DNA of 64,000 nt from Bacillota bacterium (GTDB lineage Bacteria; Bacillota; Clostridia; Lachnospirales; CAG-274): NCBI GenBank assembly GCA_017460805.1, contig JAFUAF010000002.1:1-64000 (forward strand). The letters run 5' to 3'. Below are positions 1 to 64,000 of the stretch, piece after piece (the first letter of the stretch is position 1; every line of letters starts with the position of its first letter). The notes below the pieces were generated by a model, which had not been told where the DNA came from, searched no databases, and saw only the letters and a list, made by a program, of their open reading frames with translations. The position numbers were made by a program, and so were the translations under genes.

Positions 1-276
1 GCTTATTACAGAAACGCTTTAAAAGAACATGGAATAATTCAGTCAATGTCAAGAAAGGGCAACTGCTATGACAACTGCATTATGGAAACTTTTTTTGGAA
101 GATTAAAAAATGAAATGTACTACGGATATGAAAAGGAATATACTTCATTTGAGGAATTTTCAAAAGCGATTGACGAATATATAGATTATTATAACAACAA
201 AAGGATTCAGGCAAAAACAAAATGGATGCCCCCTGTAAAATACAGAGAAGCATCCATGTGTGTGGCCTGCTCATAA
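1..276 (+). CDS. IS3-family transposase (OrfB), C-terminal part
   Basis: The reading frame is open from base 1 and enters the window already in progress (AYYRNALKEHGIIQSMSRKG...), so this is a 5'-truncated view of a longer gene rather than a short gene starting at the ATG at 46. The segment METFFGRLKNE carries the final glutamate of the DDE catalytic triad of IS3/IS150-type integrase-like transposases. The tail with YYNNKRIQ is also typical of rve-type transposases. It acts by cutting and joining DNA ends of its own element, usually as an OrfAB frameshift product. The stop at 274-276 lies 27 bases before the terminal repeat ends. No disruption is visible in the part present. Confidence 0.88.
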   Translation, partial: AYYRNALKEHGIIQSMSRKGNCYDNCIMETFFGRLKNEMYYGYEKEYTSFEEFSKAIDEYIDYYNNKRIQAKTKWMPPVKYREASMCVACS

Positions 277-303
277 ATCAATGTGTCCAGGATTCTGGGT
301 ACA
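1..303 (+). mobile_element. IS3-family insertion sequence, right end
   Basis: This is the 3' part of a transposase gene followed by the right terminus of the element. The end at 284-303 reads TGTCCAGGATTCTGGGTACA. Its reverse complement starts TGTACCCAG, and the TG...CA terminal dinucleotides are usual for IS3-type ends. The left end lies outside the window, so the element's length and any target duplication cannot be checked. Confidence 0.8.
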
Positions 304-328
304 TATCATTGGAAAGCCTTTTTGGTTA

Positions 329-835
329 TTAAAATGTGGGTTCTTCTTCGTCCTTTATCATCTTTGCGCAGTATACATAAAGTGCCGTGATAGCAATGCT
401 TATCGCACTTGACCATATTCCGGCGCCCCTGGATATATTCAAAACCGCGCTTATAATGTTTAAAACAAGCACCGCTATTCCTACGCCGAACGCCTTGCCT
501 GCGCCGTAGCCCTTTGCAGCCTTAAGTCCTGCCGAGCCCTGTATTATTTCAAGAATACCCAAGATAAGCACGATAGCACCTGCCACAAAAATTATAATAC
601 CCGTACCGAGCATTGTTTTTGATGCATCGAGATCCGTACCCGCCTGCGCATTCATCTGTGCAATTTTAGCCGCCATTTCCTCGTCATTGTCCATCTCTGA
701 CATCAATTCCTGATTTTGGCTTATAGCCGTTGCGGCACCGCCGCCCAAAAGCATAAACGCACCTCCGAGCACAGACAAAATACCGCCTATAAGTGCAAGT
801 ATCGACAACACCTTTATTGTTTTTCTGAAATCCAT
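329..835 (-). CDS. Small four-helix membrane protein, function unknown
   Basis: This is a 168-residue protein with four predicted membrane segments: about 8-35, 75-100, 110-135 and 138-160. They are Gly/Ala-rich, as in DUF4064-like or small tetraspan proteins of Firmicutes. A soluble acidic stretch (residues 42-65, with NDEEMAAKIAQMN) lies between helices 1 and 2 and is probably outside the membrane. The ATG has a strong ribosome site (AAAGGGGG) and a sigma-A promoter upstream at 916-944. It is transcribed alone, divergently from prs. I cannot assign a function; stress or envelope roles are only guesses. Confidence 0.75.
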   Translation of the reverse strand: MDFRKTIKVLSILALIGGILSVLGGAFMLLGGGAATAISQNQELMSEMDNDEEMAAKIAQMNAQAGTDLDASKTMLGTGIIIFVAGAIVLILGILEIIQGSAGLKAAKGYGAGKAFGVGIAVLVLNIISAVLNISRGAGIWSSAISIAITALYVYCAKMIKDEEEPTF

Positions 836-915
836 AATAATTCCCCCTTTTATAAGATTTCACCAAAAATATGAGGCATAAATAAACATACCTCCATATT
901 ATATCTAACATAATA

Positions 916-944
916 ATTATACAATTTTTTCAAGTCTTTGTCAA
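916..944 (-). promoter_or_regulatory. Sigma-A promoter for the small membrane protein
   Basis: On the minus strand TTGACA (939-944) and TATAAT (916-921) are separated by exactly 17 bases. Both hexamers match the consensus fully. The gene starts 80 bases downstream. Confidence 0.8.
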
Positions 945-1025
945 TGAAATTTCTAATCAAACAATTTTTATTTTTTTACCAATAAAACTACACTAACCGA
1001 CAAAAATTTTATTTAAAATTCCCGA

Positions 1026-1053
1026 TTGAAAAATTTGTCGATAATGGTATACT
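1026..1053 (+). promoter_or_regulatory. Sigma-A promoter for prs
   Basis: TTGAAA (1026-1031) and TATACT (1048-1053) are separated by 16 bases. The start codon lies about 50 bases downstream, with the ribosome site AAAGGAG just before it. Confidence 0.65.
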
Positions 1054-1102
1054 GTATATAGGGAGTTTTTTCATCCAGAAATCAACCAAAAGGAGATCTA
1101 AA

Positions 1103-2245
1103 ATGAACAGTATTCGTAAACACCCGGTAGGAAAGCTTGGACTCATCGGTATGCGCGGCTGTGAGGACAAAACAAACCACATTGACGCATATTTAAAGCA
1201 ATGGTTCAAGGAAGAATTCAACGAAGATATCGACACATTCAAAATCAATTTTGCGTGCCCGCGTTTCAGCTCGGGTGAAGCAAAATCCGTCATATACGAA
1301 AGTGTGCGCGGTTTTGATATTTACATAATATGTGATGTCTTTAACTATGGCAAAACATACAAGATGTACGGCATGGACGTACCTATGAGCCCCGATGACC
1401 ATTACGCAGACTTAAAGCGTGTTGTGGCTGCCATAGGCGGCAAGGCAAAGCGTGTTACCGTTATTATGCCTATGCTTTACGAGGGCCGTCAGCACAAGCG
1501 CAATGCAAGAGAATCGCTTGACTGCGCACTTGCACTTCAGGAACTTACAAACATGGGTGTTGACAATATTATCACTTTTGATGCACATGATCCCCGTGTA
1601 CAGAATTCAATACCTCTTTCGGGCTTTGAAAATGCACAGCCCTACTATCAGTTTATCAAGGCTATCGTGCGCAATGTACCCGATATTGAATTTGACAAGC
1701 ACAAACTTATGATGATCTCCCCCGACGAGGGCGGTATGGGCAGAAGCATCTACTACTCCTCCATACTCGGTCTTGAAATGGGTATGTTCTATAAAAGACG
1801 TGACTACTCCGTTGTTATCAACGGCCACAACCCCATTATCAGCCATGACTTCCTTGGCGACAGCGTTGAGGGTATGGACTGTATCGTTGTTGACGATATG
1901 ATAGCTTCGGGCGAGAGTATAATCGACGTTGCAAAAAAACTTAAAGAACGCGGCGCAAGACGAATTTTCGTATTTGTGACCTTTGCACTTTTTGTTGACG
2001 GACTTGAAAAGTTTGACAAGGCTTATGAGGAAGGCTATTTCGAGAAGATATTCTCCACCAACCTTGTTTACAATAATCCCGAACTTAAAAACAGAGATTG
2101 GTATGTAATTGCCGATATGTCAAAGTATATCGCACTTATCATCAATACTCTTTATAAAAATAAAACCATGTCCGATTTGCTCAATCCCGTTCAGAGAATC
2201 GACACTTTCCTTGATAAAATGGGCAAACAGTATAAAAAACTTTAA
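1103..2245 (+). CDS. prs: Ribose-phosphate pyrophosphokinase (PRPP synthetase), long divergent type
   Basis: Makes PRPP from ribose 5-phosphate and ATP, feeding nucleotide, His and Trp synthesis in the cytoplasm. The phosphoribosyltransferase signature CIVVDDMIASGES sits near residue 260, with a conserved FDAHDPRVQ segment near residue 160 where classical enzymes have DLHAxQ. At 380 residues it is about 65 longer than the usual bacterial Prs, with an altered N-terminus (KLGLIGMRGCEDKTNHIDAYL) and an extended C-terminus. It has its own promoter and the start is fixed by AAAGGAG seven bases upstream. Such long homologues occur in clostridia. Enzyme activity is inferred from the intact PRPP loop; a regulatory or paralogous role cannot be excluded. 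Confidence 0.88.
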   Translation: MNSIRKHPVGKLGLIGMRGCEDKTNHIDAYLKQWFKEEFNEDIDTFKINFACPRFSSGEAKSVIYESVRGFDIYIICDVFNYGKTYKMYGMDVPMSPDDHYADLKRVVAAIGGKAKRVTVIMPMLYEGRQHKRNARESLDCALALQELTNMGVDNIITFDAHDPRVQNSIPLSGFENAQPYYQFIKAIVRNVPDIEFDKHKLMMISPDEGGMGRSIYYSSILGLEMGMFYKRRDYSVVINGHNPIISHDFLGDSVEGMDCIVVDDMIASGESIIDVAKKLKERGARRIFVFVTFALFVDGLEKFDKAYEEGYFEKIFSTNLVYNNPELKNRDWYVIADMSKYIALIINTLYKNKTMSDLLNPVQRIDTFLDKMGKQYKKL

Positions 2246-2251
2246 TAAATT

Positions 2252-2277
2252 GACCCTGCATCGATCGGTGCAGGGTC
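2252..2277. terminator. Shared hairpin between prs and a convergent gene
   Basis: GACCCTGCA (2252-2260) pairs perfectly with TGCAGGGTC (2269-2277) across an 8-base loop. It lies between two convergent genes, with AT-rich sequence on both sides, so it probably ends transcripts from either direction. The T-tracts are weak. Confidence 0.7.
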
Positions 2278-2282
2278 TTGTG

Positions 2283-2738
2283 TTATCTTGAAAAAAATGA
2301 AATTATCCTTCTTGTTGCGGCGTAAACAGTTAAAAGATATATGACATTAAGTGATACAATGAGCAATATCCTTGTTTTGCTTAAACTGATTTCTTGTTTT
2401 GCTATCATAATAAGTGACAAAGCGGCAGGTATCAAATGCAAAAACGGCATAAATGAAGCTGCAAATATAAGCAATTCAAAAATAAACATTATAGGTAATA
2501 TCTCGGTTACGATATTATTCATCGTATCCTCAAAATGAATCGCTGTTTCTGCCGACGATGAAATATTCCAAACCAAATGTTCAAGTGCAAGAGGCAAATT
2601 GCCTATTATACCTACAACAAGCATTGTAAACACAAACGCATAAAACAAACCGTATTTTTTTGCATTGTATCTTAAGCATAAATATATAAGCACTACAGCC
2701 AAAACAACATTCAGAATTACCGTTAAATAAATCATCAT
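2283..2738 (-). CDS. Membrane protein, function unknown
   Basis: About 151 residues (MMIYLTVILNVVLAVVLIYL...) with predicted membrane helices near 3-22, 30-50, 78-105 and 115-140. The open frame extends upstream to 2840, but the ATG at 2736-2738 is preferred. It has a ribosome site (AAAGGA) at good distance, and the upstream extension reads through what looks like a gene remnant. No family was recognised. It sits at the downstream end of a cluster of small orphan genes and shares its terminator region with prs. Confidence 0.6.
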   Translation of the reverse strand: MMIYLTVILNVVLAVVLIYLCLRYNAKKYGLFYAFVFTMLVVGIIGNLPLALEHLVWNISSSAETAIHFEDTMNNIVTEILPIMFIFELLIFAASFMPFLHLIPAALSLIMIAKQEISLSKTRILLIVSLNVIYLLTVYAATRRIISFFSR

Positions 2739-2739
2739 T

Positions 2740-2912
2740 TTTAACTTTTCCTTTTTATTATATGGTGATCCACAGAGCACAGTCAACCGATGTAATATAG
2801 AGATTACATATAAAACCGTTACCTGTATGACCTCAAACATGAGTTTAGCTTCTTAAATTCGCTTTTGTCTATTGTATTGATTTCCGTTGTATTCATTTTT
2901 TCCCCTTTTCAA
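2740..2912 (-). pseudogene. Gene remnant: short start fragment plus foreign 3' tail
   Basis: On the minus strand a ribosome site (AGGGGA) precedes an ATG at 2894-2896. It opens a 25-codon peptide (MNTTEINTIDKSEFKKLNS...) that stops at 2819. A little further on, a different frame encodes HRLTVLC, the same six residues RLTVLC that end the gene at 3957-4262, with matching DNA. This looks like the two ends of a deleted gene. The peptide may instead be a real small ORF, so confidence is low. Confidence 0.35.
2768..2788. repeat. Copy 1 of an imperfect 21-bp direct repeat
   Basis: ATCCACAGAGCACAGTCAACC matches ATCAACAGAGTACAGTCAGCC at 3956-3976 in 18 of 21 positions and in the same orientation. The two copies flank about 1.2 kb that holds the orphan lipoprotein gene and a truncated gene. 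Confidence 0.5.
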
Positions 2913-3587
2913 TTATTGTTTATTTAAGACTTCTATATATTCAACATATCCATCTTTAACCATTACTTCTACGTACCTTAAATCATCTTTTGCCCCGCCA
3001 TAATAATAATTTGTATAAGATTTAGCGTTTTCCGTTTCTATAGGGTCACCCCATAATTCTATCATTTTGTCAATCTTATCACCGACGGACAATCCGTACA
3101 CGGTTGACAGCCCTATATTTTTAGCGGAAAGTGCGGCTATACAGAATATCTCATCATTTTCCCCAACCTTGTCATTTTTACCTCTTTGAGTAAATACCGA
3201 CATAACAGGTTTATCGTTATCATATACCACACTTGTTGTGCATTTTCCCCAAGCTTCCGGAATAAACAGAGCTTCCGATGCTAAATCTGTTGTATAACTT
3301 TCCCCCATTTCTTTAAGCGTGGTAGGCACTTTATATCTTTTTCCGTCAATAACAATATCATTTACAGCATCATCGATATTGAATTCCCCCGGTGTATGTG
3401 AAATCACAGTTTCTTCAGCGGAGCTTGAAGATAGTTCCTCCGTTGATTCTGTAACGTCAATGGTTTGTGTCGAGTCTTCCGATACCGTCTGTTCAATTGC
3501 GCTTTCATTCGGACTTTCTTTTCCACAAGCCGTAATCGCAGCAAGCATAATCAGAGCCGACAAGCTTAAAGTAATAAATCGTTTCAT
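2913..3587 (-). CDS. Lipoprotein with Ser/Glu/Thr-rich spacer, function unknown
   Basis: A 224-residue secreted lipoprotein. The signal peptide MKRFITLSLSALIMLAAITAC ends in a lipobox (ITA-C), so the cysteine near residue 21 would be lipidated and anchored on the outer face of the membrane. A low-complexity Ser/Thr/Glu linker follows (about 25-60), then a folded domain of about 150 residues ending with VEVMVKDGYVEYIEVL. The open frame starts earlier at 3620, but the ATG at 3585-3587 has AAAGGAG eight bases upstream and gives a clean signal peptide. No ligand or enzyme motif was recognised. Confidence 0.72.
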   Translation of the reverse strand: MKRFITLSLSALIMLAAITACGKESPNESAIEQTVSEDSTQTIDVTESTEELSSSSAEETVISHTPGEFNIDDAVNDIVIDGKRYKVPTTLKEMGESYTTDLASEALFIPEAWGKCTTSVVYDNDKPVMSVFTQRGKNDKVGENDEIFCIAALSAKNIGLSTVYGLSVGDKIDKMIELWGDPIETENAKSYTNYYYGGAKDDLRYVEVMVKDGYVEYIEVLNKQ

Positions 3588-3606
3588 TTTTTTCTCCTTT
3601 ATTTTT

Positions 3607-3936
3607 TTATTTATCTTCATAAGCTATATTGATGTAGCTTACAAATTCGGGTGAATTGGTTTCAAAATAATTTATAAATTTATTCATTTCGGTTTTTGAA
3701 AAATCGCTTTTGTTCGTTATATCTCTTACCATAATGGTCAATAATTCGGGCTCGTTTAATTGGCGTACTTTTTCATCAACATATTTGGCGATATCTTCCA
3801 TATCCGCATCATTGCTAAGTTTATCGTCTATATCGCCGCAGAAAGTATAACACAGCAGCTTGAAATACAGTTCTTTATGAACGCTTTCTTGGTAGGAATT
3901 CTCTAAGGAGACAGGGGTCAGACAACCTGTCTCCAC
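3607..3936 (-). pseudogene. Truncated orphan gene starting inside a palindrome
   Basis: The frame encodes about 109 residues, helical and acidic (KYVDEKVRQLNEPELLTIMV, then FSKTEMNKFINYFETNSPEF). Its only upstream start is a GTG at 3934-3936, placed inside the palindrome at 3907-3934, and no proper ribosome site precedes it. The first ten codons are therefore palindrome sequence rather than native protein. The likeliest reading is an older gene whose 5' end was replaced by the palindromic insertion. The rest of the frame is intact, so low expression of a shortened protein is possible. No family was recognised. Confidence 0.45.
3907..3934. repeat. Palindromic insert, GGAGACAGG/CCTGTCTCC
   Basis: GGAGACAGG (3907-3915) and CCTGTCTCC (3926-3934) form a perfect 9-bp inverted repeat with a 10-base spacer. 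Seven T residues follow on the + strand. It is like the small GGTCAGACA-type palindromes scattered between bacterial genes. It may act as a terminator in the + direction. It interrupts the 5' end of the frame at 3607-3936. Confidence 0.55.
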
Positions 3937-3955
3937 TTTTTTTGTTTATGCAGAA

Positions 3956-3976
3956 ATCAACAGAGTACAGTCAGCC
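3956..3976. repeat. Copy 2 of an imperfect 21-bp direct repeat
   Basis: Matches the copy at 2768-2788 in 18 of 21 positions. It covers the last codons (LTVLC) and the stop of the gene at 3957-4262, so that gene's C-terminus may be repeat-derived. Confidence 0.5.
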
Positions 3977-4262
3977 TGCTTTTCAACAGCGGGATACCCT
4001 CATCTATCCACCATAGGTTATCGACCCCACCGGAACTCATTCCACCATGGGCAAATCGTTCTATTACGGCAAAATCCCCGTATTTATCAGTCATAGGCTT
4101 ACCTGAAAGCAAAAGATATTCGTTTTTTATCCACTTTTCCAACTCATCGGGAGAAATAATATCCATATTCTCCGCAAGACCTTTTAAATGATCCCAAAAA
4201 TACGGATCTCCCCGAAATCCCCATCTTTTGGGCTTATCTTCAAATATTACGGATAGTTTCAT
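3957..4262 (-). CDS. Small conserved protein with AHGGMSSG motif, function unknown
   Basis: About 101 residues starting MKLSVIFEDKPKRWGFRGDP. The start at 4260-4262 is preferred over the ATG at 4286 because GGAGGGAAACGT precedes it. Visible motifs are WGFRGDPYFWDHLKG near the N-terminus and ERFAHGGMSSGGVD near residue 70, then WWIDEGIPLLK. I recall small proteins with this pattern in many Firmicutes, often in variable clusters resembling toxin-immunity loci, but cannot name a family or function. No partner toxin is visible next to it. The C-terminus RLTVLC is shared with a remnant 1.2 kb away. Confidence 0.6.
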   Translation of the reverse strand: MKLSVIFEDKPKRWGFRGDPYFWDHLKGLAENMDIISPDELEKWIKNEYLLLSGKPMTDKYGDFAVIERFAHGGMSSGGVDNLWWIDEGIPLLKSRLTVLC

Positions 4263-4392
4263 ACGTTTCCCTCCTCTGAATATCATTTTGGCACAACAAA
4301 TTCTTCTATTTACATTTTACACTATAATACAATGGATTTCAATATAATTCTTCACCCGTAAAAAAATTCAAGATTTCCCCGAATATCAAAAA

Positions 4393-4423
4393 AGGCCGCC
4401 GTAAAATACGGAAGCCTTTTTTT
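4393..4423. terminator. Terminator at the end of the branched-chain operon
   Basis: AAAGGC...CCGTA and TACGG...GCCTTT form a stem with a short loop. It is followed by T-runs on both strands (TTTTTTT on +, TTTTTTG on -). It lies directly after ilvB and can serve either direction. Confidence 0.75.
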
Positions 4424-4424
4424 A

Positions 4425-6125
4425 TTATAATTCCGGTCTGTTTTGAAGTGCGTTATAGTCATCAAGTGTAAGCATATCGTCACAAGCTGCGCCTGCGGGG
4501 ATCATCGGGAATACCTTTTCATCCCTGCCTATCTCACAGATAATAAGTGCGGGTTTGCCTGCACTCATAGCGCCCTTGATGGCAGCATCAACATCCTCTT
4601 TCTTTGTTACGTTGAATACAGCGCATTTATAAGCCTCGCCAAGCTTTACAAAATCTGTGGCTTTGTCAAGGTTGGTCTGGGAATATCGTGCATCATAGAA
4701 AAGATCCTGCCACTGTCTTACCATACCCAAAACATGGTTATTGATAACGACCTCTATAATAGGCACATCATTTGCAACAGCCGTTGCAAGTTCTATATGG
4801 TTCATATAGAAACAGCCGTCACCTGCGATATTGAATACCGTCTTTTCGGGCTGACCCACCTTTGCACCGATAGCGGCGCCAAGACCGTAGCCCATTGTAC
4901 CGAGACCGCCCGAAGTAAGGAAATGACGGGGATATTTCTGCTCTATAAACTGACAAGCCCACATCTGATGCTGGCCTACCTCGGTAACGATTATCTCCTC
5001 GCCGTGGCATATCTCATTGATACGCTCCATTACATACTGGGGTTTTAAAGTACCGTCATCGTCATATTTAAGCGGGAAGCTTTCCTTATAACGGTTTACT
5101 GTGCTCATCCAGTCCTTGTGCTCCATAGGCTCGATCCTGTCGATAAGACGCTTAACTATCTCGTCAACATCGCCGATCACAGACTGAACCGCAAGGATAT
5201 TTTTATTTATCTCCGCAGGGTCAATATCTATATGAAGAACCTTTGCACGCGGAGCAAATTTTTCAAAATTGGTAGCAACACGGTCGCTGAAACGTGCGCC
5301 CATTGCTATAAAAAGGTCACATTCGTTTGCAAGCAGGTTTGATGTCTTTGTACCGTGCATACCTATCATGCCCGTATAATGCGGTAATGTGGAAGGTACA
5401 GTACCGAGACCCATTGCCGAAACGGAAACGGGAATATCAAACTTCTTTACAAACTCGGCAATACTTTTGCTTGCCTCCGCATTTATACAGCCGCCGCCGC
5501 AGTAAAGGAAAGGTCTTTTAGCCTCTTTGATAAGCTTTATCGCATTTTCAAGGTCTTCCTCTGTGATAGTGCTTATCCGTTTTTCAATGGGATAAGGCTC
5601 TTTTTTCTCATACTCGTAAGTATCGGCCGTAACATTTTTTGTGATATCCACAAGTACGGGGCCCGGACGACCCTTTCTTGCTATCCAGAACGCACGGCGG
5701 ATAGTCTCCGCAAGATCCTTGATATCCTTAACGATAAAATTATGCTTTGTTATCGGCATTGTAACGCCCGTAATATCAACTTCCTGGAAACTGTCCTTGC
5801 CAAGCATACTTACACCTACGTTGCCCGTAATGGCAACAACGGGGATACTGTCCATATAAGCCGTTGCAATACCCGTTACAAGGTTGCACGCACCCGGACC
5901 GCTTGTAGCAAGGCAAACGCCGACCTTGCCCGTTGCGCGTGCATAGCCGTCGGCAGCGTGTGCCGCGCCCTGCTCGTGCGAGGTAAGGTAATGTTTGATT
6001 TCATGCTGATGTTTATAAAGCGCATCGTAAATATTCAGTACGGCACCGCCCGGGTAGCCGAAAATGGTATCTACGCCCTGCTCTTTTAAACATTCTACTA
6101 AAATTTCGGAACCGTTTAAAAGCAT
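4425..6125 (-). CDS. ilvB: Acetolactate synthase, large (catalytic) subunit
   Basis: This ThDP-dependent enzyme joins two pyruvates (or pyruvate and 2-oxobutyrate) in the first common step of valine, leucine and isoleucine synthesis. At 566 residues it has normal length. The N-terminal ThDP domain shows FGYPGGAVLNIYDAL and the catalytic glutamate in SHEQGAAHAADGYARATG (about residue 50). The C-terminal cofactor motif is GDGCFYMNHIELA...VINN. Its regulatory partner ilvN is the first gene of the same operon and this is the last, an unusual separation. A 161-nt palindrome lies between it and ilvD. The ATG has AAAGGAG upstream. Confidence 0.96.
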   Translation of the reverse strand: MLLNGSEILVECLKEQGVDTIFGYPGGAVLNIYDALYKHQHEIKHYLTSHEQGAAHAADGYARATGKVGVCLATSGPGACNLVTGIATAYMDSIPVVAITGNVGVSMLGKDSFQEVDITGVTMPITKHNFIVKDIKDLAETIRRAFWIARKGRPGPVLVDITKNVTADTYEYEKKEPYPIEKRISTITEEDLENAIKLIKEAKRPFLYCGGGCINAEASKSIAEFVKKFDIPVSVSAMGLGTVPSTLPHYTGMIGMHGTKTSNLLANECDLFIAMGARFSDRVATNFEKFAPRAKVLHIDIDPAEINKNILAVQSVIGDVDEIVKRLIDRIEPMEHKDWMSTVNRYKESFPLKYDDDGTLKPQYVMERINEICHGEEIIVTEVGQHQMWACQFIEQKYPRHFLTSGGLGTMGYGLGAAIGAKVGQPEKTVFNIAGDGCFYMNHIELATAVANDVPIIEVVINNHVLGMVRQWQDLFYDARYSQTNLDKATDFVKLGEAYKCAVFNVTKKEDVDAAIKGAMSAGKPALIICEIGRDEKVFPMIPAGAACDDMLTLDDYNALQNRPEL

Positions 6126-6157
6126 TGATTTACTCCTTTCGTAATACTCTTTAGGGA

Positions 6158-6318
6158 GGAAAAAGCTTATTTAATGTATAAAAAATAAAATTCACAAAAA
6201 TTATGGGCACTCACATTCGCCTATCAGCCGCTTTGCAAGCGTCTGTACGGCTGGTTCGTTATAATTTTTGCCGCTAAAGCTAAATTTTATTTTTTCTTTG
6301 AATTTATAAGCTTTTTCC
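6158..6318. repeat. 161-nt nested palindrome between ilvD and ilvB
   Basis: Perfect nested inverted repeats fill the gap: GGAAAAAGCTTAT (6158-6170) with ATAAGCTTTTTCC (6306-6318); AAAAAATAAAATT (6180-6192) with AATTTTATTTTTT (6283-6295); AAAAATTAT (6196-6204) with ATAATTTTT (6261-6269). In the centre, AGCCG/CGGCT encloses a small CGCTT/AAGCG hairpin. Its outer edge touches the ilvD stop codon. It may be a miniature inverted-repeat element or a structured RNA that tunes ilvB expression. No coding potential was seen. Confidence 0.7.
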
Positions 6319-7977
6319 TTACATCAATATTGCGCCCTTGTCCGCAGAGCTGACAAGCTTTGCGTATCTTGACAGATAACCTGTCTTTATCTTTGGTTCG
6401 GGGATAGTCCATGCGGCACGTCTTTGTGCAAGTTCCTCGTCGGAAACTCTCATGCTTATCTTACCCTCGTTTATGTCGATATCTATCATATCGCCCTCTT
6501 GTACAAGACCGATATTGCCGCCCGCAGCTGCCTCGGGTGAAACATGGCCGATACTTGCGCCTCTTGAAGCACCGCTGAAACGGCCGTCCGTGATAAGAGC
6601 AACTTCCTTGTCAAGCTTCATGCCTGCAAGCGCGGATGTGGGTGAAAGCATTTCACGCATACCGGGGCCGCCCTTAGGGCCTTCGTAACGGATAACAACA
6701 ACATCGCCGCTTACTATCTTGCCGCCGAAGATAGCCGCAATAGCATCTTCTTCGCTGTCGAATACACGTGCGGGGCCGCTGTGCTTGAGCATTTCGGGTG
6801 CAACCGCACTTCTCTTTACAACACAGCCGTCAAGCGCGATATTACCGCGTAAAACAGCTATACCGCCCGTTGTTGAATAGGGATTTTCTACAGTTCTTAC
6901 AAGAGTACCGTCAGCGCCCTCGAAAGGTGCAATATTCTCGCCGACCGTCTTTAATGTAACGGTAAGATTGTCAAGTTCAAGCAGACCGAGCTTGCTGATC
7001 TCTTTCATAACAGCAGGGATGCCGCCTACTTCGTTAAGTTCTTCGATATAATTTGAACCCGCGGGTGCAAGATGGCAAAGGTTAGGTGTCTTTGCGCTTA
7101 TCTCGTTGGCAAGGTCAAGATTTAATTCCACGCCTGCTTCGTGAGCGATAGCGGGAAGATGAAGCATACTGTTTGTGGAGCAGCCGAGTGCCATATCCAT
7201 TGTAAGAGCATTTCTGAATGCCTTTTCGTTCATGATATCGCGGGGCTTTACATCCTTTTCGATAAGTTTCATTATCTGCATGCCTGCGTGTTTAGCAAGA
7301 CCGATTCTGTCGCCCAAAACAGCAGGGATAGTACCGTTGCCCGGAAGAGCCATACCGATAACTTCACTTAAACAGTTCATACTGTTTGCAGTGTACATAC
7401 CCGAACATGAACCGCAGCTCGGACATGACTTGTTCTCGTATTCCTTTAATTCTTTATCGTCTATAAGGCCTGCTTCGTATGCGCCTACAGCCTCGAAAGT
7501 CTTGGAAAGAGAAAGTTTCTCGCCGCACTTATGACCTGCAAGCATAGGACCGCCGCTGCATACGATAGCGGGGATATTTACTCTTGCGGCTGCCATAAGC
7601 ATACCCGGAACTATTTTATCACAGTTGGGGATAAGCACTACGCCGTCAAAAGCGTGTGCCTTTAACTGACATTCTACGGAGTCCGCAATAAGTTCTCTTG
7701 TGGGCAGCGAATAGTGCATACCGATATGACCCATTGCAATACCGTCGCAAACGCCGATGGCGGGCACTTCGATAGGTGTACCGCCTGCGGCAAGGATACC
7801 TGCCTTAACAGCCTTTGCAATATTGTCAAGATGTATATGACCGGGGATTATCTCGTTTTGTGCATTTACAACAGCGACCAGCGGTCTTGAAAGTTCTTCG
7901 TCCGTATAGCCCATAGCTTTAAAAAGCGAACGATGAGGTGTTTTTTCGGGGCCTTTTTTTACTCTGTCACTTATCAT
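6319..7977 (-). CDS. ilvD: Dihydroxy-acid dehydratase
   Basis: Converts dihydroxy-acids to the 2-oxo acids that precede valine and isoleucine, using an Fe-S cluster in the cytoplasm. At 552 residues it is full length for the IlvD/Edd family. Cluster cysteines are visible in [23 protein letters not shown] and [19 protein letters not shown] (about residue 190), and the C-terminal [15 protein letters not shown] is the family signature. The ATG is preceded by AAGGAGG. It lies between leuB and the palindrome before ilvB in the T-box operon. Confidence 0.97.
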
Positions 7978-8032
7978 AAGTTTACCTCCTTATAAAGTGC
8001 GGGAGTGGTTGACCCACCCCCGTAAAATTTCA

Positions 8033-9106
8033 TCAAATTTCTGCAAGAATAGCGTCTGCCATTTCTACACAGCCAAGTTTCTTCATGCCTTCGCTCATGA
8101 TGTCGCCTGTTCTGTAACCGTTGTTAAGAACCTTTGCAACAGCGTCCTCGATGACCTTGGACTCATCCTGGAGACCGAAGCTGTATTTAAGCATCATAGC
8201 GCCAGAAAGGATAGTAGCGATCGGGTTAGCAATATTCTTGCCTGCAATATCGGGTGCAGAACCGTGAACAGGCTCGTACATACCAAGGCTGCCCTCGCCC
8301 AAAGAAGCGGAAGGAAGCATACCGATAGAACCTGTGAGCTGAGAAGCCTCGTCGGAAAGTATATCGCCGAAGATATTGCCCGTAACGATAACATCAAATG
8401 TAGAAGGACGCATGATAAGCTGCATTGAAGCGTTATCAACATAAAGATGATCAAGTTCTACATCGGGGTAATCCTTGGCAACTTCCAGAACCGTACTTCT
8501 CCAAAGTCTTGAAGACTCAAGAACGTTCTGCTTGTCTACGTTTGTAAGGTGTTTCTTTCTCTTTCTTGCTATCTCGAAAGCTGTTCTTGTGATACGCTCA
8601 ACTTCCTTTACGCTGTACTGCTCAACATCATAAGCTGCCTCGCCCATATCGGTCTGCTTTCTGCCCTTTTCGCCGAAATACATACCGCCCGTAAGCTCAC
8701 GAACGACCATAATATCAACGCCGTCCTGTACAAATTCGGGCTTTAAGGGGCAAGCGTCTTTTAATGCTTCGTGAAGAGTTGCGGGACGTAAGTTTGCAAA
8801 TAAACCGAGTGCGCCTCTAAGACCTAAAAGTGCTCTTTCGGGTCTCTTGTCGCCCGGAAGAGTATCCCACTTCCAGCCGCCTACAGCACCGAGAAGTACG
8901 GAATCACTTGCCTTGCACACATCAATGGTATGCTGGGGAAGAGGCTCGCCAAACTCGTCGATAGCACATCCGCCGCCCTTTACATATTCGTACTTGAAAG
9001 AATGGCCGAACTTCTGACCAACCTTGTCCAATACTCTTATATTCTGCTCCATTACTTCGGGGCCTATACCGTCACCCGCTACAACAGCAATGTTAAAATT
9101 GCTCAT
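8033..9106 (-). CDS. leuB: 3-isopropylmalate (and probably 3-methylmalate) dehydrogenase
   Basis: NAD-dependent oxidative decarboxylase of the isocitrate/isopropylmalate family. It works in leucine synthesis and, with citramalate synthase present, probably also in the citramalate route to 2-oxobutyrate for isoleucine. It has 357 residues with GDGIGPEV near the N-terminus, RELTGGMYFGEKGRK near residue 140, and the metal-binding segment NIFGDILSDEASQLTGSIG followed by HGSAPDIAGKNIANP. Two unknown genes separate it from leuD. Start ATG with GAGGTAATC upstream. Confidence 0.97.
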   Translation of the reverse strand: MSNFNIAVVAGDGIGPEVMEQNIRVLDKVGQKFGHSFKYEYVKGGGCAIDEFGEPLPQHTIDVCKASDSVLLGAVGGWKWDTLPGDKRPERALLGLRGALGLFANLRPATLHEALKDACPLKPEFVQDGVDIMVVRELTGGMYFGEKGRKQTDMGEAAYDVEQYSVKEVERITRTAFEIARKRKKHLTNVDKQNVLESSRLWRSTVLEVAKDYPDVELDHLYVDNASMQLIMRPSTFDVIVTGNIFGDILSDEASQLTGSIGMLPSASLGEGSLGMYEPVHGSAPDIAGKNIANPIATILSGAMMLKYSFGLQDESKVIEDAVAKVLNNGYRTGDIMSEGMKKLGCVEMADAILAEI

Positions 9107-9161
9107 TCTGATTACCTCTTTTCTTAGTATTTAATTTGTTTTAATCACTTTTATTTTTCAT

Positions 9162-9626
9162 TTATACCCACGGAAAATCCATTCCGTATTTTTTTACTGT
9201 TTTGTCAAATTCTTTTCTTGTTGTATCATGGTTTATATAAAATTCCATTTCGCCGATCTGCATTGAGCCGCAGCCGTCACACGCAGGACAAACAAGAGTC
9301 TCCGAATTATCCGTTGTATTTATAAATTTCACAGCATATCTTTCATAGTAACCGCATGAAAGATCGCCGTCATTAAAAAAATTATATCCCGTTATCTTGC
9401 AGCAAAGCTGTTTTAATTTATCTACATCGGCTTTATCGCTGACCTCGACCGTTCTTACAGTATGATCATCATCTGTTATTATAAGCTCGACCCTGTCACT
9501 GTTTGATATTGCCGAAACAGCATTATCCCTTGCCCTTTGGTATTTTACATCCGGCAATATAAAAACGGCAGATATCAGCAGAATTATTGCAGTCAATATA
9601 ACACCAAGAATTTTTAAAATTTTCAT
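9162..9626 (-). CDS. Membrane-anchored protein with CPxCxGCG motif, inside the leu operon
   Basis: About 154 residues starting MKILKILGVILTAIILLISAV, a signal anchor or uncleaved signal, then an extracellular domain. The start at 9624-9626 is chosen; the frame opens at a TTG at 9665 that lacks a ribosome site. Near residue 115 it carries LVCPACDGCGSM, a cluster of three cysteines spaced like a metal or disulfide site, with two more cysteine positions (QLCCKI, LSCGYY) earlier. It lies between leuD and leuB in the same direction and must be co-transcribed with them unless an unseen signal intervenes. I do not recognise the family. Confidence 0.65.
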   Translation of the reverse strand: MKILKILGVILTAIILLISAVFILPDVKYQRARDNAVSAISNSDRVELIITDDDHTVRTVEVSDKADVDKLKQLCCKITGYNFFNDGDLSCGYYERYAVKFINTTDNSETLVCPACDGCGSMQIGEMEFYINHDTTRKEFDKTVKKYGMDFPWV

Positions 9627-9682
9627 ATATTGCACCCTTAAACGCGAAATTTTATGACCATTCAAATATATCTCGCAAAAAC

Positions 9683-10231
9683 TTATTTTTTCAGGTTGAT
9701 ATGGTAATTCTTCAGTATCTTTTCAAGTTTTCTGCCCGAACTTCTCGGTATAGTGTACCAGTAATCGGCCTGAAACTCTTTTTTTGTTTCGGGATAATAC
9801 TTAAATACATTGTTTTTTCCCTTAACAAAATAATACCAAATATCATTTTTATGATCGTCTTCGTCAATCAGGGCTATAAAATTATCCTCATCATATTCAT
9901 AATCATAGAAGTTGCCCGAAAATTTTCTTTTTCCAAAGATCTTCTTTATTTCTTCGGTCTCTTCCAGTTTATAAACTTTTCCGTTGTATTGAACGTATAC
10001 GCTGTCTATACATTCAACGCTTTCCTCACTGTACTTTTGCTCATCGGAATGAAACATGACCGCTCCGAACATTACCATAAGTACAATAATACCCAGTTCA
10101 TTCATTATCTTGCCGGGAGATTCGGGATCTGTGCGTCTCTTCCAATACTGACTTGCGGGCAGTCCGCCTGCCGCCAGACATATCATAAAATACGCCAGAA
10201 AAATAAGGATAATACCATCTAAAAGACTCAT
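9683..10231 (-). CDS. Two-helix membrane protein translationally coupled to leuD
   Basis: A 182-residue protein with membrane helices at about 5-22 and 45-62, then a hydrophilic, tyrosine- and acid-rich domain ([18 protein letters not shown] and similar). Its ATG overlaps the leuD stop as ATGA, so translation is probably coupled. It is followed by the other unknown membrane gene. Neither belongs to any known leucine enzyme family, which makes this insertion into a biosynthetic operon unusual. A role in sensing or in the envelope cannot be told from sequence. Confidence 0.7.
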
Positions 10232-10734
10232 TTCAAGCCAAGTTTAACCTTAGTCTGCTCGATAAGACCGCCCGCAGCCATCATTTCCTTCATAAACTGT
10301 GGGAAAGGCTGTGCCTGGTAAGTCTTGTTCTTTGTAAGGTTTGTTATAACGCCCGTATCAAAGTTGACTTCTACCTTATCGCCCATTTCTATATCATTTG
10401 CCGCATCCTCACATTCAAGGATAGGAAGACCGATATTTATTGCGTTGCGGTAGAAAATTCTTGCAAAGCTCTTGGCAATAACGCAGGAAATACCGCTTGC
10501 CTTGATAGCTATAGGTGCGTGCTCTCTTGAAGAACCGCAGCCGAAGTTCTTTTCAGCAACGATAATATCGCCCTCTTTTACGTTAGCCGCAAAAGGTACT
10601 GTGGAATGGATAGCATCCTCCATGCAGTGTGCCGCAAGTTCCTTGGGGTCTGAAGAGTTAAGGTATCTTGCGGGGATAATAACGTCTGTATCTATATTGT
10701 CACCATATTTAAAAACTGTTCCGCATGCTTTCAT
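10228..10734 (-). CDS. leuD: Isopropylmalate isomerase, small subunit
   Basis: The small swivelling subunit of the LeuCD hydro-lyase, which isomerises 2- to 3-isopropylmalate and probably citramalate to methylmalate here. At 168 residues it is of the short clostridial/archaeal type. Signatures are [15 protein letters not shown] near residue 15 and the substrate loop [15 protein letters not shown] near residue 65. It follows leuC by 19 bases and overlaps the next unknown gene by four. Confidence 0.96.
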
Positions 10735-10753
10735 AATTTACATTCTCCTTTCA

Positions 10754-12013
10754 TCAAACCTCTGCGGGGTCTGTTATCTTGCCGTAGATAGCCGAAGCAG
10801 CAGCAACTGCGGGGCTTGCAAGATAAACTTCGCTTTCGGGATGACCCATACGTCCGATAAAGTTTCTGTTTGTCGTTGAAAGTGCTCTTTCGCCCTTTGC
10901 AAGTATACCCATGTGACCGCCTAAGCACGGACCGCAGGTAGGTGTAGAGAATGCACAGCCTGCTTCTACAAAGATAGTAGCAAGACCTTCTTCAACACAC
11001 TGTAACCATATCTTCTGTGTACCCGGAAGAATGATGCAGCGGATATTCTTGTCGATCTTCTTGCCCTTTAAGATAGAAGCAGCGATTCTCATATCGGAGA
11101 TACGGCCGTTTGTACATGAGCCGATAACTACCTGATCGATCTCAAGACCCTTTGCTTCGTCAATAGTCTTTGTATTCTCGGGAAGATGAGGATAAGCTAC
11201 CGTAGGACGAAGTGTGGAAAGATCTATCTCGTAAACCGCATCATATTCCGCATCCTCGTCAGCCTCGTAGATAACGGGAGTCTTCTGAGAATGTTCCTTA
11301 ACATATTCAAGTGTCTTTTCGTCAACGGGGAAGATACCGTTCTTGCCGCCTGCTTCGATAGCCATGTTTGCAATGGTAAATCTGTCATCCATTGAAAGGT
11401 ACTGTAAACCGTCGCCCGCAAATTCCATAGATTTGTAAAGAGCGCCGTCAACACCTATCATACCGATGATATGAAGAATGATATCCTTACCGCTTACCCA
11501 CTCTGCAGGCTTGTTTTTAAGAACAAATTTTAAAGCGGAAGGAACTTTGAACCATGCAACGCCGCGAGCCATACCAACAGCCATATCGGTAGAACCGACA
11601 CCTGTTGAGAATGCGCCTACAGCACCGTATGTACAAGTATGAGAGTCTGCACCGATGATAACATCGCCCGGAACAGTAAGACCGCTTTCGGGCAGAAGGC
11701 AGTGTTCAATACCCATCTGACCTACTTCAAAGTAGTTTGTAACGTCCTTGTCGTGAGCAAATTCACGCACCATTTTGCAGTGTTCTGCGGATTTGATATC
11801 CTTGTTGGGTGTAAAGTGGTCGGGTACGATAGCTACCTTGTCCTTATCAAATACCTTGTCCACGCCTATTTTTTTGAATTCTTTGATAGCAACGGGGGTT
11901 GTAACGTCGTTGCCGAGTACAAGATCAAGCTTAGCTTCGATAAGCTGACCTGCCTTAACGGACTCAAGCCCTGCATGAGCCGCTAAAATTTTCTGAGTCA
12001 TTGTCATGCCCAT
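10754..12013 (-). CDS. leuC: Isopropylmalate isomerase, large subunit
   Basis: Aconitase-family subunit that carries the 4Fe-4S cluster of LeuCD. It has 419 residues, as in the short HacA/LeuC type of clostridia and archaea. Cluster ligands are in [16 protein letters not shown] (about residue 300) and [15 protein letters not shown] (about residue 355); the [21 protein letters not shown] segment near residue 120 is also typical. It pairs with leuD directly downstream. Confidence 0.96.
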
Positions 12014-12077
12014 AGTTTTTTCCTCCTAAAAAAATTTATTACAAATTATAAGAATTTTCTGTTATAAGAATTTTCTG

Positions 12078-13670
12078 TTATAAAAATGTTCTGAATTTCT
12101 GTTCAATATCTTTTATAAGCTTGTATTCAAGCGAGTCTACAAGTGCTATCCAGCTGGCTTCTATAATATCTTCGGAAACGCCGACCGTTGTCCAGTTCTC
12201 CACACCGTCCGAAGATTCTATCAGAACGCGAACTTTTGAAGCCGTAGCGGATGTGCCGTCAAGTACACGCACCTTGTAATCGACAAGATGTACCTGCGAA
12301 AGATTGGGATAGAAAACTTCCAATGCCTTTCTGAGTGCCCTGTCAAGTGCGTTTACGGGGCCGTTGCCCTCTGCCGCCGTTATTTCGGATTTGCCGTCAA
12401 CTTTGATCTTTATGACCGCAGACGCCGTTTTTCCGTCGCTGTACGGCGGATGCTCGCCGATTATCTTGAATGTTTCAAGCTCAAAAAACGGTTTGTACTT
12501 ACCCAATGTTTTACGGATAAGCAGTTCAAAACCGCCTTCTGCACCCTCAAACTGATAACCCTCGTATTCAAGCTCTTTAAGTTTGTCGATGACCTTGCCC
12601 GTTTCGGGAGAGTTTTTCTCGACACCGGGAATTATTTTCTGTACCGTCGATAAAATGGTCGTTCTGCCCGCAACTTCGCTTGTAAGGAAACGTCTTTCGT
12701 TGCCTACGACCGACGGGTCGATATGCTCGAAACTGCGGCTGTTTTTGCTCACGCCGTCAATATGCATACCGCCTTTGTGTGCAAAAGCGCATTTGCCGAC
12801 AAAAGGCTCACGGATAGAAAGCTGAAGATTTGCTATCTCGCTGACTTTTCTTGCGATATGGGTAAGTTTTGATATATTCTCCTCGGGAATGCACTCATAG
12901 TCCAGCTTGCACTGCAAATTCGGTATCACCGTTGAAAGATTGGTGTTGCCGCAGCGCTCGCCGAAGCCGTTCATTACACCCTGTACGTGTTCCGCGCCCG
13001 CCTGTACCGCCATAACAGAGTTTGCCACCGCCATACCGCAGTCGTTATGACAATGTACACCTACAGTTACGTCAAAGCGTTCTATAACACGCTTGGTTAT
13101 ATCAAATATCTCCTGCGGAAAAGTTCCGCCGTTTGTATCGCAAAGGCAAATGCAATCCGCACCCGCCTGTGAAGCCGCATCAAGCGTTTTCATGGCATAT
13201 TCGGGATTTTCTTTATAGCCGTCAAAAAAGTGCTCCGCATCAAAAACGACATACTTGCCTTTTTCTTTCAAAAAAGCGATAGTATCGTATATCATTTCAA
13301 GATTTTCGGTAAGGGTGGTATTTATAATATCCGTTACATGAAAATCCCATGATTTGCCGAAAATTGCGACAGCCTCCGTACCTGCGCCCAAAAGCGCCTG
13401 CAAATTGCTGTCCTCCGACGGCGATATACCTCTTCGGCGCGTACTGCCGAAAGCCGCTATCTTTGAATTATTAAGTTTTACATTTTTTATGCGGTCAAAA
13501 AACTCCAGATCCTTTGGATTGGATCCGGGATTGCCCGCCTCTATAAAACCAACGCCCAATTCATCAAGCGCGGCAACAACCTTTATTTTGTCCTCAACAC
13601 TAAAGGATACACCCTCGGCCTGTGCGCCGTCCCTTAGTGTTGAGTCAAAAATCGTTATCTTTTTTGACAT
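12078..13670 (-). CDS. cimA: Citramalate synthase
   Basis: Condenses pyruvate and acetyl-CoA to (R)-citramalate, allowing isoleucine synthesis without threonine deaminase. At 530 residues it has a DRE-TIM barrel (STLRDGAQAEGVSFSVEDK at the start, GVHCHNDCGMAVANS near 200, FAHKGGMHIDGV near 300) and a C-terminal LeuA allosteric domain (VNALDRALRKAL, LVDYKVRVLDG). The GAQAEGVSFS wording and the LEYEGYQFEGAEGGFELL block are features of the Geobacter-type CimA family rather than LeuA or homocitrate synthase. No leuA lies in the operon. Feedback by isoleucine is expected from the C-terminal domain but not shown. Confidence 0.9.
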   Translation of the reverse strand: MSKKITIFDSTLRDGAQAEGVSFSVEDKIKVVAALDELGVGFIEAGNPGSNPKDLEFFDRIKNVKLNNSKIAAFGSTRRRGISPSEDSNLQALLGAGTEAVAIFGKSWDFHVTDIINTTLTENLEMIYDTIAFLKEKGKYVVFDAEHFFDGYKENPEYAMKTLDAASQAGADCICLCDTNGGTFPQEIFDITKRVIERFDVTVGVHCHNDCGMAVANSVMAVQAGAEHVQGVMNGFGERCGNTNLSTVIPNLQCKLDYECIPEENISKLTHIARKVSEIANLQLSIREPFVGKCAFAHKGGMHIDGVSKNSRSFEHIDPSVVGNERRFLTSEVAGRTTILSTVQKIIPGVEKNSPETGKVIDKLKELEYEGYQFEGAEGGFELLIRKTLGKYKPFFELETFKIIGEHPPYSDGKTASAVIKIKVDGKSEITAAEGNGPVNALDRALRKALEVFYPNLSQVHLVDYKVRVLDGTSATASKVRVLIESSDGVENWTTVGVSEDIIEASWIALVDSLEYKLIKDIEQKFRTFL

Positions 13671-13762
13671 CGGTATTTCCCCCGGTTTTTTAAAACAGAC
13701 TGCCGCCCGAAAACAGGCAGCAGCCCGATCTGATTTTATCTTTTAATTACGAAGAATAAAAA

Positions 13763-14794
<1,032 letters not shown>

Positions 14795-14817
14795 TTAAAA
14801 ATATAAATTAATAAAAA

Positions 14818-15321
14818 TTAATTTCTGTCATTTCTTATGGGGTTGTTGCCCCTGCAAAGACCTGTCATACCGGTCCTTACTATCTCCATTATGCCAAAGT
14901 CCTCGATAAGGCTTTTAAATGCCTCTATCTTGGTCTGCTCACCCGTTATCTCGATAGTGAGCGCTTCCGTTGCCACATCCACGATATTTGCGCGGAAAAT
15001 GTCAACGATATTTATAATGTCTGCTCTCTTTTCCGGCGGAGCGGCCACCTTTATAAGCGCAAGCTCTCTGAAAATACCCTTTTCATTGTCAAGCTCGATA
15101 ACTCGTATAACATCGACAAGCTTGTCCACCTGTTTGATTATCTGCTCAATGACCATATCGTCGCAAAAAACGACAATGGTTATACGGGATATCTTTTCGT
15201 CCTGCGTTTCACCAACGCTAAGGCTTGAAATATTGTAGCCGCGTCTTGTAAAAAGGCCGGCAATACGGCTTAAAACGCCCGCATTGTTGTCTACCAGAAT
15301 TGATAAAACATGTCTGTTCAT
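14818..15321 (-). CDS. ilvN: Acetolactate synthase, small regulatory subunit
   Basis: Binds valine and tunes the large subunit IlvB. At 167 residues it has an N-terminal ACT domain (HVLSILVDNNAGVLSRIAGLFTRRGYNI) and the usual C-terminal half (ALIKVAAPPEKRADIINIVDIFRA). It is the first gene after the T-box leader and downstream promoter, with GAAGGAAGGA as ribosome site. The catalytic subunit gene is eight genes further on. Confidence 0.94.
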   Translation of the reverse strand: MNRHVLSILVDNNAGVLSRIAGLFTRRGYNISSLSVGETQDEKISRITIVVFCDDMVIEQIIKQVDKLVDVIRVIELDNEKGIFRELALIKVAAPPEKRADIINIVDIFRANIVDVATEALTIEITGEQTKIEAFKSLIEDFGIMEIVRTGMTGLCRGNNPIRNDRN

Positions 15322-15362
15322 GGCATTCCTTCCTTCTTTCTTTCAAACTTAAACTTCCTTTT

Positions 15363-15391
15363 ATTATACTATATATAATGTAAAAATTCAA
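15363..15391 (-). promoter_or_regulatory. Second promoter, downstream of the T-box terminator
   Basis: On the minus strand TTGAAT (15386-15391), 17 bases, TATAAT (15363-15368). It lies about 40 bases before the ilvN ATG and after the T-box terminator, so transcripts from it would escape tRNA control. Confidence 0.6.
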
Positions 15392-15534
15392 CAAAAATAT
15401 GAAATTTTTTTGTAATAAATACGAAAAATTTTTGTTACATAAGTTTTGCCTTGTTTTTATATATAGCGTATTCGTATTACGCAAAATAAATTTTGCTTCA
15501 TACTCATAATTTCAAAAATCGCAGGCAATTTTCC

Positions 15535-15564
15535 GTTCGGCGTAAATCAAGACTTCCGCCGAAC
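15535..15564. repeat. Hairpin in the leader between T-box and ilvN
   Basis: GTTCGGCG (15535-15542) pairs perfectly with CGCCGAAC (15557-15564). It stands next to a second palindrome at 15566-15592. The role is unknown; neither is followed by a T-run in the operon direction. Confidence 0.6.
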
Positions 15565-15565
15565 T

Positions 15566-15592
15566 ATAAGTAAGTCCATGGGACTTACTTAT
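15566..15592. repeat. 12-bp perfect palindrome after the T-box terminator
   Basis: ATAAGTAAGTCC (15566-15577) and GGACTTACTTAT (15581-15592) with a 3-base loop. It may be an operator, an RNA-processing or stabilising hairpin, or part of a mobile repeat. Confidence 0.65.
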
Positions 15593-15596
15593 GAAA

Positions 15597-15885
15597 TTAA
15601 AAAAAGCCCCCTGCATCAAATGCAGGGGACGAAATATCGCGGTACCACCCCAAATTTATACATACATCGCTGTATGTACCTTACAAGGTTCTGTCAAACC
15701 TTTGGTCTGTATTGGGACCTCCCATATTTTCCTACAGCGCGGCGAAGCCGTTTCGGAAAAAAGACTCCCGAGGGATAAGCCGTTCTGTCCTCCTGCCTGC
15801 TCGCACCGACCGCAGGCTCTCTGAAACGGGTACAGAATACTCGTGTCTCGTTCAACGTCTTGTCTGTATAAAACTGAACATTGTT
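15597..15885 (-). promoter_or_regulatory. T-box riboswitch leader of the branched-chain operon
   Basis: On the minus strand the T-box core GGGTGGTACCGCG (15638-15650) is followed by a terminator whose arms lie at 15605-15630 (CCCCTGCA/TGCAGGGG) with a U-run. Upstream, stem I elements are present: AGAGAGCC and GGTGCGAGC of the distal part, an AGTA near the base and a closing TTCTGT/ACAGAA helix. The specifier loop falls in GGCTTATCCCTCGGG. It contains ATC (Ile, 15774-15776) and CTC (Leu, 15770-15772); ATC fits the citramalate operon but I cannot settle it without folding. Uncharged tRNA would block the terminator and switch the operon on. Confidence 0.92.
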
Positions 15886-15914
15886 ATTGTAGCAAAAATT
15901 ATTCCGCTTGTCAA
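15886..15914 (-). promoter_or_regulatory. Promoter of the T-box leader
   Basis: TTGACA (15909-15914), 17 bases, TACAAT (15886-15891) on the minus strand. It sits just after the stop of the preceding leftward gene and places the transcript start a few bases before stem I. Confidence 0.8.
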
Positions 15915-15923
15915 TACCAAAAA

Positions 15924-16493
15924 TTATTTTTTATTCTCTTCTTCGTCAACACCGTATTCTACATCAAGCAGCCAGCTCAAATCTTCTTTGTTGACATTTC
16001 TTTCGGCAAAGCCCTCTTTTTTGTTTTTGTTTTTTCGGTAAACGCCGTACAAAAGCGACGATACAAGCGAAATAACAGCCAGTATCAGCATAAACAGCCC
16101 CGCATAAGCGCCGTACATCCACTTTGCCAAAGGTCCCTGCATAACAGTACCCGCAAATTCCTTTGTTATCTCCGCGCCGTTAAGCTCCATGCCGAGTTTC
16201 ATGCAGCAAAAGAAGAATATCACAGCGCCTGCAATGCTCAATAAAATATAGAGCAGTTTAAGCGTAAGGGTAACGCTCGTACCGCTTATATCCCTGCCGT
16301 AAACACGTTTTTCACGCTGCATAAAATCTATCTCACGGCTGAAATGCTTTATTATAAGTACGATATTGGCTATAGCGGAAACTCCGAGACAAACAGCAGC
16401 CCAAAGATAGAATTTTTCGTCTTTCATGCCGTGTACAAGACAGGCAACAAAAGCTAAATTTATCATAAATATAAATAATTTAAGATTTCTCAT
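15924..16493 (-). CDS. Four-helix membrane protein at the end of an ABC operon
   Basis: A 189-residue protein with predicted helices at about 4-22, 30-48, 75-98 and 122-148 and a charged C-terminal tail (KNKNKKEGFAERNV...). Its ATG overlaps the stop of the DUF4340 gene as ATGA, so it is very probably made with it. No family was recognised. From its position it may be an accessory membrane part of the Gld-type ABC system, but that is inference. Confidence 0.65.
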   Translation of the reverse strand: MRNLKLFIFMINLAFVACLVHGMKDEKFYLWAAVCLGVSAIANIVLIIKHFSREIDFMQREKRVYGRDISGTSVTLTLKLLYILLSIAGAVIFFFCCMKLGMELNGAEITKEFAGTVMQGPLAKWMYGAYAGLFMLILAVISLVSSLLYGVYRKNKNKKEGFAERNVNKEDLSWLLDVEYGVDEEENKK

Positions 16494-17938
16494 CCCTCGC
16501 TGCCTCCCGTCAATTCCGTTACTTCATTTGCCTTTTCTATCGCCTGTTTTACCTGCTGTTTGTTTATAAGCATATTATAGCCGCTCTCGCTGCCCTCTTT
16601 CACAGCCGTATAGAATGTTTCGTCATAGTTGTAATAAGTTGTGGTATCCGTACTGCCGTCAAGCATTTTATATGTAATTACCGCCTGCGGCTCACCCTTT
16701 GGCTCATTCTCGTCAAGCGCATCAAAAGTCAGACCCGTCAGAAGCTCATAGTAATCGACAAATTTTTCGCTGTCTGCCGGCTTGCCATTGATGTACTCCT
16801 GGCGTTTGTCGCGCGTGACATTATTCTCGTCAACGGTTATCTTTTTGTCGCCCTCTTCTTTGAATTCAACGGTATAATCGCCGTAAACCGATTTTATATC
16901 CACGCTTTCAAGGGTGTCGCGGAAATGCAGAGCGATAAATTTCTGGATAAAATCTACTATATTATAGTTAAAGAATGGATCAAGCGCATCTTTCGGCATT
17001 GTATATACCGCTTTTTTGCCGTCTGCCGTCACGTAGAAGTCCTTGCCGTCCTCGGTAGGGTTGCCCACAGCAACAACACAGCCGCTTTCAAGGTCTGCCA
17101 TCAAAATCGTCATTTGCGGTTCGGCAAGACCGTAAGCGGCAAAATTTTCATCCCCAAGCTCTACCATTTTTGTAAGCTTGAATTTGTCGTAGTTGTACAG
17201 CAGTCCCGTTTCAAGATTATAGGGATAAACAAGCAGATTTTCAACGGGCTTGTGCATAACAAGGGTCTGCAAACCGCTTTTGTCAAGGTTTGCATTTGCC
17301 TGCTCGTCATCTTTGTCAAATGTCACGGACAATTCTTCCCTGTCCTTTTGCTTTACTTCAAGACGTGTAAGACCTTTGGGATCGAGCGTTGCTATATCAA
17401 GGTCGGCCATTTCGGTTATATCCTGCATTATACGCTCGCCCGTCATTTTGCCCATAGTATAGACCATATCAGAATCGGCTTTTTTGATATAAAAATAATT
17501 TCCGTCGGGAGTCTCATTTCCTATATAAAGTGTTGAATTCCCCTTTTTTGTTGTGTAATCCACATTCGTCTGCGGTGCATCAAGTCCGAACTGTACAAGA
17601 TCACTGCCCGAGAACTCCCCTACCTCATTGTCGGAATTTATTTTTACAAGCGCATTGAACATCATTACAACAAGGTCGTTATCCATAAGGGCAAGATCGA
17701 CATTTTCTATCTCTATACCCTTTTCGCCCACAAGAAATTTTATCCTGCCGCCAACATCAATGCTTTCTATGTCCTCGGGCTCATAGTTCAAAACTTCATA
17801 TTTCTGCTCCGAAGTAATAACATTCGGTTCTCCGGCAGGCTCTTCAACGGGCTTTTTGTTTTTGGCTATGCCGTAGACCGCAAGCAGCACCACGACCGCC
17901 GCCAGCAGTCCGCCAAGCATTATCATTTTTTTCTTCAT
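16490..17938 (-). CDS. DUF4340-domain protein
   Basis: 482 residues with a signal anchor (MKKKMIMLGGLLAAVVVLLAVYG) and a large extracytoplasmic region. The pattern EDIESIDVG near residue 60, LVQFGLDAPQTNVDY near 115 and TLYIGNETPDGNYFYIK near 140 is the repeated DUF4340 layout. A second copy of the GLAEPQMTIL/VGNPTEDGKDFYV type follows near 270-300. Proteins of this family usually sit beside GldG-like proteins and ABC-2 exporters. It follows the GldG-like gene by 12 bases. The cargo is unknown. Confidence 0.82.
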   Translation of the reverse strand: MKKKMIMLGGLLAAVVVLLAVYGIAKNKKPVEEPAGEPNVITSEQKYEVLNYEPEDIESIDVGGRIKFLVGEKGIEIENVDLALMDNDLVVMMFNALVKINSDNEVGEFSGSDLVQFGLDAPQTNVDYTTKKGNSTLYIGNETPDGNYFYIKKADSDMVYTMGKMTGERIMQDITEMADLDIATLDPKGLTRLEVKQKDREELSVTFDKDDEQANANLDKSGLQTLVMHKPVENLLVYPYNLETGLLYNYDKFKLTKMVELGDENFAAYGLAEPQMTILMADLESGCVVAVGNPTEDGKDFYVTADGKKAVYTMPKDALDPFFNYNIVDFIQKFIALHFRDTLESVDIKSVYGDYTVEFKEEGDKKITVDENNVTRDKRQEYINGKPADSEKFVDYYELLTGLTFDALDENEPKGEPQAVITYKMLDGSTDTTTYYNYDETFYTAVKEGSESGYNMLINKQQVKQAIEKANEVTELTGGSEG

Positions 17939-17950
17939 AGCAAATTCTCC

Positions 17951-19351
17951 TTAGCCGTTTCTTCTTCTAAGGCAAACCACAAGGCCGACAAGGAAGATAA
18001 CACCGGGGATAACACCCCATGCCACAATTTTTATCTTGTTTGCCGTACCCGCATCAATGATTATATTCTCGCCTGCAAGGCTCTTAGGCTTGATATATAT
18101 GCTGTCTTCCCTGTCGTTTAGCCAGTTAAGGCTGTTGACAAGCAGGGTCGTATTTCCGCCGTTCACAACAGCATCCACCTGTGAATCAAGCATATAAAAA
18201 CAGCCTATCACCATGACTTTTGTAACGTGCGACTTGTCCGTATAAGTAGAATCCGTAACAGCCGCCGCAATAGTGAATGGTCCCTGTCTGTCGCCCTCTT
18301 CAAAGTTGTAGGACTTATTGCCCTCCGCTTTTAAATAGGAAGTCGGCGAGCTTGTCAGTACATCTTCTATTTCAAGTCCCTGTTTTTTAAGTTCCAATAC
18401 GGAAATATCGTTTGTGCCGTAAGCAAGCACCTTATAATTGCTTTCTTTAAGGCTGTCGTTAATGCTGTGATCCGTTTCCTGCGCCATGACCTCAAAAGGA
18501 AGCTGCATATAGTTTGCCGGCTCGCTTTCAAGGATATAGTCCTTGCCGATATCCACGCCGTAAGCATTTAAAATGCTGATAAGGTTTGGATGATCGTCCT
18601 TGTTTATATCGCTGACAACACACATAAGACGGCCGTCGGCGGTAAGATAGTCTTTTATCTTCTGAACCTCGTCCGCAGAATAATCGCGGTAGCAGCTTGT
18701 TATAAGAAGAATTGCACAATCTTCGGGAATATCGTTTTGCAGCAGGTCTATCGTCTTGAAATCATAGTTTGCAAGTTCTGCCTGCTTAACAAAATTGGTA
18801 AATTTTTCGGGCTCGTTCTCTCCGTGACCCGTTACGGCATATACCGTACTGCTGCCCTCAAGGCCGACATAGTTTATAGCGCCTGTAACGCAGCTTTCCA
18901 CATTGAATGTACCCGAAGTATCAAAATATTCATCGTAGTTTATTACCTTATACAGCTTTCCGTTTGTAACGATAAGGCTGTTTACGCCTACACCCTTATC
19001 CTCCGTGGTATAGTTTTTCACAAAATCGGGATAGAGGTAAATATCCTTGTTCTCCACCTTGATATGCGGATTTTGCGCGTACTTGTCAAGCACCTGCTGT
19101 ACACGGGTGATTATATTGTCGGAACTCCCCGTTTTAAACAGGGTATAAATAGTTATATCCTCATCCAGTCCGTCAAGTACGGTCTGTGTCTTTTCACTTA
19201 TGGAATAGGTATCTTCCGACGTAAAATCAAATTTATGGTCTATTTCTCCGATTATTAGATTTATAACTATAAGCACGGCAATAAAAACCAATGTTATAAC
19301 AGTCGAAAATGTGCCGTACCTTATTTTCTTGTCCGTAAAAAATTTCTTCAT
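17951..19351 (-). CDS. GldG-like ABC auxiliary protein
   Basis: About 466 residues starting MKKFFTDKKIRYGTFSTVIT; the ATG at 19349-19351 follows GGAGGTGG, so the earlier frame start at 19390 is rejected. There is a helix at about 15-38, a large outside domain of the ABC-auxiliary family (YSISEKTQTVLDGLDEDITIYTLF, then VYAVTGHGENEP near 175), and a C-terminal helix before RRRNG. Such proteins are fused to or paired with the permease of ABC-2 exporters and are named after gliding protein GldG. No gliding genes are nearby, so a general envelope role is likelier. Confidence 0.82.
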   Translation of the reverse strand: MKKFFTDKKIRYGTFSTVITLVFIAVLIVINLIIGEIDHKFDFTSEDTYSISEKTQTVLDGLDEDITIYTLFKTGSSDNIITRVQQVLDKYAQNPHIKVENKDIYLYPDFVKNYTTEDKGVGVNSLIVTNGKLYKVINYDEYFDTSGTFNVESCVTGAINYVGLEGSSTVYAVTGHGENEPEKFTNFVKQAELANYDFKTIDLLQNDIPEDCAILLITSCYRDYSADEVQKIKDYLTADGRLMCVVSDINKDDHPNLISILNAYGVDIGKDYILESEPANYMQLPFEVMAQETDHSINDSLKESNYKVLAYGTNDISVLELKKQGLEIEDVLTSSPTSYLKAEGNKSYNFEEGDRQGPFTIAAAVTDSTYTDKSHVTKVMVIGCFYMLDSQVDAVVNGGNTTLLVNSLNWLNDREDSIYIKPKSLAGENIIIDAGTANKIKIVAWGVIPGVIFLVGLVVCLRRRNG

Positions 19352-19367
19352 TTTATCCACCTCCGGC

Positions 19368-20231
19368 TCAGCTCCAGCGCCTTTTTTCAATACTGTTTAC
19401 CGTAAGGAACAAAAATACGCCCGCAAAAGTGATATAATAGACCACATCGGATATGCCAAACACGCCGAGATAGAAATTTTCAAAGCGTGAAAGCACAGAA
19501 AGCCATCCGAGAGAAGTAATGATAAGGCCGTCAAAAACAGTGGGTCTTATTATATAGCAAAGTCCGACGATAGCCACACCGATAACAGCAAAACAGCCCG
19601 CTGCCGCAAGACTTTTTGTTCCCGTCCAGACAGCCGCAGCCACCGCAATAACTATAACAGCCGCAAACACAAGCGAAGCCGCACGGCTTATAGGCGCATT
19701 TGCCGCAATATTATCCATCATAAGCAGCAAAAACAGCACACAGAACGTACCTGCCGCCGCAACTATCTGATTATCGGTAAGCACGGAAATAAAAATACCG
19801 ACGCTTATAAGGCAGCTTCCCATAAGGAAATATCCTATAAAACAGCATACCGTTGCACCCACATCCACATTTCCGTATTTTGAAAGTATGAACGGGAACA
19901 CCGCCGTTATGATAATACCCATAAGATAAAGTGTTACCGCCGCCAAAAATTTGCCTATTACAACAGCATTTATGCTTATAGGCGATGTCAGAAGCAGCTG
20001 ATCTGTTTTCTGTCTGCTTTCTTCCGCAAAAGAACGCATGGTAAGCACAGGCACAAGTATAAGAAACATTATCATTGTCGAAACCAGAACATCATTGTAA
20101 TTTGCGCTGTACGCCGCAAGATTCTGCGCCGCAAAGAAATAGCCCGTTATCAGCACAAAAAAGCCAAGAAAGGCATAACCCGTAAAAGTCGTAAAATACG
20201 ACCTTAATTCTTTTTTATAAATCGAGATCAT
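19368..20231 (-). CDS. ABC-2 type permease (GldF-like)
   Basis: 287 residues with six predicted membrane helices, beginning MISIYKKELRSYFTTFTGYAFLGFF, the typical ABC-2 permease opening. The MRSFAEESRQKTDQLLLTSPIS segment near residue 68 is the coupling region shared by GldF and NosY-type permeases. It overlaps the ATPase gene by four bases (ATGA) and is followed by the GldG-like gene. It forms the membrane part of an exporter or extruder with unknown substrate. Confidence 0.88.
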   Translation of the reverse strand: MISIYKKELRSYFTTFTGYAFLGFFVLITGYFFAAQNLAAYSANYNDVLVSTMIMFLILVPVLTMRSFAEESRQKTDQLLLTSPISINAVVIGKFLAAVTLYLMGIIITAVFPFILSKYGNVDVGATVCCFIGYFLMGSCLISVGIFISVLTDNQIVAAAGTFCVLFLLLMMDNIAANAPISRAASLVFAAVIVIAVAAAVWTGTKSLAAAGCFAVIGVAIVGLCYIIRPTVFDGLIITSLGWLSVLSRFENFYLGVFGISDVVYYITFAGVFLFLTVNSIEKRRWS

Positions 20232-21208
20232 TGTTCTGCCTCCTCAACTTCGTTTTCGGTTTTTATCTGCGGCTTTTTAACTGCGCTGTCCTCACCGCTT
20301 ATAATTTTAAGGAATATCTCTTCAAGTGTGAGCGCAGCGCCTTTTAGCATAAGCAGCGGCACACCCGCCTTTACAAACGCATTTGATATATCCGCGCGGA
20401 TATCGCCCTCGCCCGAAACATAAATTTCCGTTTCGTCATTATCCGTACTGACTTTAAAATCGTTTACGGAAGAGATGGTTTTTATTATCTGTTCCGCTTT
20501 TTCCTTTGAACAGCCGACACGCACAAGCTGAGCCGAATTTCCCGAACCCGCCGTCAGTTCTTCCGCAGGCGCATCCGCAACTATCTTACCTTTGTTGATA
20601 ATGATTATCCTGTCACATACGGCACTTACTTCGCCAAGGATATGCGAGCTTAAAATAACGGTATGCCTTTTGCCGAGCATTCTTATAACATCGCGCATCT
20701 CAATTACCTGTTTGGGGTCAAGGCCAACCGTCGGCTCATCAAGGATAAGCACTTTCGGGAACCCGACCATTGCCTGTGCAAGCCCGACACGCTGACGGTA
20801 ACCTTTTGAAAGGTTTTTGACTATACGGTGAGAATGGTCTGTTATTTTGACCGTTTCCATGATATATTTAAGCATTTCGGGTCGTCTGTCCTTAGGTACT
20901 TTTTTAATATCACACACAAAATCCAGATACTCCGTCACGCGCATATCACCATAAAGCGGCGGTACATCGGGAAGATAACCAAGCTGTTTTTTAGCCTGTT
21001 CGGGCTCGTCCAGTATGTCAAAGCCGTTTATCTTCACACTTCCCTCTGTTGACGAGATAAAGCCCGTCATCATATTCATGGTCGTGGTCTTACCCGCGCC
21101 GTTAGGTCCGAGAAAGCCCACTATCTCACCGTCGTTTACGGTAAAATCAATATGGTCTACGGCAGTATGAGCGCCATAGACCTTTGTAAGCCCTTTGACT
21201 TCTATCAA
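20228..21208 (-). CDS. ABC transporter ATP-binding protein (GldA-like)
   Basis: A 326-residue ATPase. The Walker A GPNGAGKTTT lies near residue 35, the signature LSKGYRQRVGLAQA near 130, and Walker B VLILDEPTVGLDP near 150. A C-terminal extension of about 100 residues is typical of drug or Gld-type exporters. The start is a TTG at 21206-21208 with AGGAG nine bases upstream, giving MIEVKGLTKVYGAHTAV. It powers the permease encoded next. It follows the YigZ-family gene in the same operon. Confidence 0.9.
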   Translation of the reverse strand: MIEVKGLTKVYGAHTAVDHIDFTVNDGEIVGFLGPNGAGKTTTMNMMTGFISSTEGSVKINGFDILDEPEQAKKQLGYLPDVPPLYGDMRVTEYLDFVCDIKKVPKDRRPEMLKYIMETVKITDHSHRIVKNLSKGYRQRVGLAQAMVGFPKVLILDEPTVGLDPKQVIEMRDVIRMLGKRHTVILSSHILGEVSAVCDRIIIINKGKIVADAPAEELTAGSGNSAQLVRVGCSKEKAEQIIKTISSVNDFKVSTDNDETEIYVSGEGDIRADISNAFVKAGVPLLMLKGAALTLEEIFLKIISGEDSAVKKPQIKTENEVEEAEQ

Positions 21209-21223
21209 TTAAAAACACTCCTA

Positions 21224-21844
21224 TCATCTGTATATATCTTCAAAAACTTCCGTCTGCGCCCTGCCGTTTGTGACATTCGTGACATTTTTTATAAACCTGT
21301 CCGCATCGGAAACTTTTACAAGCAATTTAAAACATACACTGTCGGTATATACCGTATCTTCCACTATATGACCGCCCTGCATGGCCTCATACTGAACTTT
21401 GCCGCTCAAATCATAACTTACGGTCACATTTATCCGGCTGTATAAAATCCTTTCGACAATACCCGCGGCAAGCAGTCCCTCTTTTGTGCTTTTGCTGTAT
21501 GCACGCACAAGACCGCCCGTACCGAGCAAAGTGCCGCCGAAGTACCTTGTAACCACAACAAGCACATTTTTTACCTGTTCGCCGATAAGCACTTCAAGCA
21601 TAGGCATACCCGCCGTTCCGCCCGGCTCGCCGTCGTCGGAATAACGCTGTATGCGTCCGTCCAATCCAAGCACAAAAGCGTAGCAGTTATGCCGCGCGTC
21701 CCAGTACTGCTTTTTTATTTTTTCTATATGCTCAATGGCTTCTTTTTCCTCTGTTACGGGTATAACATGGGCAATAAAACGGGATTTTTTTTCAACTATC
21801 TCCGCCTCGCCCTCGCCCGCAACGGTAAAGTAGCTTTCTATCAT
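21224..21844 (-). CDS. YigZ/IMPACT family protein
   Basis: About 206 residues. The N-terminal IMPACT domain has KKSRFIAHV, DARHNCYAFVLG and RYSDDGEPGGTAGMPML (about residue 70), followed by TRYFGGTLLGTGGLVRAYS. The C-terminal DUF1949 domain completes the family length. The ATG at 21842-21844 overlaps the cvpA stop (TGATG) and has GAAGAGG upstream, so the TTG one codon earlier is not needed. Family members are linked to translation or proteolysis control, but the molecular role is not settled. Confidence 0.88.
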   Translation of the reverse strand: MIESYFTVAGEGEAEIVEKKSRFIAHVIPVTEEKEAIEHIEKIKKQYWDARHNCYAFVLGLDGRIQRYSDDGEPGGTAGMPMLEVLIGEQVKNVLVVVTRYFGGTLLGTGGLVRAYSKSTKEGLLAAGIVERILYSRINVTVSYDLSGKVQYEAMQGGHIVEDTVYTDSVCFKLLVKVSDADRFIKNVTNVTNGRAQTEVFEDIYR

Positions 21845-22533
21845 CAAAACATCCTCTTCATCATTACAAGCCTTATAATATCGGTATTATATAAAACTAT
21901 CGCTATTTTTGACTGCATAATGCTGTCATACAGTGTCGAAAACACAGGCTGCGCAACAAAAGCATCCATTATCGCAAACATCGCCCACATAAAGACAACA
22001 GACATTGCAAGCCCCAGCAAACCTCCGCCTGCACGGCTTAAAATACGCACACCCGGTGTTTTTTTAATAAGATTGAATGCCGCAGCTATCATCCTTACCG
22101 CCGCAAAACATATCACAAAAAGCAGTATGCTTACTATTATATTAAGCACTATATTTGCAATAAAAGCACCTATATAATCAACCACGTTGTCAACGCCAAG
22201 CATATTATATATAACCGAATTATTGTTGACAACAAGTTTTTCCTTTAATATCTCGGGCAGCGGCAGTCCGTTTATAAGCGAAAGCTGTGCCTGTCTTGTG
22301 GAATTTTCCGCAAAAGTACGAAGCCCAAGGTCTTCCGTGACCGCATTTTTTATCATGTCAAACAGCCCGCTGCCGCGCATAAAACTGCACACAAGCGGAT
22401 AGCATACCATAGAAGCCACCGTTGACAAAGCCACACAAACGGTATGCACTATCCCCGATAAAAACCCGCAGTATATGCCGTAAATAACAAATACCGCCGC
22501 AACAGCTATAACAAAAATATCAATACCACTCAT
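21844..22533 (-). CDS. CvpA family membrane protein
   Basis: 229 residues with four membrane helices and the family opening GIDIFVIAVAAVFVIYGIYCGFLSG. CvpA proteins were first linked to colicin V production and more widely to envelope homeostasis. It lies two bases after the DUF5711 gene and overlaps the next gene. The C-terminal portion (AGGGLLGLAMSVVFMWAMFAI) fits the family's last helix pair. Confidence 0.8.
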   Translation of the reverse strand: MSGIDIFVIAVAAVFVIYGIYCGFLSGIVHTVCVALSTVASMVCYPLVCSFMRGSGLFDMIKNAVTEDLGLRTFAENSTRQAQLSLINGLPLPEILKEKLVVNNNSVIYNMLGVDNVVDYIGAFIANIVLNIIVSILLFVICFAAVRMIAAAFNLIKKTPGVRILSRAGGGLLGLAMSVVFMWAMFAIMDAFVAQPVFSTLYDSIMQSKIAIVLYNTDIIRLVMMKRMF

Positions 22534-22535
22534 TT

Positions 22536-24002
22536 TTACTCTTGTTCCTCATCTTCATTATCACTGTAGTCTTCGTCTTCATCATAATACTCCTCATCAT
22601 CCTCGTAGTATTCCTCGTCCTCGTAGTACTCTTCATCATCCTCGTAGTACTCTTCATCATCCTCGTAGTATTCTTCATCATCGTCATCTTCGTAATACTC
22701 TTCATCGGATGGATCATCAGACGTATCGGCCGTTACCGTCTCTGTAGTCGTTTCTGTCACGGGTGCGGCCGTGGTCGCTTCGGTCAATTCCTCCGTGACT
22801 ATAACTGCACCTTCATCTGTATCGGGTGCGGCGTTTTCGTTTACGTTTTCGCCCTTTTTAACGCGCATTACACGCATTTTATTATTGCCCGCAATAAGTA
22901 TCTCATTAGCCGCCGAATATAAAAGCAGCTGCTTGGTATCTCCGCCCGAAGCCATAGACCAATTCTGTGCACCGCTCATATCATAAGAAATAAGCTGAGA
23001 ACTTGTTGCCGCAAGCATCATATTATCATACATTTTTATATAAGAGATCTCGGATGCCGTATCAAAATCCGCTGCCTGCTTGCCCGACTGGTAGTAAGCA
23101 CTGATATGGCCGCCATTTTCATTTTTGACAGCCCACGCGACCGTACCGTCTGCCGAAACATCAACAGCCGTCATTACGCCGTTTGGCGATGTCCTGAGTT
23201 TTTCTTTGCAGCCGTCAGCCGATATATCCATTAAAATTATCTCTTGGTCACTTATCGCAGCAAGCGTATTGTTTTTGCCGAATTTAAGCATACCTACAAT
23301 AGCATCTCCGCCCGAAAAAGCAGTAAACATACCGTCTATGGATTCTGCTGTCGCAGCCATTTCCTTGCCTACATAGCGCATTACAACATTTGACTTGAAT
23401 GTTACCATACTTGTATCTATATAAGATGTCGCATAAATACTGCTGTCCTCGGATATTGCAATGGCAACGGGTATGCTTTCCGCTGCCGGACAGCTGCTTA
23501 TTGAAACAACAGTACCCTGCGAATTGTAAATATTTGTAAGGTATGTATTTGACATTTCCATTATAACTGCCGTATAACCGTTTTGATTTACCGCAAACGT
23601 GGTTATAGGACCTTCCGCAGGAATATCATACAAGAAGCCTTTTGGCCCGTAGACCTTTACCAGTCTGCCGCGTTCTTCCGCAACGGCTACATAATCTCCG
23701 TCGCCTATCATAACGGGCTGCTGCATCGTGTAAGTATCTGTCCATACTGTACTTCCCTGGTGGTCAAGCATCTGCATGCCGTCTTTTGAGCAGTAAAAAA
23801 TGTTTTTGCCGTTTACATGGAAAGAGGCCTTGGAAGAACTTTCATAATTAAGTTCGGGAAATACCATTCTATCTCCCGAAACGGCTTCACTTCCCATATT
23901 TATTGCAAAGCACAGTGCCGCAGCAGCCAAAATAACGATGCCTGCCAAAATATATACGATCTTTGTATTTTTCTTTTTGGTTTTTTTATTTTTATCAGCC
24001 AT
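22536..24002 (-). CDS. DUF5711 family protein with acidic tyrosine repeat tail
   Basis: About 488 residues beginning MADKNKKTKKKNTK. The ATG at 24000-24002 has AGAGG upstream; the earlier ATG at 24023 does not. A basic inside tail is followed by one helix (about 20-42) and an outside domain of repeated beta-propeller-like blades (residues 50-380, e.g. GDYVAVAEERGRLVKVYGPKG). A Thr-rich linker (about 400-430) and a tail of repeated EEYYEDD units complete it. DUF5711 proteins of clostridia have this plan. Ligand and partner are unknown. It is the first gene of the operon that ends with the Gld-type ABC system. Confidence 0.75.
   Translation of the reverse strand: MADKNKKTKKKNTKIVYILAGIVILAAAALCFAINMGSEAVSGDRMVFPELNYESSSKASFHVNGKNIFYCSKDGMQMLDHQGSTVWTDTYTMQQPVMIGDGDYVAVAEERGRLVKVYGPKGFLYDIPAEGPITTFAVNQNGYTAVIMEMSNTYLTNIYNSQGTVVSISSCPAAESIPVAIAISEDSSIYATSYIDTSMVTFKSNVVMRYVGKEMAATAESIDGMFTAFSGGDAIVGMLKFGKNNTLAAISDQEIILMDISADGCKEKLRTSPNGVMTAVDVSADGTVAWAVKNENGGHISAYYQSGKQAADFDTASEISYIKMYDNMMLAATSSQLISYDMSGAQNWSMASGGDTKQLLLYSAANEILIAGNNKMRVMRVKKGENVNENAAPDTDEGAVIVTEELTEATTAAPVTETTTETVTADTSDDPSDEEYYEDDDDEEYYEDDEEYYEDDEEYYEDEEYYEDDEEYYDEDEDYSDNEDEEQE
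22555..22720. repeat. In-gene tandem repeat coding EEYYEDD
   Basis: Repeated units of about 18-21 bases (core TACTCTTCATCATCCTCGTAG on +) encode a run of acidic residues and tyrosine pairs. Unit length always stays in frame, so copy number could vary between strains. Confidence 0.75.
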
Positions 24003-24042
24003 AGTATACCTCTGAATTATCATATTTACATAATTACTATAG

Positions 24043-24072
24043 ATTATATCACAATCCTCACTTAAATTTCAA
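24043..24072 (-). promoter_or_regulatory. Promoter of the DUF5711-cvpA-ABC operon
   Basis: TTGAAA (24067-24072), 18 bases, TATAAT (24043-24048) on the minus strand, about 40 bases before the start codon. Confidence 0.65.
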
Positions 24073-24097
24073 TACATACGGCAAATTTTTTATATAA

Positions 24098-24124
24098 AAA
24101 AGACGCAGAGGTTTCTTCTGCGCC
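24098..24124 (-). terminator. Terminator after the RND efflux operon
   Basis: On the minus strand GGCGCAGA pairs with TCTGCGTC (24117-24124 with 24102-24109, one mismatch) and is followed by TTTTTT. It separates the efflux operon from the next promoter. Confidence 0.75.
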
Positions 24125-24132
24125 TTATTTTA

Positions 24133-27100
24133 TCAGTTTGCTGCGGCAGCTGCTGCTTTTTTAGCTGCGTTTTTTTCTTTTTTAGCCTGTTTTTTCTTCT
24201 TTTTCTTGTCTATGCGCTCATTGAATGCAACATAAATCGCAGGAATAAGCAGTAATGTTACAAGAGTCGAGAAAAGCAGACCGAATACTACCGTTACGGC
24301 AAGACCTCTCATGGACTCGGAACCGTCTGCCTGTGATACCATCATGGGGATCATACCAAGCACGGTCGTAAGTGTTGACATAAGGATAGGTCTTAAACGT
24401 GCGGGGCCTGCAATAAGCATGGCCTCTTTATAATTTTTGCCGCGGTCACGCACCTGTAAGTTAGCGTAGTCGATAAGCACGATAGCGTTGTTTACAACGA
24501 CACCCGAAAGCATTATCAGACCGAGCAGACTTGTAACGGAGATCGCCTGACCCCAGACAAAGTTGCCGAACAGACCGCCTGTGATAGCGATAGGTATAGA
24601 GAACATGACGATAAACGGGAAGCTGTAAGCTTCAAATTCAGCCGCCATAACCATGTATACAAGCAAAACGGCTACCACAAGGGCAATAAGAAGACCCGAG
24701 AAAGCCTCTGCCATACGCTCTGCCACACCGCCGTACTGCCATGTAACATCTCCCGGAAGATTATAAGACATAACAGCCTCATCAAACTGGTTTTGTATCT
24801 GCGAAAGAGCCGCGCCGTCAAGTGTACCCGATACGGTTATCATATCGGTCTGGTCTTTTCTTGCTATTGAAACGGGAACATCCTCTTCAATAACTTCACT
24901 TATTTCGCTAAGCGGAACAGAACCGCCGCCCGCTGTGGGGATAAGCAGTTTTTCCACATCCGAGATATAATTTACCTTGCCGTCCTCAAGCACTACTTTT
25001 ATATCATATTCATCGCCGTCGATCTTATATTTTGTCGGAGATGAACCTGTAATATCCGTTCTTAAAATACCCGATATACTTGATATACTGATGCCAAGAC
25101 TGTTAGCCTTTCTCTTGTCGATACGGATAGTTGCGTTGGGCGAACTCTCCTCTATTGAAGATTTTACATCTGTAATACCCGAAAAACCTTTGAGTATTTC
25201 GACAAAATCATCACTGACTTTTTTTGCATCCTCGGAATTGTCCGAATAAACTTCTATCTCGACCCCTGCGGATGAGTAGCTGCCCATTGAAGAACCCGCG
25301 GAACTTACTTCTATCTCCGCACCCGGAATATTGGTAAGCTTTTTACGCATCTCGCTTGCCACTTCATCGGTCGTTCTTGTACGGCCTTCAGATTTTTTCT
25401 TGAGCGATACGGTTACGGTACTGCTGTCCTCGGTCGCACCCATAAGAGCCGACATACCGCCCGTATTGCCCGCACTCATAGAAATATTTTTGATATCTGG
25501 GTCGTCCTTTACGGCATCAACAACTTTCCACGAGATCTCTTCCGTTCGCTTTATGTTTGAACCCTTTGGAAGCGATACGGTAATAGAAACCGAACTTTCG
25601 TCGGTATTTGCCATAAATTCCATGTTCATCGTAGGAATTACCATACCCGTAATGACCACGAAAGCAAGCGCTATTGCAACCGTAAGCTTTTTCATGTCAA
25701 GTGCTTTATGAATAAGCTTGTCGTATATTTTTTCGAGGCCTGTCAATAAATAGCCGATAAAATCAAGAGGTTTGCCAAGTATCGTCTTTGCCTTTTTCTC
25801 GCCCGTATCTTCGGGAGAAAGGAGAAGAGATGCGGCCATAGGCACGAATGTTATGGAAACCACCAGTGAACACAAAAGCGAGAACACGATAGTAAGACAC
25901 ATATCGTTGAAAAGCTCCGAAACCTGGCCTTCAACCATAGTGATAGGCAGGAAAACGGCTATTGTTGTAAGCGTTGAAGCCACAACGGAATTGATTACCT
26001 CGGTACCGCCCTCAATAGCGGCATGAGTTTTATCAAGCCCCTCTTCCAGCTTTTTGAATATACTCTCCATAACAACGATGGAGTTATCAACAAGCATACC
26101 TATACCAAGCGTAAGACCGCCAAGACTCATCATATTGAAGTTTACGTGTGCAAGTCTCATGACCGCAAACGTTGTAACGACCGAAACGGGCATAGAAACC
26201 GCAACTACCAATGTAGAACGTATCTCACGCAGGAAAAGGAACAGTACTATGATAGCGAAAAGACCGCCCTGCCAAAGTGAGTTTGCAACACTTGAAAGAG
26301 CCAAAGTTACATATTCGGCGGGGTCACGCACGGTAACAAAGTTGATGTCGGGCATTTCTTCCTGTATCTTTGCCATTTCCTTAAAAACAGCTTTGGACAC
26401 ATCGACCGTGTTTGCTGTCGAGTTTTTGGAAACCGACATCGTTATACTTTCCAGACCGTCGGTATACGAAAACGCCTTGGTCTCATCAAATTTTTCGGTA
26501 ACTGTGGCAATATCACTTAAAAATACGTTTCCTCCCGAACTTGTGGGAATAAGGACATCACGTATCTCGTTTATATCTCTGAATTCACCCTTTACACGCA
26601 GCGTAAGGTTTTTATCACCCTTATAAACGCTGCCCAGAGGGGTGTTGATATTTTCGGAAACAAGCATACCCGTGACCGTACTTTCGGTTATGCCGTATAC
26701 ACGCATTTTTTCCTGATTTATTGCAACTTCTATTATCTTGTCGTTACCGCCGATAGTGTTTACCGATGCAACGCCGTTTTGTCTTTCTATACGGGGTACG
26801 ATACGGTCATCCATAAGTGCTTTCAGCTCGTTTATGGTCTTTGTATTGGAACTTGCACTTATAACGATATTGCCTGCAAGGGAGTTGATATCTATTTTAA
26901 GTATCATGGGATCCTTTGCATCATCGGGCAGCATGGCTTTGTACATATCCACCCTCTCTCGTACATCCTGTGCGGCTACATCAACATCGACCGAATAATC
27001 AAAACGCGCCATTATCATACTGTTGCCCGCAGACGACTCCGACTGGAGCGTATCAAGACCGCTTACCGTTGCAACAGCGCTTTCCAGCGGTTCTGTTACA

Positions 27101-27285
27101 AGGGTCTTTATTTCCTCGGAACTTGCACCGTCATAAGTAGTCATAATAAGTACGATAGGTATGTTCATATTTGGCATCATATCCATACTTAAATTCATCA
27201 TAGACATAAGGCCGAAGCTTATTGCTACCAACACACACATTATTGTGGTTACGGGACGCTTGACCGATAAGCTTGATAAGTTCAT
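24133..27285 (-). CDS. RND family efflux transporter, inner-membrane pump
   Basis: 1050 residues, full length for the AcrB/MdtB/HAE1 group. The N-terminus reads MNLSSLSVKRPVTTIMCVLVAIS with the usual first helix. Twelve helices are expected, with central blocks such as GLTLGIGMLVDNSIVVMES near residue 390 and LLGLIMLSGVVVNNAIVLIDYAN near 935. The transmembrane acidic residue needed for proton use lies in the first block. A Lys/Ala-rich tail (KKKKKQAKKEKNAAKKAAAA) ends the protein inside the cell. It works with the lipoprotein adaptor three bases upstream and is controlled by the MarR-type gene before that. The substrate is unknown; drugs, lipids or fermentation acids are all possible. Confidence 0.95.
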   Translation of the reverse strand: MNLSSLSVKRPVTTIMCVLVAISFGLMSMMNLSMDMMPNMNIPIVLIMTTYDGASSEEIKTLVTEPLESAVATVSGLDTLQSESSAGNSMIMARFDYSVDVDVAAQDVRERVDMYKAMLPDDAKDPMILKIDINSLAGNIVISASSNTKTINELKALMDDRIVPRIERQNGVASVNTIGGNDKIIEVAINQEKMRVYGITESTVTGMLVSENINTPLGSVYKGDKNLTLRVKGEFRDINEIRDVLIPTSSGGNVFLSDIATVTEKFDETKAFSYTDGLESITMSVSKNSTANTVDVSKAVFKEMAKIQEEMPDINFVTVRDPAEYVTLALSSVANSLWQGGLFAIIVLFLFLREIRSTLVVAVSMPVSVVTTFAVMRLAHVNFNMMSLGGLTLGIGMLVDNSIVVMESIFKKLEEGLDKTHAAIEGGTEVINSVVASTLTTIAVFLPITMVEGQVSELFNDMCLTIVFSLLCSLVVSITFVPMAASLLLSPEDTGEKKAKTILGKPLDFIGYLLTGLEKIYDKLIHKALDMKKLTVAIALAFVVITGMVIPTMNMEFMANTDESSVSITVSLPKGSNIKRTEEISWKVVDAVKDDPDIKNISMSAGNTGGMSALMGATEDSSTVTVSLKKKSEGRTRTTDEVASEMRKKLTNIPGAEIEVSSAGSSMGSYSSAGVEIEVYSDNSEDAKKVSDDFVEILKGFSGITDVKSSIEESSPNATIRIDKRKANSLGISISSISGILRTDITGSSPTKYKIDGDEYDIKVVLEDGKVNYISDVEKLLIPTAGGGSVPLSEISEVIEEDVPVSIARKDQTDMITVSGTLDGAALSQIQNQFDEAVMSYNLPGDVTWQYGGVAERMAEAFSGLLIALVVAVLLVYMVMAAEFEAYSFPFIVMFSIPIAITGGLFGNFVWGQAISVTSLLGLIMLSGVVVNNAIVLIDYANLQVRDRGKNYKEAMLIAGPARLRPILMSTLTTVLGMIPMMVSQADGSESMRGLAVTVVFGLLFSTLVTLLLIPAIYVAFNERIDKKKKKKQAKKEKNAAKKAAAAAAN

Positions 27286-27288
27286 AAA

Positions 27289-28701
27289 TTATTCCTCCTT
27301 ACCGGTCTCGGGCTTGGCAGCTGTTTCTTCACCCGTTTCTATAGTCACGGGGCCGCCGTCGGCAACATAATTCTGACCCGATATAATTATCTGTTCGCCG
27401 AATTCAATACCGCTTATTTCTACATTCGCACCGTCGTCTATGCCTGTTGTGACGTATTTTTTGGCTGCCGTCTTGCCGTCCGTTACATAAACATAAGGTG
27501 CTTCGCTGTCTTCTATAACTGTATTTCTCGGTACTACAACCACATTCTGTGCGCTTGTTTCAACAAAGGAAACGTGAGCCACCATACCCGGTTTAAGCAT
27601 TCCGTCACTGTTGTCAAGCTCTATTTTTACCGTAAAAGAGCCTGAATTGCCTGCCGCGGGATTAATGGTCTTTATTGTGCCGTTTACGGGTCCGTCGAAT
27701 ACGGCATTTACATTAACACCGATATTCTGACCTATATTTACGGAATTTATTATTCTTTCACTTACTTCAACATCTACCGTTACCTTTGAAGTATCTGCCA
27801 CAACAAAAGGCGAAGATGATGCGCTTACCATATTTGTAGGTTCTATATTTCTTGATGTGATAACACCGTCTATAGGGCTTGTTACTCTTATATAATTAAG
27901 GTTGCTTTTTAAGATATTAAGTCCGTTCTGTGCCGCATCTCTGCTCGCCTGAGCGCTTTTTAACGCATTTCTTGCCGTCGTTTCGCTGTCGCCCATAGTC
28001 TTTTCGGTATAGAGTGCAAGACTTGTCTTTGCCTGCTCAAGACCCGTAACAGCCGTGTCATAAGCATTCTGCGCCTGATTAAGTCCGTTCTGTGCCTGTG
28101 TATAGCCGAGTTCTACCGAATTAAAATCATTTTGTGTAATAACACCCGCCGTAAGCATGGTTGAATAGTCGTTATACTTCTGCAAAGCGTTGTTGTACGC
28201 ATTCTGAGCGTTGTCAAGGCCTATCTTTGCATTATCTACACCTATCTGTGCATTCTTTACAGCCGTTTCAAGTGATGTGCGCTGTGTAGCCGTCTGACCG
28301 CCGCTCGTTGCCATCGCAAGACCCGCCTGTGCACTTGCTACTGCGGATTCTGCCACTTTAAGCTGTGCCTCCGATGTGGATATCTGGTCACGTATATCCT
28401 TGTCATCTATAAGAAGAAGCACCTGTCCTTTTTTAACGGTATCGCCGACATTGACATAGACTTCCTTAGCCTGACCCGATATTTTGCTTGTTACGTTTAC
28501 CGTGTCATTTGCCGCTACTTTGCCGACATAAGTGAGCGATTTTGATATTCCCATAGGTTCTGCCGTCATTACCTCAACAGGTACTACTGCCGCGGTCGTT
28601 TCCTGTGCGGCTTCCGCCTCTGTACCTTTTTTCGACGAGCAGCCCGATAACATTAACAGCGCAGCCATTGCCACCGCCGCATATCTCATTTTCTTTTTCA
28701 T
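27289..28701 (-). CDS. RND efflux adaptor (HlyD/MFP family), lipoprotein
   Basis: 470 residues with a lipoprotein signal (AVAMAALLMLSGC), an N-terminal lipoyl half (VTSKISGQAKEVYVNVGDTVKKGQ near 70-95), a long helical hairpin rich in Gln/Ala/Asn (about 110-240), then the second lipoyl half (INYIR-VTSPIDGVITSRNIEP type, near 265) and a C-terminal beta domain. The adaptor is anchored to the outer face of the membrane and contacts the RND pump. Its ATG overlaps the stop of the regulator gene (ATGA). No outer-membrane factor is present, as in other Firmicute RND systems. Confidence 0.92.
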   Translation of the reverse strand: MKKKMRYAAVAMAALLMLSGCSSKKGTEAEAAQETTAAVVPVEVMTAEPMGISKSLTYVGKVAANDTVNVTSKISGQAKEVYVNVGDTVKKGQVLLLIDDKDIRDQISTSEAQLKVAESAVASAQAGLAMATSGGQTATQRTSLETAVKNAQIGVDNAKIGLDNAQNAYNNALQKYNDYSTMLTAGVITQNDFNSVELGYTQAQNGLNQAQNAYDTAVTGLEQAKTSLALYTEKTMGDSETTARNALKSAQASRDAAQNGLNILKSNLNYIRVTSPIDGVITSRNIEPTNMVSASSSPFVVADTSKVTVDVEVSERIINSVNIGQNIGVNVNAVFDGPVNGTIKTINPAAGNSGSFTVKIELDNSDGMLKPGMVAHVSFVETSAQNVVVVPRNTVIEDSEAPYVYVTDGKTAAKKYVTTGIDDGANVEISGIEFGEQIIISGQNYVADGGPVTIETGEETAAKPETGKEE

Positions 28702-29666
28702 ATTACACTTGCCTCCGCTTTAATTAATTTTACCACGTTATCAAAATGTTCAAGTCCATCCTCCAGCAATTTCTGCTGTTCCGGATTCATTTGATTATAT
28801 TCTTCATAGAATATTTCAAAACATCTGTTGCTCACAGCCTGAAGTTCATCCTTTGCCTTTTGTGTTACGGAAAGTATGGTCTCGCGGTTATCGTCCGTCT
28901 TGCCGTATTCCTTTATCACGTAACCCGATCTGCACAGTCTTGAAACATTTACCGATACAGTGCTTACGCTTGTACCGAAATGCTTTACCAATTTTGAAAC
29001 GGTATTAATTTTTTTAATATGTATGGATTTTAACATGCCAAGCTGTTGGAATGTCAGATTTTTGCTTATACGCTGGGGATTTTCGGTTATGGTCTTTTCA
29101 CTTGCCAGCCTGTTTGCTACAAAGTTTGAAAATCTAACAATAAAATCTCTCTTTTCGCCTTCATAACCCATTTCATCAAGCAGCATATTTGTTGTTTCCA
29201 CCAGAAAGCTGTCCTTGTAGTTGTACACCCTGCAAAGACACCCCATGCCGTCGTATACTTCTTTTTTCAGGTTTTCATTAAGCTTTTCAAATACATTGCC
29301 GATAACTGTCAGCCTTGTACGCATAAAATTTTTTAGCTGAAGTTTTCCCTTTTCGGTAACTTCTATATATATACTGCGGTTATCCTGCATATTATGACCA
29401 TAGGTCTTTTTTACCATATCATCGGCCATCATTTTTGATATCATGATAGAAGCAGCCGACTTGGAGCAGCCTATCGTCTTGGCTATCTTTGTAACATTAT
29501 GTATGTCCAAAAAAGCTATAACGGCCATTGCATCAAACTGATGCCCCGACAATAACATTTCCTCGCTGCGGGCTGCGGCAATTTTTTCCTCGCGCCGCAT
29601 TATCTCTTCTATGGCTTCCTCTACCCCTGCCCAGCTTTCAACGATTTCCCTTATATCCCTTTTCAC
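28698..29666 (-). CDS. Tandem-domain MarR-type transcription regulator
   Basis: About 322 residues with two winged-helix domains in one chain. The first is at about 45-115 (HNVTKIAKTIGCSKSAASIMISKMMADDMVKK) and the second at about 205-280 (NTVSKLVKHFGTSVSTVSVNVSRLCRSGYVIKEYG), each followed by a DNRxxxxxVT wing and MarR-like helices. The start is taken as the GTG at 29664-29666 because GGAGGT lies six bases upstream; the ATG at 29687 has no ribosome site. MarR proteins normally dimerise, so this looks like a covalent pseudo-dimer. It leads the efflux operon and probably represses its own promoter. Confidence 0.85.
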   Translation of the reverse strand: MKRDIREIVESWAGVEEAIEEIMRREEKIAAARSEEMLLSGHQFDAMAVIAFLDIHNVTKIAKTIGCSKSAASIMISKMMADDMVKKTYGHNMQDNRSIYIEVTEKGKLQLKNFMRTRLTVIGNVFEKLNENLKKEVYDGMGCLCRVYNYKDSFLVETTNMLLDEMGYEGEKRDFIVRFSNFVANRLASEKTITENPQRISKNLTFQQLGMLKSIHIKKINTVSKLVKHFGTSVSTVSVNVSRLCRSGYVIKEYGKTDDNRETILSVTQKAKDELQAVSNRCFEIFYEEYNQMNPEQQKLLEDGLEHFDNVVKLIKAEASVI

Positions 29667-29730
29667 TTTAATACCTCCGATTTTCATACTTCAAATATTC
29701 TGAAAAGGCACTTTGTTTTACAATGAATTT

Positions 29731-29759
29731 ATTTTACAGTAAAACTGTTTTAATGTCAA
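29731..29759 (-). promoter_or_regulatory. Promoter of the efflux operon
   Basis: TTGACA (29754-29759), exactly 17 bases, TAAAAT (29731-29736) on the minus strand. Only one promoter of this quality is present upstream of the regulator gene. Confidence 0.8.
29736..29748. promoter_or_regulatory. Likely MarR operator ACAGTAAAACTGT
   Basis: Inverted repeat ACAGT-AAA-ACTGT lies in the promoter spacer and touches the -10 box. A related half (AAACTGTTTT) recurs near 29862-29871. A repressor bound here would block RNA polymerase. Confidence 0.6.
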
Positions 29760-29973
29760 GCTAATCTTTTACGGCCGCTCATTTTATTTTTTGGTCAATT
29801 TTATACTTTTTTTTAGTGCACTATATGAAAATGACCGCTTACAGCAATATTTTGTACACATTAAACTGTTTTGTCCGTCTTTTTTTATGCACTTTGCAAG
29901 GGAATATTACATATATTGGCTGATATAATATTACCAATAAATTATTTTTTCACAAAATTGTAATATTATCCTC

Positions 29974-30002
29974 TTTACAATTCCGATTTTTTTGTTTATA
30001 AT
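29974..30002 (+). promoter_or_regulatory. Promoter of mecA
   Basis: TTTACA (29974-29979), 17 bases, TATAAT (29997-30002). The start codon is about 75 bases downstream. Apart from this and the efflux control sites, I see nothing else in the 29667-30076 gap. Confidence 0.7.
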
Positions 30003-30076
30003 TGTTTTATAAAGTATTAACACTCGGTTGATCCGACGCTCGGCAAATCAACTATTCAATATCAGGCGGTGATTAT

Positions 30077-30739
30077 ATGAAAATGGAAAAATTAAATGAT
30101 TACCAGATAAAGTTTCTTCTTTCCCGTCAGGATCTCAAGGACAGAAACATAACATTCAACGATCTTTTTCAGCGTTCGGATAAACTGCAGAGCTTGGTTC
30201 GCGAGATTATGAAACTTGCATCGGAAAAGATAAATTTCAATGCTAACGAAAATCCTGTTATGGTGGAAGCAAGACCTCATCCCGACGGTATCGCGCTTAT
30301 TGTTTCGCGCACACCCGAAAGGGCGGATCAGGTTTCGGGGGATGACCTCAAAAAGCATCTTTCAAGCCTATACAGTGACTTATTCGGAGAACGGTCCGAC
30401 AATATCATTGATGATGACAGTCCCGTAAATGAAATTTATGCCGACCGCAATACGGTAACCGACTTTATTTATATGTTTGACAGCCTTTCATCCGCAATTA
30501 CTGCGTGCAGCATAGGCGCTCCCGAATATCACGGCGACAGTGCACTGTACAAAATGGAAGGAAAATTTTATCTGGTATTAAGATGCAGCTACAGCGAGTT
30601 TACGCCCGCCGCCAGAAACTGCTTTATGGAATACGGCGAATTTTGTCCGCTCCACAGCGGCAGTGTCGGTATGCTGACAGAGTACGGCAAGACCATTATA
30701 AAAGAAGATGCCGTTATATCCCTTGCAAAATGCAAATAA
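30077..30739 (+). CDS. mecA: MecA-like Clp adaptor protein
   Basis: 220 residues with the two-domain plan of MecA. The N-terminal part (KLNDYQIKFLLSRQDLKDRNI, then FQRSDKLQSLVREIM) resembles the substrate-recognition domain. The C-terminal part (SLYKMEGKFYLVLRC-like, residues 155-215, ending LTEYGKTIIKEDAV) resembles the ClpC-binding domain. In Bacillus the adaptor delivers proteins such as ComK to ClpCP. A Clp-adaptor role is likely, but the targets here are unknown. It stands alone between its own promoter and terminator. The ribosome site is GGCGGTG. Confidence 0.82.
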   Translation: MKMEKLNDYQIKFLLSRQDLKDRNITFNDLFQRSDKLQSLVREIMKLASEKINFNANENPVMVEARPHPDGIALIVSRTPERADQVSGDDLKKHLSSLYSDLFGERSDNIIDDDSPVNEIYADRNTVTDFIYMFDSLSSAITACSIGAPEYHGDSALYKMEGKFYLVLRCSYSEFTPAARNCFMEYGEFCPLHSGSVGMLTEYGKTIIKEDAVISLAKCK

Positions 30740-30747
30740 AAACAAAG

Positions 30748-30770
30748 CCACCCTTTTGGGTGGTTTTTTT
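30748..30770 (+). terminator. Terminator of mecA
   Basis: CCACCC (30748-30753) and GGGTGG (30758-30763) with a TTTT loop, followed by seven T residues. Confidence 0.88.
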
Positions 30771-30772
30771 GT

Positions 30773-30810
30773 TAAAAAAAATACCGCAGCAAAACCTGCC
30801 GCGGCATTTG
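30773..30810 (-). terminator. Terminator after tRNA-Pro
   Basis: On the minus strand CCGCGGCAG and CTGCGG form a hairpin with a short loop, followed by a run of eight T residues (the A-run at 30774-30780 on +). Confidence 0.65.
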
Positions 30811-30823
30811 ACCAATATAAAAA

Positions 30824-30897
30824 TCGGGGCGACAGGATTTGAACCTGCGACCTCAGCGTCCCGAACGCTGCGCGCTACCAAACTACGCTACACCCCG
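30824..30897 (-). tRNA. tRNA-Pro, anticodon CGG
   Basis: The 74-base cloverleaf is complete. The acceptor stem CGGGGTG pairs with CGCCCCG; the anticodon stem CAGCG/CGCTG encloses the loop TTCGGGA, giving anticodon CGG (reads CCG); the T-arm has GGTTCAAATCC. The discriminator base is A and the CCA end is not encoded, so it must be added after transcription. Confidence 0.96.
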
Positions 30898-30986
30898 ATA
30901 ACAAAAACCATTATACTACTTACAGCGGTTTAAGTCAACAGTTTTTTTCAAAATTAGAAATTTTAATTTCTAATCAAATTTTAATC

Positions 30987-31015
30987 TTGCATTAATATGT
31001 TCTTAAAGTTAAAAT
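30987..31015 (+). promoter_or_regulatory. Promoter of the two-component operon
   Basis: TTGCAT (30987-30992), 17 bases, TAAAAT (31010-31015). The response regulator starts about 58 bases downstream. Confidence 0.6.
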
Positions 31016-31072
31016 ATTAATATAAGGTTGAAAACTAAAAATCAAAAGGATAATAAAAAGGGGTTTTGCAAA

Positions 31073-31768
31073 ATGGAAAACAAAAAATACAAAGTACTTA
31101 TAGTAGAAGACGAAGTTAAGCTTGCACGTTTTGTGGAGCTTGAATTAAAACACGAGGGATATGAAGTATTGATAGCAAACGACGGCCGCACGGGACTTGA
31201 TATGTATTTTGAAAAAAAGCCCGATATAGTGCTGCTTGACCTTATGCTCCCGCAGCTTAGCGGTATCGAGGTATGCCGCCGCATAAGAAAGGAATCCGAC
31301 GTTCCTATTATAATGATAACCGCAAAAAGTGAGGTCATGGATACCGTAGCAGGCCTTGACAGCGGCGCAAACGACTATATCACCAAGCCGTTTGCCATTG
31401 AGGAAGTGTTTGCAAGAATGCGCGTTGCACTTCGTATAATCAATCAGGAAAAACGCGAACGTGACGAAAACGTGCTTGCAATAAAAGGCCTTACAATAGA
31501 CAAGTCTTCCCGCACAGTCAAATTCCGCGATACGGTCATCGACCTTACAAAGCGTGAATATGACCTGCTTTTATACCTTGTGACCAACAAAAACATTGTT
31601 ATAACCCGTGACCAGATACTCAACAAAGTCTGGGGCTATGACTACATAGGCGAGACCAATGTTGTTGATGTTTATATCAGGTATCTGCGCACAAAGATAG
31701 ACGATAAATTTGATGTTAAGATAATTTACACGATCAGAGGTGTCGGATATTATGCAAAGGACGAATAA
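31073..31768 (+). CDS. OmpR/PhoB-type response regulator
   Basis: About 231 residues starting MENKKYKVLIVEDEVK. The ATG at 31073 has AAAAGGGG upstream and is preferred over the frame start at 31028. The receiver domain (1-120) has the acidic pair near residue 11, the phospho-acceptor Asp in DIVLLDLMLPQLSG (about 53) and the Lys in DYITKPFAIEE. The C-terminal winged helix (about 135-228) has DLTKREYDLLLYLVTNKN and RTKIDDK...IRGVGYYAKDE. It overlaps the kinase gene by 17 bases. The target genes are unknown; the downstream amidase is one candidate. Confidence 0.93.
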   Translation: MENKKYKVLIVEDEVKLARFVELELKHEGYEVLIANDGRTGLDMYFEKKPDIVLLDLMLPQLSGIEVCRRIRKESDVPIIMITAKSEVMDTVAGLDSGANDYITKPFAIEEVFARMRVALRIINQEKRERDENVLAIKGLTIDKSSRTVKFRDTVIDLTKREYDLLLYLVTNKNIVITRDQILNKVWGYDYIGETNVVDVYIRYLRTKIDDKFDVKIIYTIRGVGYYAKDE

Positions 31769-33248
31769 AATAAAAGCATTTTATAACCGTATGTCGATAA
31801 AAAATAAGATAGCACTGATATATTCATTGGTGTTTATTCTTATTATATTTCTGGTGTCCTGTTTTATAGTGGTAAACAGCATAGTTTACTACCGCACCAG
31901 TTCCGAAAAGGAGATAGACGAAGTTCTTGACAATATCGAGCAGTATATAAAAGACGGCGGCGATATTTCAAACGAAGCAATAAAAGAACAGGTACAAAAC
32001 CCGTATATAGAAGTCAGGGTAAATTTAATGCGCAGCGATATGCCCGTGCCAAACAGAAATAACAGGCCAAGTGAAAAGCCAAGCGAAAAACCGGGCGAGA
32101 ATTTTCCGTTCGAGGGCGCTCACGACAACATTGAAAGCGGTTCCGGAATGCGACGCACCCCTACACGCGACCCGAGTGACAGATTTAACAACGGTCCGTT
32201 CGGCGGTGACCCGAATGTTCGCATGGACAAGATAGACGGCGACTCCTATCTTTCATCCTCCAGACACGTTGAGATAAACGGCGAAAAGTACAATATACGT
32301 GCTTTCCGCCTTTATAATCACGAGGTCCAGATGATAAACAAAATGAGTCTTCTGTTTATCATAGAAAATATTATCGCAGTCATCATCGCCTTTGTTATTG
32401 GCCGTGCAATAAGCAGCAAAATGCTCGAGCCCGTGCATCAGGTAGCGGATGCCGCAATAAAGATAAGCGAAGAGAATTTTAATCAGCGTATAGACGAACC
32501 CGAAGCAGATGACGAGATAAAAGAACTTGTACGTGCTTTCAACGATATGCTTGAAAGACTTCAGATCTCATTTGAACGTCAGAACCAGTTTATGTCGGAT
32601 GTATCGCACGAATTAAAGACCCCGCTTTCCGTTATAAAGGGCTATACGGGTATGCTTTCACGCTGGGGCAAGGACGACCCCGAGATACTTGACGAGTCCA
32701 TAGAGTCGATAACTTCCGAAACGGAACATATGACAATGCTGATAAACCGCCTGCTTTTTTGGGCAAGAAACGATGTAAACAGCAGTATCACAATATCCGA
32801 GCTCTGCATAGAGGAACTGCTTGACGAGATAAAAAAAGAAGCCGAAGTTATGGAACTCCCCGCACAGATAAATATTTCGGGCGCTCAAAGCACAAGAATA
32901 TCGGGCGATTATCACCTTATCAAACAGCTTATATGGATATTTGTTGAAAATGCCGTAAAATATTCGGGCGAAAAAAGCTGTGTTATTGATTTTGAGACAT
33001 TTGAAGACAACGGCCGTGCCCTGCTTAAAATACGCGACAACGGTATAGGCATCAAAAAAGAGGATATAAACAATATTTTCGAGCGTTTCTACCGCAGCGA
33101 CAAATCCCGCAATAAGGAGATAAAAGGTTTTGGTCTTGGGTTATCCATAGCAAAGTGGATAATGGATCACCACAACGGAAAAATAAGTGTAGACAGCACA
33201 TTCGGCGAGGGAACGGAATTCCTGCTCGACTTTCCCGCATTAAAATAA
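31752..33248 (+). CDS. Sensor histidine kinase
   Basis: About 498 residues from the ATG at 31752 (MQRTNKIKAFYNRMSIKNK); a GTG at 31740 is also in frame but less well placed. It has a helix at about 20-45 and an extracellular sensor region of about 150 residues with a Pro/Ser/Asn-rich stretch (NRNNRPSEKPSEKPGEN). A second helix (about 198-218) and a HAMP linker follow. The phosphorylated His is in SDVSHELKTPLSVIKGYTGM, and the ATPase domain has WIFVENAVKYS, DNGIGIKKEDI and GFGLGLSIAKWIM. It pairs with the regulator just before it. The signal is unknown. Confidence 0.93.
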   Translation: MQRTNKIKAFYNRMSIKNKIALIYSLVFILIIFLVSCFIVVNSIVYYRTSSEKEIDEVLDNIEQYIKDGGDISNEAIKEQVQNPYIEVRVNLMRSDMPVPNRNNRPSEKPSEKPGENFPFEGAHDNIESGSGMRRTPTRDPSDRFNNGPFGGDPNVRMDKIDGDSYLSSSRHVEINGEKYNIRAFRLYNHEVQMINKMSLLFIIENIIAVIIAFVIGRAISSKMLEPVHQVADAAIKISEENFNQRIDEPEADDEIKELVRAFNDMLERLQISFERQNQFMSDVSHELKTPLSVIKGYTGMLSRWGKDDPEILDESIESITSETEHMTMLINRLLFWARNDVNSSITISELCIEELLDEIKKEAEVMELPAQINISGAQSTRISGDYHLIKQLIWIFVENAVKYSGEKSCVIDFETFEDNGRALLKIRDNGIGIKKEDINNIFERFYRSDKSRNKEIKGFGLGLSIAKWIMDHHNGKISVDSTFGEGTEFLLDFPALK

Positions 33249-33319
33249 GCTGTTTTATTACAGTTTTATTAAAAATACTGCTTATATAGTGATTTTTAAG
33301 CAAATATATGTTATAATCA

Positions 33320-33353
33320 GCGGTAGTATGCGTTACATACTGCCGCTTTTTTT
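33320..33353 (+). terminator. Terminator of the two-component operon
   Basis: An 11-bp stem, GCGGTAGTATG (33320-33330) with CATACTGCCGC (33336-33346), one G-T pair, followed by seven T residues. Confidence 0.88.
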
Positions 33354-33380
33354 GACAATAAAACAAGAGAGGTAATATAT

Positions 33381-35198
33381 ATGAGAAAAATTTTTATAAT
33401 GCTTGCGGTATGGCTTTTACTGATGTCAAGCACGGTTTACGCAAGGGGAAAATATGTTAATATGACTTTGACATATGACGGCGAAGACCATTGGTACAAC
33501 GCGGAAGAAATAACCCTTGAGATAAACGGAAGAGAGCCGTCGGATCTGCCGATGCCGCCCGTGCTTCTGAACAACTACACTCTTGTACCCGCAAGAGAAG
33601 TTTTTGAAGGACTTGGTGCGGATGTCGAGTGGAAAAACGACACAAGAGAAGTTTTTATCTATCACGAAAACACGACCGTTGTTATTGAGATAAACTCCAC
33701 CACCGCTCTTGTAAACGGCGCGGAAAAGGAAATGGACATCCCCGCCAAGATAATAAACAACAAAACAATGATACCCCTGCGTTTTGTATCGCAGGCCATA
33801 GATAAGGAAGTCGGCTGGGACGGCAGTACAAGAACAGCTTCCGTCAAGGACAAGCCGCATACGGCCGTTATCGTTGAAGAAACGACAGAAGCTACCACGG
33901 AAGAGCCGACAGAAGAGCCAACGACTATAGCCACAACAAAGGCTCCAGTTACAACAACACAGGCCGTACAGGAAAAGCAGCTTATAAACAAAATAGAATT
34001 CAGCAACACCCCAGGGGCCGACATTATCTCCATTGGCGGCGAAAAATACGCTCCCGAGGTCAATGTAGTTCGCTCCACGGACGGCAAACTGCTGACGATA
34101 GATGTTGAAAACGGCACTTTAAGTGTAGACAAAAAGGATTTCGGCAAAGGCAACTTTGTGCAAAACGGTTATTATTACCAGCTTTCGGAGAAATATATAC
34201 GTATTTCGATAGAACTTAACGACACTGTAAAATACAATATCTCCAAAAACGGAAATACCACAATGGTCGTTTTAAGCGAGGGCGGCGCAGATTATAACGT
34301 AAGCAGCGAAGACTACAGCTATGTCGGAAACAACTTTACCTTTGATGACAACAAGCTTATAATCAACGATCCCAACGGACTTATAAACCTTAAAAACGTA
34401 CAGTATACCGAAAACTACCTTGATGCGGAATATATTATTAACATTCCCACAAACCTTACAAGCATACTTTCAAGCACTTCTTTCAGCGTTAAAAACGACT
34501 ATGTTGACAGCGTGGATATAAATACCTCATCCTATGGCACAACAGTAAATATCCATGCCGCAAGCATTGTAGCCATAACAGCCGAAAGAGCGGGCAGCTA
34601 CACGGTATTCAAAGTCGTAAAGCCATACGAAAAATACGATAGGATACTTGTGCTTGATGCAGGCCACGGCTTACAGGACAATGGTGCAACAGGCAACGGC
34701 CTTGTTGAAAAGGAGCTTACGCTTGATATAGTTCAGCGCGCGGCAAAGCTTTTTGATGCGGACGGCACAATAAAAGTTTACTGCACAAGACTTGAAGATA
34801 CCTACCCCACACTTTGGGAAAGACAGGAAATGGCTTCTGCCATAGCCGATGTTTTTGTATCGGTGCACATCAATTCTAACGACAATCCAAATCCAAGCGG
34901 CACGGAGACCTATATACTCTATCCCAACGACCATGGCAACGGCCTTACAAGCTATATGCTTGGGGAAAAACTGCTTGATAATCTGCTTGATGCACTCGGT
35001 ACCGTAAACCGCGGCGTAAAGAGTGAAGATTTTATCGTGCTTAAAGGCACAAAGCCTTCTACTCTGCTTGAAATAGGCTTTATAAGCAATGCCGGCGATG
35101 CGGCAATAATGGGCGAGGGCACAAACAGACAAAAGATAGCACAGGCGATATTTGACGGCGTAAAAGAATTGCTTGACGATTATCCTCCTGTACGATAA
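33381..35198 (+). CDS. N-acetylmuramoyl-L-alanine amidase with surface-binding domains
   Basis: 605 residues, exported (MRKIFIMLAVWLLLMSSTVYA). A copper-amine-oxidase-like N-terminal domain (about 40-165) holds two repeats: LVPAREVFEGLGADVEW and MIPLRFVSQAIDKEVGWDG. A Thr/Glu-rich linker (about 170-200), an AMIN-like beta domain (about 205-330) and the Amidase_3 catalytic domain (about 415-605) follow. Zinc-site motifs are LDAGHGLQDNG, VEKELTLDIV, SVHINSND and the catalytic Glu in LLEIGFISN. It cuts the amide between muramic acid and the stem peptide, in wall remodelling. galE follows 37 bases later. Confidence 0.92.
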   Translation: MRKIFIMLAVWLLLMSSTVYARGKYVNMTLTYDGEDHWYNAEEITLEINGREPSDLPMPPVLLNNYTLVPAREVFEGLGADVEWKNDTREVFIYHENTTVVIEINSTTALVNGAEKEMDIPAKIINNKTMIPLRFVSQAIDKEVGWDGSTRTASVKDKPHTAVIVEETTEATTEEPTEEPTTIATTKAPVTTTQAVQEKQLINKIEFSNTPGADIISIGGEKYAPEVNVVRSTDGKLLTIDVENGTLSVDKKDFGKGNFVQNGYYYQLSEKYIRISIELNDTVKYNISKNGNTTMVVLSEGGADYNVSSEDYSYVGNNFTFDDNKLIINDPNGLINLKNVQYTENYLDAEYIINIPTNLTSILSSTSFSVKNDYVDSVDINTSSYGTTVNIHAASIVAITAERAGSYTVFKVVKPYEKYDRILVLDAGHGLQDNGATGNGLVEKELTLDIVQRAAKLFDADGTIKVYCTRLEDTYPTLWERQEMASAIADVFVSVHINSNDNPNPSGTETYILYPNDHGNGLTSYMLGEKLLDNLLDALGTVNRGVKSEDFIVLKGTKPSTLLEIGFISNAGDAAIMGEGTNRQKIAQAIFDGVKELLDDYPPVR

Positions 35199-35235
35199 AA
35201 TATAGTTATAGAATAAATGCAAAGGAGAATGTGAT

Positions 35236-36255
35236 ATGACGGTTTTAGTTACGGGCGGTCTGGGCTACATCGGCTCACATACTGTTGTGGAGCTGCTCAA
35301 CAGCGGCTACGAAGTTATTGTTATAGACAATCTTTACAACTCCTATCCCGAAGTTGAGGGCAGGATAAAAGAAATTACGGGCAAGGATCTTACCTTTATA
35401 AAATGTGATATTCTTGATAAGGCAGCGCTTGACCTTGTGACAAGCAAAAGAGAGATAGACTGCTGCATACATTTTGCAGGTCTTAAAGCTGTCGGCGAAA
35501 GCGTACAGAAACCGCTTCTCTACTACGAGAACAATATTACGGGTACTATCAATCTTGTCAACTCCCTTACCGAAAACGGCTGCAAGAAGATAATTTTCTC
35601 CTCTTCCGCCACCGTTTACGGCGAAGAAAATGACATCCCTTATATCGAAACAATGAAAAAAGGCACTTGTTCAAGCCCCTACGGCTGGACAAAATCCATG
35701 ATCGAACAGATACTTACCGATGCAAACACCGCAGACCCCGAACTTTCTGTTGTGCTTTTAAGATACTTCAATCCTATCGGCGCACACCCCTCGGGACGTA
35801 TCGGCGAAGACCCGCAGGGCATTCCAAACAACCTTATGCCCTACATTTCACAGGTAGCAGTCGGCAGACGCGACCACCTGACTATCTTCGGCAATGACTA
35901 CAAGACCCCCGACGGCACTTGCCGAAGGGATTATATCCATGTTGTAGATCTTGCGGAAGGTCATGTTAAGGCTGTTGAATATGCAGCAAAAAATAAAGGT
36001 ACTTCTATTTTCAACCTCGGCACGGGTACACCCTACAGCGTGCTTGAAATAGTAAACGCCTTTGAAAAAGCCAACGGCATAGAAGTTAAATATGAATTTG
36101 GCGCAAGACGTGCGGGCGATCTGCCCGAGTTCTGGGCAAACAGCGACAAGGCTAAAAAGGAGCTTGGCTGGACAGCAAAGAAAAATCTTGAAGATATGTG
36201 CCGTGACTCATGGAATTGGCAAAAAAACAATCCAAACGGCTATAGAGAAGATTAA
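35236..36255 (+). CDS. galE: UDP-glucose 4-epimerase
   Basis: 339 residues of the short-chain dehydrogenase fold. It shows the NAD motif VTGGLGYIGSHTVVELL at the N-terminus, ILDKAAL/DCCIHFAGLKAVGES near residue 80, the catalytic Ser in IFSSSATVYGE, and the YGWTK Tyr/Lys pair near residue 150. It interconverts UDP-glucose and UDP-galactose for Leloir metabolism and for cell-surface sugars. It shares a transcript direction with the amidase and has AAAGGAG before its ATG, so a role in envelope polymers is plausible. A strong terminator follows. Confidence 0.96.
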   Translation: MTVLVTGGLGYIGSHTVVELLNSGYEVIVIDNLYNSYPEVEGRIKEITGKDLTFIKCDILDKAALDLVTSKREIDCCIHFAGLKAVGESVQKPLLYYENNITGTINLVNSLTENGCKKIIFSSSATVYGEENDIPYIETMKKGTCSSPYGWTKSMIEQILTDANTADPELSVVLLRYFNPIGAHPSGRIGEDPQGIPNNLMPYISQVAVGRRDHLTIFGNDYKTPDGTCRRDYIHVVDLAEGHVKAVEYAAKNKGTSIFNLGTGTPYSVLEIVNAFEKANGIEVKYEFGARRAGDLPEFWANSDKAKKELGWTAKKNLEDMCRDSWNWQKNNPNGYRED

Positions 36256-36259
36256 TGCA

Positions 36260-36296
36260 AGACCCCGATGCCTGAGCATCGGGGTCTGTTTTATTT
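36260..36296. terminator. Shared terminator between galE and the ROK gene
   Basis: AGACCCCGATGC (36260-36271) and GCATCGGGGTCT (36276-36287) pair perfectly with a 4-base loop. A T-rich tract follows on +, and the convergent gene's stop lies at its edge. Confidence 0.85.
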
Positions 36297-37535
36297 GTAC
36301 ATACTTTCATTTGCCATAAACCTGTCCACAAGGCACATGGATATGCCCGTTACGGCAAGATGCCACACCTCGCGGCTGTCGTAAGTTATCTCGACGGGAT
36401 TTTCACGCGGCATATACTTGAAAGAGCCTAAATTTTTAAGTACCTGCTTATGGAAATAAGTTCCTGCGGAGGAATATATTCCTTGGATTATAATAAGTTC
36501 GGGGTCTATATTTATAATGATATTTTTAAGTGCCATACTGAAAAATTTTGCCACATATCTGACAGTATCCATTGCCAGCTCGTCGGCATCATTGTCGGCG
36601 GCATTAAAAATATTTTCCATTGTAAGACCCGTGCCGTAGCGGAAAAGCACCGATTGTTCGTAATTTCTGCTGTTGACTATCCTGTTGTACAGCCTGTCAA
36701 GCGAAACTATCCTCTCAAAACAGCCGCAGCTGCCGCATTGGCATATCTCAACATCATTGGCATCAAGGGTCATGTGACCTATCTCGCCGATAAGGGTATG
36801 ACTGCCCATCATGATCTTGCCGCGGTCGATATATCCCGCCGCAATTCCGTCAAGGGTATAGATAGCGACATAGCTTTTATCAAGCAGGCTTTTGTTGTAA
36901 TAAAGTTCCGCATAGCCCGTCATTTTTGCCTCGTTGCAGATATAAACATTAATATTTTCGGGCAGTATGGTCTTGAACATACTGACGATCGGAATATCCC
37001 TGCCCCAGTTGGGATAAAGCGAGTTATAGCGCATTATGCCAGTATCTTCATCGGTTATACCGCCGAGGCAGACACCCACCATAAAAATTTTATCGTCCGT
37101 CAGCTTGTTTTCAAGCATTATCTGTGCATAGATATTCCTGAAATCCCAGATTATGTTTTCAAGAGGCTCGTTCTGTCCGTGGGGCTTGTCGATAACGCAG
37201 ATTATCTCGTTGATAAGGTTGGTAAGCACCACTTTCAGCACATGATTTTCAAGCCTTACACAGATATTGTATCTGTAATTTTTGTTGAATGAGTATATCT
37301 CGGGGCGCTTTCCGCCAAGACTGGTTGACTGACCCTTTCCGAGAGACAAAACTATACCCTGCTCCACAAAAGACTCTATCGCCTTTACAATAGTCTGTCG
37401 GCTGATGCCCGTTGCATCTGCGACTTCATTGAGCATTATCGTTTCCGATTGGGCTATAGTACTTAAAATTTTCTCCCTGTTTATCAACTTCAAATCTTTA
37501 GGCATCGCTGCCGTATCTGTGGTAATGCCTCGCAT
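36291..37535 (-). CDS. ROK family transcriptional regulator (NagC/XylR type)
   Basis: 414 residues. The N-terminal winged helix (about 15-75, NEVADATGISRQTIVKAIESFVEQGIV) is followed by a ROK sugar-kinase-like domain. The zinc motif CQCGSCGCFE (about residue 255) is intact. The glycine-rich phosphate loop is degenerate and the sugar-site motif GEIGHMTLDAN is visible, so it probably senses a sugar but need not be a kinase. The ATG at 37533-37535 has GGGAGGTG upstream. It lies 27 bases after the second nucleotidyltransferase gene, making it the last gene of a long co-oriented run. Confidence 0.88.
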   Translation of the reverse strand: MRGITTDTAAMPKDLKLINREKILSTIAQSETIMLNEVADATGISRQTIVKAIESFVEQGIVLSLGKGQSTSLGGKRPEIYSFNKNYRYNICVRLENHVLKVVLTNLINEIICVIDKPHGQNEPLENIIWDFRNIYAQIMLENKLTDDKIFMVGVCLGGITDEDTGIMRYNSLYPNWGRDIPIVSMFKTILPENINVYICNEAKMTGYAELYYNKSLLDKSYVAIYTLDGIAAGYIDRGKIMMGSHTLIGEIGHMTLDANDVEICQCGSCGCFERIVSLDRLYNRIVNSRNYEQSVLFRYGTGLTMENIFNAADNDADELAMDTVRYVAKFFSMALKNIIINIDPELIIIQGIYSSAGTYFHKQVLKNLGSFKYMPRENPVEITYDSREVWHLAVTGISMCLVDRFMANESMYK

Positions 37536-37562
37536 GGCCTCACCTCCCGTTATAAAATCAAA

Positions 37563-38324
37563 TTATGATAGTATTATTTTCTTAAATATTTCATCCAAAG
37601 CATCCCAGTCTCTGTTTTTTTCTTCGTGCATCTCATCAAGCAGGATCTTATATCTTTCAAGTTCTTCAACAATATATGTATTCAGTACATCTACCCGTCT
37701 ATCCTTATCGCTTTCACTCATCTTTATTTTTTGAGCAACCAGCTTGTCAACAACAGGTTTTAATTTATCCGAAAGCACAGTTTTTGCTAAATCGTCAAAA
37801 ATAACAGGAGGTGCAGTTCTGTTCTCCTCTATCCATTTACAGCAAAGCAGCGGACGCAGTACATAAAAATATTTTTTATATTTGACATATTCCTCTGTCA
37901 GATATTTATGATAATTGCTGCTCGCAGTACCATAATAATGATACATAGCCGATTTTACCGAAAAATAGTTTTCGGACACCTTTCTTACATTGTCCCATGT
38001 TTCGGTCGTTTTGTATATCACAGGCGAATTCGACCACTCAAAAACAGTCGCATTTGATTTGTAAAAAAGCTGAAGCGCCTTTGAAATATCCCAGCCGTTT
38101 ATGTCCAATGTTTCGTTAAGTTCCCAATCTATATAATCTTTTTTAGGACGCAGTGATAAATAATGGTCAGGCTTTCTTGCATAAACAAACCGTACATCAT
38201 AATCGCTGTCCGGTGAGGCAAATCCCCACGCTCTGCTGCCCGATTCGACACAATGAAGTATTCTGACATGTTCTTTATTCTCTATCTCGTCAAGCCTGTC
38301 CCGTATTGTTTTGTTAATATCCAT
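37563..38324 (-). CDS. RlaP-like nucleotidyltransferase (second of a pair)
   Basis: 253 residues resembling the RlaP/YcgL group of DNA-polymerase-beta-type nucleotidyltransferases. The active-site region is ESGSRAWGFASPDSDYDVRFVY near residue 28, with the GS motif and the Asp-x-Asp pair for metal binding both intact. The family plan continues with YLSLRPKKDYIDWELNETLDINGWDISKAL and FEWSNSPVIY. Its ATG lies inside the last codons of the preceding nucleotidyltransferase gene (11-base overlap). RlaP proteins are associated with RNA repair, but substrate and activity are unproven. It could also modify a tRNA or act in defence. Confidence 0.82.
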   Translation of the reverse strand: MDINKTIRDRLDEIENKEHVRILHCVESGSRAWGFASPDSDYDVRFVYARKPDHYLSLRPKKDYIDWELNETLDINGWDISKALQLFYKSNATVFEWSNSPVIYKTTETWDNVRKVSENYFSVKSAMYHYYGTASSNYHKYLTEEYVKYKKYFYVLRPLLCCKWIEENRTAPPVIFDDLAKTVLSDKLKPVVDKLVAQKIKMSESDKDRRVDVLNTYIVEELERYKILLDEMHEEKNRDWDALDEIFKKIILS

Positions 38325-39333
38325 TTAATATCACCTTTTTGTTAACAGCCATAACATAATCCGAAACCTTATTCATATCCGGTTCATCGGGCAAAGCTGT
38401 ATTTTTTGCAGCATATTCAAGCCTTTTCTCATAGTCCGATATAAGGGCATAAAAATCATCCTTGTATGTCCCGTCTGATTTTTGATAATCACCGCGGCGT
38501 ATGCTTAAAAGCAGATCAAGCTCATTTTCTCTGTATGTATTTATTTTCTCTTTTTCCAATATATCTATCGCCATCATAAACAGCCGCAAAAGGTGCATCG
38601 CATGTTTATTCAAGTGATCATCATCTTTCTTTTTATTGCGGCGGCCAAGTTTATTATAGTCCTTTACAATATTGTTCATCTCGTTGCAGATACCCACATA
38701 ATCACGCAGCGGATAATGCTTTAGAGTATTATCCATAAAAATTTCGGTTTCCATTTCGGGTTTATCTGATTTATCAATATATAACTTTACACCATTTTCA
38801 GCATACTTTTGATAATGACTTATAATATCATTCATGGCATTTTTTATGGAATTATACAAATGCACTTCTTTTTCGGGCTGGGGATATTTGTCCCTTTCAA
38901 GTGCATTTTGCAGCCTGCGCAGCTGTGCATCGGCATAACCGCCAAATGAGCCTATCGCACGTTTTGACAAAAACATATCCGCATTATCTATCAGTTCCCG
39001 ACCCATTTCATTAAGATATAAATAATTTTCAGTCCGCATACCCAAAAGTTCGATAGTATTTGGATTGCAGCTTAAAAGCAAGGTTATTATTTTGTTAAAA
39101 GTATATATGGTCGTATCGGTATTGTCATCCACGTACTGCTCGTAATTTGCAAGGCCTATAAGTTCACAACTGCGATTTAAGGCAACACCTCTTATATCTA
39201 TATCGCTGTTTTCGTTATTTGTACCGTACGCATAGCTTCCCGCAAGCCCAAGCATTATTATTCTTTCACCCAAATGCTCATTAGTGCGCAGAAAATCATA
39301 TTCCTTATTTTTCAATAATTCGGAAGTATACAT
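38314..39333 (-). CDS. Nucleotidyltransferase (first of a pair)
   Basis: About 339 residues from the ATG at 39331-39333, which has AGGAG eight bases upstream; the GTG at 39342 lies on the ribosome site itself and is rejected. The catalytic region is LGLAGSYAYGTNNENSDIDIRGV near residue 30, with the GS and Asp-x-Asp motifs intact, followed by YTFNKIITLLLSCNPNTIELLG. It resembles the same RlaP-like superfamily as the next gene but shares little detail with it. A lysine-rich patch (KLGRRNKKKDDDH) near residue 235 could touch RNA. It lies five bases after the ABC-F gene, so co-expression is very likely. Confidence 0.78.
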   Translation of the reverse strand: MYTSELLKNKEYDFLRTNEHLGERIIMLGLAGSYAYGTNNENSDIDIRGVALNRSCELIGLANYEQYVDDNTDTTIYTFNKIITLLLSCNPNTIELLGMRTENYLYLNEMGRELIDNADMFLSKRAIGSFGGYADAQLRRLQNALERDKYPQPEKEVHLYNSIKNAMNDIISHYQKYAENGVKLYIDKSDKPEMETEIFMDNTLKHYPLRDYVGICNEMNNIVKDYNKLGRRNKKKDDDHLNKHAMHLLRLFMMAIDILEKEKINTYRENELDLLLSIRRGDYQKSDGTYKDDFYALISDYEKRLEYAAKNTALPDEPDMNKVSDYVMAVNKKVILNGY

Positions 39334-39338
39334 TCGTA

Positions 39339-41114
39339 TCACTCCTGTGATTTTATTTTTTCATCAAGCTCGGTCAGATAGACCCAACGTTCCGTTTTTT
39401 GTTCAAGTTCGGCTTCAAGCTCTTCTTTTTTGGCACTGAGTTCCTGCAATTTTGAATAGTTTGCCGCCGAAGTCTCCATTTCTTTATCTATTTCGGATAT
39501 TTGTTCTTCAAGCGAAGAAATATCATCGTCAATGGTCTCAAATTCACGCTGTTCGTTATAGGTCATTTTCAGTTTACGCTGACCTTTATCCCATGTTTTG
39601 GCGGTCTTTTCTTCCTTTACGGGCTTTTCTTCTTCCGCCTTTTTGTCATGATAATCGGCATAATTGCCCTCATACTGCTTTATGTTTCCGTTTTCAAAGG
39701 CAAATATCCTGTTCACACATTTATCGAGGAAATATCTGTCATGCGAAACTATGATAACAGCCCCGCCGAAGCCTTGTATATAATCCTCCAAAACCGTCAG
39801 TGTTTCTATATCAAGATCGTTTGTCGGCTCGTCCAAAAACAGGATATTCGGCGCAGACATCAGCACTTTAAGCAGATACAAACGCCTTTTTTCGCCGCCC
39901 GACAGTTTGGATATAAGGGAGTACTGCATATCCCCGTCAAATAAAAACCTTTCCATAAGCTGTGAAGCGGAAATTTTATCCCTGCCGTTTTGCACATATT
40001 CCGCCACATCACGGATATAGTCGATGGGTCTTTCGTTCTCATGCGAATAAACATCATTATTCTCCTGCGCAAAAACACCTATTTTGACGGTCTCTCCCAC
40101 TTCCACGCTGCCGCTGTCCGGACTTATCTTTCCGCAGAGCATATTTATAAGCGTAGTCTTGCCGCAGCCGTTGTCGCCGACTATGCCAAGTCTGTCGTTC
40201 TTATTTATAATATACGAAAAATTTGACACATAGTCAATACCATTATAGGATTTTGTTATATTGTCGGCAATTATCGTCTTGCCGCCAAGTCTTGTCGAAG
40301 CACCCTTAAAATCTATCTTCTGCACTTCTTTGGGCGCTTGTATGGAATTTATCTCGTCAAAGCGTTCAAGCCTTGCCTTTTGCTTTGTAGTTCTTGCCCT
40401 TGCGCCGCGTCTTATCCACTCCAGCTCCGTGCGGATAAAACTTTTTCTCTTGCGTTCGGACGCTGCTTCAAGTTCCTCCCTCTCCGCCTTTTTTTCAAGA
40501 AAAACGGTATAGTTGCCCTCATAAGTATACATTTTGCCCTTGTCAAGCTCGATTATCTTGTTCGCCGCCCTGTCAAGAAAATATCTGTCGTGGGTAACAA
40601 GAATAAGCGCTTTTGTACTTGATTTAAGCATATCTTCAAGCCATTCGACAGTCTTGCTGTCAATGTGGTTTGTCGGCTCGTCAAGGATAAGCAGATCGAC
40701 TTTTGAAATAAGTGCCGCCGCTATCGCAACACGCTTTCTGCCGCCGCCCGACAGTTCCGAAACAGGCTTGTAATAGTCGGTTATGCCTATCTTTGTGAGG
40801 ATAGATTTTACATTACTGTCCTCTTCGGGTGACTGCGGATCGCAGATCCTGTTCATATAGTCGATAACGACCTCGTTTTCAAGGAATTCGGGGGTCTGCG
40901 GAAGATACGAAACACGCAGACCGCGCATTTTCACAATATCCCCGCTGTCGGCCTCGTCAACTCCCGCTATTATCTTCAAAAGCGTAGATTTGCCCGTACC
41001 GTTCACACCTATTATACCAATTTTGTCATTGCTGTCCACACCAAAGGAAATGTTGCTTAAAACCACCTTTTCCCCGTAGGACTTCGATATATTTTCAACT
41101 GTTAAAATGTTCAT
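39339..41114 (-). CDS. ABC-F family ATPase (Uup-like)
   Basis: 591 residues with two ABC domains and no membrane segments, the mark of ABC-F proteins that act on ribosomes or DNA intermediates. First domain: Walker A GVNGTGKSTLL, signature ELSGGGRKRVAIAAAL, Walker B LLILDEPTNHIDS. The linker (about 215-290) is rich in Arg/Lys. Second domain: GDNGCGKTTLINML, KLSGGEKRRLYLLKVLM, ILFLDEPTNDLD. A C-terminal coiled coil of about 80 residues (YSKLQELSAKKEELEAELEQ) is typical of Uup. The two nucleotidyltransferase genes follow at once. A resistance role is not indicated. Confidence 0.92.
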   Translation of the reverse strand: MNILTVENISKSYGEKVVLSNISFGVDSNDKIGIIGVNGTGKSTLLKIIAGVDEADSGDIVKMRGLRVSYLPQTPEFLENEVVIDYMNRICDPQSPEEDSNVKSILTKIGITDYYKPVSELSGGGRKRVAIAAALISKVDLLILDEPTNHIDSKTVEWLEDMLKSSTKALILVTHDRYFLDRAANKIIELDKGKMYTYEGNYTVFLEKKAEREELEAASERKRKSFIRTELEWIRRGARARTTKQKARLERFDEINSIQAPKEVQKIDFKGASTRLGGKTIIADNITKSYNGIDYVSNFSYIINKNDRLGIVGDNGCGKTTLINMLCGKISPDSGSVEVGETVKIGVFAQENNDVYSHENERPIDYIRDVAEYVQNGRDKISASQLMERFLFDGDMQYSLISKLSGGEKRRLYLLKVLMSAPNILFLDEPTNDLDIETLTVLEDYIQGFGGAVIIVSHDRYFLDKCVNRIFAFENGNIKQYEGNYADYHDKKAEEEKPVKEEKTAKTWDKGQRKLKMTYNEQREFETIDDDISSLEEQISEIDKEMETSAANYSKLQELSAKKEELEAELEQKTERWVYLTELDEKIKSQE

Positions 41115-41126
41115 TTCATACTCCGC

Positions 41127-42401
41127 TTAAAAAATTCTCCAAAAATTTATTATATAGCACGAAAGGCAGCACATAAACGCATTACAAGCAGCAAATGCCG
41201 TACTCCATGCAAAAGTTATGTATTTGTTTTTCTTATCGCCGAATGAATAGAAAAGTATCAGCCCAAGCGCAAAAAAAAGCATAAATATTACTGTTTTTGA
41301 CGGGATGATCATTGTTTCATACATACCTAAACGGTCACGCAGTATGCGAAAGACTGTGTCCGTAGGTCTGTATACGGGATAACCGCCATCGGGAGCACTA
41401 TGTATGCCAAGCAACAGAGAAAATAAAACAAACTGTACAACAAACAATATAGCAGTCGGTTTGACAAGCGCCATACACATTTTTTTGCTGCCCGTATTCT
41501 TATATAAAAATTTTATCTGAAAATATGTAACAGCTGCCCATAGTACATAGTTTACCGCCACTTCAAAATAATCAAACCCCAAGGTGAGGGCAATAAGTTT
41601 ATACGGAATCTGTAAGATCACTCCTATGATTTCACCTATCAGCGGTATCAATACCAAGAATAAAACATCAAACATCAAAAGCCCAACTACAGTATTCCTG
41701 ACAAACTTTTTCTGCAAAGCCGCTTTTTCAAGTATTTCACGGTTTGTGCAGCCCGATGCTGTCCTGTAATTTTCAAACACCTTTTTATACAGTACGGCGA
41801 GAATTATAATTATAAAAACAGCCAAGGGGTAACCGCGCCTGATATAGATAAAGCCCTCGATAAACAGCGCAAAAAGTGTCGTCCCGACTGTTCTTTGCGT
41901 AATATATTTATCGGTATTTACTTCACCCGATATATCTTGTCTAAACATCATATCCTCTTTTGACTTTATGGGTTTTAAGCTTTGCTCAAAATATGTGCTT
42001 ATTCTGTAATTCCCGTCATAATTTGAATTATTTTCTTCTTCAAGTCCTTTGAAAACAAAATTTGCCGCATCCATTATAAGGCAGTATTCCAAATTTGAAA
42101 GATGTATCTTGTTATACTTTCCTATCTTTTCGGAATGACTCCACAAAACCCCGTAATTAAGAATATTTTCGCCGCTTTCATTGCTTATATATATTGAAAA
42201 AAGATAAGGCGCTTCTATTGCCGTAGCATCGGTGTCTTCGGGTTCGAGGAAGAAATTTCCGACGTAACGCTGTATTATTCTTCCTTCAACTATGTTATAA
42301 AACTCTTTTCTTTGCGCTGTATACACGGATGCAATCAAAACCAAAATACCCGCCATAACTATAACAGCCAATATCATCTTTTTGATTTTATTCATAGTCA
42401 T
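41127..42401 (-). CDS. Multi-helix membrane protein, function unknown
   Basis: About 424 residues. The ATG at 42399-42401 overlaps the comFC stop (ATGA) and has AGGAGAG upstream, so the frame start at 42476 is rejected. There is one N-terminal helix (about 9-30), an outside domain of about 140 residues (RIIQRYVGNFFLEPEDTD..., YRISTYFEQSLKP), then about seven helices. These include an RDD- or Yip1-like stretch (FVRNTVVGLLMFDVLFLVLIPLIGEIIGVIL) and a C-terminal four-helix part. No catalytic motif was recognised. It lies between comFC and the ABC-F gene. Confidence 0.65.
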   Translation of the reverse strand: MTMNKIKKMILAVIVMAGILVLIASVYTAQRKEFYNIVEGRIIQRYVGNFFLEPEDTDATAIEAPYLFSIYISNESGENILNYGVLWSHSEKIGKYNKIHLSNLEYCLIMDAANFVFKGLEEENNSNYDGNYRISTYFEQSLKPIKSKEDMMFRQDISGEVNTDKYITQRTVGTTLFALFIEGFIYIRRGYPLAVFIIIILAVLYKKVFENYRTASGCTNREILEKAALQKKFVRNTVVGLLMFDVLFLVLIPLIGEIIGVILQIPYKLIALTLGFDYFEVAVNYVLWAAVTYFQIKFLYKNTGSKKMCMALVKPTAILFVVQFVLFSLLLGIHSAPDGGYPVYRPTDTVFRILRDRLGMYETMIIPSKTVIFMLFFALGLILFYSFGDKKNKYITFAWSTAFAACNAFMCCLSCYIINFWRIF

Positions 42402-43105
42402 TCTCTCCTGTTTACAATAGCGATGCAAATGACCTCCACACTTTCCGCGCCCGCTTTTATCAATGTTTTGGCGCACTCGTTCACGGTAGAGCCCGTAGTG
42501 TAAATATCATCGACAAGCAAAATTTTCTTATCTTTTACATCACCTGTCACAGTAAAAGCGTCTTTCAGATTTTTAAGACGTTCCTTTTCGGACAGATCGT
42601 GCTGATTTTGGGTATCGCGTATCTTTACAAGCGCTTCACGATACTCGCCCATACCAAGGTTTGCAAGAAAGCTTGCAAGCATTGCGCTTTGGTTATAGCC
42701 GCGCTGTTTCAGCTTTTTCTTGTGCATAGGCACGGGAACGACTATATCCGCACCCGAAAAACCGTGTGATTTTGCATAGTCATATAAAGGTCTTGCAAAA
42801 TACTCCACATTCCTCGGTTCATTATTGAATTTTATATTATGTATTGCTTTTCTGACCTTGTCCTTATATTCATAGGCGCAGTAAGCCCGCTTGAAATAAA
42901 GCTTTTTATTTTGGCAATCGCTGCATATATTGTTTGCGATTATCGGAACGCCGCAAATATCACAGGTCTTTCCGCTTATCGTTTCAAGCCTGCATTTCGG
43001 GCAAAGCCACTTTTCTTTGTGAAATTCCAACACTTCGCCGCAGACCATACAGCAGTTGGGAAATATAAGTTCAAGTAAGGTCTCTTTTATATCTGAAAAT
43101 CTCAT
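42398..43105 (-). CDS. comFC: ComFC-type phosphoribosyltransferase domain protein
   Basis: 235 residues. The N-terminal zinc part has two CxxC pairs (CCMVCGEV, CPKC, CDICG and CSDC within residues 18-65). The C-terminal phosphoribosyltransferase-like domain has VPVPMHKKKLKQRGYNQS near 120 and the PRPP-type loop LLVDDIYTTGSTVNE near 195. Homologues are needed for DNA uptake during transformation, but the family is also found in organisms not known to be competent. No other com genes are in the window. It overlaps the upstream gene by 35 bases. Confidence 0.9.
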   Translation of the reverse strand: MRFSDIKETLLELIFPNCCMVCGEVLEFHKEKWLCPKCRLETISGKTCDICGVPIIANNICSDCQNKKLYFKRAYCAYEYKDKVRKAIHNIKFNNEPRNVEYFARPLYDYAKSHGFSGADIVVPVPMHKKKLKQRGYNQSAMLASFLANLGMGEYREALVKIRDTQNQHDLSEKERLKNLKDAFTVTGDVKDKKILLVDDIYTTGSTVNECAKTLIKAGAESVEVICIAIVNRRE

Positions 43106-43712
43106 CTTCGGGATAAATTTTAAACTCCGTGTTCTCGCCCGTTACGGGGTATACAAAACTCAAACTGTGGCTGAAAAGCGCAGGCATGATACCGCGTTTA
43201 TGCTTAAATTCGGGGTTATACTTGGTATCGCCGTAAATAGGCGTTTTGTTAAAAAGCATCTGTGCCCTTATCTGATGATGCCTGCCCGTCAGCAGTTTCA
43301 CTTTAAGCAGCGCAAGCCCGCCGTCCTGCCAAATCTTCTCATATTCAAGCACGGCAAGCTTGCCCATGCCCTTATTTACATTTTTGACGATATTCAGCCT
43401 TTTGTCGTGCATCAGATAATTTTCAAGCCTGCCGCTGTCGTTCGGTTCTCCGCAGACAACGGCAAGATAGAATTTTTCAATATCGGTCTGTGACAGAATA
43501 CCTGCCGTTTTCTTATCCTTTGCAAGAAGCACCAGTCCTCCGACGGGTCTGTCAAGGCGGTTGATGATATAGACCTCCCCGCCCGTATGCTCCGACATTT
43601 CAAAAACCAAATCGGCCTCGCCGTCGCTTTGCGACAGCATACCCGCAGGCTTTTGAACCGCGATCAGATATTCGTCCTCAAAAATTATTTTACTCTTCTT
43701 CACTGTTTGCAT
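43071..43712 (-). CDS. RluA-type RNA pseudouridine synthase
   Basis: 213 residues of the RluA group. The catalytic Asp is in INRLDRPVGGLVLLAKD (about residue 53), where most relatives read HRLD. The LLTGRHHQIRAQM block near residue 140 and IYGDTKY near 158 also match. It has no S4 domain, as in short RluA/YqcB-like enzymes. It isomerises uridines in rRNA or tRNA; the site cannot be told from sequence. It overlaps the Lon-like gene by 23 bases and comFC by 35, so these genes are probably translated together. Confidence 0.9.
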   Translation of the reverse strand: MQTVKKSKIIFEDEYLIAVQKPAGMLSQSDGEADLVFEMSEHTGGEVYIINRLDRPVGGLVLLAKDKKTAGILSQTDIEKFYLAVVCGEPNDSGRLENYLMHDKRLNIVKNVNKGMGKLAVLEYEKIWQDGGLALLKVKLLTGRHHQIRAQMLFNKTPIYGDTKYNPEFKHKRGIMPALFSHSLSFVYPVTGENTEFKIYPEDEIFRYKRDLT

Positions 43713-46059
43713 TGTAGTCCTTTAACTTCTTGTAGGCAAGATAATTTATGCTGCCGCGCGGAAAGTTTCCGTTTTTGTTCTTTTCGCCCGCAGGCTTGCC
43801 CATAAGAAGCTCTATGCCCTCATTTATATGCTCTATCGCGTAAATATTGAATTTGCCCGCTTTAACAGCCTCTATGACCTCATCTTTAAGCACAAGGTCA
43901 CGCACATTCTGTTTCGGGATTATGACCGCGTTATCCTTTAAACCGCGGCTTTTGCACACCGCAAAAAATCCCTCTATCTTCTCGGTAACACCGCCTATCG
44001 GCTGTATAACGCCCTTTTGGTTCACGCTGCCCGTTACGGCAAAACGCTGGTCGATAGGTACGCCCGAAAGGGATGAGATTATTGCATAAAGTTCGGTGCT
44101 TGATGCGCTGTCGCCGTCAACGCCGTTGTAATTCTGTTCAAAGCAAAGTCGGCAGCTTAATGTAAGCGGGAATTTCTGCGCAAAGGTCTCGCCCAGATAG
44201 CCCGTTATGACCTGTACGCCCTTGTCATGGATATTGCCGCTCATTTCTGCCTCTTTTTCGATATTGACAACACCTGCCTTGCCCATATAGGTGCTTGCGG
44301 TTATTTTTGTCGGCAGACCGAATGAATATCCGTTTGTTTCCATAACACAAAGGCCGTTTATCTCGCCTACCCGCTTGCCCTGTGTGGCTATCATTATATC
44401 GTTTTCAAGTATCATTGAAAGGTATTTTTGGTGATAGAGTTCAAGCCTTTCGTTCTTTCGGTCAATGGCTTTTATAACAACATCGGCAGTAATTTTGTTT
44501 TTGCCGTAAGCCGCAGATTCCACAAGCAAGTCGCTTATCCTGCCGAAAAGTACGGTCAGTTTATCCTGTCTTGCCGCAAGTCTTTGCGAATATTCAAAGA
44601 CTTCCAGTATTGCGGGCATATCTATCTTTGCACCGAGTTCCTTGGTCCTGCCCTTTATAAATTCTGTCATAGCACTGAGGTTTTCGGGCGTGCTGTCCAT
44701 TTCATAGTCAAACATGGCCTTTATTTTAAACAGCTTTGCAAACTCGTCGTCGTATTCATTCAAAAGCTCCATATAATAATTCGTGCCGACAAGAATGACT
44801 TTCAGATCTACCTTTGCAGGCTGCGGGCGAAGAGCCGTAACCGCAAGGCCGCTTATCTGAAATTCCTTTAACGGCTCGATATTTATTTCCCCCGTTTTTA
44901 AAACACGGCGCAGGGTCTCCCACGCAAAGGGACTTGACAGCAGGTCTGTTACCTGCAAAATAAGATAGCCGCCGTTTGCCTTATGGATAAGCCCACCCTT
45001 TATTTTTGTATGATCGGTAAATAAATTACCGTTTTCCGTATCGTATTCAAGCTCGCCCACAAGATTGGTGTATGTGGGATTAAAACTAACCACAACAGGC
45101 GCATTTTTCGTCTTGCTGTTATCCGTGATAAGATTTACCTCATATTTTATAAGGTGTTCGTCATCGGGGCGTTTTGCCCACGGCATAACAGCCCCAAGCG
45201 GATCTTCTTCTCCGCTGTCGCTATGGTCTGTAAAATCCTGTATATTGGCTATGATATCTTCCTTAACATTTAAAAGATAGCCCGTAACAGCCTCGTTATC
45301 CACATATTTTTCAAGTATAGGCGACATAAAACGGCCTACGGTAAGCAGCGCAAGGTTATAGTCTTGTATATCGGACTCCAGCTTTGCCTTTTTGTCGATA
45401 GAACGCAGAATACGCATGGTATCGCCCGCCATTGCCTGGATATCCTCGGACTCCTCGGCAAGTTCTTCTTTCTCCTCGTCTTCAAGTTCGTCATATTCCG
45501 CCTCGGAAATGGCTTTGCCGTCCACTATGGGCAGGAAGTATACACCGCCGCTGCCGAATTTAAGCGAAAATCCCTCGTCTTTTGCAGCCTGTGTAAGCGC
45601 CTTTATCGCATCATCGCGCTGCTCCTGAAATTTTTTCATCAGCTGAGCGTTTTCCTGCTCGTATTCATCATTTGAAAATACCTTTGGTATCTCTACTTTT
45701 ACCGTTTGGATAAGCTGTGCCATATCATCTGCGAACTCGCTGCCTTTGCCCGCATCAAAAGTCAGAAGAACAGGTTCCTTCGGGTCTTTGAAATTATATA
45801 CATAGGCAAGGTCCTTGGGTACGGATTCCTTTGCCGCCTGTTTTTTTGCATAGTACTCCGCAAAACTGGTCTTGCCGCTTCCGGGTACGCCGCTGACATA
45901 GATATTATAGCCCTTATGTTTTATCGAAAAACCGAATTTAAGCGACTCCGCGCCCTTAGACTGACCTATTATCCTGTCCATTTCGCTTTTTGTCTTATGG
46001 GTTATATCAGCCTCGTTATAAATTCTTTTAAGCTGTGTGTAGTCAAGTTTTTCCGTCAT
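43690..46059 (-). CDS. Lon-like ATP-dependent protease (LonB/LonH type)
   Basis: 789 residues. The AAA domain begins early with the P-loop SGVPGSGKTSFAEY (about residue 55), then a long insertion with a coiled-coil, acid-rich segment (residues 150-230). The second ATPase half has GGYLILQVTDLLSSPFAWETL, and a C-terminal Lon protease domain follows. The catalytic Ser is in GVDGDSASSTEL (about 665) and the Lys in IGGVTEKIEGFF (about 708). No N-terminal LON substrate domain is present, unlike LonA. It may sit in the cytoplasm and degrade regulatory or damaged proteins. It is between rimI and the pseudouridine synthase. Confidence 0.92.
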   Translation of the reverse strand: MTEKLDYTQLKRIYNEADITHKTKSEMDRIIGQSKGAESLKFGFSIKHKGYNIYVSGVPGSGKTSFAEYYAKKQAAKESVPKDLAYVYNFKDPKEPVLLTFDAGKGSEFADDMAQLIQTVKVEIPKVFSNDEYEQENAQLMKKFQEQRDDAIKALTQAAKDEGFSLKFGSGGVYFLPIVDGKAISEAEYDELEDEEKEELAEESEDIQAMAGDTMRILRSIDKKAKLESDIQDYNLALLTVGRFMSPILEKYVDNEAVTGYLLNVKEDIIANIQDFTDHSDSGEEDPLGAVMPWAKRPDDEHLIKYEVNLITDNSKTKNAPVVVSFNPTYTNLVGELEYDTENGNLFTDHTKIKGGLIHKANGGYLILQVTDLLSSPFAWETLRRVLKTGEINIEPLKEFQISGLAVTALRPQPAKVDLKVILVGTNYYMELLNEYDDEFAKLFKIKAMFDYEMDSTPENLSAMTEFIKGRTKELGAKIDMPAILEVFEYSQRLAARQDKLTVLFGRISDLLVESAAYGKNKITADVVIKAIDRKNERLELYHQKYLSMILENDIMIATQGKRVGEINGLCVMETNGYSFGLPTKITASTYMGKAGVVNIEKEAEMSGNIHDKGVQVITGYLGETFAQKFPLTLSCRLCFEQNYNGVDGDSASSTELYAIISSLSGVPIDQRFAVTGSVNQKGVIQPIGGVTEKIEGFFAVCKSRGLKDNAVIIPKQNVRDLVLKDEVIEAVKAGKFNIYAIEHINEGIELLMGKPAGEKNKNGNFPRGSINYLAYKKLKDYNANSEEE

Positions 46060-46078
46060 TTGCCTGCACCTCTTTCCT

Positions 46079-46546
46079 TTAATTTGCTTCGATTATGTCT
46101 TCAATAGGTATCAGATAATTCCACATCAGATACGCATCTTCATTATTGTCGCTGTAGTATTTTTTTCTTGTGCCTGTTACAACAAAACCATGCTTTTTAT
46201 ACAGTTTTATTGCGGCCTCGTTGCTTACACGCACTTCAAGCGTAACTCCGAGCATTTCCTTTTCTTCGGCTGTATTCATAAGCGCATCAACTATCGCGCT
46301 GCCAACACCCATACGCCTGTAGTCGGGCGATACGGCTATATTTGTTATATGCCCCTCGGTCACTACGTGCCACATACCGCCGTAGCCCGCAATTTTGCCA
46401 TCGAAAAGTGCCACATAATAAAATTTCATAAGGCTGAACAGTTCGCCCTGCATGGACTCTCTTGTCCACGGTATGGCAAAACAGACGTTTTCTATCTTCA
46501 TTACCTCGTCCAGATCCTCATAACGCATTTCTCGTACTTCTATCAT
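46079..46546 (-). CDS. rimI: Ribosomal-protein-alanine N-acetyltransferase
   Basis: 155 residues with the GNAT fold: VCFAIPWTRESM near 25, GHITNIAVSPDYRRMGVGSAIV (acetyl-CoA loop, about 70-90) and NEAAIKLYKKHGFVVTGTRKKYY near 115. RimI acetylates the N-terminus of ribosomal protein S18 and perhaps others. Adjacency to tsaB is common in Firmicutes. Its ATG overlaps the tsaB stop by four bases. Confidence 0.92.
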   Translation of the reverse strand: MIEVREMRYEDLDEVMKIENVCFAIPWTRESMQGELFSLMKFYYVALFDGKIAGYGGMWHVVTEGHITNIAVSPDYRRMGVGSAIVDALMNTAEEKEMLGVTLEVRVSNEAAIKLYKKHGFVVTGTRKKYYSDNNEDAYLMWNYLIPIEDIIEAN

Positions 46547-47226
46547 AAACCCATTTCCCTCTCGGCCTGTGATTTTCTTAAATAAACTATCTCAAATTCT
46601 CCGCAGTCCACGGCATCTTCCGTCCTCTGCATCGCAAGTGCGCCTACGCACGCCGCCCTCTGCATATTTGAACAGGCGGGCGCAAAGGTATGACTGTTGT
46701 TATATTCAAGTATCCTGTCTTTAAAAACGGGAACACCGTCACCTAAAAATACGGCGGAATCCGTTATTGATGCAAGTTCGTCAAGTACAACTTTAATATC
46801 CTCTGCCATGTAATCGCTCAATTTTTCAAGTTTTCCGTCCTGCATCGAGAAAAAGCCCGTATACACCTGATCCCTGCGTGCATCCATTATCGGCACTACC
46901 ACTTTATCGCTGTAAGGCAGGTTATATGCAAGGGCATCCAAAGTCGGCACGGGTATTATTTTTATACCAAGCCCGTGTGCAAGGCCTTTTGCCGCTGCCA
47001 CGCCTATCCTGAGACCCGTAAAAGACCCCGGCCCCGAAGCACAGGCTATGTAATCAAGCGTTTTAAGATCAAGTTCTATATCGCTGCATATCTTTTCCAC
47101 CATAGGCATAAGAGTCTGCGAATGTGTTTTTTTGTAGTTAAGTGTAAATTCCGCAACAAGCTTTTCATCGGACAAGACAGCCGCCGATGCCACAAGCCCA
47201 GTTGTATCAAGCGCAAGTATCTTCAT
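46543..47226 (-). CDS. tsaB: tRNA threonylcarbamoyladenosine protein TsaB
   Basis: 227 residues of the actin-like ATPase fold: MKILALDTTGLVASAAVLSD at the start, KTHSQTLMPMVEKI near 34 and YIACASGPGSFTGLRIGVAAAKGLA near 60-85. TsaB helps TsaD and TsaE place t6A at position 37 of ANN-reading tRNAs. tsaE lies one base upstream and rimI overlaps downstream. tsaD is not in the window. Confidence 0.95.
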   Translation of the reverse strand: MKILALDTTGLVASAAVLSDEKLVAEFTLNYKKTHSQTLMPMVEKICSDIELDLKTLDYIACASGPGSFTGLRIGVAAAKGLAHGLGIKIIPVPTLDALAYNLPYSDKVVVPIMDARRDQVYTGFFSMQDGKLEKLSDYMAEDIKVVLDELASITDSAVFLGDGVPVFKDRILEYNNSHTFAPACSNMQRAACVGALAMQRTEDAVDCGEFEIVYLRKSQAEREMGL

Positions 47227-47227
47227 A

Positions 47228-47644
47228 TCATTTTACCTCTATTTTTCTGTAGTCCTCGCCTTTTTCAAGGTCTTTTTCAATCGTTATCCATTTTGCGTTT
47301 TCGGGGATAAGTTCCTTTATCATATCCGCCCACTCTATCAGACATACGCCTTCGCCGAAAATATACTCGTCAAAGCCTATCTCATACATTTCCTCGGGGT
47401 CTGCTATCCTGTAAACATCAAAATGATAAAACGGCATTCTGCCCTCATACTCGTTTACTATTGTAAAAGTCGGGCTTGTGATATGTTCGTTGATTTCAAG
47501 CCCCTTTGCAAAGCCCTTTGTAAACACCGTCTTGCCTACGCCAAGGTCGCCGCAAAGGCAGTATATATCGCCTTTCTTTGCTTCACTTGCCAAAACATGG
47601 GCAAAATCAAAGGTCTCTTTATCCGAAAATGTTTCTTTGATCAT
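47228..47644 (-). CDS. tsaE: tRNA threonylcarbamoyladenosine ATPase TsaE
   Basis: 138 residues with P-loop CGDLGVGKTVFTKGFAKGL near residue 35, SPTFTIVNEYEGRMPFYHFDVYRI near 60-80 and EWADMIKELIPEN near 107. It supplies the ATPase of the t6A complex. The ATG has GAGGAG upstream and a strong promoter at 47683-47711. This is the first gene of a co-oriented run that continues for about 11 kb. Confidence 0.95.
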   Translation of the reverse strand: MIKETFSDKETFDFAHVLASEAKKGDIYCLCGDLGVGKTVFTKGFAKGLEINEHITSPTFTIVNEYEGRMPFYHFDVYRIADPEEMYEIGFDEYIFGEGVCLIEWADMIKELIPENAKWITIEKDLEKGEDYRKIEVK

Positions 47645-47682
47645 CTTATCTCCTCAATTCAAACATAGTATATCTACTTTAT

Positions 47683-47711
47683 ATTATAATACATTTACCG
47701 TGTTACGTCAA
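47683..47711 (-). promoter_or_regulatory. Promoter of the tsaE run
   Basis: TTGACG (47706-47711), 17 bases, TATAAT (47683-47688) on the minus strand. It stands back to back with the promoter of the sugar kinase gene. Confidence 0.75.
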
Positions 47712-47728
47712 ATATACTTTTTAAACTA

Positions 47729-47757
47729 TTGCAAATTACAAAAAATGGTAGTATAAT
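47729..47757 (+). promoter_or_regulatory. Promoter of the PfkB-family kinase
   Basis: TTGCAA (47729-47734), 17 bases, TATAAT (47752-47757). Start codon about 35 bases downstream with AAGGTG. Confidence 0.72.
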
Positions 47758-47792
47758 TAAAATTGTAAAAAAACTTATAAGAAGGTGTCTGT

Positions 47793-48656
47793 ATGGTTTA
47801 CACTCTTACGGTCAATCCATCGCTGGATTACATTGTTAAAACAGATATTGTACCAAATACGCTGAACAGAAGCTCCGAGGATGTGCTTTATCCCGGCGGC
47901 AAGGGAATAAATGTTTCCGTTATGCTTACAAGGCTTGGATGCAAAAATACTGCCATAGTGCCCATTGCAGGTCAGACCGGGGTAATGCTCAAAGATATGC
48001 TTCACAGGCTTGTAAATGCCGAATATGTATTTCTGGACAAGGGAATGACACGTATAAATATGAAAGCGTTAGGCAAAAACGGCGAAACCGAAATAAACGG
48101 CAAAGGGATAAATGTATGTCTGGACGACCTTAAACGACCGCTCGACCATATAACACCCGAAGATATACTTGTCATAAGCGGCAGTTTTACCGATTACAGC
48201 CTCATTGACAAGATAGTGGACTATGTTCAGACAGACAGGATAGTTTATGATATCCCCCATATAGAATACGCACTGACGCACAGGCCTTTTGTCTTAAAGC
48301 CGAATTTCAGCGAGCTTGAAGAATACTTTGGCGGCGAGATACAAAAAGACGAAGTTGAAAAATATGCACAGCGTCTTCTTGAACTCGGCTGCCGCAATGT
48401 ACTTATATCAATGGGTGCAGACGGTGCTTATTTCTGCAATAAAAATTTCGCGTTTTATTTGCAGGCACCCCAGGGAAGATGTATCAACAGCATAGGTTCC
48501 GGTGACAGCATGCTTGCCGGACTGCTGTATGGCATTGCAAATTCCATGCCTGTTGAAAATACCGTAAAACTTGCCGTATGCTGCGGCAGTGCGACCGCCT
48601 TTACCCAATACATAGCAACAAAAGAAGAAGTCGATATTCTGGCGGCACAAATATAA
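47793..48656 (+). CDS. PfkB-family sugar-phosphate kinase (1-phosphofructokinase type)
   Basis: 287 residues with the opening TLTVNPSLDYIV, the PGGKGINVSVMLTRLG block near residue 33, KPNFSELEEYFGG near 170 and the ATP/catalytic motif INSIGSGDSMLAGLLYG near 230. The catalytic Asp is intact; the usual GAGDS reads GSGDS. It fits 1-phosphofructokinase or tagatose-6-phosphate kinase, which phosphorylate ketohexose phosphates. No fructose PTS or DeoR regulator is next to it, so the substrate is uncertain. It is a single-gene unit with its own promoter and terminator. Confidence 0.85.
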   Translation: MVYTLTVNPSLDYIVKTDIVPNTLNRSSEDVLYPGGKGINVSVMLTRLGCKNTAIVPIAGQTGVMLKDMLHRLVNAEYVFLDKGMTRINMKALGKNGETEINGKGINVCLDDLKRPLDHITPEDILVISGSFTDYSLIDKIVDYVQTDRIVYDIPHIEYALTHRPFVLKPNFSELEEYFGGEIQKDEVEKYAQRLLELGCRNVLISMGADGAYFCNKNFAFYLQAPQGRCINSIGSGDSMLAGLLYGIANSMPVENTVKLAVCCGSATAFTQYIATKEEVDILAAQI

Positions 48657-48661
48657 AAATA

Positions 48662-48692
48662 AGATCCGATTCATTGCGAACCGGATCTTTTT
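48662..48692 (+). terminator. Terminator after the PfkB kinase
   Basis: AGATCCG (48662-48668) pairs with CGGATCT (48682-48688), strengthened by TTC/GAA inside, and is followed by a T-rich tract. Confidence 0.82.
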
Positions 48693-48719
48693 AATTTGTC
48701 GGTAAATCCAAAAACACCG

Positions 48720-49016
48720 TCAAAAATCAGTTTTATCGCACCTGATACTATGACGCGCGGCAACAGATACCAACAGCCATATAAGTATTGTACAGATTAT
48801 TGCTTTTATCGGCGAACGGCACTTTTCAAGCAGTTTGTAATACCACGGAAAAACAAAATACAAGGTCACTATTGCCGGTACAAACCACAAAAAACTGTAT
48901 ATGCTTTTTGTGTAGAAATTTACGCCCGGTACATTGCGCACAAATACCGCAATGCCCATAAGTGCACTTCTGTATCTGCTTAAATGGCTTAATTCGCCCT
49001 TTGTGTTATTATCCAT
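48720..49016 (-). pseudogene. Acyltransferase-3 family remnant
   Basis: From the ATG at 49014-49016 the frame reads MDNNTKGELSHLSRYRSALMG, a typical beginning of clostridial membrane acyltransferases. It then jumps straight to FLWFVPAIVTLYFVFPWYYKLLEK, a segment that lies well over 100 residues further on in intact members. The C-terminal half is missing and it stops at 48720. So it has an internal deletion and is truncated. It lies two bases after gltX and probably is a dead copy. A related intact gene is at 62325-63329. Confidence 0.65.
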
Positions 49017-49018
49017 TT

Positions 49019-50464
49019 TCAGCCCAAAGCTTCTTTTAAAAGCTCCATGCCTTTTTGAATACGCTTTAAAGATTCTTCCTTGCCGAAAAGTGCACAAAGT
49101 TCACTTGCACCGCAGGGAGAAGTCGGCTTGCCGCTGAGTGCCGTTCTTATAGGCCAGAGTATCTGACCGTTTTTGACCTCAAGTTCCTGCGCAAGCGCAA
49201 CAAGCGAAGCATAAAGCGCCTCATTTGACCAGTCGTCCTGTTTTTCAAGCACGGGAACGGCCTTTTCAAGGTTAGCAAGCGAATTTTCAAGTGTTGTCTT
49301 CATCTTTTTGTGGATATAAAGCTCGGGTGAATACTCGGGTAAAACATCCACAAAGTCAACCATTTTGGCTATATCGTTGAATGTGCCTATACGTGTCTGT
49401 ATAAAGCCCGCAAGCATTTTAAGGTCGATATCCGCATGAACGCTTTCTTTAAGATAAGGCAGAGCCATTTCATAAAATTTGTCAAAATCAAGCTTTTTGA
49501 TATACTCGCCGTTCATCCATGTAAGCTTCACGATATCAAAGATAGCGGGAGATTTGCTCAATCCCTTTATATCAAATATCTTTATAAGCTCATCCATTGT
49601 GAATATTTCCTGATTAACAGACGGAGACCAGCCCAAAAGCGCGATATAATTGATTATAGCCTCGGGGAGATAACCCTTTGCAACAAGGTCCTGGAAAGAA
49701 GCATCGCCGTTTCGTTTGCTCAGTTTCTGATGCTGGTCTTTCATAACCGCAGGCAAATGGATATATGTAGGTATATCCCAGCCGAATGCCTCGTAAAGCA
49801 GGTTGTACTTAGGTGTGGAAGAAAGATACTCGCTGCCGCGTACAACATGGGTTATATTCATTAAATGGTCGTCGATAACATTTGCAAAATTATATGTGGG
49901 ATAGCCGTCTGCCTTTATAAGTATCTGGTCTTCAAGCTCCGAATTATCAACGGTGATACTGCCGTAAACCTCGTCATGGAAAGTTGTTGTACCCTCTTTT
50001 ATCTTCTGACGGATAACAAAAGGCATACCCTTTTTAAGGTTCTCCTCCACTTCCTCTTTTGAAAGATGCAGACAATGGCGGTCATAATGTGTTATCTGTT
50101 CGCCGCCTGCCTCTGTTTTAAGGCTGTCAAGTCTTTCCTTTGTACAAAAGCAGTAATAAGCCTCGCCTTTTTCGATAAGCTGCTTAGCATATTCTATATA
50201 ATCGTTTTTGCGCTCGCTCTGTACATAAGGGCCGTAATCGCCGCCTACATCGGGACCCTCGTCATGTGTGATGCCGCTCATTTCAAGTGTCTTGTAAATA
50301 ACATCCGTAGCGCCCTCAACAAAACGCTCCTGGTCTGTATCTTCTATTCTTAAAATAAAACTGCCGCCCTGTGATTTTGCAATAAGAAATTCATAAAGCG
50401 CAGTACGCAGATTACCAATGTGCATATATCCCGTAGGACTTGGTGCAAAACGTGTTCTTATCAT
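49019..50464 (-). CDS. gltX: Glutamate-tRNA ligase
   Basis: 481 residues, class I synthetase. The ATP site has [21 protein letters not shown] (HIGN variant of HIGH) and [10 protein letters not shown] near residue 240 (KMSKS variant). The anticodon-binding C-terminal part has the usual length. It charges tRNA-Glu and probably tRNA-Gln in organisms using the amidotransferase route. It is divergent from the gene at 50611. The ATG has AAAGGAGA upstream. Confidence 0.96.
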
Positions 50465-50551
50465 TTTTTATCTCCTTTGAAACAGCAAATTCTTAAATAA
50501 CTAACTTTAATATTATATCACAACATAAATAAAAAAGCAATAACAGTCTTA

Positions 50552-50580
50552 TTTACAAAACCGATTTTATATGTTATAAT
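50552..50580 (+). promoter_or_regulatory. Promoter of the histidine-tailed protein gene
   Basis: TTTACA (50552-50557), 17 bases, TATAAT (50575-50580). The start is 31 bases downstream with GGAGGA. Confidence 0.72.
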
Positions 50581-50610
50581 TTAATCAAATATCATTACGG
50601 AGGAAAAAAC

Positions 50611-52110
50611 ATGGCACTTGTACATGAACAGCTGCAAAATACAGCTATAAAAGTTATACATTCACGCATTACGGACGTGCTTTTAAACACAGTATACGAA
50701 ATAACCAACCTTAAAGACGAATATGCCGACACGGAAATTTACGGCGAGATACTTGCATACACCGACCTTTCGGAGGAAATAGAGAAAATATGTGCTCTGT
50801 TCAAAAAACTGCCCGAAAATCTTGCAAAGCAGCTTGAAGACAGAACTCCATACAATAATGAAATAGCAGAATATCGAAACGGCCTTGTCGAAAAATATAA
50901 AAGCGTACTCGCATATTCCGAATTTGCCGATATCCTTGCAGGCGAAAGCGGTTTCCGTTCCAAACTTGAAATGATACAGGAAAGTGCGGACATCCTTCCG
51001 CAAAATGACGGTGAACTTGTGGACACGGTTTCTGCGGCTGTTGCCCGCAGCTATGATATTCCCTTTGTCATAAGCAGCATATTATCAAAAATACCGCTTC
51101 GCATGGCAAAATCAAAGTATGAAGATTTTGTTTCACGCAGTCTTGATCTGCTTTTCAGCGATATTTCAAATGCCTATATAGAAAACTACAAATATTCGCT
51201 TTCTGTCGCGCTCGATCCTCAGCACTCCGGGGCTTATGGCAAATATTTTACGCTTATCGCGCAGTCGCTTGATGAACTTTCAAAATTCAACTATTCAAAT
51301 GCAAAAGGCGAAGAACTTGAAGAACAGGCAAGTCTTGTGGACGATATAAGCGACAAACTCGGCAATTTAGAGGAAATACTCAATGTATGCTACAATATTT
51401 CAAATTATCTTGAAATACTCAATACATACGCACTTGATGAAAAATATGCCTGCAATGACGACGCGGTAACAAAGGATATGCTCCACTCCTGCATAGAAAT
51501 GCTGGATTCCGATGATCCCGATTTCTATATCGAAACAATAATAGAGCGCACTACCGACCAGATAGAAAAACTGTTCAATGATGCACGCGATTACGAAGAT
51601 ACCCTCCAGGACACAGTCCACAGACTTACCGAAGCACAGAAAATGGCACTGCCCGAGGACTGCCGACTTTCAATAAACGTATACAACGCCGTTACTTCGC
51701 TTTATATGCTGGAATTATCCGATGCAGTTACCGATATAAACAAGGGCAATATCAAGCCTGCAACCATTGACGAAACAAATGCGGCAATAAAAGATGTCAT
51801 TAAAATGATAAACGACAGCTGTACAGCACTTACACCAACACAGCAAAAACTTGTAAAGCAAAGACTTTTCACGCATTTTCCCGCAGATATTTCACCCAAT
51901 GAATTCCGCGAATATATGCTTTATGCCCTTGAAGGTATACAAGACAAAGCGACACGTCTTGTAGTATACGGCGACGTGCTTGAAGTTCTTGATGATATGC
52001 ATCTTATAGAATACGGCGAGGACGAACACGAACACCACCACCATCATCACGACCACGACTGTGACTGCGGCCATGACCATGACCATGAACATGAACATCA
52101 TCACCACTAA
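50611..52110 (+). CDS. Helical protein with histidine-rich metal-binding tail, function unknown
   Basis: 499 residues, no signal peptide and no membrane segments, predicted almost wholly alpha-helical and acidic. No catalytic motif was recognised in the body (for example ELVDTVSAAVARSYDIPFVIS near 130 or LTPTQQKLVKQRLFTHFPADI near 410). The last 30 residues consist of His, Asp, Glu and two Cys (HHHHHHDHDCDCGHDHDHE...), a clear site for nickel, zinc or cobalt, as in the tails of nickel chaperones such as HypB, SlyD and some GTPases. It is a single-gene unit with strong promoter and terminator. It may be a metal store, a chaperone or a regulator; none can be chosen. Confidence 0.78.
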   Translation: MALVHEQLQNTAIKVIHSRITDVLLNTVYEITNLKDEYADTEIYGEILAYTDLSEEIEKICALFKKLPENLAKQLEDRTPYNNEIAEYRNGLVEKYKSVLAYSEFADILAGESGFRSKLEMIQESADILPQNDGELVDTVSAAVARSYDIPFVISSILSKIPLRMAKSKYEDFVSRSLDLLFSDISNAYIENYKYSLSVALDPQHSGAYGKYFTLIAQSLDELSKFNYSNAKGEELEEQASLVDDISDKLGNLEEILNVCYNISNYLEILNTYALDEKYACNDDAVTKDMLHSCIEMLDSDDPDFYIETIIERTTDQIEKLFNDARDYEDTLQDTVHRLTEAQKMALPEDCRLSINVYNAVTSLYMLELSDAVTDINKGNIKPATIDETNAAIKDVIKMINDSCTALTPTQQKLVKQRLFTHFPADISPNEFREYMLYALEGIQDKATRLVVYGDVLEVLDDMHLIEYGEDEHEHHHHHHDHDCDCGHDHDHEHEHHHH

Positions 52111-52134
52111 AAAAGACCCTTTCGGGTCTTTTTT
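52111..52134. terminator. Shared terminator between two convergent genes
   Basis: AAAAGACCC and GGGTCTTTT with a TTTC loop, followed by T on + and preceded by A on + (T-run for the minus strand). It lies between the histidine-tailed gene and purF. Confidence 0.88.
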
Positions 52135-52135
52135 A

Positions 52136-53584
52136 TTAGATATCTTTACCATCCCAGCAGTATGTACAGAGATTTTCTACGGGAATGCCCACTGATTCGA
52201 GCATATCGTCAAGTCGATTATATCTTAATGATGTAAAGTGAAGTTCCTTGCGGATAGCTTCTATCATGTTTGCGTATTTCTCCGAATCAGGGTCAACGTA
52301 CTGCTGAAGCACCTCTTCGGTAACTTCCGTAGTGCCTTCCAGTTTTGCGATAACACGTCTTGTTATAAGATCCATTTCAGATGAAGAGCGCGAGAAATTA
52401 AGGAACTTGCAGCCGTAAATAAGCGGAGGACAAGCGGGTCTGATATGAACTTCCTTAGCGCCGCTTGCATATAAAAACTCCGTAGTTTCGCGAAGCTGTG
52501 TACCTCTTACGATAGAGTCGTCGATAAGCAGCAGGCTCTTGTCCTTTATAAGCTCGTCAACGGCAATAAGCTTCATTTTTGCTATCATATTGCGCTTGCT
52601 CTGTATAGTTGGCATAAACGAACGCGACCATGTAGGCGTATATTTGATAAACGGTCTTGAAAACGGTATGCCCGATTCATTTGAATATCCTACCGCATGA
52701 GCCGTACCCGAGTCGGGGATACCCGCTACTACATCGGGTTTTGCATCGTCGCGTCTTGCAAGACAGGCACCGCATTTATAGCGCATATGCTCTACATTTA
52801 TGCCCTCGTAACTGCTCGACGGATAACCGTAGTACACCCAGAGGAAAGTGCATATCTTCATTTTGTCGCCAGGTGCAACAAGGGTCTTTACTCCCTCCTG
52901 AGTAACAATATCTATCTCGCCGGGGCCGAGAGATTTATAGCTGTCATAGCCAAGCTTGTGGAAAGCAAAGTCCTCGAAAGAAATACAAAATTCTTCATAG
53001 TCCTTGTGTACGGGATTGTCATCGTCCTGGGTTATCCTGCGGCCGATAACAACGGGTGTTCTGCCGTATTTATCCCTTGCCGCATAAATTCCCTTGGGAG
53101 TCATCAGCAATATGGACAAAGAACCGTCAACAAGCTCCAAAGCATAGCGGATACCGTCAATAAGGTTCTCCTTTTGATTGATGACAGCAGCCACCAATTC
53201 GGTTGAATTGATGTCACCGCCGCTCATTTCAAGGAAATGCGAGTTGCCGTTTTCAAACAGCTTGTCCAAAATCTCATCTTTGTTGTTTATCTTGCTTACC
53301 GTTGTAAGCGCATAAGTTCCGTGATGTGAACGGATAATAAGGGGCTGGGGCTCATAATCCGAAATACAGCCTATACCCATATAACCGTCCATGTTCTGAA
53401 CATCTTTGTCAAACTTTGTACGAAACGGAGAATTTTCTATGTTATGGATAGCACGGTCAAAGTCCTTGCCGTCATAAAAGACAAGACCTGCCCTTCTTGT
53501 ACCCAGATGCGAATGATAATCCGTACCGAAAAACAATTCAAAATTACAGCTTTTTCTGCCTACAGCACCAAAGAAACCGCCCAT
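52136..53584 (-). CDS. purF: PurF-like phosphoribosyltransferase lacking the glutaminase cysteine
   Basis: 482 residues aligned along the whole of amidophosphoribosyltransferase, which makes phosphoribosylamine in purine synthesis. The PRPP loop LLLIDDSIVRGTQL near residue 350 is intact. Cysteines suited to a 4Fe-4S cluster are visible (CGACLARRD, ACPPLIYGCK, LCTYCWDG). However the N-terminus is MGGFFGAVGRK: the nucleophile Cys that follows Met in working glutaminase domains is Gly here. The enzyme could use free ammonia or be a paralogue with another role. I recall GGFFG-type homologues in other gut anaerobes. The GGAGGT ribosome site fixes the start. Confidence 0.88.
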   Translation of the reverse strand: MGGFFGAVGRKSCNFELFFGTDYHSHLGTRRAGLVFYDGKDFDRAIHNIENSPFRTKFDKDVQNMDGYMGIGCISDYEPQPLIIRSHHGTYALTTVSKINNKDEILDKLFENGNSHFLEMSGGDINSTELVAAVINQKENLIDGIRYALELVDGSLSILLMTPKGIYAARDKYGRTPVVIGRRITQDDDNPVHKDYEEFCISFEDFAFHKLGYDSYKSLGPGEIDIVTQEGVKTLVAPGDKMKICTFLWVYYGYPSSSYEGINVEHMRYKCGACLARRDDAKPDVVAGIPDSGTAHAVGYSNESGIPFSRPFIKYTPTWSRSFMPTIQSKRNMIAKMKLIAVDELIKDKSLLLIDDSIVRGTQLRETTEFLYASGAKEVHIRPACPPLIYGCKFLNFSRSSSEMDLITRRVIAKLEGTTEVTEEVLQQYVDPDSEKYANMIEAIRKELHFTSLRYNRLDDMLESVGIPVENLCTYCWDGKDI

Positions 53585-53637
53585 TTATGTACCTCCAAAA
53601 TATACTATTCTATATTATTTTCATTACCACTCATTTT

Positions 53638-53666
53638 ATTATAACTCATATCTTGCAAAATGTAAA
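53638..53666 (-). promoter_or_regulatory. Promoter of the purF-like gene
   Basis: TTTACA (53661-53666), 17 bases, TATAAT (53638-53643) on the minus strand. The remaining bases to 53760 hold AT-rich sequence without further structure that I can see. Confidence 0.75.
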
Positions 53667-53769
53667 ACATTTTAAGCAAAAAAAGTCAATTTTTTTATTT
53701 TTTTGAATTTTTGCACCTTTTGACTTTCAAAATTTGTCAATAATGACACTGCAGCAATTATCAGCGCAC

Positions 53770-53880
53770 CCAACTTTCATCAAATTTTCCATATTTTTCT
53801 TTTAACGCCTCAATATCGTATTTCCTGTCGGTATAGATAAGTTCATCTGCGATTCTCCTTGCATTAATATTTGCGTTTTA
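53770..53880 (-). pseudogene. 3' end fragment of an unidentified gene
   Basis: Directly after the mcrC stop the minus strand has a codon-like stretch reading INARRIADELIYTDRKYDIE and continuing to FDESWVR and a stop. It opens just after an in-frame TAA and has no start codon or ribosome site. It looks like the C-terminal 37 codons of a lost gene, left when the restriction locus was rearranged. I do not recognise the parent family. Confidence 0.4.
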
Positions 53881-54951
53881 TCAATCACACAACTCATAAT
53901 CATATATTATTTTTTCCAGTTGTTTCACAATCGTTTTAAAATCGCAATTCAGATCTAAAGTCCTTGCACCTATACTGTTTCTGCCAATCATAAATGGTTC
54001 CCCTTCGGGAAATACTTCATCTTCTGTCTTTGCATAGAGCAAAAGTCCCGAAACATTACCCGTATTAACTTTATCCATATTCTTCACATACGCAAATATT
54101 TGATACAAATGCGCAGACCTTATTTTTTCCTTTTCATAATTTTGTATCATAGCTTTGCTGTAGTATTTCGTGTCTATAATAAGCGTTTTTTCATTCTTGC
54201 ACAAAACTATGTCAAGATGCATACACGGGAGAAAACTAATCATATTATCATTAGTCGTGTCGGCATAATTCCAATTCAACATTGGCGAACAGGGATGAAG
54301 ATCGCTATGGTGTTGTTTATAATACTCCAAAACAAACTTTTCGAAGAGCTTTTCCATGTGTTCATCCAAAAATGACAAAAGCTTATATCCGCCATCCTCT
54401 GTTGTTTGCAGCATACCATTAAGCAAAAGATAGCAGATATTAAGCATCAATTCGTAATTACGATTATTGCGTTTATATATAAGTCTGTTCCAAATGCTTT
54501 TATCCGGTTGAATATAACTGACATTTTCAAAAAACAGCATCAGCTTTTTAAGTGCTTGCTTCCTCTTCAAATCCACATCAGCTGCACAAATAAGTCTATG
54601 TATCGTGACTTTCAGTATCTGATTATATATGTTATTCTCCGAAAATTCGTCAAATTCACATGAAAGTTTTTGCTTTTGCCGAACTTTCATATTTATCGTT
54701 CCTGCCATGTCAAGCTTTCCGCGTATAACAGATAAACTTTCACGCATCGGAACATACTCTCTGTATAATCCCTGTTTTATCTGGCGCGAAACACCTTTTT
54801 CAAGTATTGCGGCAAAAAGGTCGTGTATTTTTTCAAACTTTTCTCCCGCAACACTCTTATAATCTTCCTGTTTAAGTATTTGAAAGGCATAGGACAACAT
54901 ATAGTAAATATTCTGAATAAAAATACCTTTATCTACAGTCATATTATTCAC
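53881..54951 (-). CDS. mcrC: McrC-like nuclease subunit of a type IV restriction system
   Basis: 356 residues. The N-terminal half (IFIQNIYYMLSYAFQILKQ, then VPMRESLSVIRGKLDM) resembles the linker that links to the McrB ring. The C-terminal PD-(D/E)xK nuclease has MHLDIVLCKNEKTLIIDTKYYSKAM near residue 245, with Asp and the D-T-K catalytic residues in place. With McrB it cuts DNA carrying modified cytosine, a phage-defence function. Its start overlaps mcrB by eight bases. A gene fragment follows it. Confidence 0.88.
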   Translation of the reverse strand: MNNMTVDKGIFIQNIYYMLSYAFQILKQEDYKSVAGEKFEKIHDLFAAILEKGVSRQIKQGLYREYVPMRESLSVIRGKLDMAGTINMKVRQKQKLSCEFDEFSENNIYNQILKVTIHRLICAADVDLKRKQALKKLMLFFENVSYIQPDKSIWNRLIYKRNNRNYELMLNICYLLLNGMLQTTEDGGYKLLSFLDEHMEKLFEKFVLEYYKQHHSDLHPCSPMLNWNYADTTNDNMISFLPCMHLDIVLCKNEKTLIIDTKYYSKAMIQNYEKEKIRSAHLYQIFAYVKNMDKVNTGNVSGLLLYAKTEDEVFPEGEPFMIGRNSIGARTLDLNCDFKTIVKQLEKIIYDYELCD

Positions 54952-57331
54952 CTAACATTTGGCGAAGAATATTGATTTGTTCATTCAGTTTTTTCTCGTT
55001 ATCAAACCAATATTCCTCGATCAGTGGCATAACTTCAAATTCAACAACATTCCTGACCCATTCATCATTAATATCGGATGCGTTTTCCGGAGCAAAATAA
55101 CTGTGACCAATTTCAAAACCCTTTCCAAGAGTTGTATCTTTGCGAATTACTTCATTCAAGAGTTTTATTCTGTCAACAATGCTATGGTAAAGACCACAAT
55201 CAACGTTTTTCATATAATCTCCAAACCCGTTTTCGTCCGCACTATCAAAAGCGGGCTTCATTGTATAGAAACTAAAACGCCTTCGAAGCGCATAATCTAT
55301 CATCGCAAGACTTCTATCGGCAGTATTCATCATTCCTATAATATGTAAGTTCTCGGGAACATAAAAGGGTTTTCCGCCATAAACTAAATTCAGTTTATGT
55401 TTTTCACCCCGCTTATCTGTTTCTATCAACATCAGCAGTTCACCAAATATCTTACTTAGATTGCCACGGTTTATCTCGTCAATAATAAAGAAATACGGCT
55501 TGTCAGGATTTTCTTTGCACCTAAGGCAGAAGTTGTAGAATACCCCACTTTGCAATTCAAAACCGCCGTTATCATTCGGGCGGTAGCCCATAATAAAATC
55601 CTCATAGGAATAATTTTGATGAAACTGCACCTTGCAGATGCGGTTTTCATTTTTTTCGCCAATTATAGAATAGGCAAGACGCTCTGCCGAAAAGGTTTTG
55701 CCAACACCGGGCGAGCCTTGCAAAATAATATTTTGCTTTCTTAGAACAAGAGAACGAAGTTTGTTGTATTCTGTTTCTGTAATAAAAACTTCCTTTAAGA
55801 AATCGTTTTTTGTATACTTACGGTCTTTCTTCTTTATATAAAACTTTGATAAATCTATATTGGGAATTTCTTGCCCTTTGCGCTTTGCAGCGTTTATTTT
55901 TACCCATTTCATATGAATATGACCGGCAAGTTCCAATGTCATTTCTGTATTCATTCCAAGTTCCGTAAGTGCCCAAACACCTTTTGTTTCATTACTGATA
56001 AAACCCTCATGAGCAAGATCATTTCGCGCAAAATCTATTTGATTTAACACCCTGCTTGCACCGGTTTTTTCATAAGTAATACTTAGTTCCTCTTCCGTAA
56101 TATCCATGATTTCAATAACTTTTTCATGTGCTTCTTTTCTGGTAGCACTACCGCCGAGTTCCTTAATTGCTTGAAGCAAGGGAGTAAAATATTTAAGAAA
56201 CTCCGAGTTAGAAATGTTTTGTGCATCTATAGAATTGTCAATTTCATTATCTACACTTTTATCATTCATATTTGATAAAGCTATTTTTAGATTATTCCTC
56301 AATTTCCAAATATAAACACCATCATCACTGCTACCTGCCTGTTTACCTTGATAAAGTATCGGCCACCATTTTGAATTATCACTCATTTCTTTTTTCACAA
56401 GTGGACAATCGGTCTTATCATGTATACGCTTTGCCAGTTTTGACGAAACTATATTATAAAAACCAGGGTCCTTACCATATTCATTTGATAGCTCTTTACA
56501 CGTTGCTTCTCCGCCGATATCCAAAAATGCGTTCATAACAAACATACTGTTTTCATCAAATATTTGCGGATCATTCAATAAGTCTTTCCAATTTTCAACC
56601 GACAAACCGGGATCATATTCATTAAGTTTAGGAAACCAGCTTGTATCTGTGTCATAAAAGTAATTCGAAAAACAAAAGCCAAAATCTATAGTAGCTGTGA
56701 TAAGATTATTGTCGGAATAACAATCCTCTGTCAATGCCGAATGGAGCAGCGATTGCATTTCTACATCATACATTAATATATTTCTTATCTCATCATACAT
56801 TTTATATCCGCCTATAACATTATCTATTGCCCCATTAGCCTTAGGGCGATACGAATCATCAAACCGTTCGGCACATTTTTTATAAAGTCCATACTTATAT
56901 ATATAATATTTATCGGGATACTTTAACCATAAATATGTACTTATAGAATTTATACTTTGATAATGATTTTTCCATGTTCCGTTATCATATTTTGACCTGA
57001 TCGATTCAGCAGATTTTCTAAAATTCTCAATGCGTGTGGAAATATCATTGTTTTCATCAAATAAATCAACAAACATTTCTCGGACAGCATTATCATCTGC
57101 TTTAGCAAGCTCAATGATCATTGCACGCGGAAAATTATTTAACGATGCAAGCAGGGTGTATGTTTTGTCTGTAGCTTTTTCAAACATCTCACCAAAGTTT
57201 TTTGCATTAATATCCCAGTTATCCTGAAAATGCTTAACAGCTTCCCATTTGTATTTTTCATCTTCCCAATGTTTAGAAAAATGCTCTTTGTAAATCTTAA
57301 TAAACGGTTTTATTTTTTCTGCATCTATCAT
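54944..57331 (-). CDS. mcrB: McrB-like AAA+ motor of a type IV restriction system, with extra N-terminal domains
   Basis: 795 residues. The N-terminal region (1-370) is of unrecognised type (YKWEAVKHFQDNWDIN, then YLWLKYPDKYYIYKYG). It is followed by an Mrr_N-like winged helix near 385-470 (LLQAIKELGGSATRKEAHEKV, VWALTELG) and by the McrB-type ATPase. Walker A is LQGSPGVGKTFSAERLA (about 545), Walker B FFIIDEINRGNLSKIFGE, and sensor motif GMMNTADRSLAMIDYALRRRF. The usual McrB GTP motif (NTAD) is present. The N-terminal parts should read the modified DNA. The promoter is at 57356-57384. Confidence 0.9.
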   Translation of the reverse strand: MIDAEKIKPFIKIYKEHFSKHWEDEKYKWEAVKHFQDNWDINAKNFGEMFEKATDKTYTLLASLNNFPRAMIIELAKADDNAVREMFVDLFDENNDISTRIENFRKSAESIRSKYDNGTWKNHYQSINSISTYLWLKYPDKYYIYKYGLYKKCAERFDDSYRPKANGAIDNVIGGYKMYDEIRNILMYDVEMQSLLHSALTEDCYSDNNLITATIDFGFCFSNYFYDTDTSWFPKLNEYDPGLSVENWKDLLNDPQIFDENSMFVMNAFLDIGGEATCKELSNEYGKDPGFYNIVSSKLAKRIHDKTDCPLVKKEMSDNSKWWPILYQGKQAGSSDDGVYIWKLRNNLKIALSNMNDKSVDNEIDNSIDAQNISNSEFLKYFTPLLQAIKELGGSATRKEAHEKVIEIMDITEEELSITYEKTGASRVLNQIDFARNDLAHEGFISNETKGVWALTELGMNTEMTLELAGHIHMKWVKINAAKRKGQEIPNIDLSKFYIKKKDRKYTKNDFLKEVFITETEYNKLRSLVLRKQNIILQGSPGVGKTFSAERLAYSIIGEKNENRICKVQFHQNYSYEDFIMGYRPNDNGGFELQSGVFYNFCLRCKENPDKPYFFIIDEINRGNLSKIFGELLMLIETDKRGEKHKLNLVYGGKPFYVPENLHIIGMMNTADRSLAMIDYALRRRFSFYTMKPAFDSADENGFGDYMKNVDCGLYHSIVDRIKLLNEVIRKDTTLGKGFEIGHSYFAPENASDINDEWVRNVVEFEVMPLIEEYWFDNEKKLNEQINILRQMLGE

Positions 57332-57355
57332 AATACCTTCCCCCTTTTTAACAAA

Positions 57356-57384
57356 ATTATATCATAAATTCTCAAAAATAACAA
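57356..57384 (-). promoter_or_regulatory. Promoter of mcrBC
   Basis: TTGTTA (57379-57384), 17 bases, TATAAT (57356-57361) on the minus strand. Confidence 0.65.
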
Positions 57385-57403
57385 TATATACCGATTTAAC
57401 ATT

Positions 57404-58459
57404 TCAAAACAAACTCTTCAAAATAATCCCTGCATCCTTGCTGTCCGTTTTTTCGTCATCATTTACATCGGCATTCGGGACATAGCCCGTTATGGTTTTC
57501 TTTTCCGCTTCTATAACATCCCGAAGGTCAACGATATTATCGCCGTTTACATCCCCTCTGACGATATTCTGCTTTCTCCAGCCGCCGTTGGGATAGGACT
57601 CGTTTTGGTCTTTATCGCCTTTTTCGTGGAACGGCGTTACTCTTACATAGTCTATTTCAAAATTTGTTTTGTCAAAATCGGGCGTACCTGCCCAATATCT
57701 CGGAAACCACAGCCCGAGCCACAATCTGCCCGCATTTGTGGGGATATACTCATATGAAGTATAAACAAGTTCGTTATCAAAATAGTATTCCACCCTCGGC
57801 ACTTGGTTTTCATCGCCCGTATGCCAGTCAAACCTATAGGTGTGAAATTGACTGTCCGCCTGATTTTTGCAGTAAGGGGAGGCTGTTTTATGTTCATCAT
57901 CCCCCTCGCCTATCCAAGTCGTACACAGACAATTAGAAAGGCTCAGCTCGTTGTTTTCATCCCGTCCGGGAAACTCGATATCTATTTCATGGTTTGTGAC
58001 TTTCAGTTCATCTCCCGAATAGTCCTCTTCATATTCAAATGTCCACATTGCGCTGCAGCAGCCGAATTCGGGAGATATTTTCGCATATATCTCATAACTT
58101 CCCGAAGCAAAATATTCTTTCGTGGCTATCGCCCCGCCGCATCTTTTTCCGTTGTCCCGATAAGTCCCGTTTCGGTTTATCCCTCTTTTTGCACCATCAT
58201 ATAAATTTCCACAGCCCGTAAATATCAGCTTTCCATCCTGTAAATGAACATTTTCCGCAATAACTCCGCCATTGTAATCAACACTCTTCCCGTCTTCAAT
58301 TACCGTACCGCCCCAGTTTTTCTCCGCCGTCAGCCATTTCCCCGAGTCTAAATCAAGCCCCGAAAAATCATCATAAAAGCCCTCGGAATCATCGGCATAC
58401 ACAACCGAAACAGAAGATATAACAATAATCAATGCCAAAATTTTTCTGATCACTTTCAT
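57404..58459 (-). CDS. GH16 family glycoside hydrolase with type I dockerin
   Basis: 351 residues, secreted (MKVIRKILALIIVISSVSVVYA). The GH16 catalytic domain (about 28-280) has the active-site motif HEIDIEF near residue 140, with both glutamates and the aspartate in place, and WYFxxxL-like LGLWFPRYWAG near 245. It should cut beta-1,3/1,4-glucans, laminarin, xyloglucan or agar-type polymers; the exact substrate is not readable. The last 60 residues are two dockerin F-hand repeats (GDVNGDNIVDLRDV and ADVNDDEKTDSKDA), which dock into a cohesin scaffold. The protein probably joins a cellulosome-like complex. Confidence 0.93.
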   Translation of the reverse strand: MKVIRKILALIIVISSVSVVYADDSEGFYDDFSGLDLDSGKWLTAEKNWGGTVIEDGKSVDYNGGVIAENVHLQDGKLIFTGCGNLYDGAKRGINRNGTYRDNGKRCGGAIATKEYFASGSYEIYAKISPEFGCCSAMWTFEYEEDYSGDELKVTNHEIDIEFPGRDENNELSLSNCLCTTWIGEGDDEHKTASPYCKNQADSQFHTYRFDWHTGDENQVPRVEYYFDNELVYTSYEYIPTNAGRLWLGLWFPRYWAGTPDFDKTNFEIDYVRVTPFHEKGDKDQNESYPNGGWRKQNIVRGDVNGDNIVDLRDVIEAEKKTITGYVPNADVNDDEKTDSKDAGIILKSLF

Positions 58460-58507
58460 TTTCCCTCCATTCCGGAATTTAACTCAAAAAATCCTTTTAT
58501 ATATAAA

Positions 58508-58536
58508 ATTATATCACCTTACCCGATTTATCACAA
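58508..58536 (-). promoter_or_regulatory. Promoter of the GH16 gene
   Basis: TTGTGA (58531-58536), 17 bases, TATAAT (58508-58513) on the minus strand. Confidence 0.65.
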
Positions 58537-58553
58537 TAGTTTATAATAAAAAC

Positions 58554-58585
58554 AAAAAAATTCACCCCATTATCCATGGGGTGAA
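58554..58585 (-). terminator. Terminator after the collapsed helicase-nuclease gene
   Basis: On the minus strand TTCACCCCA and TGGGGTGAA form a stem with a 7-base loop, followed by a run of seven T residues. Confidence 0.85.
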
Positions 58586-58641
58586 AGACTTTATTACAGA
58601 TCGTTTGCTTCATCCGAAAGTGCTGTTAAATTTGCTGCAAT

Positions 58642-60645
58642 TCACACCTCCGTCCGGTAATTGACTATATCCGTTTCTACCTTATCCGTGCCGAGCAGTT
58701 TTCTCATTGCAAAAGCGTAAAGAGCGAGCTGGCCTTTATACTGTTCGCGAAGTTCTCCTATAAAATCCGGGATATTAAATTTATTTTTATTTGATTTATA
58801 GTCAAGCACGGTAACAACTCCGTCTTTTACGAGCACAAGGTCTGCCGTGCCGTTTACCCAATCGCCGTCTGATACTTCGACTTTATGCTTTCCGACCGAA
58901 AGACAGTCTGACAATTCTTTTGCTTCCGCTTCATTTACAAAAAACGAAAACGGAAGTTCGGTATAAACTGTGTCGGCACTTGCTATCCTGTCATGCAGGG
59001 CGCTGTCCTTTTCAAATTCTGCGGCAAAAGCTTTAAGACGTTTTTCATATTTATTAACATCGTCCATATCATCCATGCCCTCTATCAAAGCTTGATTTAC
59101 CGCATCGTTTAAATATTCCGACAACTTTGTTTTATCTTTTCCCTCGCTTATAAATCGGTTGACCGTCAATTCAAACATACGGTGCATGGCCGTTCCAAGA
59201 TAGTCGGCACGTATTTTTTCTTTTTTGTCCGTACTTTCAAGGGCGGCATCGTCATCGTCAACGGCTGATGAAAGGACATTTTCGTCCCCTGCCTTATCCT
59301 CTGCATTGCCCTCGCCCTCAAAGACATAATTATCCGACTCTTCGCGGGCCGCTTTCTCCGCTTTGCTCTTATGCGCACCTTCCATGCGGCTTGGATTTAC
59401 AGTCATATACACGGACTTCTTCTGCTCTTCCGAGAGTTCGAACATCGGTTCCGTGGGCGGCAGTTCTTCCGTTTCCGGTTTTTCCGCCGCTCTTTCTCCT
59501 ATCTCCATCGGATATACCTCCGCATCGGACTCACTGTTTATCCATGGTGATTTAATTGGCGGCATAAAAATCATTGCCTCTCTCGCTCTGGTAGCCGCAA
59601 CATATTCAAGCCTTTCGTTTTCTGCCGTTCTTTCCCTCTTTTCATCCTCCGCAGCCTCGGAATTATATTTAACGGTATTAAAGCTTCTGCTTTTGCTGTA
59701 ATAATATACCGAATTATATTTATGTGCAGACGGATTTGTAGAGTTTGTCATTAACATATTTTATATCTTCCTTTTCCCGTGTAAGAGACTTTACAAGTTT
59801 TTCTTCTTTTTGCTTCTGTTTTCGCTTTTAAGCGCATAGTAGGACACATTTGAAAGATCAAAAAGTTCTTTATCTATATCCAAAAGCCGTGCGCGGTCGT
59901 ACAGTTTATTATCTTTAAGATATTTTTCGTACAATCCTACGATTTTCTTTAACTGTACAATTTTTTTCTCCTCATCCGTTTCATTCTCATAGTCCTGTGT
60001 GGGTATGCCAAGTCTTATCATATTTATTATTCTCAGCAGCCCCAGCGCCGTGTTTATATCAAGACATACTTCGGGCAAAAATTTGGGCATATTTTCCTTT
60101 AAAATATCATATAGGATATTGGCACACGCCCTGTCTCCAAGCACACGCACTCTCTCTTTCATGCTATTTTTTGCATAGCTTGCCGAAACCGCTTCGACCG
60201 CTATGTCTTTCAATGTCTTTACCTCAACATTAAACAATATTTTCCCGCTTTTTCTTACCAGTCTGTTGGCGTTTTTTACACTGTCTGCAATAAGGATCTT
60301 TTTACCGGGAGTCCTTATGTCCGGAAATTCACAAATATTCACAGTATCAGCCCCTTCCCATTGTTTCGAGCACTTCGTTTCTTGCAATTATGTTTTGTGA
60401 TATATCCATTCTCCTTTTTTATATTCAACATTACCGCCTTTGACTTCAAGGCACAGTATACCTTTACGGCATAATATAATAAAATCGGCCTCTCCGAATA
60501 TCTTGCCAAAATGTTTGGGCAGTCCGACGGAATGAAAAACATAGGCATCACTTACCGTTATGTTTTCTTTCAATTCATAAAAAAAATCTATCTCTGCCTT
60601 GCTTTTTGTGTCCGAATAAGGTTCTTCGGGTATAAATTTTACCAT
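58642..60645 (-). pseudogene. Collapsed helicase-nuclease gene (NERD, AddB-like and AddA-like pieces)
   Basis: Three pieces in one frame, separated by stop codons. 60388-60645: start of a NERD nuclease domain (FIPEEPYSDTKSKAEIDFFY, FGEADFIILCRKGILCLEVKGG), with AGGAG before its ATG, cut by TAA at 60388-60390. 59791-60387: AddB-like N-terminal region (LIADSVKNANRLVRKSGKIL, LLRIINMIRLGIPTQDYENE). 58642-59757: end of an AddA/UvrD-type protein with ENERLEYVAATRAREAM and the nuclease motifs GTAMHRMFEL, VNGTADLVLVKDG, VLDYKSNK and YKGQLALYA. Near 59760-59800 another frame reads EEKLVKSLTREKEDIKYVND, showing a frameshift. The helicase core is missing, so it is almost surely dead. Confidence 0.75.
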
Positions 60646-60729
60646 AAATGTCACGCTCCTTTATATGATTATAATAAACAGCATCTTACAAAAACAGCAT
60701 CTTACCGTGCGGGTCAGATGCTGCTTATA

Positions 60730-61755
60730 TTACCGGTATTTTTCATAAGCCGCTTTCAGATCGGCTTTTATACTGTCCGCCAGGCTTTGAGGGCTGATCA
60801 CTTTAACATGATTTGCATACTGCATTGCCCAGTAGTGCATTGCCTGTAAATTGACGGTCACTTTTATGTCAACACTGTCTTGTGTTATATTAAAAAGTGA
60901 AATATCCGTACCAAACCAATCTATTGCCTGTGTTATCATATTCTTTGAAGTTCTGAAAACCACGGCCTCGCTTTTGCCGGAGAACATATATATATGTTCC
61001 GCCATGTGCCTTGGCAGATCGAATCCTTTTTCATAACCCTTGATTTTTTTTGCCGGAACCGACTTTTCATCCGTCATTGTAATATCGGCTATCTTGTCAA
61101 GACGAAAATGAGATATATTTTCATGGTTTTCACTGTTGCAAATAAGGTAATATCTGCTGTTTGTTGCTGCCATCTGATACGGGCTTACGGTATATATCTT
61201 GTCTTTGCCGTCATTGTCTTTGCGGTTTTTCAATTTTTTGTCAACACCGAAATCACGATATTTGAATTTTACCTTGACCTTTTTTTCTATTGCTTCATCA
61301 AGAACAGAAATAATGTAAAAAAGCTGTCCCGTTTTGGGGTATTTTTCAGGTAAAGAAGTAACATGTCTGACTTTGTATTTAAAGTAAATACTTGACAGTG
61401 CTTCCAGCTTTTTTACAAGTTCTTTGCACTGGTTATAAGGTATGTACTTTGAAAACAAAAGACTGTCGATAAGGGTACGCAGTTCCTCATCGTTGAATTC
61501 CCTGTTAAGATAAAAATCACTGTATACATCCGCACCGTTGCTGCGTTCCGATACGGTATATTCAATATCATAGCCAAAATCAATAAGATCCATGATATTT
61601 GACTTTACGGATTTTCGGTTTACATCCATGCCGTATTCGCTTTTAAGCTTTGCAAGTATATCACTTTGGCTTAACCTGTGATCCGCATCGGAATATCTTC
61701 GCAGGATATCAAGTATATTTATTATCAGCAATTTTTTAGGCTGTCCGTTATACAA
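60730..61755 (-). CDS. WYL-domain transcriptional regulator
   Basis: 341 residues. The N-terminal winged helix (about 10-70, DHRLSQSDILAKLKSEYGMDVNR) is followed by the WYL domain (about 145-230) with YTVSPYQMAATNSRYYLIC and ISHFRLDKIADI, and a WCX-like C-terminal extension. The start is a TTG at 61753-61755 with a perfect GGAGGAG seven bases upstream. WYL regulators bind nucleotide-like ligands and often govern defence genes; the decayed helicase-nuclease and McrBC lie just downstream. Two large palindromes upstream (61794-61831, 61846-61880) may be its operators. Confidence 0.9.
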   Translation of the reverse strand: MYNGQPKKLLIINILDILRRYSDADHRLSQSDILAKLKSEYGMDVNRKSVKSNIMDLIDFGYDIEYTVSERSNGADVYSDFYLNREFNDEELRTLIDSLLFSKYIPYNQCKELVKKLEALSSIYFKYKVRHVTSLPEKYPKTGQLFYIISVLDEAIEKKVKVKFKYRDFGVDKKLKNRKDNDGKDKIYTVSPYQMAATNSRYYLICNSENHENISHFRLDKIADITMTDEKSVPAKKIKGYEKGFDLPRHMAEHIYMFSGKSEAVVFRTSKNMITQAIDWFGTDISLFNITQDSVDIKVTVNLQAMHYWAMQYANHVKVISPQSLADSIKADLKAAYEKYR

Positions 61756-61793
61756 TTTTTATCTCCTCCAGACATATTTATAGTAAGCGAATT

Positions 61794-61831
61794 AAATAAT
61801 CGGACTTAAACTTGTTTGAGTCTGATTATTT
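61794..61831. repeat. 38-bp near-perfect palindrome upstream of the WYL gene
   Basis: AAATAATCGGACTTAAAC pairs with GTTTGAGTCTGATTATTT across two bases, an 18-bp stem with only two G-T type mismatches. No T-run follows. It lies about 40 bases before the WYL start, where an operator or leader hairpin would be expected. Confidence 0.7.
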
Positions 61832-61845
61832 ATGAGCCCCATCAT

Positions 61846-61880
61846 ATCGTGAACGACTAATTATTTTTGTCGTTCACGAT
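61846..61880. repeat. 12-bp perfect inverted repeat, second palindrome
   Basis: ATCGTGAACGAC (61846-61857) and GTCGTTCACGAT (61869-61880) with an 11-base AT-rich loop. It stands 14 bases from the first palindrome. The rest of the gap, 61881-62310, is AT-rich and shows no gene I can support. Confidence 0.7.
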
Positions 61881-62324
61881 AATTCATTTTTTCGTTATCT
61901 TTACATTTGATATGTATTTATTATAACACTTCAACAGACACAATTCAACAAAAAACCGTTAAAATCACAAATATTATTGTGCATTTTATAAGAATAAATG
62001 TTGATTTATAATTTTATTACTGCTATTTTGCACGATACGTCGTATTTCGTCCCCTATTTTTTATTCAATATTCCTCTTTGTATTGTGCCGCACAGAAAAG
62101 CCTAAAATAACATTAATTTATATTATGACCAAAAAAACAGCCAAAGCAAAATTTTATCCGCTCGAAAAAGCAGAGCCGATACGGACGATATTCAGCGAAA
62201 AAATATTTTTAAGCCCGATTGACATTTCCCGCAGTACTATGATAATATATCAATATAAAAATTTGCGGAAGTTTATATTATCCGAAACAATAATTCCTAA
62301 AAGTAACAATACGAGAGGTGACTT

Positions 62325-63329
62325 ATGTCAAAATCATACAGCATCAAAAATTTATTGAAGCATCGCTCTATATGGATGGCGGCAGCTATCCTTTTGGTTT
62401 TGTTTTTCCACGCGGAATCCGAAGTCGGTTTCCCCAGACTGTCTTTTTTATCCAAATTCGGACATTACGGTGTTGACATTTTCTTTTACGCATCAGGAAT
62501 AGGGTGCTGGTATTCATTGTCTAAAGATCCGGAGACCGCTTCATTCTTTTGGCGGAGAGTAAGACGAATAATGCCCGTGTTTCTGACATTTATCGTTATA
62601 TGGAGTGCTTTTCAAATAATCGTCTCCCAAATGCCCGCAAGTTCGATATTGGGAAATGCTGTCGGAGTTGAGTTTTTCAGAAAAAGCAGCAAATGGAACT
62701 TTAATTGGTATATTTCGGGAATGTGGATATCATATTTGCTCGCCCCATTGTTTTATTCGGCGGTAAAAATCCTTTCAACACCGAAAAACGTTTTGGTGCT
62801 GCTGTTTTTATACATATTGACCATACCTTTTATCGGTTATGTGCAATACCTGATAATACTGACAAGACTGCCTATATTTTATCTCGGCTTTTTGACCGCA
62901 AAATCCGCTGAAAACGGAGAATCGGCAACACCCATGCAAATTGTCATAACGGATGTGATCGCAATTATCGGGATCATACTGACAGGTGTTTTGTATAACT
63001 CTTTTCCGGAACATAAATTTGACTGGGGTCTCGGCTGGTACCCCGCAATAGCGGTAGTACCCGGTATATGTATTACCGTTTCGGTAATTTTTGATAAGAT
63101 CGCCAAAACCAAATTATACAAAATATTTTCCGTTATCGGCAAGTACACTTTTGAAATATATCTTGTACACGTTTTTTTGTTTGAATTTATACTTGCCAAA
63201 TATCCGATACCAACAAACTACAAAACGGAATTGCTTGCATATGCGGTGTCATTCATCGGCGCATTTATATTAAACAGACTTGCGTATTTACTGACAAAGC
63301 TGTTTATTTTCAAAAAACAAACAGCCTGA
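62325..63329 (+). CDS. Membrane acyltransferase, acyltransferase-3 family
   Basis: 334 residues with about ten membrane helices. The opening LKHRSIWMAAAILLVLFFHAESE places the catalytic His near residue 30. FGHYGVDIFFYASGIGCWYSL near 47-67 and RRVRRIMPVFLTFIVIW near 83 are family hallmarks. Such enzymes move acyl groups across or onto wall sugars, lipids or exopolysaccharide. The ribosome site GAGAGGTG supports the ATG. A related dead gene lies after gltX. No glycan cluster is visible nearby to identify the acceptor. Confidence 0.88.
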   Translation: MSKSYSIKNLLKHRSIWMAAAILLVLFFHAESEVGFPRLSFLSKFGHYGVDIFFYASGIGCWYSLSKDPETASFFWRRVRRIMPVFLTFIVIWSAFQIIVSQMPASSILGNAVGVEFFRKSSKWNFNWYISGMWISYLLAPLFYSAVKILSTPKNVLVLLFLYILTIPFIGYVQYLIILTRLPIFYLGFLTAKSAENGESATPMQIVITDVIAIIGIILTGVLYNSFPEHKFDWGLGWYPAIAVVPGICITVSVIFDKIAKTKLYKIFSVIGKYTFEIYLVHVFLFEFILAKYPIPTNYKTELLAYAVSFIGAFILNRLAYLLTKLFIFKKQTA

Positions 63330-63335
63330 TACAAA

Positions 63336-63372
63336 AGCGGCTGCCACATTCACAAATGCGGCAGCCGCTTTC
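63336..63372. terminator. Shared hairpin between acyltransferase and asparaginase genes
   Basis: AGCGGCTGCC (63336-63345) pairs perfectly with GGCAGCCGCT (63360-63369) across a 14-base loop, with TTTC on one side and TTTTG on the other strand. It lies between convergent genes; the T-tracts are short. Confidence 0.68.
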
Positions 63373-63403
63373 AGCTTTCTGTCGGTATGTTTTTCATTTC
63401 TGT

Positions 63404-64000
63404 TCAATATTTAAAAAACATGGCCTGCAAAGCATTTTTTTCATTCGTCTTTGTAAGTCCGAGCCTTAACAGCACCGCCGCTTTCTGGGGTGACATATCA
63501 TCGGCGGCTATGGTGTTTTTACATATAAGATTATCTTTTACGATAATGCCTCCGCCCGTTCTTGAACTTATGACAACGGGTATTTTTATATTTTCAATTA
63601 TGTTTTTAAAATCCATGCTAAACTCACCCGCACCCGCGCCCGCAATAACTATGCCGTCCGAATGTCCTGCGGCAAATTCAAGCAAAGCGGGGTCGGAGTC
63701 CACGGCAAAATAAACTATATTGACCCTCGGCAAAACATCAATGTCCGAAACGTCAAATTCCGTATCAACTGTATGCACTTTAACGGGCTTTTGATAGATA
63801 AAGACCTCCCCGTCACGCACTACGCCAAGTGTACCGTATTCCCCGCCGCAGACAGCATTAAGGCGGTAAGTGCTGTTTTTTACAACAGTTCTCGCCGAAA
63901 AAATATTATCGCCGAACACAACAAGCACACCAAGCCCTTTTGCCCTGTCCGATGCGGCTGTACAAACGGCTTGGTACAAATTCATCGAGCCGTCTGCGGA
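63404..64000 (-). CDS. L-asparaginase, C-terminal part (5' end outside window)
   Basis: The frame runs from the window edge (SADGSMNLYQAVCTAASDRA) to a stop at 63404, about 198 residues visible. The block ADGSMNLYQAV, then GVLVVFGDNIFSARTVVKNS, GALGVV-like GTLGVVRDGEVFIYQKP, VNIVYFAVDSDPAL, DGIVIAGAGAGEFS and VVISSRTGGGIIV are typical of the second half of bacterial asparaginases. These hydrolyse asparagine to aspartate and ammonia. The N-terminal catalytic threonines lie outside the window, so activity and signal peptide cannot be checked. The ATG at 63983-63985 is internal. Confidence 0.9.
   Translation of the reverse strand, partial: SADGSMNLYQAVCTAASDRAKGLGVLVVFGDNIFSARTVVKNSTYRLNAVCGGEYGTLGVVRDGEVFIYQKPVKVHTVDTEFDVSDIDVLPRVNIVYFAVDSDPALLEFAAGHSDGIVIAGAGAGEFSMDFKNIIENIKIPVVISSRTGGGIIVKDNLICKNTIAADDMSPQKAAVLLRLGLTKTNEKNALQAMFFKY

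Follow-up and report, generated by a model that had tools for sequence, protein, structure and literature searches.

Two adjacent genes in the 64,000-nucleotide stretch of DNA analysed here (the window) encode different nucleotidyltransferases (NTases), designated A and B, which probably form a mobile two-enzyme cassette that restores the ends of tRNA or other RNA and has no ligase of its own. We put the probability of this reading, in which the ABC-F ATPase gene that precedes the pair plays no special part, at roughly two in three.

Two RlaP-type nucleotidyltransferases at one locus

The three genes lie on the minus strand in the order ABC-F (41114–39339), NTase B (39333–38314) and NTase A (38324–37563). 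Five bases separate the ABC-F stop at 39339 from the ATG start of B at 39333 (a longer form of B reported by the ORF caller begins with GTG at 39342), and the end of B, with its stop at 38314, overlaps the beginning of A, with its ATG at 38324, by 11 bases. The features of the locus are as follows.

36291–37535, minus strand: ROK-family regulator, 414 aa (PF00480, 97.8 bits); lies immediately after ABC-F at sites without the NTases
37563–38324, minus strand: NTase A, canonical RlaP, 253 aa, with an NTase domain and a helical bundle at the C terminus (PF10127, 291.9 bits; model pLDDT 95.8)
37854–37877, minus strand: C-terminal domain motif of A, K150-x3-Y154-x2-R157, invariant in a 62-sequence alignment
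38103–38105, minus strand: third acidic residue of A, D74, invariant in the 62-sequence alignment
38196–38243, minus strand: active-site stretch of A, SGSRAWGFASPDSDYD, residues 28–43; G29, S30, D41 and D43 invariant in the 62-sequence alignment
38314–38324, minus strand: 11 bases shared by the 3′ end of B and the 5′ end of A, from the ORF coordinates
38314–39333, minus strand: NTase B, divergent RlaP-type, 339 aa, of the PHROG 388 type (PF10127, 64.1 bits; phrog_388, 185.9 bits; pLDDT 84)
38584–38607, minus strand: B motif K243-x3-H247-x2-R250, invariant in a 57-sequence alignment
39115–39117, minus strand: third acidic residue of B, D73, invariant in the 57-sequence alignment
39196–39240, minus strand: active-site stretch of B, GSYAYGTNNENSDID, residues 32–46; G32, S33, D44 and D46 invariant in the 57-sequence alignment
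39339–41114, minus strand: ABC-F ATPase, 591 aa, a neighbour outside the cassette (Pfam domains; NF000355; orthologues without the NTases in relatives)

Besides the ABC-F and ROK genes, the neighbours of the pair in the window are genes for a membrane protein and ComF, as assigned with Pfam; neither Hen1 nor Pnkp was found among them. No ligase, kinase or CCA-adding enzyme gene adjoins the pair in the window, and the same holds for most pairs in the Lachnospirales. The pair is chromosomal and lies outside any recognisable island.

Both proteins were searched against PF10127 (curated cut-off, 23 bits), as the preliminary description of this DNA had proposed. A matched the full model (E = 5.9e-87; model positions 2–247 of 249), whereas the match to B (E = 2.1e-17; residues 20–145, model positions 12–141 of 249) is confined to the N-terminal domain, the C-terminal half falling outside the model. 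B also matched phrog_388 over residues 18–338 (321 of 342 residues). From these profile matches we class A as a full member of RlaP and B as a divergent RlaP-type NTase. The two are approximately 25% identical over 88 residues and their profiles align over 118 columns with 96% probability, which by sequence makes them distant paralogues. The GS and DxD residues and the third acidic residue are invariant throughout the 57 B and 62 A homologues; for A, the NTase fold would make D74 the third metal ligand. In their C-terminal domains, both proteins also keep the motif K-x3-[HY]-x2-R, with equal spacing. B shows no Pfam match to PF01743, the PolyA_pol head. The preliminary description had reported the 5-base gap and the 11-base overlap, intact GS...DxD active sites in both transferases and a strong difference between them, all of which we find.

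The predicted models are good for A and fair for B (mean pLDDT 95.8 and 84, respectively), and both display the general NTase fold. Among the nearest solved structures for A and B are HalB and aminoglycoside adenylyltransferases; Foldseek searches of the PDB with B returned weak superfamily matches only, and the C-terminal residues 121–234 of A align with HEPN-type bundles (Z of 7.6–7.8). Because the fold is common to many NTases and the nearest structures are generic, the substrate is not fixed by the fold alone.

RNA-ligase and repair-operon contexts

RlaP has been predicted to restore lost nucleotides before ligation (PMC7824862), and the Pnkp1–Rnl–Hen1 complex is a bacterial RNA-repair system (PMC4411300). 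In 10 genomes of the order (G109, G038, G118, G226, G238, G331, G305, G302, G211 and G262), A lies directly beside RtcB, and six of these arrangements were confirmed as ORFs; RtcB adjoins none of the 15 A genes that are paired with B. With phylogeny ignored, RtcB is commoner in RlaP genomes (34 of 51) than in the remainder (89 of 341; p = 2.7e-8), as is a PF09414 RNA ligase (13 of 51 compared with 27 of 341; p = 6e-4). Neither RtcB nor the PF09414 ligase was detected in 3 of the 15 genomes with the pair. The source genome of the window contains both RtcB and an RNA ligase, each away from the pair. The region around that RNA ligase carries ParB-like and metallophosphatase genes and, to judge by its ORFs, gives the impression of being mobile.

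Deinococcus ficus provides a context in which two such NTases occur together with repair enzymes. Its operon reads Hen1, NTase, NTase, hypothetical protein, Pnkp; by best-scoring profile, its first NTase is of the B type and its second of the A type, which places a B-like and A-like pair inside a recognised repair operon. One further candidate for a Pnkp/Hen1-like operon, the pair in genome G383, was rejected, as Pfam identified its neighbours of 467 aa and 818 aa as a GNAT/PHP protein and a glycosyl hydrolase. Since such repair genes adjoin neither the pair in the window nor most pairs in the Lachnospirales, the case for a repair role draws on relatives.

B and the CCA-adding enzyme in phages and bacteria

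Phage loci encoding B were recovered from IMG/VR with the B alignment; the B sequence alone gave no match. The CCA-adding enzyme is encoded directly next to B in 28 of 80 IMG/VR contigs (after B in 25 and before it in 3) and within four genes of B in 40 of the 80. This adjacency recurs in 13 of 43 clusters of B at 70% identity and is therefore not the property of one phage lineage. Thg1 and KptA are also recurrent near phage B, and in two phage loci (L171 and L177) RtcB stands beside it. RlaP, the CCA-adding enzyme and Thg1 have been noted in jumbo phages (PMC7824862). Only 1 of 80 phage B genes is accompanied by A.

Two bacterial genomes of different families couple B to a protein of related kind. 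In G060 the genes for RtcB, an HD/tRNA_NucTran2_2 protein of 253 aa and B touch or overlap; in G312, B overlaps the gene for a similar protein of 255 aa. Judged by their domains, these proteins are bodies of CCA-adding enzymes that have no NTase head. Of the nine genomes that were checked, G060 and G312 alone have such headless bodies, the other matches being full-length. One elaboration is that B supplies the NTase head to a repair enzyme split over two proteins, acting at tRNA 3′ ends by docking on a CCA-type body that is headless in some bacteria and full in phages, while A restores internal breaks for RtcB; we consider this possible but tentative and rather improbable. If true, the pair would be a two-site tRNA repair cassette common to gut bacteria and their phages. 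The broader suggestion of RNA-end repair in the preliminary description gains support from the RtcB, CCA-adding enzyme, Thg1, KptA and Hen1/Pnkp neighbours found elsewhere, and none from ABC-F.

The pair as a probable mobile unit

In 63 of the 80 best named B loci, A follows B directly on the same strand, with a median distance from B stop to A start of 4 nt in these 63 relatives. Divergence of B and of A is correlated across 61 pairs (r = 0.94, calculated without a species-tree control), a value that partly reflects shared species history. The order sample contains 15 genomes with the pair, in some of which A precedes B (L054 and L055). The neighbours vary from locus to locus, and no recurrent partner of the pair was found in the Lachnospirales, where it is flanked by general transporters, kinases and regulators.

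The distribution of the pair is patchy. Within the family, only 2 of 48 genomes carry B, which is nevertheless 66–69% identical to B from other families and from Clostridium; ABC-F proteins from different genera of the family share 67% identity, so that B is about as close across families as ABC-F is within one. In the congener G031 (locus L068), the NTases are missing from this site, and just 5 nt separate the ABC-F stop from the start of the ROK gene. The GC content of B and A is 36–37%, compared with 43–44% for ABC-F and ROK, a weak contrast because the upstream membrane-protein gene is also at 37%. The conserved unit is the B–A pair; its patchy distribution, the empty site in G031, the similarity of B to distant homologues and the GC difference point to a cassette that appears to move horizontally. 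A patchy and mobile pair is what would be expected of a cassette that counters damage.

The same patchiness and mobility could also indicate a defence or toxin-type pair, in which B, A or both inactivate tRNA by adding nucleotides, or make a signal, under the control of the partner. NTase toxins and AMPylating antitoxins have this fold, a weak similarity to MntA was seen, HalB of the Hailong anti-phage system is among the best structural neighbours (Z of 9.5–10.6), and the C-terminal bundle of A resembles HEPN domains. However, the MntA model NF047752 gave 17.3 bits against a cut-off of 60, and no separate HEPN gene adjoins the pair; the combination of an MntA-family NTase with a HEPN gene, which marks type VII toxin–antitoxin systems, was not found at the locus. 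PADLOC returned no match for A and weak PDC-S09 matches for B, and the active sites are complete in both proteins, unlike those of a toxin with an inert antidote. Moreover, many phages carry B beside CCA-adding enzymes and DNA ligase, a setting that suits a tRNA-protecting role better than a tRNA-attacking one. We regard a defence or toxin function, including the tRNA-modifying defence system suggested in the preliminary description, as unlikely.

Routine RNA maintenance, such as 3′-end tailing or tRNA quality control, would accommodate the association of B with CCA-adding enzymes and with their headless bodies, as well as a chromosomal location without a recognisable island. Patchy presence and horizontal spread argue against such a housekeeping role, and the RtcB, Hen1/Pnkp, KptA and NADAR contexts are those of damage-response systems. 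That A and B serve maintenance instead of repair after attack is therefore very doubtful.

The ABC-F gene is a resident neighbour

In the ABC-F protein, Pfam recognises two ABC_tran domains, the linker ABC_tran_Xtn and, at the C terminus, ABC_tran_CTD; the protein scores 480.7 bits against NF000355, the model for ribosomal protection-like ABC-F proteins (cut-off, 380). The triplet of ABC-F, B and A is also found in one congener, G034, in which ABC-F and B are 84–87% identical to those of the window and A is 73% identical; the arrangement, together with the invariant active sites, is not a product of chance. The preliminary description had proposed a module for ribosome rescue and RNA-end repair, in which ABC-F would clear stalled ribosomes and the NTases would repair the released tRNA. 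The tight packing in one direction, its retention in G034 and the ribosomal protection-like score of the ABC-F are in keeping with that proposal. However, a close ABC-F orthologue is present in 16 of 48 genomes of the family, and B in 2 of 48, both from one genus. Within that genus, three of the five genomes with ABC-F (G031, G032 and G035) lack the NTases, and in G031 ABC-F is directly followed by ROK. No NTase was found beside ABC-F elsewhere in the family, within short stretches around that gene.

The B loci lead to the same result. At 1e-60, no close ABC-F lies up to three genes from B in any of the 80 best named loci; at 1e-30, two of the 80 carry a different ABC-F (adjacent in L135 and three genes away in L147), which by estimate is about the number expected by chance. 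Nor did the remaining loci examined in the order show an ABC-F close to A or B. Conservation thus argues strongly against ABC-F as part of the system: the triplet is limited to two genomes, the G031 site is empty and close relatives of this ABC-F are missing from the surroundings of B in the 80 loci. ABC-F is a resident core gene, beside which the pair was gained, or from which it was lost in G031. We accordingly rejected ABC-F as a component, and a joint module is, in our estimation, very improbable. The ribosome-rescue half of the earlier proposal is likewise unsupported, as the triplet is confined to two congeners, does not extend across genera and gives way elsewhere to a B–A pair with unrelated neighbours. 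Adjacency in a single genome had been named in advance as grounds for abandoning the proposal, and the outcome comes close to this, with two genomes of one genus sharing the triplet and a third showing the empty site.

A second such ground was a match to drug-modifying enzymes, and it is highly implausible that A and B are aminoglycoside- or lincosamide-type NTases acquired as resistance genes beside a ribosomal protection ABC-F: ABC-F proteins can confer resistance and the fold is shared with ANT(4′), AAD(9), AadA and LinB (Z of 6.2–7.3 for B and 8.4–9.5 for A), but this fold is common to many NTases, neither protein matches such a family in Pfam or NCBIfam at E 0.01 whereas PF10127 is matched clearly, and the neighbours across bacteria and phages are those of RNA repair.

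Proposed mechanism and significance

In the end-restoration reading that we favour, tRNA or other RNA would be cut and trimmed by a ribonuclease, whether toxin, defence effector or phage weapon, and this damage would provide the trigger. A and B, acting together and independently of a template, would then put the missing nucleotides back on the RNA 3′ end, and repair would be completed by a ligase, such as RtcB encoded elsewhere in the genome, or by the CCA-adding enzyme, protecting the cell from the RNA damage. A would probably act on internal breaks that are later ligated, and B probably on tRNA ends, together with proteins of the CCA-enzyme type. The cassette is envisaged to travel between genomes as a unit, and here would have inserted between ABC-F and ROK.

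The rebuilding of broken RNA ends by RlaP is a prediction, for which a compact, widespread pair without a ligase offers a simple test system. Phages, too, encode the second member, B, next to CCA-adding enzymes, which suggests that gut bacteria and phages contest the rebuilding of the tRNA 3′ end. Both RlaP itself and its association with RNA ligases belong to earlier predictions. In the literature searched, outside of which lay the main 2016 RlaP paper, we found no experimental work on any RlaP and, provisionally, no description of the stand-alone B–A pair, the coupling of B to the CCA-adding enzyme or the headless CCA bodies.

Relation to known systems

A is a full-length member of RlaP (PF10127), for which restoration of nucleotides before ligation is the predicted role, and B matches its NTase domain; the locus differs in pairing two distinct paralogues in an operon without a ligase. 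It resembles the Pnkp/Hen1 operons through D. ficus, where B-like and A-like genes lie between Hen1 and Pnkp, whereas the pair in the window has neither gene adjacent. RtcB–RlaP operons, in which an A-type gene directly follows RtcB, occur in 10 genomes of the order; by contrast, A genes paired with B have no adjacent RtcB, and in the source genome RtcB is unlinked. With the CCA-adding enzyme (PF01743 plus PF13735, HD), the likeness is one of association, as B adjoins that enzyme in many phages and overlaps headless bodies in two bacterial families, whereas B itself does not match PF01743. Finally, B corresponds along most of its length to the phrog_388 phage nucleotidyltransferase, from which the bacterial form differs in being paired with A, the phage forms mostly standing without it.

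Gene neighbourhoods

Directly upstream of the ABC-F gene, the window contains an ORF (41127-42476) that encodes a low-GC membrane protein. In the congener G034, which carries the same ABC-F–B–A triplet, this place is taken by an ORF of 194 amino acids, for which no similarity was detected. The genome that contains the window also encodes a PF09414 RNA ligase, unlinked to the window (C52, L326:5780-6835). Its gene is surrounded by others of metallophosphatase and ParB-like type, in a region that is possibly a mobile element.

In two genomes from different families, G060 (L058:4648-7647) and G312 (L348:2516-4307), the divergent RlaP-type gene B is overlapped by a headless CCA-enzyme body, which has HD and tRNA_NucTran2_2 domains and no nucleotidyltransferase head. 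The overlapping genes are followed in G060 by RtcB. In five phage contigs of Clostridioides type, B is directly preceded by an amidoligase-like gene (for example, L208:4804-5925), and KptA is found a few genes away in some of them.

A-type RlaP genes have neighbours of several kinds. In one family of the order, a NADAR-domain gene lies directly upstream (L328:4393-6047 and L330:275-1945), an assignment that is a Pfam call in L328 and reflects a similar protein in L330. At L337:2303-6387, the gene has a MoxR-type AAA ATPase on one side and a DUF5682 protein on the other. At L342:143-1540, it is directly preceded by a Zeta_toxin-like P-loop kinase. The RtcB–RlaP pairs at L346:4392-7927 and L347:1829-5763 are adjoined by a gene for either a DUF7788/DUF2828 or a Band_7 protein.
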